Position numbers and translations under genes: made by a program. From a virus, in the IMG/VR virus record IMGVR_UViG_3300035698_029652, positions 1 through 33,485 of that record: 33,485 nucleotides of DNA; one strand, given 5' to 3'. Shown here in pieces: positions 1 to 33,485 of the stretch; position 1 is the first letter of the stretch, and each line of letters starts with the position of its first letter. Under the pieces are notes generated by a model that did no database searches, had not been told where the DNA came from, and saw nothing but the letters and a program-made list of their open reading frames with translations.

Positions 1-165
1 AATACTTCAATAATTAAGAAAATAGTTGACCATGTTGAAGAAGAGTATAAAGATACAAATTATACTTTTGAAACTCCTAAAACAATTTGCCCTGTTTGTC
101 GGGAACAGGTAACCTCCTCCGTCGACCCCGAATACCTGCTTTTTCGAGAAATATACGAGTTATGA
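1..165 (+). CDS. C-terminal part of a CxxC zinc-finger-like phage protein, zero frame (partial)
   Basis: The gene enters from the left edge already open and stops at TGA 163-165. It encodes 54 residues with a CPVC pair followed by a segment ending DPEYLLF. A CxxC followed by a short DPxxxF-type ending is, from memory, reminiscent of phage T4 baseplate-hub assembly proteins of the gp26/gp51 type; this is a weak resemblance, not an identification. The reading frame appears to continue in the +1 frame at 142-147 (see next entry), so the stop at 163 may end only a short form. The codons for the CxxC region (about 90-140) are clearly more GC-rich than the surroundings. Confidence 0.55.
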   Translation, partial: NTSIIKKIVDHVEEEYKDTNYTFETPKTICPVCREQVTSSVDPEYLLFREIYEL

Positions 166-373
166 GTCCTATGATCAAAAGTTAGACGGAATGGAGAAAT
201 CTAGAATCGAAATAATGGAAAAAGTTATTGCATTCTCAGATAAACTAAAACTTCTAACTTTTGACGATATATATAATAAGATTAATGTAGCTACATTAGA
301 AAGTATGCTTAAGGCACAGGAACAGCGGGAAGCCAAAAAAAAGAAAGCCGCAGAAGTACCATTAGATCTATAA
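146..373 (+). CDS. +1-frame continuation of the CxxC protein (possible programmed frameshift product)
   Basis: This frame is open from 113 to the stop at 371-373. If a ribosome slips +1 on UUU (142-144) to UUC and skips C145, translation continues GAG AAA TAT and adds 75 residues, including an acidic-aromatic stretch, a predicted helix and a Lys/Glu-rich end. The alternative is a separate 60-residue gene starting at ATG 191. That ATG has only a weak GACGGA immediately before it, unlike the strong ribosome binding sites of most genes here, so continuation from upstream is preferred. A one-base homopolymer error (five T instead of four at 140-144) would also join the frames. Function is unknown. 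Confidence 0.6.
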   Translation, partial: EKYTSYESYDQKLDGMEKSRIEIMEKVIAFSDKLKLLTFDDIYNKINVATLESMLKAQEQREAKKKKAAEVPLDL

Positions 374-387
374 CAAGGAGAAAATTG

Positions 388-2217
388 ATGGAAAATAGAA
401 ACGAGAGAAAACCTAAGATCCCAAAGACCAATAGAATTGGTTTTAAAGGAACAGAGAAGACCATATGTAATGCAGCAAAAACAATGTCAAGAACATTGAT
501 ACCATGTTTAGGTCCATACGGGTCTAATACAATACTTCAAAAGGGTAAGTTGAATCATGAGATAACGAAGGATGGTTTTACTATACTTTCAAACTTATTT
601 TTTTTAGATGAAGGAGAACGTTTAGTATTTGATTTTATAAAGAAGATCTCTCAGAATCAGATGTTAGCTGTTGGAGATGGAACAACTTCTTCAATTATTC
701 TTGCTTCTAAACTTTATGAAGATTTATTTAACTTTAAGAAAGAACTTAAAATCCCAGGAAATATAATGGAAGATGTTATTGATGACATCAAAAAAATACT
801 TACTGGAAAAGTTAAAACTCATGCTAAACACATAGAAGAAGGTGAATTTGATAAACTTTATGATATAGCTCTTATATCTTCTAATTACAAAAAAGAAATA
901 GCTGACATAGTAATTGATACTTATAAAGAAATAGGATTTGGTGGGGTTGCATTCCCTGAACAATCTCTTTCAAAGAAAACAGCTATTAGTATATCTGAGG
1001 GTTATGAAATAAATAGACCTTTAGCTGCTAAGATTTATGCTAATGAAGGTGAAACTATTTGTAGACACAAGAAAGGTAAAAACTTTGTTAGAGTATTTGT
1101 TATTAAAGGAAGATTAGAACTTGCTGATTTAGACCTTCTTGGAGGTCTAATATTTCAGAGAGAAATTAATATGAAGGCAGCAAAGACTTCAGAACCTTCC
1201 CCAGTAGTAGTGGTGTGTTCAGGAATGGATGAAGCAAGTAGAAACTTCTTTAGTACGAATAGAGAAAAAGCTGGTCTTCCCATTGTTCCTGTCTTTGTAC
1301 CATATAAAGGTACACAAGCAGTCGTTGAAGAATATGGTGATTTAATGGCTGTTTTTGGTAATAGATATATTGACAAAGAAGCAGGTGATATCATTCCAAA
1401 AATGGAAGGATTCAAAGAAGCAGACGAATTTCTTGAAAAGTATATGATTGATATTGATGAGATTTATATTAATGACAGTGTAACAAGATTTATTGGTGTA
1501 AAGGGAAATGAAAATGCTCTTACTGCAAGAAAGACTGCAATTAAAGCATATTTGCAACATTTATCTTCAATTCAAGACCATGTTAATAGAAATGATAAAA
1601 TTAATATTACAAAGAGAAGATTGCTTAAGCTTGAGAATAAATTAGCAAAAATTTATATTGGTGGAGACACACAAGAAGAAATTACAAATAAGTTCTTTCT
1701 CCTTGAAGATACAATTCTTGCTGTAAAAGCTGCAATGGAATCTGGTTATGTTCCTGGTGGAAACTTAATTGTCCCTTATCTTATTAATAAAGAAGTGATG
1801 GGAAATAAAGAAATTTACAAACAGTTTAAAGATAAATACTTCTTTCATTTGAATACAGACGAAAAAGTTAGCAAACTCTTTAGTACAATTATAAATTCTT
1901 ACTCTTTTATCTTTGTAAAGATTCTTAATAACTTTTACGGTTATTTTGAGAAAACAGATTTTGCAAAACTTTTTGATAAGGTTAATGAGTGTATTGCAGA
2001 AGGAAAAATAATTAATTTAATGAAAAATGAAGTAATGGAAGATTTTGAAGAAACATCTATAATAAACAGTGCTAAAACTGAAATAGAAATTATTTCTTCT
2101 TCTTGTTCTATTTTAAAACTTTTACTTTCTTCAAACCAAATCATTTTAACTCCTGATGCTTATTACAGAAAGGAGATTATTGAAATGCAGGAATTGAAGA
2201 AGAAAAGGGGTTATTAA
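388..2217 (+). CDS. GroEL-like (Hsp60) chaperonin, phage-encoded
   Basis: The product is a 609-residue ATP-dependent chaperonin, expected to form a ring that folds phage or host proteins in the cytoplasm. Family signatures are visible in order: LGPYG (41-45), ITKDG (59-63), the nucleotide-binding GDGTT (96-100), and LEDTILA...ESGYVPGG near 440-460, matching the GroEL region that carries the ATPase aspartate. The three expected aspartates (TKDG, GDGTT, LED) are all present, so ATPase activity is plausible. The protein is longer than bacterial GroEL (about 548) and lacks the Gly-Met tail; the extra length lies after the ESGYVPGG region. ATG 388 is chosen over TTG 385 because AAGGAG (375-380) lies 7 bases before it. 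No GroES gene is seen in the window. A strong terminator follows. Confidence 0.93.
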   Translation: MENRNERKPKIPKTNRIGFKGTEKTICNAAKTMSRTLIPCLGPYGSNTILQKGKLNHEITKDGFTILSNLFFLDEGERLVFDFIKKISQNQMLAVGDGTTSSIILASKLYEDLFNFKKELKIPGNIMEDVIDDIKKILTGKVKTHAKHIEEGEFDKLYDIALISSNYKKEIADIVIDTYKEIGFGGVAFPEQSLSKKTAISISEGYEINRPLAAKIYANEGETICRHKKGKNFVRVFVIKGRLELADLDLLGGLIFQREINMKAAKTSEPSPVVVVCSGMDEASRNFFSTNREKAGLPIVPVFVPYKGTQAVVEEYGDLMAVFGNRYIDKEAGDIIPKMEGFKEADEFLEKYMIDIDEIYINDSVTRFIGVKGNENALTARKTAIKAYLQHLSSIQDHVNRNDKINITKRRLLKLENKLAKIYIGGDTQEEITNKFFLLEDTILAVKAAMESGYVPGGNLIVPYLINKEVMGNKEIYKQFKDKYFFHLNTDEKVSKLFSTIINSYSFIFVKILNNFYGYFEKTDFAKLFDKVNECIAEGKIINLMKNEVMEDFEETSIINSAKTEIEIISSSCSILKLLLSSNQIILTPDAYYRKEIIEMQELKKKRGY

Positions 2218-2224
2218 TTTAAAA

Positions 2225-2259
2225 GGGGGAAGAATTTTTATTTCTTCCCCTTAATTTTT
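2225..2259 (+). terminator. Rho-independent terminator after the chaperonin gene
   Basis: GGGGAAGAA (2226-2234) pairs with TTCTTCCCC (2242-2250) around a T-rich loop and is followed by TTAATTTTT. It lies 9 bases after the chaperonin stop and before the next ribosome binding site. Confidence 0.8.
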
Positions 2260-2273
2260 CATACGAGGTAAAT

Positions 2274-3038
2274 ATGGCTGAAGACAAAAAGAAATTTGAT
2301 TTAAAATTAACTCTAAGTACTTTTTTAAAGAACCCATCTGGTTCTAACAGTGCATATTTAGCTAGTAGAAAATTAATCATTGCTAGTTTAAGAGATGCAT
2401 TTAATAAACTAATAAAGAAACATAAAACTTTTGTTTATTATACATTTGATACTGGAAAAGAATTAATATATCATATAAAGATTCCTAGTGAAAGAGAAGA
2501 AGCTAAAAGAGTTATTTATTATGATGTAATATTCGAAATAGAGTACGATAAAAACTCAATACCAACATACTTTGATAATAATAGTTTAAGAGTGTTTAGT
2601 AATTCTCCTTCTTTTGGTTTCACTTATGGATACGTGGTAGCAAAGAATGATCTATTACCCAAGTGGTTAGACAAGAAAGTATCAAAAGAAATGAAGAATA
2701 AAAAACCTACTAAAAGAAATCCAGTAGAATCTTTAGGCTTTGAAAAGTCTTTATATTTTGCAGCTTTGTTTATTAAAGAAAAGAAATTAAATTTATATTC
2801 TAATGCCAAAAAGAATATAAAGTTAAAACCGAATAAGAAGTTGATATCTTCTGGTATCAGGAGCATAGAAGATAAAACTAAAGAATACCATTTAACTAAA
2901 ATAACTAAAAAAGAAAAAGACAAAAGAGACAAGAAAGACAGTCAGATGCCCACTAAGAAAACAACAAAAACTAAAAAAGTTAAAAGAGTTACAGGAACTA
3001 AAAAGATTACAAAGGTTAGCAAAGTAAATGGAAGATAA
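2274..3038 (+). CDS. Conserved-looking phage protein of unknown function with a basic tail
   Basis: The gene encodes 254 residues. The first 170 look globular, with a beta-rich stretch (YYDVIFEIEYD near 83-93) and a FSNSPSFGFTYGYV segment near 106-119, the kind of dense aromatic motif seen in conserved large-phage proteins. The last 70 residues are dominated by lysine and threonine (KKTTKTKKVKR) and suggest nucleic-acid or charged-surface binding; this is inference only. ATG 2274 is preceded by CGAGGT. It sits alone between the chaperonin terminator and a promoter-like region, so its role cannot be inferred from an operon. Confidence 0.75.
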   Translation: MAEDKKKFDLKLTLSTFLKNPSGSNSAYLASRKLIIASLRDAFNKLIKKHKTFVYYTFDTGKELIYHIKIPSEREEAKRVIYYDVIFEIEYDKNSIPTYFDNNSLRVFSNSPSFGFTYGYVVAKNDLLPKWLDKKVSKEMKNKKPTKRNPVESLGFEKSLYFAALFIKEKKLNLYSNAKKNIKLKPNKKLISSGIRSIEDKTKEYHLTKITKKEKDKRDKKDSQMPTKKTTKTKKVKRVTGTKKITKVSKVNGR

Positions 3039-3039
3039 T

Positions 3040-3068
3040 TATAAATAGATATTATTAAAGAGTATAAT
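3040..3068 (+). promoter_or_regulatory. Candidate promoter region (TATAAATA and TATAAT boxes)
   Basis: The 63-base gap holds TATAAATA at 3040-3047, identical to the T4 late promoter consensus, and TATAAT at 3063-3068, a sigma70-like -10 box. Either could drive the gene starting at 3102. No convincing -35 box is visible, and such words arise by chance in AT-rich DNA. Confidence 0.35.
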
Positions 3069-3101
3069 ATTTATAAAGAGCGGATTAACGGAGGAAAACA
3101 A

Positions 3102-4547
3102 TTGGCTACAGAAATAATTAAAATTAAAATTCCTAATGGAAGTGAAAGAGTCTTTAATTTGTACAAGCAACGCTTTATGAATTCCGCTGAAGTGATAAGA
3201 GAAACCATGGATACAGTTTTCTCTTGTGGAGAAGATGGTCAACATATTCTTAAAAAATATGTAAAGCTTAAAGCAAAATATACTAAGACAAAAATGACTG
3301 ATGAAGAATTCTTTAAATATTTATTTAGACATGTCTTAGGTAAAGAGTATAATCGAATTTGTAATTCTCATATACAAGAAAAATATACTAAGACTATGTT
3401 AAAAGAAAAGAAAATCGAAAGTTATAGAGTTAAAGTAAAAGGAAAGAAAAAGAAAAGATATAGATTGATAGAAAAGAATGACAAGAAATCTTCAAATAAA
3501 CAGCTCTTAATGAATCACGATCATTGTGTTGACTTGCAAAAGATTTCATTCACTATGAAGTTTACTATTCCAATAATAGCTGACTTTGCAACAACAAAAG
3601 AAAAAGCTGTAGCTGATGAATATTTTATTGATTCATTTATTTGTATAATGGAAAAATATAATAGACATAATATAATTCTTAAACTAAATAAATTTATAAG
3701 TTCAAGAATATTAGCTACAAACTATTCTGATGATGTTATATGGAATTACCTAAGTAACGTATCAGTAGATATTTCCAATATGGTTTATTCAATGTTTAAC
3801 TTTGTAACTACTTTAATACTTTATAAACTCAATGCTACTAAGTTTCCTGTAACGTTTATTCATGGTTCTGTGAAGAATCAACTCAAGTATAAATTCAGGG
3901 AAAAGTTTCCAATACAATATAACCCTAAAATTGGAACTGATGAGGATAGTGATGGTATTACAAGTGCCAACAAAATGGAAATAACACTTGTTAGAAAAGA
4001 TGAAGGATCTTTTGTCCTTAATAATGTTAATAGAGATTTGGAATTTAATAGATTTCTAAAGAATAATAACATCACTGTTACAGAAGAAGAATTAAAACAT
4101 GCGATAAAAACTCTAAAATTAAACAAGTTTCAGAATCAAATACTATTCTTATTTTATAGTAAAATAATGGATAACTTTGATTTATACAAAGTGAATAAAA
4201 AGTTCTACTGTGCTTTATTATTAGCACTTAAGAAATGGTTAGAACAAAAAGAAGCTTATCAAATTTTACCTAAGATATTAACAGGTGTGATTGAAGATAA
4301 AATAAAAAGTAAACTGATGAATAAAAAGAACTTCATTAATAAGCTTATGGATTCAAAAATATTTATTGAAATACAAGATAAGTATTCTTTTATAGGTAGT
4401 CGTTTAGAAAAACGCAATCCTATCTTACAGTTAATAAGTTGGCTGTATTTTAATACTTTTATAGACGAGAACAGTGAAGAGTTGAATTATAGAATAGAAG
4501 ATGCAACATATGAACTTCTTCTATTATTAAGAGATATAAATCTTTAA
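3102..4547 (+). CDS. Large unknown phage protein (481 aa), TTG start
   Basis: I do not recognise this protein. It appears mostly helical and soluble, with a basic lysine-rich stretch near 100-135 (KVKGKKKKRYRLIEK) and a long helical C-terminal half rich in Leu, Lys and Ile. TTG 3102 is chosen because GGAGG (3090-3094) stands 7 bases before it; the next ATG (3177) has no comparable site and would remove a coding-like N-terminus. The gene follows a promoter-like gap and is closed by a hairpin at 4557-4581, so it may be a single-gene unit. No catalytic motif was seen. Confidence 0.8.
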   Translation: MATEIIKIKIPNGSERVFNLYKQRFMNSAEVIRETMDTVFSCGEDGQHILKKYVKLKAKYTKTKMTDEEFFKYLFRHVLGKEYNRICNSHIQEKYTKTMLKEKKIESYRVKVKGKKKKRYRLIEKNDKKSSNKQLLMNHDHCVDLQKISFTMKFTIPIIADFATTKEKAVADEYFIDSFICIMEKYNRHNIILKLNKFISSRILATNYSDDVIWNYLSNVSVDISNMVYSMFNFVTTLILYKLNATKFPVTFIHGSVKNQLKYKFREKFPIQYNPKIGTDEDSDGITSANKMEITLVRKDEGSFVLNNVNRDLEFNRFLKNNNITVTEEELKHAIKTLKLNKFQNQILFLFYSKIMDNFDLYKVNKKFYCALLLALKKWLEQKEAYQILPKILTGVIEDKIKSKLMNKKNFINKLMDSKIFIEIQDKYSFIGSRLEKRNPILQLISWLYFNTFIDENSEELNYRIEDATYELLLLLRDINL

Positions 4548-4556
4548 TTTTCTATG

Positions 4557-4583
4557 AACCCTAACCTTTATAGGTTGGGTTTA
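4557..4583 (+). terminator. Hairpin terminator candidate
   Basis: AACCC and AACC (4557-4566, one bulged T) pair with GGTTGGGTT (4573-4581) around loop TTTATA. Only a short T run follows, so termination may be weak. Confidence 0.5.
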
Positions 4584-4598
4584 TAATTTGGAGTTTAC

Positions 4599-5681
4599 AT
4601 GAAAGGAATAAAATTAATAGAATTTGTATTTAGAAAAAATGGCCTTGTGGCAAATTGGACTTCTTCAAGAGATGAACTCATAACTCGTTGTCCTTATTGT
4701 GGTGATAGTATGAAAGACCCTACACATGGACATCTTTATATTTCTGAGAAGAAACCTCATTCTTGGTATTGTCAAAAATGTGGTACTACTGCAGGTGTAC
4801 TATCAACTGATTTAATGAAGGATCTAAATATTTATGACAGTGACTTCGCTATTTATGCTCAGCAATTAAGTTATGATCATAAGTATGAAAAGATGGATTT
4901 GAATGAAAGAAAATCTGTAATAGAAAAAAGAAACATAGGTAAACAACCTGTAAATTTATATTATGATATAGGGAAGCTTGAAAGGAAGAAGTTGAAGTAT
5001 TTTAAAAGTAGAATGAATCTAAAAGAAAAAGACGAAGATTTAATTAAGAACTATAAGATAATAACAAACTTCAAACAATTCTTAACTTATAATAAGAAGA
5101 TTGCTAAGAATTTGTCTGTTAAGAAGGAACACCTTAAACAGCAAAAATATCTGAAAAATCTATATAATTTTTATAATGATTCGTGTATAGGATTTCTTTC
5201 TATTAACAATAGATATATTCACTTTAGAATAATAGATGAATTAGTTGAAGGGAAGAAACCTCATTGGAGGTGGAAAGTGTTACCACTTGATACTTCAAAC
5301 GTATATCCAAAATTTTATACTATATCAAATAAATTAGATTTAATGGAACCTTATTTGAATCTGCATTTAGCAGAGGGTGTGTTCGATATAATAGGTGTTA
5401 AAAACTTTTTAAACAGAGATGATAAATTTAAAGAACAGAATAATGTTTTTTGTTCTGCCACAGGTAAATCATACTTTAAAATAATACAAACGTTTTTAAG
5501 AGAAGGTTTTCTTGATACAAATGTTTATGTATATTCGGATAGTGATGTTAATAAATATTTCTTTAAGAATTTAAGAAAATTTGTTTATAAAGAAATTGAG
5601 CTAAATATATTTTATAACAAGTTAAGTAGTGACTTTGGTGTGAATAGTGATACGATAAAATTGAAGAAGTTAATATTGTAG
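4599..5681 (+). CDS. DNA primase (zinc finger plus TOPRIM)
   Basis: The protein is expected to make RNA primers for phage DNA synthesis. A zinc-binding domain is visible near the N-terminus: C31-x2-C34, H43/H45, then C58-x2-C61, as in CHC2-type or T7 gp4-type primases. TOPRIM catalytic features follow: the AEGVFD motif with E259, and the YSDSD motif with D314 and D316 for metal binding. At 360 residues it is a primase without a fused helicase; no helicase gene is in the window. Start ATG 4599 is preceded by TTGGAG. It begins a tightly spaced run with the next two genes, ending in RNase HI, which fits a replication cluster. Confidence 0.85.
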   Translation: MKGIKLIEFVFRKNGLVANWTSSRDELITRCPYCGDSMKDPTHGHLYISEKKPHSWYCQKCGTTAGVLSTDLMKDLNIYDSDFAIYAQQLSYDHKYEKMDLNERKSVIEKRNIGKQPVNLYYDIGKLERKKLKYFKSRMNLKEKDEDLIKNYKIITNFKQFLTYNKKIAKNLSVKKEHLKQQKYLKNLYNFYNDSCIGFLSINNRYIHFRIIDELVEGKKPHWRWKVLPLDTSNVYPKFYTISNKLDLMEPYLNLHLAEGVFDIIGVKNFLNRDDKFKEQNNVFCSATGKSYFKIIQTFLREGFLDTNVYVYSDSDVNKYFFKNLRKFVYKEIELNIFYNKLSSDFGVNSDTIKLKKLIL

Positions 5682-5689
5682 GAGGTATT

Positions 5690-6163
5690 ATGGTAACAAT
5701 GTCTGGTTTATTTGCCAAAAGTAATCCTGGTAAGGAAGTATTTGAAAAGTTGATTAAAGGAAGTGGGTTCTTTTATTTAAAAGAGTATCATCAGAAAGAT
5801 AAATTACCATTCGAGCTTAGTAGTTGTGTGACTTTAAAAGGAAGAGTAATTTTCTTCTCTCTTATAAATGGTGCAAAAACAGATGTTTCAGCGTTTATAC
5901 TTGATAAGGAATTTACAGAGATGGTGAAGACTACTTTTATTGAAGAGGGGATAGACAAAAAAATACGTCTTGAAATGAGTTATTTTTTTATAGAAGAAGA
6001 TGATACAGCAGAAGGGACTATTAAAGAATTCTTAGCTAAGCTAACGAAGCTTCAAGATGTTTATGAAAAATCTTTAAGTATTGAATTTTTTAAAAAAAAT
6101 GAACTTAAATTAAAAGAAATTGCAGAATTAGCTTTAAGTGAATATGCGATATTGGAGAAATAG
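5690..6163 (+). CDS. Unknown protein between primase and RNase HI
   Basis: The gene encodes 157 residues of unrecognised function, mixed alpha/beta in appearance with an acidic stretch (FFIEEDDTAEGT near 99-110) and a helical, Lys/Glu-rich C-terminus. Start ATG 5690 has a strong AGGAGGT site overlapping the primase stop region, only 8 bases after that gene. Its stop is at 6161-6163, one base before the RNase HI start. This tight packing between two replication genes suggests co-expression and possibly a replication role; this is inference from context only. Confidence 0.75.
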   Translation: MVTMSGLFAKSNPGKEVFEKLIKGSGFFYLKEYHQKDKLPFELSSCVTLKGRVIFFSLINGAKTDVSAFILDKEFTEMVKTTFIEEGIDKKIRLEMSYFFIEEDDTAEGTIKEFLAKLTKLQDVYEKSLSIEFFKKNELKLKEIAELALSEYAILEK

Positions 6164-6164
6164 A

Positions 6165-6848
6165 ATGACTAAAAAAATTAAAAAGAAATTCTTATACTGT
6201 TTTTGTGATGGTGCTAGCTCGTTCAGTCCTCCAATAGGTGGTTACGGTTATGCGTTTATAAGTAAAAATAAAAAAGTAATAAAGAAATATTATGGTAACG
6301 AAAATTCTACAACAAATAATAGAATGGAATTAATGGCATTCTATAAAGGTGTTAGAAGAGCTAATAAGATATTTGAAGGATTGGAAAAAATAGTGTTTTA
6401 TACTGATAGTGAATACCTTGTAAAAGGTTATAATGAATATATGGAAAGATGGAGAGAAAATGGTTGGAGAACAAATTCAAACAAAGAAGTACAAAATCTA
6501 GATATATGGAAAAAAATATATAAGGTTAAAGAAACTAACGAATTCAAAATAAAATTGAAGTGGGTTAAAGGACATCAGAAAGCTGATTCAAAAGATTGGA
6601 AAGCTAAGTTTAATAAAATTGCTGACGCTTTAGCTGTTAGAGCTAAAGAAAATCTACGTTCAGAAAAGATACAAAGAAGTGATGATTGTGAGTTTAACTT
6701 TGAAACATTCCTAAACCAATTAAAAAGAAAATACAAAAGACTTTCGAGAGAAACGACTAACAAAAGTCGTTCTAATCAGATTGCGGATGAAGCATATAAA
6801 GATATGAAAGTTTTAATAATTGAAGCGAAGAAAGAAAAGCTGATATAA
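6165..6848 (+). CDS. rnhA: Ribonuclease HI with a C-terminal extension
   Basis: RNase HI cleaves the RNA strand of RNA-DNA hybrids, here probably removing primers. The four catalytic acidic residues are present in the right context: D15 (FCDGA), E55 (NRMELMA), D81 (FYTDSEY) and D154 (KIADALA), with H137 in VKGHQKA. The WRENGW segment near 96-101 corresponds to the substrate-handling region of the family. The start is placed at ATG 6165, which has GGAG 8 bases upstream; the longer open frame from 6138 lies inside the preceding gene. The catalytic domain ends near 165, and about 60 basic residues follow that most RNase HI enzymes lack; they could bind nucleic acid or a partner. Confidence 0.9.
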   Translation: MTKKIKKKFLYCFCDGASSFSPPIGGYGYAFISKNKKVIKKYYGNENSTTNNRMELMAFYKGVRRANKIFEGLEKIVFYTDSEYLVKGYNEYMERWRENGWRTNSNKEVQNLDIWKKIYKVKETNEFKIKLKWVKGHQKADSKDWKAKFNKIADALAVRAKENLRSEKIQRSDDCEFNFETFLNQLKRKYKRLSRETTNKSRSNQIADEAYKDMKVLIIEAKKEKLI

Positions 6849-6867
6849 ACAAAGGAGAACAAAAGAA

Positions 6868-7425
6868 ATGACAGCTAATGCGATTTTTTATAAGCTTGAA
6901 AGTGAAGATAGGAGCAAAGGTAAAGGTATTTACGATCTTTATGAAAATAAAATAGAAAAATATCTTCCAGAATTTAAACCAGTTATAGAATATCTTAATA
7001 AAAACTCTAAAAATAAAAAGAATTATATAAACGATTTTGATATTTTATTTGCACTTAGAAAATATTTCTTAGAATATTTTGAGAAACATGAAGAATTAAA
7101 AGTAACTTTTAAAAATGTGTATGAAGTAATAAGAGATGCAATAGATGATTATGATTTATTTGAAGAAGTTATGTACGAAGATTTATCTTTTCCGCCTAAT
7201 TATGAAAAAATAAACTTTGTAGATTATTTACTTGAATATAGTAATATTGCATTCGAAATATTCTTTAATTGCTTCTATGATTTAACTAAATCCAACGATG
7301 TAATTAATTTTACGTTATTAGAAATAAATAACCTCTCTAATTTTGAGTATAAGGAAGTATGTTTTGCTATTTATAAGAATGAACTTTTTAGATTTATTTT
7401 TCGGAATATTGATTTGGATAAATGA
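6868..7425 (+). CDS. Unknown acidic helical protein (185 aa)
   Basis: The gene is preceded by AAAGGAGAA and encodes 185 residues, acidic and aromatic with repeated Tyr, Phe, Glu and Leu. It looks wholly helical and cytoplasmic. No motif was recognised. It follows RNase HI by 19 bases, and its stop overlaps the start region of the next gene, so the two are probably translated together. Confidence 0.7.
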   Translation: MTANAIFYKLESEDRSKGKGIYDLYENKIEKYLPEFKPVIEYLNKNSKNKKNYINDFDILFALRKYFLEYFEKHEELKVTFKNVYEVIRDAIDDYDLFEEVMYEDLSFPPNYEKINFVDYLLEYSNIAFEIFFNCFYDLTKSNDVINFTLLEINNLSNFEYKEVCFAIYKNELFRFIFRNIDLDK

Positions 7426-7426
7426 T

Positions 7427-8203
7427 ATGAGTATACTAGAGAAACACAATTATCTGAATAAAGGTATCAGATATTTAAAAAATGTCAAGATACGAGAATA
7501 TGACATGGTTGATGGTGGTTTCTCTATAATCAAGAAATATTCTCTTTTAAATAATAAGGAAATAGATAACTTATCCAACTTGTCTAAAATGGATAGACAT
7601 AAACGAGTAGGAATGTTAATAAGGAATAACTATGAACTAAGTAAAAATCTTCTTAATGGTTTTAAAGAAAGTAGATTATTATTTGCTGAGAAGAATAAAA
7701 TCAAAGAATTAAAAATTCTTTCAATAAAAAAAGATGCTTTGTTCATAATTGAAGATTCAGCTGATATATTAGAACTAGAAGGTAATATAAACTTTAAATT
7801 AAAAAACATTTATAGCTCATTTCTTCTCTTAGATAGAACTGAAATATACTATTCTAATAGAAAAAACTTTATGGATATAAAAGGAATATCAGAAGAAAAT
7901 ATAGAACTACATAGAGACTTTATGTACAATTTTATTAAAAAGATAATAAAGTCTAATGAATTAGACGGGTCAAAAAATAATCTATTTTCTTTGTTAAAAA
8001 GCTTTAGAGAACTCTATCTTTGCGGTCAACTAGATCTTGATTATTATAGAGAATTTAATGCTTCTTCCAAATTCAGACTAAACAAATTACTGTATGATAG
8101 CACGTTGTATGTTGATAAAATATCTGATGAGTTTATACCATATTTAAATACAGAGTATAACTATGTAATGATATTAAGGCATTTGATTAATAACTTATTG
8201 TGA
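7427..8203 (+). CDS. Unknown protein (258 aa), coupled to the preceding gene
   Basis: ATG 7427 comes one base after the previous TGA (7423-7425), which suggests translational coupling since only weak ribosome binding (TTGGAT) is seen. The open frame runs back to 7343, but that part overlaps the previous gene and has no usable ribosome binding site. The protein is helical, rich in Lys, Asn, Leu and Ser, without a membrane segment or recognised motif. Confidence 0.68.
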   Translation: MSILEKHNYLNKGIRYLKNVKIREYDMVDGGFSIIKKYSLLNNKEIDNLSNLSKMDRHKRVGMLIRNNYELSKNLLNGFKESRLLFAEKNKIKELKILSIKKDALFIIEDSADILELEGNINFKLKNIYSSFLLLDRTEIYYSNRKNFMDIKGISEENIELHRDFMYNFIKKIIKSNELDGSKNNLFSLLKSFRELYLCGQLDLDYYREFNASSKFRLNKLLYDSTLYVDKISDEFIPYLNTEYNYVMILRHLINNLL

Positions 8204-8210
8204 GAAGAAA

Positions 8211-9008
8211 ATGGAAAAAACTATAGAAAAAACAAGAATTGTTTATGTAGCAATCTTTGTAGTTGTCGTATTATATGGTCTATGTATCTATAATAAAACG
8301 GAAATTAAACGGTTAACAAATGACAACAAAAGTTTAGTATTGTGTAATAAAGAAAATTTATCTTTCATAGATAAGTTAAAAATAAACGATGAAGCTTATA
8401 AAAAAGATCTTAAAGATTTAATAGAATTAAGAACTGATTATGCCGAATTAGAAGGTCAAAAACAATTTTTCCAGATTAGAAGTTTTATATTTAAGACGAT
8501 ATCAAACAATTCTAGAAAAGAAAAAGAAGAAGACTTTTGGTCTAACCTAACAACTTATAGAGATTATGAATTAAAACAAAAAAAGATTCTCTTAGCTTTG
8601 TCTATAACAGAGGTCGAAAGTGGTTTTAAAAACGTAGTTTCCCCTACAGATGATCATGGATATTTTCAAATAAATAAAATTACTCTCTTGCGTTTAATGA
8701 ACCAAGTAAGTGGAATTGATAATAGGGGTTTAAGCAAAAAGAAAATTATAAAGAAGTTTATGAATAATTTTACCTTTCAAGTTATTTGCCTTAATAGATA
8801 TTTAGATGAAACATTGAAAATAACAAAAAACCCTTATCACATATTTCGTCTTTATAATTGTGGGTTACGTATAAGTGAAAAAGGTTGTCACGATTATTCT
8901 AAAAAAGCTTTAAAGGTTTATTTAAAATATTTAGATAAACTAGGTAATAAAAATTTGAATAAAGAAATAGAACTATATAACCTTAAGAGTTATTCGGAGA
9001 AGAAGTAA
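8211..9008 (+). CDS. Membrane-anchored lytic transglycosylase (SLT-like)
   Basis: The protein is expected to cleave glycan strands of peptidoglycan. Residues 10-27 form one hydrophobic transmembrane or signal-anchor segment, followed by a helical linker. The SLT/goose-lysozyme-type core comes next: SITEVESGF with probable catalytic E136, GYFQIN (150-155, matching the family GLMQI motif) and LYNCG (214-218, matching the family YN-G motif). An anchor plus this enzyme fits lysis or cell-wall opening during infection; a virion role is also possible. The stop shares a base with the next start (TAATG), indicating coupling. No holin or spanin was recognised nearby. Confidence 0.78.
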   Translation: MEKTIEKTRIVYVAIFVVVVLYGLCIYNKTEIKRLTNDNKSLVLCNKENLSFIDKLKINDEAYKKDLKDLIELRTDYAELEGQKQFFQIRSFIFKTISNNSRKEKEEDFWSNLTTYRDYELKQKKILLALSITEVESGFKNVVSPTDDHGYFQINKITLLRLMNQVSGIDNRGLSKKKIIKKFMNNFTFQVICLNRYLDETLKITKNPYHIFRLYNCGLRISEKGCHDYSKKALKVYLKYLDKLGNKNLNKEIELYNLKSYSEKK

Positions 9009-9652
9009 TGAAGTTAGAAATAGATATAAGTCTATTAGATAATGACTTTAAAAGAACTATAATTGATGATAAGGAAAGAAATAAATTAATAAGAGATACA
9101 GAAAAAATAATAAGACGGTCTCCTGAATATAGAAGATATATAAAATATCTTCTAACTGAAGTGAATATAAAAAAATGTAGCTTCTTGAAGAATATAGATA
9201 AGGATGATGATATCACAATTGAGTTTCACCATTATCCTTTTAGTCTGTATGATTTAGTTGAGATAGTGCTAATAAAATCTATCGCTGAAAAGAAGACAGT
9301 GAAGTTTAATACGTTTGAATTAGCAAACGAAGTAATGTTCATTCATTTTCAAAATTTAGTTGGTCTAGTGCCTTTAACAAAAACTTTACATCAATTAGCT
9401 CATCAGAATGCTTTAAGAATACCATTCTACAAAGTATATGGAAAGGTTAAAGAATTTGTAGAGAAATATGGTGATTACTTTACAGAAGAACTCATTATAA
9501 GTTATACTGAGGCTTCTAGAAAAGATAAGGGGATAGAAAAACTAGAGAACAAAGAAATATTAGATACGTCTGATAGAATAGAAATAGAACATAAAGGAAA
9601 GTTAACTTGGAAGAATATCAAATTATTAGTTAATACAGAGGAGAAAAATTAG
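9008..9652 (+). CDS. Histidine-motif protein, HNH-like pattern, function uncertain
   Basis: The product has 214 residues with EFHHYP (72-77) and, 45 residues later, GLVPLTKTLHQLAH (119-132). The spacing HH-xP ... VPL-xxxx-H-xxx-H resembles the HNH/beta-beta-alpha-metal nuclease pattern, so a metal-binding or nuclease-like fold is possible, but the zinc-knuckle cysteines of many HNH enzymes are absent. It starts within the stop of the transglycosylase gene (TAATG) and ends one base before the next start, so the three genes 8211-10211 form a compact unit. It is not flanked by split genes or introns, which argues against a homing endonuclease. Confidence 0.6.
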   Translation: MKLEIDISLLDNDFKRTIIDDKERNKLIRDTEKIIRRSPEYRRYIKYLLTEVNIKKCSFLKNIDKDDDITIEFHHYPFSLYDLVEIVLIKSIAEKKTVKFNTFELANEVMFIHFQNLVGLVPLTKTLHQLAHQNALRIPFYKVYGKVKEFVEKYGDYFTEELIISYTEASRKDKGIEKLENKEILDTSDRIEIEHKGKLTWKNIKLLVNTEEKN

Positions 9653-9653
9653 T

Positions 9654-10211
9654 ATGTTTAATTTTTTAGAAATATTGCCAGAAGGATTTTGGGTTTCGTT
9701 TCGTCTTGCTTTTAATCAATCAGTGTTTTTATTAAATATTTTATTCTTTATAATATTTTATTTATTACATAAGAAAAGAGAAAGACAAGTTAAAGAAATG
9801 GAAAAAGAAATCTTTACTGGTGTGGAATTAAAAACAAAATATATGAAACTTTTTAAAGAAATGGATCATTCTAAATTATTTAGTGTAATCGATAAAATGA
9901 TAGAAAGTAATATTGTTTCTTATTTCAAAATAAATATAAAGGTTGAAGATAATAAAGACAAAAATTTGTTTAAAGATACAGAATTAGAAAAATATTCTGC
10001 AGAAATTTATAGTGAACTTTATCAAAACTTTTCTCATGAATTTTTATCTTTGATTGGCTTCTATATAGAACGTTCAAAGATTGAAGATTTCTTACTCAGT
10101 AGAGTTTTTATGAGAGTTTTGTTTATAATGAAGGGTTTTAATGAAAAAGAATTGAAAAGTTACTTTACTAGAGAAGTAGCTGAAGCTATTGAAAGTAGCA
10201 GAGAAAAGTAA
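9654..10211 (+). CDS. Unknown single-pass membrane protein
   Basis: The gene encodes 185 residues with one hydrophobic segment near 23-39 (VFLLNILFFIIFYLL), followed at once by positive residues HKKRER, giving an N-out/C-in prediction. The rest is a charged helical domain. ATG 9654 has GAGGAG 8 or so bases upstream inside the preceding gene's end. It could work with the transglycosylase two genes upstream, but no holin or spanin signature supports that. A strong terminator follows directly. Confidence 0.68.
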   Translation: MFNFLEILPEGFWVSFRLAFNQSVFLLNILFFIIFYLLHKKRERQVKEMEKEIFTGVELKTKYMKLFKEMDHSKLFSVIDKMIESNIVSYFKINIKVEDNKDKNLFKDTELEKYSAEIYSELYQNFSHEFLSLIGFYIERSKIEDFLLSRVFMRVLFIMKGFNEKELKSYFTREVAEAIESSREK

Positions 10212-10217
10212 TAAATT

Positions 10218-10256
10218 CCCCTAATACCTGTTTGGTATTAGGGGTTATTTTTTTTT
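10218..10256 (+). terminator. Strong Rho-independent terminator
   Basis: CCCCTAATACC (10218-10228) pairs perfectly with GGTATTAGGGG (10234-10244) around TGTTT and is followed by TTATTTTTTTTT. It ends the rightward run and separates it from the convergent leftward genes. Confidence 0.92.
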
Positions 10257-10839
10257 AATCTTTTAAGCTTGATATTGCCTTCCTTATTAATTTAGTTCTC
10301 ATTTCGTAGTCTTCAATTTCATCCAAACTTGAAAAGTTATTTTCTTCAAGGATACTAACGAAGTTTACTTCTATTATTGGATTCTCTGAAGCTAAGTCAA
10401 GAAATTCTCTATGAAGAGCTTCACTCATTAGTTTATGTGATAAAGAAGGTTTCTTCTTTGGTGGCTCGTCTTTATCATTAGTTCTTTTCTTTTCTTTCGT
10501 CCAACTTCTTTCTATATGACCAAAGAATTCAGCCTTCTCTTTAGGTGTAAACTTCTTAATAGACTCTTTTTTAAATTTCTTTTTATATTCTTCTAACTTT
10601 GCTACAAAGAATTGCTTGTATTCGTCTCTAGTCCAAGTCTTTTCAACTTGTTTAGAGAAACCTTCTCTTTCTTTTTTTGTTAGTTCTTTAATTGACTTCT
10701 TACCAAGTTTCTTTAAATAAGAAGCTAACTCTTTTTTCCAGAATTTGTTATAAGCGGTTTCTGTCAGAAGAGAAATGGTTTCCATCATAGCTTCTGATAA
10801 AGAAACATTGTTATATTTTTTCACGTTTACATCTATCAT
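10255..10839 (-). CDS. Unknown protein with two tandem 38-residue repeats
   Basis: The protein has 194 residues. Residues 33-70 and 77-114 align without gaps: each starts with F-W/F, has a basic helix, a KKSIKELT or KESIKKFT turn, a KE(R/K) helix and ends in a TWT or SWT. This is a 44-residue period of an alpha-helical module. A lysine/proline-rich linker and a separate helical C-terminal region follow. It is the last gene of the leftward protease unit, 25 bases after its neighbour, with AGGAG before ATG 10839. Context suggests a head or assembly role; function is not known. Confidence 0.72.
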   Translation of the reverse strand: MIDVNVKKYNNVSLSEAMMETISLLTETAYNKFWKKELASYLKKLGKKSIKELTKKEREGFSKQVEKTWTRDEYKQFFVAKLEEYKKKFKKESIKKFTPKEKAEFFGHIERSWTKEKKRTNDKDEPPKKKPSLSHKLMSEALHREFLDLASENPIIEVNFVSILEENNFSSLDEIEDYEMRTKLIRKAISSLKD

Positions 10840-10864
10840 CTTTCTTTTCTCCTGTTATTTTAGT

Positions 10865-11620
10865 TTAATCATGGAACATTCTTCTTCTATGACGTGATTT
10901 CCAATAGTTCTTATCGAACTTTTCTATGATCTCAGCTCTCTTATCAGCCATACCTTCAAATAAATCAAGATTTAATTCAAGGCTTCCGAAGGCTGTACTT
11001 ATAGTAGAATAATTTTTTCTTATATTATAGATTGCGTCTTTAACATCTATTAAAGCTAAATTATAAAATTCTTCTTCAAGAGCAGGATCTATAGTAAAAA
11101 AATTCTCATCTTGCATTACCATTAGTTCTACTAAGAAAGCATTAGCACCTGATTTAGAATGACCTCTCGGATATATTTCAACTATATTAGGAGCAAAATA
11201 TCCCCAGGTTAAAGGTTGATCAAATGCTGAAGCTAAATCATTGAATAATTGTACATCAATTAAAGAACGACTTCCTGATATTGGAAAATTAGAACTATAA
11301 AAAGAAACATTACTAGAACCACTTCTCGCACCAATTGCAGGATTATATTGATTAGAACCTATGACTCTTGTAACGCCCATTATTTTACCAGCTTCTATAA
11401 CATCTTTAGGAATTCTAAATTTACCTCTAACACCTGTTTCATTATCAGGATTAGTTGCACTTACAAGTGTCTTTATTAGAGCAGGGTAGTATTTAGAAAA
11501 CGTTTTTAAACTAACAGTTCTAATCGTTCTTAGAATATAGTTATGGGTTATTTCTAAAGGAGTGTTTGTAGCTCCTAAATCTCTATGTATTCTTTCTAAA
11601 AGCTTTGTAGGATTAAGCAT
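10865..11620 (-). CDS. Probable virion structural protein (head-tail connector or neck candidate)
   Basis: The product has 251 residues. The N-terminal helical part (RIHRDLGA...TRTVSLKTFSKYYP-like pattern, residues 9-45) and the rich aromatic, ordered middle resemble neck or connector proteins of large myoviruses, but I cannot name the family. The C-terminal part ends with a very basic KSRHRRR stretch. Its ribosome binding site GGGGAGA overlaps the end of the protease gene, so it is translationally linked to the protease. Placement between protease and repeat protein supports a head-assembly role. Confidence in the gene is high; confidence in the role is low. Confidence 0.7.
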   Translation of the reverse strand: MLNPTKLLERIHRDLGATNTPLEITHNYILRTIRTVSLKTFSKYYPALIKTLVSATNPDNETGVRGKFRIPKDVIEAGKIMGVTRVIGSNQYNPAIGARSGSSNVSFYSSNFPISGSRSLIDVQLFNDLASAFDQPLTWGYFAPNIVEIYPRGHSKSGANAFLVELMVMQDENFFTIDPALEEEFYNLALIDVKDAIYNIRKNYSTISTAFGSLELNLDLFEGMADKRAEIIEKFDKNYWKSRHRRRMFHD

Positions 11621-11621
11621 A

Positions 11622-12449
11622 TTATCTCCCCATGTCTCTCATGTATTTTAAGTATTGTTGATTAGACCTAAGAAGTTTTTCAGGTTTAATAGCAATACCA
11701 ATTTTATCTGTTTGAAGGATTATCATGTTAGCACTTTCATTAAAGAATAAAGAAGACTTAGTAAGATCGATTTCCATTTCATTATGTATTACTTTAAAGT
11801 TTTCTGATTCATTTAAACTTTTAATTAACATATCTTCTGAAATTGGAACTATCATTGATTCACTTAAACAGTCGTTTGAACCGTTATGATACATAGCTAA
11901 ATTAGCTTGTTCTCTAATAACGTATTTCTGATAAGCGATTTTATGACTTGGAAAAACCACCCAATCATAGGTAAGTATTCTAAGACCCATTTGTACGTCA
12001 ATCTTATTTCCGTCTTTTTTAATCGGACCAGCTCCTCTCATTGAGTATGCTGTTTGAGTTCCACCCTTAACAATCTCGTCTCTCATTGTTTTACCAATAT
12101 CAAAATGAGTTGTTTCTATATCAGCTTCAATTGTTTCATCTAAAACATAATATTCTAAAATTTTATGTGACGCATTATTTAAGTCCAACGCCATCTGTCT
12201 ACTAAGATTAGGTTCCATTGGATGACCGCATTCACCATACCAAGACTTTCTTTCTTTAAGTTCTTTAATATGAGGTTGCTGTAAGGCTTCAGTTAAAACT
12301 TCTTTAGAATATTTACGAAAATTTCTGTTTCTTACATAATCCTGAAGGGTTATTCTTAATTTAACAGAATCCTTGTTTTGTTCTAAAATTTGATGTTCAT
12401 GCAAACCACTGTTTTCGTTAAAAATCATTGCAATAATATCTCTATCCAT
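11622..12449 (-). CDS. Prohead maturation protease (T4 gp21-like)
   Basis: The protein probably trims scaffold and capsid precursors inside the prohead. The HK97/herpes-type assemblin fold is suggested by ECGHP with H76 and by AYSMRGAG with nucleophile S136, the same His...Ser arrangement as phage prohead proteases, with QQPHIKEL and WYGE before them and a VFPSHKIAY segment after. Length (275 residues) fits the family. ATG 12449 has GGAG 8 bases before it. It is divergent from the acidic protein and capsid genes, and a TATAAATA box lies about 20 bases upstream on its strand. A possible self-processing site (L-T-E followed by A, residues 52-55) is visible. Confidence 0.82.
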   Translation of the reverse strand: MDRDIIAMIFNENSGLHEHQILEQNKDSVKLRITLQDYVRNRNFRKYSKEVLTEALQQPHIKELKERKSWYGECGHPMEPNLSRQMALDLNNASHKILEYYVLDETIEADIETTHFDIGKTMRDEIVKGGTQTAYSMRGAGPIKKDGNKIDVQMGLRILTYDWVVFPSHKIAYQKYVIREQANLAMYHNGSNDCLSESMIVPISEDMLIKSLNESENFKVIHNEMEIDLTKSSLFFNESANMIILQTDKIGIAIKPEKLLRSNQQYLKYMRDMGR

Positions 12450-12469
12450 TGTATTACTCCTTTTAAAAA

Positions 12470-12477
12470 TATTTATA
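12470..12477 (-). promoter_or_regulatory. Late-type promoter box TATAAATA for the protease unit
   Basis: Reading leftward, TATAAATA (T4 late consensus) is followed by TTTTTAAAAGGAG, leaving room for a start site and a ribosome binding site before ATG 12449. It lies in a very AT-rich divergent region, so chance occurrence cannot be excluded. Confidence 0.45.
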
Positions 12478-12498
12478 ATTTATAATTATGTTTATCAA

Positions 12499-12517
12499 TA
12501 TAAAACATTATAATAAA
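12499..12517 (+). promoter_or_regulatory. Candidate promoter for the acidic protein gene
   Basis: TATAAAAC (12499-12506) overlaps ACATTATAATAAA (12505-12517). The latter 13-mer recurs exactly at 20448-20460, before the tail sheath gene. No clear -35 box is seen. Confidence 0.35.
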
Positions 12518-12543
12518 AAATAATTATTTACGGAGAAGATAGC

Positions 12544-13221
12544 ATGTTTTTAAATAATCTTAGTAAAAAAGAAAAAGAAGAAGAACTTAAAAAGAAAAAA
12601 CTTCTTTTAGAAGCAGAAGATAAAGAAGAAGATAATCCTGATGCTGAAGAAGGTGAAAACGAAGAGCTCCCAGAAGAAGATCCAGAAGATGATGTAGAAC
12701 CAGAACCAGAAGCAGACCCAGAAGAAGGTGAAAACGAAGAGCTTCCAGAAGAAGATCCAGAAGCAGACCCAGAACTAGATGTGGATCCAGAAGCAGATGG
12801 GGAAGTAGATCCAGATGTAGATCCAAATGAAGACGCAGAAGGTGAAGACGATGGATTAGGGGAAGAAGAAGAGGAAGAGGTTGATCCTGAAATAGCAGAA
12901 AAGGAAAAGCAGAAAAAGATAATTTTATTTAACAAGTTTGATAAACTTTTAGATGGAATTAATATACTATTAATAAAATTAAATGATACTAGTTCAGACG
13001 AAATCTTAAATAATGAGACTTCTTCTAAAACATATAATTATATAAAAGACTCAGCTGAAAGTCTTAAACTCATAATTAAAAAAGTGATGATAGAAAAAAT
13101 TAAAATTGGAAGTTATGAAGAAGTTTATAAATATTTTGTTGATATAAAAGCACAAACTAAAAGTTGTATTGAACTTTTTATCAATTTATTTGAGAACGAA
13201 GGCGAGAAGGTTAAAAAATAA
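12544..13221 (+). CDS. Highly acidic protein, candidate prohead scaffold or core protein
   Basis: The protein has 225 residues. After a short lysine/leucine-rich start, residues 25-118 are almost wholly Glu, Asp, Pro and Gly, with a 14-residue unit EEGENEELPEEDPE occurring twice. The C-terminal 100 residues form a leucine/isoleucine/lysine-rich helical domain. An acidic, low-complexity protein between the prohead protease and the capsid gene fits a scaffold or core protein such as T4 gp67, but no sequence homology is visible to me. ATG 12544 has GGAGAAG upstream. The opposite strand shows long open serine-rich frames here, which are shadows of the GAA/GAC-rich codons. Confidence 0.72.
   Translation: MFLNNLSKKEKEEELKKKKLLLEAEDKEEDNPDAEEGENEELPEEDPEDDVEPEPEADPEEGENEELPEEDPEADPELDVDPEADGEVDPDVDPNEDAEGEDDGLGEEEEEEVDPEIAEKEKQKKIILFNKFDKLLDGINILLIKLNDTSSDEILNNETSSKTYNYIKDSAESLKLIIKKVMIEKIKIGSYEEVYKYFVDIKAQTKSCIELFINLFENEGEKVKK
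12646..12763 (+). repeat. Imperfect 43-base direct repeat inside the acidic gene
   Basis: 12646-12688 and 12721-12763 match at 42 of 43 positions (one C/T difference), 75 bases apart, in frame. It duplicates the EEGENEELPEEDPE protein unit and could expand or contract by recombination without breaking the frame. Confidence 0.85.
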
Positions 13222-13272
13222 GTTTTAACACAGAACAAAAAAATTAATAGTAAAAATGCACTATGTTTGGTT

Positions 13273-13280
13273 TATAAATC
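13273..13280 (+). promoter_or_regulatory. Late-type promoter box TATAAATC before the capsid gene
   Basis: TATAAATC differs by one base from the T4 late consensus and ends 20 bases before ATG 13301. A start site about 6 bases downstream would leave the AAGGAG ribosome binding site (13288-13293) in the leader. Confidence 0.45.
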
Positions 13281-13300
13281 TAATTTAAGGAGACTTAAAA

Positions 13301-15031
13301 ATGGGAATCACTTACAAAAAGACTACCGTATCCGCACCGCAGAATTCAACTGCAAAGCAGATTAAAGGTGTCTACGATCATTTCTTAGCTGAAGGAATAA
13401 AACTAATGGACACATTAGGTTATCACTCAGTTATGACAGAAGCAGGACTTTTCGAAACATACAAAAATATGCTTTCAGAAGGTTTTGAAGACGCAAACGA
13501 AAAAGCTATCTTTGAAAAGATGCTTATGAACGAACAGGAAGATTACATCAGTGAAGGTGTTAGTATTGGTAATGTTGATCTTCTTGCTCCTATCCGTGGT
13601 ATGATGCTTCGTCAGTATCTTCCTAAACTTGTTGTTAAAGACACTTACCCGATTGAGGCTGTAGAACAACCACATTTCGAGATTTCTTACTACGAACAAT
13701 ATTTTGAGGACGTTGACGGTAATAGAACTAACTTTAAAGATTATTTTAAGTCTTTCTATACAGAGAACAAAGATCCTAGAAATCTTCCTCCTGTTTATGC
13801 AAAGCTTATTCCTCTTACATGTTTCATTAGCGGTTTTGACATTATTTATGGAAAGAATGCTGCAGGTGCTGCACCTAGTGATCTTCCTGGTGATTGGGCT
13901 GATGCAACAACAGTTGCTAAATCTTCATTAACTAATAAAGTTGTTGTTAACAAGGTTTCTATGGACCTTGGCGATGGTGCGGCTCCTGGAGACGTTGGAA
14001 CAATACTTGAAGTAACAGTTAATAAGAAAATTGACTTCAGAGACAACATTGCTTTAGAAGTTGCTGATGAAGATGGAAATACAGATTTCCTCTTTGGTAA
14101 GATTAATAGAAAGAACGGAATGATTACACTTGCGTCAGCTAATGGTGCTCTTGGTGTTGGTAACGGCGTTCCTGTTATAACTCAGATTGCTTTCACAGCT
14201 TATGTAAATAACAAGTGGAATGAGATTGAGACTGGTAACATCGGTTTCGAGATCACAAAGGACGATTACTCTGTACCTGAAGGCGAACACATCAATTCTA
14301 ATATGAATATTGAAGATGTTAAAGACATGAAAGCTATGTGGAACATCGATTCAACTCTTAGAGTTATTGAAATGATGACTGACTTCTTTGCTAGAAAGGT
14401 TGAGTACGAAGGTTGGAAGTTTGCTGTTGACTCTTGGGTTAATAATAATCTTTCTGCAGCTGGTTACTTTGGTACTTTCGATGTACAACCTCCAAGTGCT
14501 TTCGCTGGAAAACCTACTGAGTGGAGAACTGAGCTTACTCGTCTGATTAATTATGTAACAAGTACAATAATGAATCATACAGATTGGCCTGGTGTTACCA
14601 TGGTTCTTGTAGGTAATATCCTTGATCTCGAACTCCTTACAAATCCAACTTGGACATTTGTAGGACAGAACGCAGAGAGAAGTGGATCTAATGTAAGTTA
14701 TAACCTTGGAAACTTCCGTGGCAGCACTGGAATGAATTACAAGCTTGTTTCTTCAAGTAACATCCCACAGGGTGAAATCAGAATGATGGTTTATCCGACT
14801 GGTGATGACGATTATAAAACATATACTTTCTATACTTATAGCTTTGACGTTGTAAGTGATAATAGTTACAGAAATCCGACTCATCAGAATGTACCAAACA
14901 TCATGATGACTAAGCGTTATACTTTCGAAGAATTTACTCCTGTTCAGGGACTTTTCCAGATTATTAATAATGATCTTTCTAACCTCAGTGGATATCAGCC
15001 TCTTCAGGTCGATAATATTGAGACTCCGTAA
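13301..15031 (+). CDS. Major capsid protein (HK97-fold, T4-like group)
   Basis: The product is the main head shell protein, 576 residues. The identification rests on its position after protease and acidic gene, and on overall appearance: a helical N-terminal prosequence, then LLAPIRGMMLRQYLPKL near 94-110 and long beta-rich domains typical of T4-type capsid proteins. Several T4-type cleavage sequences (I/L-x-E before G) occur in the first 90 residues; the best is ISE at 83-85 before GVSIGN, which would remove an 85-residue propeptide. Codons are richer in GC and C-ending triplets than neighbours, consistent with high expression. Start ATG has an AAGGAGA site. A very strong terminator follows. 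Confidence 0.85.
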   Translation: MGITYKKTTVSAPQNSTAKQIKGVYDHFLAEGIKLMDTLGYHSVMTEAGLFETYKNMLSEGFEDANEKAIFEKMLMNEQEDYISEGVSIGNVDLLAPIRGMMLRQYLPKLVVKDTYPIEAVEQPHFEISYYEQYFEDVDGNRTNFKDYFKSFYTENKDPRNLPPVYAKLIPLTCFISGFDIIYGKNAAGAAPSDLPGDWADATTVAKSSLTNKVVVNKVSMDLGDGAAPGDVGTILEVTVNKKIDFRDNIALEVADEDGNTDFLFGKINRKNGMITLASANGALGVGNGVPVITQIAFTAYVNNKWNEIETGNIGFEITKDDYSVPEGEHINSNMNIEDVKDMKAMWNIDSTLRVIEMMTDFFARKVEYEGWKFAVDSWVNNNLSAAGYFGTFDVQPPSAFAGKPTEWRTELTRLINYVTSTIMNHTDWPGVTMVLVGNILDLELLTNPTWTFVGQNAERSGSNVSYNLGNFRGSTGMNYKLVSSSNIPQGEIRMMVYPTGDDDYKTYTFYTYSFDVVSDNSYRNPTHQNVPNIMMTKRYTFEEFTPVQGLFQIINNDLSNLSGYQPLQVDNIETP

Positions 15032-15063
15032 TTTCTTATTAGTTAATGTTTGATGAATTAAAA

Positions 15064-15105
15064 ACCCCTATATCTTCGGATATAGGGGGTTCTTTCTTTT
15101 TTCTT
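15064..15105 (+). terminator. Strong UUCG-tetraloop terminator after the capsid gene
   Basis: ACCCCTATATC (15064-15074) pairs with GATATAGGGG (15079-15088) closing a TTCG loop, followed by TTCTTTCTTTTTTC. It is one of the most stable hairpins of the window. Confidence 0.92.
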
Positions 15106-15131
15106 ATTAATATTTTTTAACAAATTCTTAA

Positions 15132-15139
15132 TATAAATA
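15132..15139 (+). promoter_or_regulatory. Late-type promoter box TATAAATA before the terminase gene
   Basis: An exact match to the T4 late consensus lies 16 bases before ATG 15156. The leader would be very short, with the ribosome binding site AAGGGA close to the start site. Confidence 0.4.
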
Positions 15140-15155
15140 ATATAAGGGAAAGCTA

Positions 15156-15701
15156 ATGGGTGTACGTAATAAGGCGGAAACAAAAGAAATTTTAAAAAAG
15201 TCTGGTGTATACGATTTAATAAAAGAGAGAGAAAAAAAGAAAAAAATACGAAGAAAGGAGTTTGTTAAAAAGAAAAAAAGTGATTCCAAACTACTAAAAG
15301 AAGAAGCTAAGAAGGCGATGAGTGATGTTTCTTATCTAGCAGAAAAAGTAAAAAGCGTTAAGAAAAAGAAAGGGGTAAAATATTTTATTCATATTGGTAC
15401 GACCAATACAAGTGCTTTAAAACTTAGTAAACGACTTAAGAAGATGGGCGTTAAGAATAATAAGTTCTTTCTAGCTCTGTACGATAAAAAATTAGCAGAT
15501 GTTAATCCCTTCAGTGATAAATTAGGAGACGAGACTAAACTTAGAATACATAATGAAATAAGAATTAATCCTTGGTATTACTACAGAGAAATATTTAGAA
15601 TACCAGAACCAGGTGGTAATACACGTTTTATTTTTGATATTGGAAATATAAGTCAATTATATATTCAACATGCAAATTTAAATCAGATTAAAGAACAGCC
15701 T
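15156..15701 (+). CDS. Terminase large subunit, exon 1
   Basis: This exon encodes residues 1-182 of the DNA-packaging motor ATPase/nuclease. The first 70 residues are lysine-rich and helical. NPWYYYREIFRIPEPGG near 146-162 matches the adenine-binding region before Walker A in T4 gp17-type terminases. The last codon before the splice site is CCT (15699-15701), proline. Without splicing the frame ends at TGA 15720-15722 after six unrelated residues, giving a truncated, inactive product. Joined to exon 2 (16202) the frame continues as proline then RQTGKT. ATG 15156 is preceded by AAGGGA. Confidence 0.88.
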
Positions 15702-16201
15702 AGACACATTTGGGCGGTATGATAGTAATATCATATCATAACCTTTCTAATTGCTGGAAACCCCTTAGAGCCTTAAGAGCTACAACATAATCGGTAACGA
15801 TAAATGTGATACGCTTGAAAATCTTAAGGATTGGGCAATCAGCAGCTAAGTTTCTAAATTACTGATGTTAATATTTAATTAAAATTTCTTATAAGATAAT
15901 TAAGAAATTAAGTTCAAATATTCTTCAGAAGCTTTTTGATAATTTAGAAAAAAGTTCATCGACTATCGAAAAATATAAAATCTTTTTGGTATTAAATGGT
16001 AAAAATAAATATTGTAAAAAATATTATTTATATCATAATAAAGATTATTATATTGAGTAGAGTACACCTTAAGCTTATGAAGGTGGAAATGGAAGGCATC
16101 CTTTTAATAAAAGGATGAAGATATAGTCAAGCCTTGTATGAGAGTACAAGCAGTTCGTAAGAGAACGTGTATGAAAGTTGCGTTTCATATAGAATAAAGC
16201 G
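15702..16201 (+). ncRNA. Group I intron (self-splicing, subgroup IA-like) in the terminase gene
   Basis: The 500-base intron separates the codons just before Walker A. Conserved core elements are readable in order: P (ATTGCTGGAAACCCC, about 15749-15764), Q (AATCGGTAACGA, 15789-15800), R (GGGCAATCAGCAGCTAAG, about 15833-15850) and S (GAAGATATAGTC, 16117-16128), with a P8-like hairpin CATCCTTTT/AAAAGGATG just before S. The 5' splice site follows a U (T15701), and exon GCCU pairs with GGGC at 15712-15715 to give the canonical U-G wobble of P1. The intron ends in G16201. A 210-base AT-rich insertion (about 15855-16065) lies between R and the P8 hairpin. No intact homing endonuclease gene is present. 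Confidence 0.93.
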
Positions 16202-17842
16202 AGACAGACAGGTAAGACTTGGACAGCGATTGCTTTCTTTGATTGGGTATACCATTATGGTACTAATAATTCAGAAATAGCTTTCCTGAATAAAGACTTT
16301 GGAGATTCTAAGTTAAATATTGCAAGGTTGAAATCTGTAAAAGATCTCTTGCCTGATTGGTTAGTTATGAGACATCAAAAAGATAATGATCATATTGAAT
16401 ACATAAAATCATATATGAGTAAGAATCATATTGATGCAAAACCAGCACCTATTTCTTTTAAACAAGCCGATAAGCTTGGTCGTGGTTTAACTATGCCTTT
16501 ATCATGGTATGATGAATATGCTTTCTTAAAATATAATGATGTTATTTATAAAGCATCTGCGTTTGCATTATCAAAAGCTTCAGAAGCAGCTTCTAAAAAT
16601 AAGAAAGCGTACGGTATGTTAAAAACAACAACACCAAATAATCTTGACACAGAAGAAGGAAAATGGTGTAAGAATTGGATTGATAAGTCCGCTGTATGGG
16701 ATATATCAATGCTTGATTGGAAAATAAAAGAACTTAGAAAATATGTTAGACAAAATTCTGAAAATAACTTTATCCATGTTAAGTTTACTTGGCAGGAATT
16801 AGGTAAGACTGAAAAGTGGTATGAAAAACAGTGTCAGCTTGTTGGTTATGATAGAGCTACTATAAAAAGAGAACTTGATCTTAAATGGTCATATGCTACT
16901 GACGTTTCACCATTTGAAGAAGATGAACTTGAATTATTAGAGAAAAACTTAGTTGAACATAAAAACATTATTAAATTAGAAGTTGATAAAAAAAAATACT
17001 TGTTATACGTGTATGGACCTATTAACCCAATGTATCCTTATTTGTTAGCAGTTGATACTTCAGGTGGTGAAAAGAAGGATTTATCATCAATCGCTTTTAT
17101 TGATCCTCAAACTAGAAAGACAGTTGCAATTCTTTTTAGTAATAAGATTACAATTCCTAGAATGCTAAAGTTAATTTATTGGATAATGACAAAATGGTTA
17201 ATGAATTCTTTTACTTCAATAGAAAGAAATAACTACGGTCTTGCTATCATTCAAGGAATTTTAGATAACAGTCCAGACAATAAATACCACGTATTAAAAC
17301 AAAGGTTATTTTATATTTATAAAGAATCGGAAAATTTAGATACAAAGAAAGTAGACGGAAGTAAGATAGGTATTTCAAAACAAAAGTCTAAAAAGAAAAG
17401 AACGAAGAAGTATGGTGTTGATACAACTCCAAGAAGTAGGCAAAAAATGTTTGATGATCTGTTTTATTACATAAGAGAAGAACCAGAATTAATAGTGAGC
17501 GGTTTTATCTTTGAAGATATTAAGAATCTAGAAACAAAAACAAGTGGAAAAATTGAGCATAGATCAGGTAGCCATGATGATAGATTGTTATCTTGGTTGA
17601 TTGGTCAATTTACTCTAGATCAAAATACGATTAAATACTTTTTTAAAAGACGTAAATTAAGTGAATCAACTAAAGGTGGATCTGTTGGAGGAGAGAACAT
17701 GAGTAATATATTTAATTTAAATAAAAAAAATGGAGAATTTTCTGAGGTAACAGAAAAATTAATAGAAAACGTGGAAAAAGAAGAAAAGGCAAAAAATAAA
17801 AATTCTTCTTTTTTTAATACAATAATAAATCTAAATAAATAA
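16202..17842 (+). CDS. Terminase large subunit, exon 2 (ATPase and nuclease)
   Basis: This exon encodes residues 183-728 of the spliced 728-residue protein. It begins with Walker A RQTGKT (183-188). Walker B WYDEYAF follows with D286 and E287, and TTTPNN near 325 fits the ATPase coupling motif. The RNase H-like nuclease domain shows D467 in AVDTSGG, E523 in ERNNYG and D641 in SHDDRL, the expected metal-binding acids for cutting DNA at the end of packaging. Without splicing only a truncated start inside the exon (TTG 16328) would be available, which would lose Walker A. A lysine-rich C-terminal tail of about 50 residues follows the nuclease domain. The motor docks on the portal encoded at 24680-27067. 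Confidence 0.92.
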   Translation, partial: RQTGKTWTAIAFFDWVYHYGTNNSEIAFLNKDFGDSKLNIARLKSVKDLLPDWLVMRHQKDNDHIEYIKSYMSKNHIDAKPAPISFKQADKLGRGLTMPLSWYDEYAFLKYNDVIYKASAFALSKASEAASKNKKAYGMLKTTTPNNLDTEEGKWCKNWIDKSAVWDISMLDWKIKELRKYVRQNSENNFIHVKFTWQELGKTEKWYEKQCQLVGYDRATIKRELDLKWSYATDVSPFEEDELELLEKNLVEHKNIIKLEVDKKKYLLYVYGPINPMYPYLLAVDTSGGEKKDLSSIAFIDPQTRKTVAILFSNKITIPRMLKLIYWIMTKWLMNSFTSIERNNYGLAIIQGILDNSPDNKYHVLKQRLFYIYKESENLDTKKVDGSKIGISKQKSKKKRTKKYGVDTTPRSRQKMFDDLFYYIREEPELIVSGFIFEDIKNLETKTSGKIEHRSGSHDDRLLSWLIGQFTLDQNTIKYFFKRRKLSESTKGGSVGGENMSNIFNLNKKNGEFSEVTEKLIENVEKEEKAKNKNSSFFNTIINLNK

Positions 17843-17857
17843 AATAAGGAGAGTATG

Positions 17858-18658
17858 ATGAGTGACAGTGACAATAACATGATAGATAGTTTTTTAGAAG
17901 TTTTATCTTCTGATGATGACTTAGCTATTTTAGGAGCTTCTTCTGAGGAAGTTATAGAACTAGCTTTAGAAGAACAATTTAAGAATAGGAGAATAGCACC
18001 TCGAAAGTTAGATAACATTATTGAAATGATTACTGAAAAGTTTAAATTTGTTGAAAAGTTTTATTCCGACGACCCAGAAATAATTAAGGAAATAAGAGAT
18101 AGAAAGAATAAAATAATTATTAGATTGAAGAAATTTTTTAAAGACAACCTTAATATTGTTATTGATATAGAAGATAGAGAGATAGAAGATCTTTTTTTTA
18201 CAATGGATACTCTTTATAGATTTTTCATTCTAAATTATAAAAAGAATTTTATTAATCTCTTCATGAATATTATTTTAGAGAACTTAACCAAATTCTCTGA
18301 GTTGTCTCAACCACTCAATAATGATATACAAAATTTTGCTTTAAAGAAAAGAAAAATAGATAAGAAATATATGAAAATAATTTCTAATATAGATGAGATC
18401 ATAGAAATTGTTGAAGAGAACTATTTGAAAGATGTAAACAGAATAGTTAAGACAATTATTAAAGTTGACCCTAATGAGATAATTTCGTTTAATATGAAAG
18501 AATGTTTCTTTCCAAAGAAAGGCATGCCCAAGTGTTTCTTTGATAATAACGAGAAAGATAATGAGGAAATAATCCTCATGCCTTTAAAGAGAGACAGAGA
18601 ACATTTAAAAAATGAGCTTGTTTATAAACTTATACACTTTTCAAGTAAAGAAAATTAA
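17858..18658 (+). CDS. Unknown protein after terminase
   Basis: The gene starts 15 bases after the terminase stop. Two ATGs stand in tandem (17855 and 17858); the second is preferred since AAGGAG lies 6 bases upstream of it but only 3 from the first. The protein (266 residues) has an acidic, serine-rich N-terminus (SDSDNN, SSDDD) and a long helical body rich in Ile, Lys, Glu and Asn, without membrane segments. No motif was recognised. Placement in the late operon with terminase and sheath suggests a virion or assembly role. Confidence 0.72.
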   Translation: MSDSDNNMIDSFLEVLSSDDDLAILGASSEEVIELALEEQFKNRRIAPRKLDNIIEMITEKFKFVEKFYSDDPEIIKEIRDRKNKIIIRLKKFFKDNLNIVIDIEDREIEDLFFTMDTLYRFFILNYKKNFINLFMNIILENLTKFSELSQPLNNDIQNFALKKRKIDKKYMKIISNIDEIIEIVEENYLKDVNRIVKTIIKVDPNEIISFNMKECFFPKKGMPKCFFDNNEKDNEEIILMPLKRDREHLKNELVYKLIHFSSKEN

Positions 18659-18669
18659 AGAGGAAAAAA

Positions 18670-19626
18670 ATGGGAAACAAGAATTCTAGCTACAAAAGAC
18701 AAATTGCACAAGACAAAAAGAAAAAAGACAGAACTAAAAGAATTAAAGGTATTGAATTTGAACAAGCTAATGTAAAATTCAAGAAAAGAAAAAGTTTAAA
18801 AGATACAGAAAAAAGAAAGGTTGCTTATAAGCATAAGACAACTGCTGAAATGGCAAAATTTAAAACAGAAATGGAAGCATTTAGAACAAGAGGAATTGAA
18901 GAAAATTTAGCAAGCTTAAATGAAATTCTTGAAACATTACCTGAAGATTCATTACGTAGAAATACTTATATTGAAATAAAGGCTAGTTTAGAAAAATTAA
19001 TTGATCCCCATTATATTGCTGATCAAGAGATTGATGGACAATTTATTGATGGTGATGGTAATATCGTAGTTCCACTAATAGAATTTTGTGCGAGTGATCT
19101 AGAAAAACGAGGAAAATCACAAAAAGAAAAGATAGATATTCCCGTTTCTGTATTACTTCAAGAAATAAAAGGAACAGAAATAAACTATGTGAATTATCCT
19201 AAATTCCTTGCTAAGTTTTTTTCAGTTCTCTATAATTTATTTGTAAATGAAACTAATTTTTATTTGTATCAAAAACTTCTAATACTTGCTTTAACTAGAG
19301 ATCTTCGTATACTTAAAGCTTTAGATCTTGTTGAAGGAACTAATTTTTATAACATTCAGTATGAGTTGGGTGTGGAAAAAGCAAAAGCTAAATTGGATAA
19401 AGAGGAAGTAGATAAAGTTTTAGAAGAAATGCAAAAAGATGAAATAAACTTAAAACAACTTCCAGCTGATGAAAATGCTTTTACTCGAATTGAAGAAGAA
19501 CCTACTGAGGCAAAGCTTTTACTCCAAAAAACCAAAGAATCTAATGAAGGTTTAAAAGAAATAAAAAGAGACGAACCTGTTATTAAAGACGAAACAGCAA
19601 ATACGGCTTACAAAGAGCTAGAGTAG
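18670..19626 (+). CDS. Unknown helical protein, late operon
   Basis: The protein has 318 residues with a very basic first 60 (KKKKDRTKRIKG, KKRKSLKDTEKRK), a middle domain with a short GDGNIVVPL strand, and an acidic, Glu-rich C-terminus, so charge runs from positive to negative along the chain. AGAGGAAAAAA precedes ATG 18670, which is 11 bases after the previous stop. No motif was recognised. It is the last gene before the hairpin at 19632-19666. Confidence 0.7.
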   Translation: MGNKNSSYKRQIAQDKKKKDRTKRIKGIEFEQANVKFKKRKSLKDTEKRKVAYKHKTTAEMAKFKTEMEAFRTRGIEENLASLNEILETLPEDSLRRNTYIEIKASLEKLIDPHYIADQEIDGQFIDGDGNIVVPLIEFCASDLEKRGKSQKEKIDIPVSVLLQEIKGTEINYVNYPKFLAKFFSVLYNLFVNETNFYLYQKLLILALTRDLRILKALDLVEGTNFYNIQYELGVEKAKAKLDKEEVDKVLEEMQKDEINLKQLPADENAFTRIEEEPTEAKLLLQKTKESNEGLKEIKRDEPVIKDETANTAYKELE

Positions 19627-19631
19627 AATAA

Positions 19632-19666
19632 AAGGGGAGATAAATGTTTTTTACATTTATCTCCTT
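19632..19666 (+). terminator. Long hairpin between late genes
   Basis: GGAGATAAATGT (19636-19647) pairs with ACATTTATCTCC (19653-19664), 12 perfect pairs. There is no clear T tract afterwards, so it may instead be an RNA-processing or stability hairpin. Confidence 0.55.
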
Positions 19667-19700
19667 AACACTTTAATAATAAAATAAAGGAGAAAACATA

Positions 19701-20426
19701 ATGGTTAAAACAGATTTTTTAAAAAGAGAAAAAGATTCTTTAGTTTTCAAAGGTTATTCGATGGAAATTTTTTTACCTGAGATATACATAGAAAGGGGTA
19801 TCTCTAGTATTAGTGGTAACATCCTTTCAACATTTGGTTTATTTATGATAAAGGTGAAAGAAAAAGAAAACTCTGAAGGAAAGATTTATAATATAAATAT
19901 TCCAATGAATCTTTCGATAAATTTTGATTATAAAGAAATATTCGAAGGCGAAGTAAATAAAGTAAATGATAAGTATATGAAGTTTCATTTATTCAAAAAT
20001 GACAACTTTCTTAATTCATTATTTTTAAAAATAGATTCTTCAACAGTTTCTAATTTTATCAATATACTTAATCTTGGAAAGCTCCCTAATTTTATTAATT
20101 ATAATGAAATAATGGCTTTATATAAAGAATGTTTAGAATTAAATGAAGTTGATTTAGGAGTTCCTTCTTTCTTCTTAGAAATTATGGTTTCTGAATTATG
20201 TAGGGTTAAAGGGAATACTTCTAAAAAGTTTAGAACTATAGCTACATCAAAATCTAAAAATACTGATTTTGAATATATTGGGATAAAAGATATTGCACAC
20301 TTTGGTAGTACTTTTTCTTCAACTACTTTTGAAGATACTAATAAGAGTCTAATTCTTTCCGTAAATAGATCCAAGGAGAATAAAAAAGAAGTAGAGAGTC
20401 CTATAGAAAAAGTTATGAAATATTAA
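19701..20426 (+). CDS. Unknown protein before the tail sheath
   Basis: The gene encodes 241 residues with AAAGGAGAA before ATG 19701. Its N-terminal half looks beta-rich and globular, with helices following (VPSFFLEIMVSELCRVKG near 154-171) and then a serine/threonine-rich C-terminal part (FGSTFSSTTFEDT). The position directly before the sheath gene suggests a tail or neck component; no family is recognised. Confidence 0.7.
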   Translation: MVKTDFLKREKDSLVFKGYSMEIFLPEIYIERGISSISGNILSTFGLFMIKVKEKENSEGKIYNINIPMNLSINFDYKEIFEGEVNKVNDKYMKFHLFKNDNFLNSLFLKIDSSTVSNFINILNLGKLPNFINYNEIMALYKECLELNEVDLGVPSFFLEIMVSELCRVKGNTSKKFRTIATSKSKNTDFEYIGIKDIAHFGSTFSSTTFEDTNKSLILSVNRSKENKKEVESPIEKVMKY

Positions 20427-20447
20427 CAAAATAACAAATCATTACAA

Positions 20448-20495
20448 ACATTATAATAAATTCTAAAGTGTATTTTTTCGAACTATGTATAAACT
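20448..20495 (+). promoter_or_regulatory. Candidate promoter region of the tail sheath gene
   Basis: ACATTATAATAAA (20448-20460) is identical to 12505-12517. A second box, TATAAACT (20488-20495), lies just before the AAGGAGG ribosome binding site; a start site 6 bases after it would fall inside that site, so the first box is the better candidate. Confidence 0.35.
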
Positions 20496-20510
20496 TTAAG
20501 GAGGTTAAAG

Positions 20511-23500
20511 ATGGACGGACTTACCATCATTAGCCCGATTGTCGTAAGCAGAATTATAGACAACTCAGTCTTTTTTGTAACGGAATCGAGCGAATTAACG
20601 AGTTTTCAAGTAATCACTTCAGACAGAGGTAAAGCGAATGAGATTGTTCGTTTAACTACTCTATCCGAAGCTATTTCTAAATTTGGCTATCCTAATTCAA
20701 AGAAACATGGATTAGCCTATTACAATGTATTGAATTCTTTGATTGAAGGAGCTGATGTTCTCATTATGAGAGTTGTACCTGATCTCGATATAGATCAGCC
20801 TGAAATGCTCCCTGCTTCTATTGCTAACGCTTTTATCGACATTCAAACTAAAACTCTCAGTGCTTTAACTGAAGCTGAGGTTGATTTACTTGATACGATT
20901 ATAGAAGACTCTTCAATTGATGGAGAACAAAAAGTTTCTTTTAGAGAACTATCAGCAGTTCAGTTTGCAAGAATTGAAGCAGGTAGTAAAATTTCTACTC
21001 CACAACAAGTTTATGGAGCTAGTACAATCAGTCTCGGATTTTTTTTATTTGCTGAGAAGATCGATCAGCTTCTTTCTATTGCAGGTATAACAGCTGGTGG
21101 AGAAGTGAAGCTTTATGAACTGAAAGAAGATGGTACAACTGAAGCACTCAGTGCAACTACTTTTACTGTTTCTGACAAAGCAAATATTTCAACATCTAGT
21201 TTACTTCTTCTTCCTGCAGCCCCAGCTTCTGTTGAAGCAGCTGTATTAAGTGGTACTGTTCTTGTTAAGAGAGTATCTGGAACTGAAGAGATTAATGTTG
21301 GTTATGTTAACGTTTCAAAGGTAGCACAGGTTGCTGCAGTTGATGTGGAAGTAGAACCACTTGTTATTGCGAATCTTTCTAATGGAACTAAAGTTGCATT
21401 TACAGTTGGTGGAGTTAATCATGAACTCTATGTAAATTCTGCTGTAAACGGTATTTCTTTAAGTGATTTCTTTGTTGATATTCCTGATGCAACTGCTGAT
21501 ATTGGACCTCTTGCTTCTGCTATTGTCGGAACAATTGAAACTATAGTAAGTAAATCAATTGAGCCTGTTAATGGTTCTGGTACGTATACCATTGGTGTAA
21601 CAACTGGTGGAATATTCGCTGAAGGTGATGTTGTTAAACCTGCTTTTATAGTAACTGTTGCTGATACAACTGATTTCGCTTTAGGTGCTTATACAACTGA
21701 TGGAACTGCTGAAGGTTTTATTTTTGAAGTTATTAGTGGAACGAGTTTAAGACTTTCAGTAGAAGATGGTGTTCTTGCTGACGGTGATTTAATAACTGAT
21801 GGTGCAGCTCATTCAAGTGCTGTAGGTGTTGCTGGTATTAATAAGGGATCAGAAGCCAGTGGAATCGTAGAATCTGTAGAAACAAATGATGTTCTTCTTA
21901 ATATGAATACAAGTGAAGTTGATTTTGTTAGTGGTGAATATGTTTATAAGGTTGGTGGAGATGAATCTGATTTTACAGACATTCTCACTTTAACTGATTT
22001 TGGTTTAGGATATTTCAATGTTATATCCTTCGCTGATACTCTTCCTTTCACTGTTGCTACACTTACGCTAGAATCTAAACCTGAAAGAGTTGATGTTAGA
22101 CCAGTTGTTCTTCATAAGAGAGCTACTTCTAATGAAGAGTTTGAAAGTTTTATGGAAGCTCCTTATCTTGATCCTGATCTTCCTCAAACTACTCTTGATG
22201 GTTACAAGAGACATATTCTTTTCGGTTTTAGTGATGAACATAGTTCTGTATCAAACAGATATGGAATGAGTTTTTCAATAAATAATGAATCTGATGATAA
22301 CGGATATCCTTTCAGGCTTTATAACTTTAGTTTTACTGAAGAGATAAGCGGAAGAACAATAATCCCTGAAGGTTTTGGACCGTTTGTTGTTTCGTTTGAT
22401 CCTGATTCAATGGATCTTGCTGAAGATTCTTTCTTCATTTATGATATACTAAATAAGTATACTGATAAGTTTGAACTTTATAAGAATATTGATAACTATT
22501 ATGACTTAATGAACGATCTAGACTTAGTTAGTTCTGATGTTAATGTTAATCAGTTAGATATCCTTTCTTCACAAGAAAGAATAACTGACTTAAGAACAGT
22601 TATGGAACAGGTTGACGTTGTGATTAATAATGGTGTTGGTCTTCTTGCTAAGATTGGTGGAACAGATGCTTTCGCTAATTATACTCAGGAAATGTTAACT
22701 TATAAAACTATATCTATGAATGGATTTACAGTACTTGAATCTTATCAGTCTTATGGCAAGGTCGCTATGGGTAGTGCGGGTTCATTAGAAGGACTTGATA
22801 TTGATGGAGTTGCTCTTACAAGAGTAGAAGTTGCTGGTTATAAGAACTATCTCAAAGAAAAGGCTTATAGAGGTCTTATTAATGAGCAAGTATTTAATAA
22901 AAAGAAATATCCTATAGATTATTTATTTGATTGTAACGAAACAAAGTCTATTAAAGAAGCTATGTACGATTTCGTAAAAAGTGAATTTAGGCAAGATTGT
23001 TTCTTATATCTTGATATGGGAATTAATAAAAATTATCTTGAAGCTGTAAGTAAGAGAGAGAATGATTTAAGTTTTGCTAATAGTTATTTAGCGTCTATCT
23101 TTTCTCAGTCTTTAACTGTATATGACAGCTATAATAAAGTAGATATTAAAGTAACTCCTTGTTTCTTCCTTGCAAAGATGGTTATTGAAAATGAGTTCAA
23201 TGTTGGTTCTCATAAACCATTAGCAGGAAAAACTAGAGGCGTATTAAGTGGTCATAAAGCAGATAGTCTTTCTTTCAATCCTAATAAGATGCAGAGAGAT
23301 GAGCTTTATAAGAAACAAGTAAATTATATGGTTGATGATAGTCATTCAACGAGATTTATGGGTCAGCTCACTTCTCAGAAGAAAAATTCTGCTCTTAGTA
23401 ATAATCATGTTATTACTACTCTCCTGAAAATGAAGAGAAAAGCAGAGCTTATTGCTGAAAATTATCAGTTTGAAGATAACGATACAGTTATTAGGGATCT

Positions 23501-23681
23501 TCAAGCAGATATATCATTTGCTTTATCTCCATGGGAAAAGAACGGTGCTTTAGAATCTCTTACTGTTGTTGTCTACCAGTCTGATTATGAAAATAAGAAG
23601 AAAAGGGCAAGGGTTCGCATCGAATGCGATTTTGTTGACATTGTTGAGTCTATTATTTTAGACTGGATAGTCAACGGATAA
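20511..23681 (+). CDS. Tail sheath protein with a large surface-type insertion
   Basis: The contractile sheath subunit surrounds the tail tube and shortens to drive it through the envelope. The N-terminal pattern (MDGLTIISPIVVSRIIDNS..., GADVLIMRVVPD near 82-93) and the C-terminal domain (about 880-1056: NPNKMQRDELYKKQVNYMV..., SPWEKNG, ECDFVDIVESI) fit T4 gp18-type sheaths. At 1056 residues it is much longer than T4 gp18 (659). The excess lies between about 110 and 530 and is rich in Ala, Val, Thr, Gly and Ser and poor in Lys, unlike its flanks, suggesting added beta domains on the outer surface. ATG 20511 has a perfect AAGGAGG site. The tube gene follows. Confidence 0.85.
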   Translation: MDGLTIISPIVVSRIIDNSVFFVTESSELTSFQVITSDRGKANEIVRLTTLSEAISKFGYPNSKKHGLAYYNVLNSLIEGADVLIMRVVPDLDIDQPEMLPASIANAFIDIQTKTLSALTEAEVDLLDTIIEDSSIDGEQKVSFRELSAVQFARIEAGSKISTPQQVYGASTISLGFFLFAEKIDQLLSIAGITAGGEVKLYELKEDGTTEALSATTFTVSDKANISTSSLLLLPAAPASVEAAVLSGTVLVKRVSGTEEINVGYVNVSKVAQVAAVDVEVEPLVIANLSNGTKVAFTVGGVNHELYVNSAVNGISLSDFFVDIPDATADIGPLASAIVGTIETIVSKSIEPVNGSGTYTIGVTTGGIFAEGDVVKPAFIVTVADTTDFALGAYTTDGTAEGFIFEVISGTSLRLSVEDGVLADGDLITDGAAHSSAVGVAGINKGSEASGIVESVETNDVLLNMNTSEVDFVSGEYVYKVGGDESDFTDILTLTDFGLGYFNVISFADTLPFTVATLTLESKPERVDVRPVVLHKRATSNEEFESFMEAPYLDPDLPQTTLDGYKRHILFGFSDEHSSVSNRYGMSFSINNESDDNGYPFRLYNFSFTEEISGRTIIPEGFGPFVVSFDPDSMDLAEDSFFIYDILNKYTDKFELYKNIDNYYDLMNDLDLVSSDVNVNQLDILSSQERITDLRTVMEQVDVVINNGVGLLAKIGGTDAFANYTQEMLTYKTISMNGFTVLESYQSYGKVAMGSAGSLEGLDIDGVALTRVEVAGYKNYLKEKAYRGLINEQVFNKKKYPIDYLFDCNETKSIKEAMYDFVKSEFRQDCFLYLDMGINKNYLEAVSKRENDLSFANSYLASIFSQSLTVYDSYNKVDIKVTPCFFLAKMVIENEFNVGSHKPLAGKTRGVLSGHKADSLSFNPNKMQRDELYKKQVNYMVDDSHSTRFMGQLTSQKKNSALSNNHVITTLLKMKRKAELIAENYQFEDNDTVIRDLQADISFALSPWEKNGALESLTVVVYQSDYENKKKRARVRIECDFVDIVESIILDWIVNG

Positions 23682-23689
23682 TTTTATTG

Positions 23690-23718
23690 GAGGAGTTAAT
23701 AGCTCCTCTTTTAATTTT
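23690..23718 (+). terminator. Hairpin terminator between sheath and tube genes
   Basis: GAGGAG (23690-23695) pairs with CTCCTC (23703-23708) and is followed by TTTTAATTTT. It may be partial, giving different amounts of sheath and tube transcript. Confidence 0.65.
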
Positions 23719-23742
23719 AAACACAACAAAAGGGAGAAATAG

Positions 23743-24633
23743 ATGTTTAAAACCAAAAATAACTTTAATGAGAAAGTTAAAAATGATAGCAAATCGATGG
23801 CTGGGTTATTCCCAGGTGGAATCGGTTCTATTAAAGAAATAGCTGAGCCTTATATTGGCGGATATTCTTATATCTTATTTACAAGAATCCCTAAACAAAT
23901 TAAGGGTGCAACAACTTATTCACAAAAAGATGCTAAAATTGATTTCGTTAGTCCTCAGAGTGACTTTTTCAAATTAGTAGAAAGACAGTTTAAAGAGCTT
24001 TCTGGAATCAACGACATTGATATGGAAACTGTATCAATTCAGTCTGGTTTCACAAATAATGAACATAGATATCCAGGTGGAATATCTAAGAATACAAATG
24101 AAATTACGCTCAAATTAAACGAAATGAGTGGTGGTCTTATTAGAAGACCTATTCAACAGTGGATGACTGGTATTAGAGATCCTGAAACAGGTCTTTATAC
24201 TTTCCCTGAGAAGGGTTTTAAGAATTATACTGTTGAATTTCTTTATGTTAATTGTGCTCCTAGTGTTGGTTCTCCAAGTGCTAAATCAAGAGGTGAGTCT
24301 TTAGAATTCGCAGCTTATTTCACTGGATTATTTCCAACTAGAAACACATTATCTCATTTAAATTATGCTTCAGCTTCTCATGATATAGCTGAGTTTGATA
24401 TTCCTTTTCCTTGTAATATGCACATGGGCGACAAGATTGAAGAATTTGGAAGACAGTTTATTTCTTCACAGAAATTCTTTGAAGACTTCATTCAGAAACC
24501 ACATGAGGTTATCACTGATACGTTACTTGCTAAAGGTGAGAACGAAGCAGCTGAGTACTTTACAATGGATAATGATATTGATGAAGGAACTAAGAAACCT
24601 TTTAAGAGTTCTGCTTTTGAAAGTCAAGATTAG
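23743..24633 (+). CDS. Tail tube protein (T4 gp19-like)
   Basis: The subunit of the inner tube, 296 residues. The role is inferred from its place directly after the sheath gene and from its beta-rich pattern with the NEITLKLNEMSGG strand (near 121-133), a RRPIQQWMTGIRDPETG turn and a C-terminal FDIPFPCNMHMGD strand, as in myovirus tubes. The last 40 residues are acidic and probably disordered. AAAGGGAG precedes ATG 23743. It is longer than T4 gp19 (163), as often seen in very large phages. A second open frame (24395-24679) is only a shadow. Confidence 0.78.
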   Translation: MFKTKNNFNEKVKNDSKSMAGLFPGGIGSIKEIAEPYIGGYSYILFTRIPKQIKGATTYSQKDAKIDFVSPQSDFFKLVERQFKELSGINDIDMETVSIQSGFTNNEHRYPGGISKNTNEITLKLNEMSGGLIRRPIQQWMTGIRDPETGLYTFPEKGFKNYTVEFLYVNCAPSVGSPSAKSRGESLEFAAYFTGLFPTRNTLSHLNYASASHDIAEFDIPFPCNMHMGDKIEEFGRQFISSQKFFEDFIQKPHEVITDTLLAKGENEAAEYFTMDNDIDEGTKKPFKSSAFESQD

Positions 24634-24646
24634 TAGAAAATATAAA

Positions 24647-24679
24647 AGCCATATCCTGAAAGGGATATGGCTCTTTTAA
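24647..24679. terminator. Bidirectional terminator between convergent tube and portal genes
   Basis: AGCCATATCC (24647-24656) pairs with GGATATGGCT (24663-24672). CTTTTAATT follows on the plus strand; a short T run (TTTTATATTTT) follows on the minus strand. It separates the two convergent units. Confidence 0.85.
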
Positions 24680-27067
24680 TTACATTTCTTCGTCTTCTGA
24701 ATCAAGGTTACTTTCTTCTTCTTCTGCAGTTTTTTTATTAATTTCTTTAATAACTTCTTTGTTATCTAAAATACCTTTAATAACTTCTTGTAGGTAATCA
24801 TCACCCATATCCCAAGGAAGGTTAGGAAGAAGTTCTCTTTTAATCTTATTTTTTAAAGCAGTTCTAACTGATTCTCTATTATCGTCATTAACTAAAAAAG
24901 AACCGTCAACAACTTTTTCAACTGCATCAGGTAATAACATAATAGCCATTTCTTCAGCTATCGTTTCAGCTTTAGTTATTTCTTCTTCCATATTCATCAT
25001 ACTAAGAGAAATTGGAGCTAAGAAGTAACATCTAATGTCGTCAGCTTTGACTTCTTTATTCTTCTTACTATCATCTTTCTTTTCTTCTATTTCTGTATCA
25101 TCTTCATATTCATTTCTATAAAGAGTAGTTATAAAAGTATTTAATGCAGGTGTAAAGGCTTTCTGAGCTGCAAGGACTCTTCTTACAAATTTCTGATTCT
25201 GTAAGGTAAGTGTCTTAGCTAATTCGACTTCATTTAAAGATTCAATAAAAGAAGAAGGAACTCCCGTACCATTGATTATAAACTTATTTAAGAATTCCAA
25301 GAATTCATTATTCATATCAGCTTCTTGACCTTCAAGAGTTTCCATTTCAACTGGTTTGTCTCCATCAAATGAAGGCATATAATAATCTTTAAACTGTCCA
25401 ACTGATTTCATGACGTAATCTACATCATCGAAGTCAGACATCTTAATTTCTTTATTTTTCAGATCATTAATAAACGAAGAAATAACTTGTTCTTGATCTT
25501 TTTCTAAACCAGCTTCTATATACCATAATCTCTTATCTGCTGAACGAGTGATCTTCATCATAAGTTGAGTTAAGAGGGTAATTAAATAGATCTTAGCGAA
25601 GAACATTATGTATTTAAAAATAGAATCACCATATACGTTGTCTTCATTATTTGGAACCCAATGAATTATTTCTTCGGGTGGAATGAAAAGAATTCTCATA
25701 CCATCGGATTTAAGTTTATCTTCTGATTCCAAGTAAGAAAGGATAATTCTTTTAAATTGTTTATTCTTAACAATAAATTTTCTATCTATCTTTTCAACTA
25801 TAAGGTCTGATAAGATATTAAAAATAAATTTTTCTTTTTCCCTAGCAGCCATTCCATCTTTCTTATTTCCAGATTCAGCTGTATTAATAATATCTTTTAT
25901 ATCAGAAGAAATAGAAGTAAAATTATTATAAGCTAAACTAGAATCCCTATAGATATTTTCAATATAGTAATAACCGTAGCATATGCCATTAAATTCAAGC
26001 TTAACAACTTTCTTTGGATCGAGCTTTTTAATTACACTTCCTTTTATAAGTTTTAGATCTTCATCATCTTCTTTACCTTGTTTCTTTTCTGCTTCGGAAA
26101 GAATTTGAGTTGAACCTAATTTTTCGTTTTGTTTAGTTGCCAACATCTTTAAATCATCTTCTTCGAAGAGTTGTAATGTTTTATCTTCTAATACAAAATT
26201 CTTATTTACTATCTTCAATAGTTTAGTTTTAATTTCACTAACAACATCTTTCTTCTTTTTGTTATCACTTTCTTTGAAATTTTTAATTAAAATCGATTCA
26301 CTTAGTGATTTCTCAAAAGTGTCACCTTGAAAAATTCCTGTGTTGTCTTCTTTTAATATATTAAGTTCTTCGTTTATCTTGTTACCATAGTAGTTATCAT
26401 AACCACGTTTTCTAACTAATTCTTCTAAAGAGTCACCTATCTTTTTTATAAAAAGAAAAGAATCACCTAATTTTAAAGACTCTTGAATGTATGATCTTAT
26501 TTTTTCTTCAACAGCATATTTCTTTTCGAGCTCTTTTGTTCTCTTATTAAAAACCTTTATACTCGCTTCTCTATCTTCTGTAGCCATAGTAGTTTCTGTT
26601 TCAACAAAGTATCTTATTGCTTTTTTAGAAAAATCATCTGGATTGATAATGTTATCTGTATAAGTATTGAGTATTTCTTTAAGGTAAGGAATCAAGGATA
26701 CGATTATTTCGTAATTATCATATGCCTTAATCCTACCCATTTCTCTTAGCATCATAGAGCTTATAGAAGAACTACTTACTTCTTTCTCGAATATACCCTT
26801 TATATCATCATTATTAGCTAACCCTCTTTTAGTATTTGCTCGCCTCAGGTGGTTATCTACTGAATTTTGTCTTTGAAAAGTAGTATTGAAGAAACCCATT
26901 ATATCATCATTAGAATTAGGAGCTATCTTCTTTTTAATATTTCTTAGCTTGTTGAAAATCTTTTCCATCTCTTCAACTTCGTTCTCATCTTTCTTCTCAA
27001 CGCCAAAAAATTCTTTTTTTAATGTACTAACACGTTTATCAAGATCTTTTTCTTTTTTAGAAACCAT
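24680..27067 (-). CDS. Portal protein (T4 gp20-like)
   Basis: The twelve-fold ring at the head vertex through which DNA is packaged and ejected. The 795-residue protein shows portal features in its middle and C-terminal parts: IPPEEIIHWVPNNEDNVYGDS (near 465-485), KITRSADKRLWYIEAG (near 506-521), and GTGVPSSFIESLNEVELAK (near 607-625), a pattern shared with T4-type portals. The first 130 residues and the segment 230-370 are charged and lysine/glutamate-rich extensions not present in T4 gp20 (524). ATG 27067 has AGAGGAAG upstream. It lies on the strand opposite to capsid and tail genes. The acidic tail EEEESNLDSEDEEM is likely flexible. Confidence 0.85.
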   Translation of the reverse strand: MVSKKEKDLDKRVSTLKKEFFGVEKKDENEVEEMEKIFNKLRNIKKKIAPNSNDDIMGFFNTTFQRQNSVDNHLRRANTKRGLANNDDIKGIFEKEVSSSSISSMMLREMGRIKAYDNYEIIVSLIPYLKEILNTYTDNIINPDDFSKKAIRYFVETETTMATEDREASIKVFNKRTKELEKKYAVEEKIRSYIQESLKLGDSFLFIKKIGDSLEELVRKRGYDNYYGNKINEELNILKEDNTGIFQGDTFEKSLSESILIKNFKESDNKKKKDVVSEIKTKLLKIVNKNFVLEDKTLQLFEEDDLKMLATKQNEKLGSTQILSEAEKKQGKEDDEDLKLIKGSVIKKLDPKKVVKLEFNGICYGYYYIENIYRDSSLAYNNFTSISSDIKDIINTAESGNKKDGMAAREKEKFIFNILSDLIVEKIDRKFIVKNKQFKRIILSYLESEDKLKSDGMRILFIPPEEIIHWVPNNEDNVYGDSIFKYIMFFAKIYLITLLTQLMMKITRSADKRLWYIEAGLEKDQEQVISSFINDLKNKEIKMSDFDDVDYVMKSVGQFKDYYMPSFDGDKPVEMETLEGQEADMNNEFLEFLNKFIINGTGVPSSFIESLNEVELAKTLTLQNQKFVRRVLAAQKAFTPALNTFITTLYRNEYEDDTEIEEKKDDSKKNKEVKADDIRCYFLAPISLSMMNMEEEITKAETIAEEMAIMLLPDAVEKVVDGSFLVNDDNRESVRTALKNKIKRELLPNLPWDMGDDYLQEVIKGILDNKEVIKEINKKTAEEEESNLDSEDEEM

Positions 27068-27114
27068 AATCTTCCTCTTTTGATTAATATTATTAATTGA
27101 ATGTTTCTGTTAAA

Positions 27115-27831
27115 TTAAAAATTAATAAATTTTATCTTTTTCATTATTCTACACCAACCAAAGTCAGTATAAATTCTAGCTACATTATAGCTATTTGCTT
27201 TAGAAAAAATAATATAACAATCTTTAATCTTATTATTGAACGTGGAGAAAGGAAACAAGCTACGAGATATTATAAGCTTATGTTCTTTATGTTTCAAAGT
27301 AAAAGTATTATTTAATCTCATCTCTTTAAATATCTCTTCAGTTATTTTTACTTTATTATCATCCCTTCTATCTTTCTTTATATCATTTACTAACTGATGG
27401 TGTTTAAATCTTTCTTCATCTGTTATTTTTTTCTCATTCTCATAGAATATCATTTTATCTTTTGAATAATAAAATCTCATTCCCTTCTTTTTAATTCGTA
27501 TACTATCCGTTGCTTTCTTTATTTCCTTATTTTTAAAATAGTTGAATAACTCATATCCTTGCATTTTAAAATTAACATCTCCTTCTAAATCTAAGAATAA
27601 ATCTATTCCTTGTTTTAGGTTAGTGTATGTCCTATTTGTTAAATGTTTTAAGACTTGTTCTGAAGGGAGATCATAGTTAATAACAACATCTTTTCCATTA
27701 GAGCAGAAAGACTTACTTAAAACATAATCTCCACTTTCAGATTCATTTTTCATTATTTGATTCAAGTCATAAATTAACTTGAATACTTTTTTAAAATTAT
27801 CACCTTGAAATTTTTTAAGCTGCTTCTTCAT
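27115..27831 (-). CDS. Unknown protein overlapping the polymerase N-half gene (weak sliding-clamp candidate)
   Basis: The gene encodes 238 residues; its start overlaps the last 17 bases of the preceding polymerase gene, so the two are translationally coupled. The chain alternates short strands and helices, with KVKITEEIFKEM (near 157-168), FTLKHKEHKLIIS (near 173-185) and a final strand-rich stretch. Size (T4 gp45 has 228) and linkage to a DNA polymerase would suit a sliding clamp, but no diagnostic motif is visible and this is only a suggestion. No typical PCNA-like motif was found, and the basic character is less usual for a clamp. Confidence 0.7.
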   Translation of the reverse strand: MKKQLKKFQGDNFKKVFKLIYDLNQIMKNESESGDYVLSKSFCSNGKDVVINYDLPSEQVLKHLTNRTYTNLKQGIDLFLDLEGDVNFKMQGYELFNYFKNKEIKKATDSIRIKKKGMRFYYSKDKMIFYENEKKITDEERFKHHQLVNDIKKDRRDDNKVKITEEIFKEMRLNNTFTLKHKEHKLIISRSLFPFSTFNNKIKDCYIIFSKANSYNVARIYTDFGWCRIMKKIKFINF

Positions 27832-29647
27832 TGTCTTTCTCTATCTCTTTAATTATATCGTTTAATTCTGGAAGGTCATAAGCAAATTTACCTAATTGGA
27901 CGAAATCTTCTGCAATGATTTTTTCTATAAAGTAAGGTGCTAGATCAAGGAAGAATTTTTCTTCTTCTATCTTCTTAGTTCTCTTATTAACTTTTCTTAT
28001 AACATCATCCTTACCCCAAATAAGTTTTCCATATTGTGTTCCCATTTCAATATTAAACGCAATAATAATTGAAGGATACAACGCTCTTAGATCGAGATCA
28101 ATAACTCCCCTAAAATATTTACTTAAAAGCTTGCCTAAGAATTTCCAACCATTTTCTTCAATAAGATTTGGATCCCCACAGAAAGCACCGAATAATTTTT
28201 CATGTTCATAGAGGTTTAAACCTTCTCCACCGTAACTTGCATTATGGTTATTACTTATTACATAATTTTTATCTCTATAAAATTTTCTAGCTAGATTCTT
28301 TAATGAAACAGTCTTCTTTAGTGCTTTTTCATAACGAGTAGAAGATACCTTTCCAATATTCCAAATAAGCTGAGTATCACCGACCTTCTTTTCAATTTTA
28401 ACCTGAAGCATTACATCTTGAATATTATAGTCAAGAAAAGATATAGGGTTAAGATAAAGCCACTGGTACATTTCTACACCCTCTGGTAATTCATCTTTTT
28501 CCTGTTTTACTATAAGTTCTCCAGTTCTGTCAAGAGACCATGAATCTTGTTTCTTTCCTTTTCTTAGATTAGCAAAATTCTGTTGTTGACAACCCCATTG
28601 TGTATAAGAAGCACATTTGAAGAAAGAACCTCTGTTTGCTAAATCCTGATTTCTATTATCTTGTTTGAAATAAAAGAAATCTATACCTTTGTTTCTAAAA
28701 TCTTTAGGAATGATTAAGTTTCTAGCAGTCTTACTAAACTTATAGAAATCTCCATAATAACTATTTCCTTCTTCTTTAGGAACTCCTTTTACTTTGGAAG
28801 CACGATTAAGAAGAGTCTTCACATCAAAGGGTGCATTCCAAGCTAACATAACATCTGGACGATCTACTTCATTAACTTGATTGAAGAATCCTTCTATTAA
28901 ATCAAACTCATCATCATAAAATTTAAGATTTAACTTAGTCATACCGTCTTTCTTATATCTTTTCCTTATTTTCTTTTTATATTTAACTCTATACTCTTTA
29001 TCTTTCTTTAACTTATAAAGCTTTTTTAATTTTGGGTATTTTCTTACTTCATCTTTAGTATAATTTAATAAGATAAATGAAGTCATAACTCCTTCAAAAA
29101 AGTATGAAAGCATACATACAGGGGCTTTAGCTTCGTTCTCATCAGGAAACTCACCTATTTTCATGCTGTCACACTCAATATCAAAGAAACCAGGCTGAAC
29201 CTTATCCTTTGAAAGACCGTATTTGTTAGCTACTAAATCCATATAGTAGTCCTCAATATCAATATCACTATCATGAACATTAGCATTCAAATGAACTTGT
29301 TTCATAGAATTATAACTCTTTGAACCTATACAATCTTCAATAAAGTCTTCATATTCACTTCCTAAGTTTTTAGCTATATTCTTTTCTAAGTCTTTAAACC
29401 TAGAAGTTTTTTCATCACAATCGTCTAAAGGTACATAAAACTTATGTTTTTTTAATTGTTTTTCTTGTTTGCTTATTTTATATTTTATAAAGGGTTCATC
29501 TATTACTTTAATTTTCTTTTTACCATTTTCTTTCAAGATAAGAAACAGTTGATCTTTATATTTGTTATGCTTAGAAGGCTTAACGTAAAAAGAGTTTACA
29601 ACCATGACGTTTTTATCTTTTGAAAGTTCTAAACTTTGTCCTGCCAA
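27815..29647 (-). CDS. Family B DNA polymerase, N-terminal half (3'-5' exonuclease and palm motif A)
   Basis: The protein has 610 residues and carries the proofreading exonuclease and the first half of the palm. Exo I FFDIECD (near 158-164), Exo II WNAPFD (near 268-273), Exo III YNIQD (near 408-412) and motif A DLDLRALYPSI (near 517-527) are visible. It then stops about 80 residues after motif A with an acidic helical tail (DLPELNDIIKEIEKDNEEAA). Motifs B and C are missing here and lie in the gene upstream (29874-31874), so the order of the halves is reversed. Start is TTG 29647, with AGGAG 7 bases upstream. Both halves must associate to give an active enzyme. Confidence 0.88.
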   Translation of the reverse strand: MAGQSLELSKDKNVMVVNSFYVKPSKHNKYKDQLFLILKENGKKKIKVIDEPFIKYKISKQEKQLKKHKFYVPLDDCDEKTSRFKDLEKNIAKNLGSEYEDFIEDCIGSKSYNSMKQVHLNANVHDSDIDIEDYYMDLVANKYGLSKDKVQPGFFDIECDSMKIGEFPDENEAKAPVCMLSYFFEGVMTSFILLNYTKDEVRKYPKLKKLYKLKKDKEYRVKYKKKIRKRYKKDGMTKLNLKFYDDEFDLIEGFFNQVNEVDRPDVMLAWNAPFDVKTLLNRASKVKGVPKEEGNSYYGDFYKFSKTARNLIIPKDFRNKGIDFFYFKQDNRNQDLANRGSFFKCASYTQWGCQQQNFANLRKGKKQDSWSLDRTGELIVKQEKDELPEGVEMYQWLYLNPISFLDYNIQDVMLQVKIEKKVGDTQLIWNIGKVSSTRYEKALKKTVSLKNLARKFYRDKNYVISNNHNASYGGEGLNLYEHEKLFGAFCGDPNLIEENGWKFLGKLLSKYFRGVIDLDLRALYPSIIIAFNIEMGTQYGKLIWGKDDVIRKVNKRTKKIEEEKFFLDLAPYFIEKIIAEDFVQLGKFAYDLPELNDIIKEIEKDNEEAA

Positions 29648-29672
29648 TTCTTACTCCTATTTTCAAATTAAT

Positions 29673-29678
29673 ATTATA
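29673..29678 (-). promoter_or_regulatory. Candidate -10 box before the polymerase N-half
   Basis: Reading leftward, TATAAT stands 25 bases before the TTG start, followed by ATTAATTTGAAAATAGGAG. It could give the N-half its own promoter, separate from the C-half. No -35 box is clear. Confidence 0.3.
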
Positions 29679-29744
29679 AAAGTGATAACTATAAAATAAC
29701 TTATAGCTTGCCTATACCCTAATCTCTTATTTAAGGAGAAGTCG

Positions 29745-29851
29745 ATGTTAACTATTTATTTAAATCTCAAAAGAGAGTTCATGTTCCAGATGTTGCCAAG
29801 AATAAAATAAACCTTCAACAAAAGAGATTGTTTGTTGCCCTTGAGGGCTAA
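29745..29851 (+). pseudogene. Small opposite-strand reading frame, broken or frameshifted
   Basis: ATG 29745 has an ideal ribosome binding site (AAGGAG, 29733-29738, 6 bases away). The frame ends after 21 codons at 29808-29810. In the -1 frame a coding-like stretch (KRVHVPDVAKNKINLQQKR) continues to TAA 29849-29851. One extra A in the AAAA run at 29769-29772 would join them into a 35-residue protein ending VALEG. It lies between the two polymerase halves on the other strand, which is odd for a working gene; it may be the scar of an insertion, a real small gene with a frame error in the sequence, or a chance open frame. Confidence 0.35.
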
Positions 29852-29873
29852 ATGCCCAGAGGTATAACTTTTT

Positions 29874-31874
29874 TTATACTTCCAAAACGTTTGAGAAAAA
29901 ACTACTTGCACCAACTTTGAGGCTTTTTATATTAAATGCTTCCAATATAATCAAGAAATGTCTTAAATTATCGTCTGCGGCAGTTCTAGCATCAATATAT
30001 GGAGTAATCCATAATGGTACTTTCTTTAAAGAAATAGGCATTGAAATAGTAGCAACTCCAAATCTTGAGAGTTCATCATTTAAGAATACAGTATCTTTTA
30101 ATTTTTTATAGATTGCTGGATTTTTTTTCTTGATAGGAAGAATACTTTCAAGAGTAGGAAGGTTAACTTTGTACATAGCACATTTTGTTCCAGGAATAAT
30201 TGGATTAGTTGGATAAAGAGCATTCCAAACAATAGCACCTCTAACCTGATTTTCTCTAAAAGGAAACTTATATGAGTCTATAGCATTGAATCTTTTATTC
30301 TCAGAATATTTCATTGAACGTTCTTCTAATATTTCTTTCATTATTTGTTCTCTGAATGCATAGAGTCGTTTTAAAATATTACCCATGTCAAAATCTTCTT
30401 TTAAAATTATTTCTTCGTCTATGAGCTTTGAGAAGAATTCCCTTACATCTTTATTCACAGTAGATTTTTTCAACTGCAATCCAACATAATTAATTTCAGG
30501 TACAATCTTTGATGGATCTTCTTTATCAGTAAAGATAGTTCCTTCCTGTGCTACAACACTTGTTACATATTGTTTCTTATTTCTAGTGAGGATAATCTTA
30601 TCTATAAAGAATTCATTCTTCATATGAATTTTAGGTCTCTTACTTTCTTCAACGTTCATAACAGTCGTTAGGTTCCAGAATAATTGGTCTACGTATTTAG
30701 CACAGACATATGTTAATATATTAGATACCGAAACATTTTTTTTCGTATCTTTTACTTTTACTTTTAATACATCTCTAGTATAATCAACAAACGGTCCAAG
30801 ATAAACAAATGTTGAATCGGTATCAATGGTAAGAATAAATTTTCTTTTATAATTCTCAACTGATTTCCATCTATAATCAAAAAAATAATAATATGCACAA
30901 TATCTTTCTATTAAATCCCAAAAATAATCGATATGTTCTAAAGTCTCTTTATCCATTTTATCTTCTTTTCTATAAATATAATTATCTATCTTTAAAAGAT
31001 CTTTAGTCGAAAGATATTTAATTAGAGAAGCTATGTGGGGTAATTTAATAAATTCATAGAAGTTACATTTAAAGTAAAGTCTTATTAATTCTCTCTTACT
31101 CAGTGTATCAAACATCTGTTCGATCTTCTCATCTACCATATAATCATGGTTCATTATTTGACTCATAAGCCTTTCTTTTACTATATTTTTAGTAATTCTA
31201 ACTACAAGCTTTCTATCTTGCATAACTTCTTTAAAGTCTTTAGGTTCTTTTTCTTCGATTAAAGTTCTATGAATAAAGTGAACTAAATGTTCTGATTTTT
31301 CAAATATAATATTACCAAATAATGCTTCAAATCCTAGGACTGCCGAGGTTGTAATAACTCGCCCCGTCCAAGTTGTTGCGTTACCAGTATAAGGATTAAA
31401 GAATATAGAATTTTCCTCGCCCATAGCTCCATAATAAGAGTTAGCATACTCTTTATAAGTTTTCTGGAACCCGTTATTTAACTCAAAACCGTCATCATCT
31501 TTAGCATCTTTACACTTAAACATCTTTCCCTTATAAACACTTCTTGTGTCTAAAAAATATTGAAGCATATCAGCTGAAAGATTTTTAACATCTTGTTTAA
31601 AGAAACTACCAGAACCAGTTATAATCGGTTTCTTCTCATAAATCCAGTCATTTAATTTAAGAAGACTGATTTTATAATTCACGTCTTCATAATTGTTTCT
31701 TAATATAACATCTTTGTTTTGAAATTTCTTCTTAGCATTCTTCTTAATAATTTTTCTCAACTCTTTTTTATCTTTGTCAGGGTAAAGTAATTGCAATTCT
31801 GTCATCATTTGTTTTAAATACTTCTTAAAAAATATCGAATCAAACAGTTCGTTTTTCTTTTTCTCTTTAATCAC
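29874..31874 (-). CDS. Family B DNA polymerase, C-terminal half (fingers, palm motifs B and C, thumb)
   Basis: The protein has 666 residues and holds the remaining polymerase domains. LQYFLDTRSVYKGKMF (near 104-119) fits the fingers, KTYKEYANSYYG (near 139-150) is motif B, ILTIDTDSTF (near 347-356) is motif C with the two metal-binding aspartates, and TRNKKQYVTSV (near 425-435) matches the KKxY motif. The first 60 residues are a lysine-rich helical extension that could pair with the acidic tail of the other half. Start is GTG 31874, with AAGGAG 6 bases upstream. The gene precedes the N-half by 226 bases, i.e. the halves are in permuted order. No intein motifs are seen at either break. Confidence 0.88.
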   Translation of the reverse strand: MIKEKKKNELFDSIFFKKYLKQMMTELQLLYPDKDKKELRKIIKKNAKKKFQNKDVILRNNYEDVNYKISLLKLNDWIYEKKPIITGSGSFFKQDVKNLSADMLQYFLDTRSVYKGKMFKCKDAKDDDGFELNNGFQKTYKEYANSYYGAMGEENSIFFNPYTGNATTWTGRVITTSAVLGFEALFGNIIFEKSEHLVHFIHRTLIEEKEPKDFKEVMQDRKLVVRITKNIVKERLMSQIMNHDYMVDEKIEQMFDTLSKRELIRLYFKCNFYEFIKLPHIASLIKYLSTKDLLKIDNYIYRKEDKMDKETLEHIDYFWDLIERYCAYYYFFDYRWKSVENYKRKFILTIDTDSTFVYLGPFVDYTRDVLKVKVKDTKKNVSVSNILTYVCAKYVDQLFWNLTTVMNVEESKRPKIHMKNEFFIDKIILTRNKKQYVTSVVAQEGTIFTDKEDPSKIVPEINYVGLQLKKSTVNKDVREFFSKLIDEEIILKEDFDMGNILKRLYAFREQIMKEILEERSMKYSENKRFNAIDSYKFPFRENQVRGAIVWNALYPTNPIIPGTKCAMYKVNLPTLESILPIKKKNPAIYKKLKDTVFLNDELSRFGVATISMPISLKKVPLWITPYIDARTAADDNLRHFLIILEAFNIKSLKVGASSFFSNVLEV

Positions 31875-31976
31875 TATATTCTCCTTGAATAATTTCCATA
31901 ATAATTTTTTGTTTATCAGTTTGTACTATTTAAAATTTAGTTTGAACATTAATTTAATTATAAACGGGAGGAAATC

Positions 31977-32666
31977 ATGGCGAAGAGTATAACTAAAACA
32001 AACAGAGACTTGTTAATTAAAGAAAGCACTGAAGCGTACAAGACCAAAATTACTTTGATAGAAAGGAAATTTAGACGAGCTAAAAAAGAAATGAAGGGTG
32101 AAAGTAGTAAATTAAAAATTTTATATAAAGAAGTTAAAAAACAGTATGATATGATCGCTGAATTATGCTTTGGTGATTTAGTTAACAAAAATGACGCAGA
32201 AGTAGAAGTAGAAGTAGAAGAACTTCTTGAAGAATTAAACTCAGGTTCAGATAGAAAACCACAAAAATACACTCAGAAACCTTGGAATGCGTTACATCAA
32301 GTTCTGGATAGGGTAATTAAGTTAAGAGAATTAATCGGAACTAATATAGTTGAAAGGATTAATATAGATAAAATGAGTGCAGACTTTAAATTAAAAGAAT
32401 ACCAGATAGTAATGAAGGAATTAGCGTTGGAAAAAGATAATAAGGGTGATCAGGTTAAAATGATTGCAGAACATTTCTTTAAAATGTTTAATGAAAAGAA
32501 AAAAGGAACTAAAATTTCTGATTTTGAAGGTGGCGGTGACGAAGATGATGATTTTGTTGAAGCTGAATATGATGAAGATGATGAAGATTTAGACGAGTTG
32601 ATAGCAATTAACTCTAGAAAAGAAGATAAGAAAAAGAAGAAAAAGAAAAAGAAGAAGAAAGTATAA
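31977..32666 (+). CDS. Unknown highly charged protein with a polylysine tail
   Basis: The protein has 229 residues: a helical, basic N-terminal domain, a VEVEVEELLEEL stretch (near 74-85) encoded by GAAGTA triplet-pair repeats, a second helical domain, then an acidic run (DEDDDFVEAEYDEDDEDLDE near 189-209) and finally 11 to 12 lysines in a row. Acidic and basic blocks may bind each other or nucleic acid. GGGAGGA precedes ATG 31977. It is isolated between two leftward genes. A small-terminase or DNA-binding role is conceivable from its helical form, but nothing specific supports it. Confidence 0.68.
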   Translation: MAKSITKTNRDLLIKESTEAYKTKITLIERKFRRAKKEMKGESSKLKILYKEVKKQYDMIAELCFGDLVNKNDAEVEVEVEELLEELNSGSDRKPQKYTQKPWNALHQVLDRVIKLRELIGTNIVERINIDKMSADFKLKEYQIVMKELALEKDNKGDQVKMIAEHFFKMFNEKKKGTKISDFEGGGDEDDDFVEAEYDEDDEDLDELIAINSRKEDKKKKKKKKKKKV

Positions 32667-32670
32667 AAAG

Positions 32671-32705
32671 GAAGGATATATCATTGTGATATATCCTTCT
32701 TTAAA
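32671..32705. terminator. Bidirectional terminator between convergent genes
   Basis: GAAGGATATATCA (32671-32683) and TGATATATCCTTC (32687-32699) pair perfectly over 13 bases around TTG, with TTTAAATT to the right and, on the minus strand, TTTTTATAC to the left. Confidence 0.88.
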
Positions 32706-33485
32706 TTATTCTTCTGGCTTAGAAACACATTTAGTTACTTTTATTTTTTTAGCAAAGTTATCAAGAAAATTAGTTACATCATAAGTATCTGTTAAGTTAT
32801 TCAATTCGAGTAATCTTCTAGTTCCATATTTAATACTTTGTTTACCTGAAACGAAGTAATCATCTATAAAAGAAGTTGCAGTATTGAGATCATTGAAACT
32901 GTCTGTTAAATAAAGTTTTCTGTATTTTTTTGCTCTGTCTAGATCAATTTGTGTAATACCACTTATCTTAATCTTTTCAATTAAAGCTAATACTTCACTT
33001 TCTACTCTAGGTATATTTTCTTTTGAAGTGCTTATATCAATTGTAAATAATCCTCTGTGTTTTATAGGTTCACTATAAGCACTTATTGCATAACAAAGTC
33101 CTAACTCATCTCTTATTTTTCTATAAAGAACTGAAGATAAACCAGAAGCTAAAATATTAGAAAGAGTTTCAGTATCAAAATTATTCAAATGATAATCTTT
33201 ATTATTATGGGCTTCCATTGTAAAAAGAATTTTTTGTATTCTATCTTCTTCTATTTCTAGATTTTCTAAATTTAATTTTTGTGCGAATAAATTATTTTCT
33301 TCATTTTGTATATAATTTCTATCTATATCATCTAAGTTATCTATTCCGTTTATCGGATAACCCATTTTTATTATTTCTTCATTAAATGTTTCTCTTACGA
33401 TTTGTCTTGCTTCTATCTCATTAAAGTTACCTGCAACTGCAAATACAACGTCTCTAGTAGCTCGTCTATAAAAGTTCTTCATCTC
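32706..33485 (-). CDS. M16-family (insulinase/pitrilysin-like) metallopeptidase, C-terminal part (partial)
   Basis: About 259 residues of a larger protein; the frame runs past the window edge, and the Met at 33482 is probably internal. FYRRATRDVVFAVAGNFN fits the segment of M16 enzymes that follows the zinc-binding half. Then come FTMEAHN, LSNILASGLSSVLYRKIRDE with LGLCYAISAYSE (near 107-134), and GITQIDLDRAKKYR (near 191-204), matching the family's second domain (the R/Y region that grips substrate). The zinc motif HxxEH must lie to the right of the window. M16 peptidases degrade peptides or process leader sequences. A phage copy is unusual; it could trim a virion or host-targeted protein. 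Confidence in family is high, in role low. Confidence 0.78.
   Translation of the reverse strand, partial: EMKNFYRRATRDVVFAVAGNFNEIEARQIVRETFNEEIIKMGYPINGIDNLDDIDRNYIQNEENNLFAQKLNLENLEIEEDRIQKILFTMEAHNNKDYHLNNFDTETLSNILASGLSSVLYRKIRDELGLCYAISAYSEPIKHRGLFTIDISTSKENIPRVESEVLALIEKIKISGITQIDLDRAKKYRKLYLTDSFNDLNTATSFIDDYFVSGKQSIKYGTRRLLELNNLTDTYDVTNFLDNFAKKIKVTKCVSKPEE

What the first reader, a model, noticed from the sequence alone, without database searches (positions are those of the whole stretch)
27815..31874. Family B DNA polymerase split into two genes in permuted order (C-half before N-half)
On the leftward strand the gene with motif B (NSYYG), motif C (DTDS) and KKxY comes first, and the gene with Exo I-III and motif A (LYPSI) comes second, 226 bases later. 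Split phage polymerases are known (e.g. 43A/43B in some T4 relatives), but those keep N-before-C order as far as I know. The C-half has a lysine-rich N-terminal extension and the N-half an acidic helical tail, which could hold the halves together. A simple origin is tandem duplication of a whole gene followed by loss of the outer parts. Both genes keep good ribosome binding sites and all catalytic residues, so both appear functional.
Basis: partly seen in the sequence, partly recalled or inferred. Interest (0 to 1): 0.88.

Follow-up and report, generated by a model that had tools for sequence, protein, structure and literature searches.

The report
Two-gene DNA polymerase of AR9-like phage
This giant-phage fragment encodes its DNA-copying enzyme as two separate genes, with the gene for the back half first; the split, and in several relatives the same order, already occur in known giant phages such as AR9 and phiKZ, so it is mostly an ordinary new member of a known group in which the two genes happen to sit side by side.

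Summary
On the minus strand a 666-aa gene (31874-29874; motif B, motif C, KKxY) precedes a 610-aa gene (29647-27815; Exo I-III and motif A), with a 226-bp spacer. Profile and fold comparisons tile one RB69/T4-type family B polymerase: the N-half profile ends at RB69 residue 435 and the C-half model begins at 447.

It is not a new architecture. The same split, at the same place, is found in AR9/PBS1, BpSp, Staphylococcus jumbo phages, phiR1-37, LPJP1, many IMG/VR contigs, and distantly in phiKZ, EL, a Vibrio phage and a Fusobacterium phage. The AR9 literature already names both subunits. C-before-N order on one strand is already the order in AR9, PBS1, BpSp, Staphylococcus phages and phiKZ (9-35 kb apart); other relatives have N-before-C or opposite strands. 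No fused relative within this family turned up.

What is particular here is close linkage (226 bp) in a deep, roughly 30%-identical lineage. Tandem duplication in this lineage is not supported, because the split is far older than the adjacency. Most likely the two products assemble into one proofreading replicase; assembly was not tested here. New member of a known kind.

The parts
29874..31874 (-). C-half (catalytic subunit): fingers, palm strands with motif C, thumb; 666 aa, GTG start
   Evidence: PF20286 E=2.8e-35, PF00136 E=1.5e-8; phrog_2927 E=5.6e-80; AF2 model (mean pLDDT 83.4) aligns to RB69 gp43 447-898, Z 15.1
31425..31466 (-). Motif B region (C-half residues 137-150, QKTYKEYANSYYGA)
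   Evidence: alignments
30813..30824 (-). Motif C DTDS (C-half residues 351-354)
   Evidence: invariant in 18 rows
30567..30578 (-). KKxY motif (C-half residues 433-436)
   Evidence: K434 and Y436 invariant in 18 rows
27815..29647 (-). N-half: N-terminal domain, 3'-5' exonuclease and first palm segment with motif A; 610 aa, TTG start
   Evidence: phrog_3011 E=1.7e-42; A4 profile matches RB69 gp43 99-435, E about 1e-26; AF2 model aligns to RB69, Z 28.5
29168..29182 (-). Exo I DIECD (N-half residues 156-160)
   Evidence: invariant D/E
28823..28837 (-). Exo II NAPFD (N-half residues 271-275)
28415..28429 (-). Exo III YNIQD (N-half residues 407-411)
28067..28099 (-). Motif A DLDLRALYPSI (N-half residues 517-527)
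29648..29873 (-). 226-bp spacer between the halves; no Rfam match, folds no better than shuffles, no significant repeat of it elsewhere in the window
31902..31913 (-). Putative late promoter, AR9 type AACA-N6-T[AG], 39 nt before the C-half start; none found within 110 nt before the N-half
   Evidence: AR9 consensus from PMC5312081
27115..27831 (-). 238-aa gene whose ATG overlaps the end of the N-half; weak match to AR9 gp128 and same position
   Evidence: blastp E=0.014 plus synteny
24680..27067 (-). Portal protein, same downstream neighbour as in AR9, BpSp, MarsHill, SA1
   Evidence: PF07230 E=3.2e-11; blastp to an AR9 gp127 fragment E=3e-16

Best explanation
This is the two-subunit, T4/RB69-like family B replicative DNA polymerase typical of phiKZ/AR9-type jumbo phages, in a divergent, uncultured AR9-like phage. 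One polypeptide carries the N-terminal domain, the proofreading exonuclease and the motif A strand of the palm. The other carries the fingers, the motif C strands of the palm and the thumb. Inferred, not shown: the products bind each other after translation and the motif A segment completes the palm, so that the catalytic acidic residues (some from each chain) come together and one proofreading replicase forms. Shown: all motifs are present, the halves tile RB69 gp43 (sequence profile of the N-half to 435; model of the C-half from 447), the breakpoint is constant in the family, and the halves have diverged in parallel. The C-before-N order is one of several arrangements in a group whose two genes have moved independently; here they are neighbours.
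For: Motifs and families. Complementary coverage of RB69 gp43: N-half profile to 99-435, C-half model to 447-898. In the N-half model residues 458-596, which hold motif A, have pLDDT under 50, as expected of a palm segment that needs its partner. Same split in AR9, PBS1, BpSp, Staphylococcus phages, phiR1-37, LPJP1, in IMG/VR relatives, and in phiKZ, EL, a Vibrio and a Fusobacterium phage, whose exonuclease gene also carries motif A (DLD....YP in phiKZ). [quoted passage not shown] Distances of the two halves correlate across 17 phages, r=0.97, 0 of 10000 permutations. Precedent for assembly: phage 25 43A and 43B co-purify and have polymerase activity (PMC2988022). AR9-type neighbourhood and promoters; RNA polymerase, GroEL, portal and tail sheath genes.
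Against: No heterodimer prediction or biochemistry could be run. The parallel divergence would also follow from plain co-inheritance. The window is a 33-kb fragment, so a further polymerase elsewhere in the genome cannot be excluded, although no fused polymerase of this type was seen in the relatives examined.
Confidence: 0.93

Rival explanations
1. The order arose in this lineage by tandem duplication of a whole polymerase gene followed by loss of the outer parts.
For: It would give C-half then N-half with a short spacer, as seen.
Against: The identical split is shared by phages about 30% identical or less, including phiKZ and EL, while order and spacing vary (at least 6 changes). The spacer shows no evident polymerase remnant in its translated frames and no significant repeat.
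Confidence: 0.04
2. Assembly artefact: two contigs joined wrongly between the genes, so the adjacency is false.
For: Reads are not available; the contig end carries an M16 peptidase fragment unlike anything in the phage collection searched.
Against: C-before-N on one strand and N-half > ~240-aa gene > portal match AR9, BpSp, MarsHill and SA1. The spacer has no significant repeat in the window that could mislead an assembler.
Confidence: 0.05
3. The halves are joined into one protein by a split intein, or by a trans-splicing or permuted intron.
For: Introns and homing endonuclease genes are frequent in genes of this group, so splicing elements are at hand.
Against: Both halves end and begin where those of relatives do. 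No intein match and no Rfam intron match. There is no room after the N-half, where the next gene overlaps, and only 102 bp before the C-half, holding a promoter-like motif and a ribosome site.
Confidence: 0.02
4. The halves are decayed copies and a complete polymerase lies elsewhere in the genome.
For: The window is only a fragment.
Against: All catalytic residues and both reading frames are intact; in relatives with whole genomes such as AR9, phiR1-37 and phiKZ the searches found these two genes, not a fused one.
Confidence: 0.03

Closest known systems
Bacillus phage AR9/PBS1 DNA polymerase (gp151 catalytic + gp131 exonuclease/partial catalytic)
   Same: Same split site, same C-before-N order on one strand, same downstream neighbours (about 240-aa gene, portal), similar late promoter
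   Different: About 15 kb and many genes between the halves in AR9 instead of 226 bp; 30-32% identity. In AR9 three further genes lie between the small hypothetical gene and the N-half
Staphylococcus jumbo phages (MarsHill, SA1, S6) and Bacillus phage BpSp
   Same: Same split and C-before-N order, N-half followed by a hypothetical gene and portal
   Different: 9-20 kb apart; several of these genes carry additional interruptions
phiKZ-group divergent PolB (Pfam PF20286; phiKZ gp50; 'group 1' of Iyer et al. 2021, PMC7824862)
   Same: C-half lacks an exonuclease; exonuclease encoded elsewhere, and (shown here) with motif A
   Different: Very low identity; phiKZ halves 35 kb apart; EL, Vibrio and Fusobacterium phage halves on opposite strands
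Split gene 43 (43A/43B) of Aeromonas phages 25 and 44RR
   Same: Two-gene family B polymerase; phage 25 subunits co-purify and are active (PMC2988022)
   Different: Separate split in T4-like phages tied to a homing endonuclease or intercistronic insert; breakpoint not compared here

Membership tests
Two-subunit family B DNA polymerase of phiKZ/AR9-type jumbo phages | Catalytic subunit related to PF20286 / phrog_2927 with motifs B and C but no exonuclease domain | tested here: met
Two-subunit family B DNA polymerase of phiKZ/AR9-type jumbo phages | Separate subunit with 3'-5' exonuclease motifs plus motif A | tested here: met
Two-subunit family B DNA polymerase of phiKZ/AR9-type jumbo phages | Breakpoint between motif A and the fingers (RB69 about 435-447) | tested here: met
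Two-subunit family B DNA polymerase of phiKZ/AR9-type jumbo phages | Subunits assemble into an active polymerase | not testable with these tools
   no complex prediction or assay available
AR9-like jumbo phage lineage | Multisubunit RNA polymerase genes and AR9-type late promoters AACA-N6-T[AG] | tested here: met
   RNA polymerase match at 3102-4547; motif before 7 of 28 genes, the best of 208 motif variants, next best 4
AR9-like jumbo phage lineage | N-half, then a ~240-aa gene, then portal | tested here: met
AR9-like jumbo phage lineage | Groups within the AR9 clade in a tree | tested here: inconclusive
   window is a long branch with no supported sister
Split gene 43 of Aeromonas T4-like phages | Halves in N-before-C order with a homing endonuclease gene or intercistronic insert between them | tested here: not met
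   here C precedes N; the N-before-C order of the Aeromonas phages is from general knowledge, the insert from PMC2988022

The most novel reading that the evidence does not exclude
The close C-before-N pair seen here preserves the ancestral arrangement of the phiKZ/AR9 group, so the split polymerase of all these phages began as a permuted neighbour pair (for example through tandem duplication of an intact gene) and later dispersed.
Probability: 0.07. Interest if true: 0.5.

Novelty: new member of a known kind. Interest (0 to 1): 0.22.

Why it matters
It adds a deep branch to a known two-gene replicase and shows by comparison that the separate 'exonuclease' of these phages, phiKZ included, also carries the motif A part of the polymerase active site. 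That predicts that neither protein alone can polymerise, and offers a small, neighbouring gene pair convenient for co-expression. It does not reveal a new kind of polymerase.

Tried and rejected
Scans with the single window proteins found no close relative in IMG/VR; only alignments reached relatives, all about 25-37% identical. The genome-contig scan with the C-half alignment gave nothing. Rfam over the window and over the spacer gave nothing; RNA folding of the spacer is no better than shuffles, z=0.04. Searching phiKZ-type records with phrog_2062 found only the Fusobacterium phage; the A4 profile was needed. The tree does not place the window with support, so the ancestral order could not be resolved. 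The paper was an identifier guessed wrongly and was not used; PMC3201878 is not held. Orders for G010, G027 and AH12 assume circular genomes.

Full report
Observation. The two genes are present as described. On the minus strand the C-half (31874-29874, 666 aa, GTG start) is followed after 226 bp by the N-half (29647-27815, 610 aa, TTG start), each with a good ribosome binding site. The C-half carries motif B (KTYKEYANSYYGA), motif C (DTDS) and KKxY; the N-half carries Exo I (DIECD), Exo II (NAPFD), Exo III (YNIQD) and motif A (DLDLRALYPSI). The C-half matches PF20286, divergent family B DNA polymerase, at E=2.8e-35 and phrog_2927 at 5.6e-80; the N-half matches phrog_3011 at 1.7e-42. The catalytic residues are invariant in alignments of 18 C-halves and 15 N-halves.

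One enzyme in two pieces. A profile of N-halves matches RB69 gp43 residues 99-435 (E about 1e-26). The AlphaFold2 model of the C-half (18 rows, mean pLDDT 83.4) aligns to RB69 gp43 447-898 (Z 15.1, rmsd 3.8, 381 residues). The N-half model aligns to RB69 from residue 1 (Z 28.5, rmsd 3.1, 344 residues). The sequence break therefore lies between motif A and the fingers. In the N-half model, residues 458-596, which include motif A, have pLDDT below 50. That fits a palm segment that folds only with its partner, but could also reflect the shallow alignment of 10 rows; the structural alignment of that stretch is not to be trusted, so the N-half boundary rests on the sequence profile.

The split is known and old. 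tblastn finds both halves as separate genes in AR9, PBS1, Goe21, BpSp, about ten Staphylococcus jumbo phages, phiR1-37 and LPJP1. [quoted passage not shown] the AR9 transcription paper says the same in its text (PMC5312081). Iyer et al. 2021 describe the phiKZ-type ('group 1') polymerase as divergent and without a fused exonuclease, which is encoded elsewhere (PMC7824862). Here I find that this 'exonuclease' also carries motif A in phiKZ (77960-79876, DLD....YP), EL (58758-60563), Vibrio phage 2 TSL-2019 (207301-209139) and Fusobacterium phage JD-Fnp1 (177568-179994). So the same break appears to run through the whole group. N-halves end and C-halves begin at closely similar places across the set.

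Gene order. Order C then N on one strand: window (226 bp), BpSp (about 9 kb), AR9/PBS1 (about 15 kb), Staphylococcus phages (16-20 kb), phiKZ (about 35 kb). Order N then C: G014/G026 (about 3 kb), G009, G017, G022, G016/G029 (28-35 kb), G004/G005 (about 77 kb), with G010 and G027 also so if circular. Opposite strands: phiR1-37, LPJP1, G002, G023/G028 (about 1.3 kb), G030, EL, Vibrio 2 TSL and JD-Fnp1. Parsimony needs at least six changes of arrangement on a tree of 17 phages. Pairwise distances of the two halves correlate at r=0.97 (0 of 10000 permutations), as expected if they are inherited and evolve together. The window is a long branch with about 33% best identity and no supported sister.

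Surroundings. Downstream of the N-half come a 238-aa gene that overlaps it and then the portal, the same order as in BpSp, MarsHill and SA1 and, with a few genes between, in AR9. The AR9 late promoter AACA-N6-T[AG] lies within 60 nt upstream of 7 of 28 genes, the best of 208 motif variants (next best 4); with a 110-nt search it lies 39 nt before the C-half and is absent before the N-half. The N-half may be read from the upstream promoter or from an unrecognised early promoter; this is inference. The window also encodes GroEL, an RNA polymerase segment, primase, RNase H, prohead protease, major head protein, terminase and tail sheath relatives, which together fit an AR9-like jumbo phage.

Mechanism. 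Shown: two intact complementary halves, constant breakpoint, parallel divergence. Inferred: assembly after translation into one proofreading replicase in which each chain brings part of the catalytic acidic residues. Closest experimental precedent: 43A and 43B of Aeromonas phage 25 co-purify and have polymerase activity (PMC2988022). The family-specific beginning of the C-half (residues 1-73) and end of the N-half (about 541-610) flank the break and have no RB69 counterpart in the alignments; they are candidates for docking, untested.

Rivals. Recent tandem duplication is disfavoured because the split is older than the adjacency. Misassembly is disfavoured by synteny and by the lack of a significant repeat in the spacer, but reads are needed. 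Intein or trans-splicing is disfavoured by the constant ends and the absence of intein, intron or room for one. Decayed copies are disfavoured by intact motifs.

Verdict. A real and cleanly described feature, but a new member of a known kind; the only particular is the close C-before-N linkage.

Noticed in passing
15156-15722 and 16328-17842 (+): The terminase large subunit appears in two pieces with about 600 bp between them; an intron or other insert is likely, though Rfam gave no match.
   Followed up: no
32706-33485 (-): C-terminal part of an M16-type peptidase at the contig end; no match in the phage collection or in 13 related records, with a terminator-like hairpin on both strands at 32668-32702. 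It may be a true phage gene or a joined host fragment.
   Followed up: partly
window, upstream regions: AR9-type late promoter motif AACA-N6-T[AG] about 30-45 nt before many genes.
   Followed up: partly
phiKZ AF399011 77960-79876 (L083), EL (L084), Vibrio 2 TSL-2019 (L085), JD-Fnp1 (L086): The exonuclease gene of phiKZ-type phages also carries motif A of the polymerase.
   Followed up: yes
IMGVR_UViG_3300025000_000053 (G029): 14074-15996 and 241929-244192: Two C-half copies in one record, the second interrupted.
   Followed up: no
L068:227-2824 (G030) and L086:569-2995 (JD-Fnp1): N-halves with long extensions (865 and 808 aa), at the start in G030 and at the end in JD-Fnp1.
   Followed up: no
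385-2217 (+): GroEL-type chaperonin gene, phrog_5725 E=5.3e-86.
   Followed up: no
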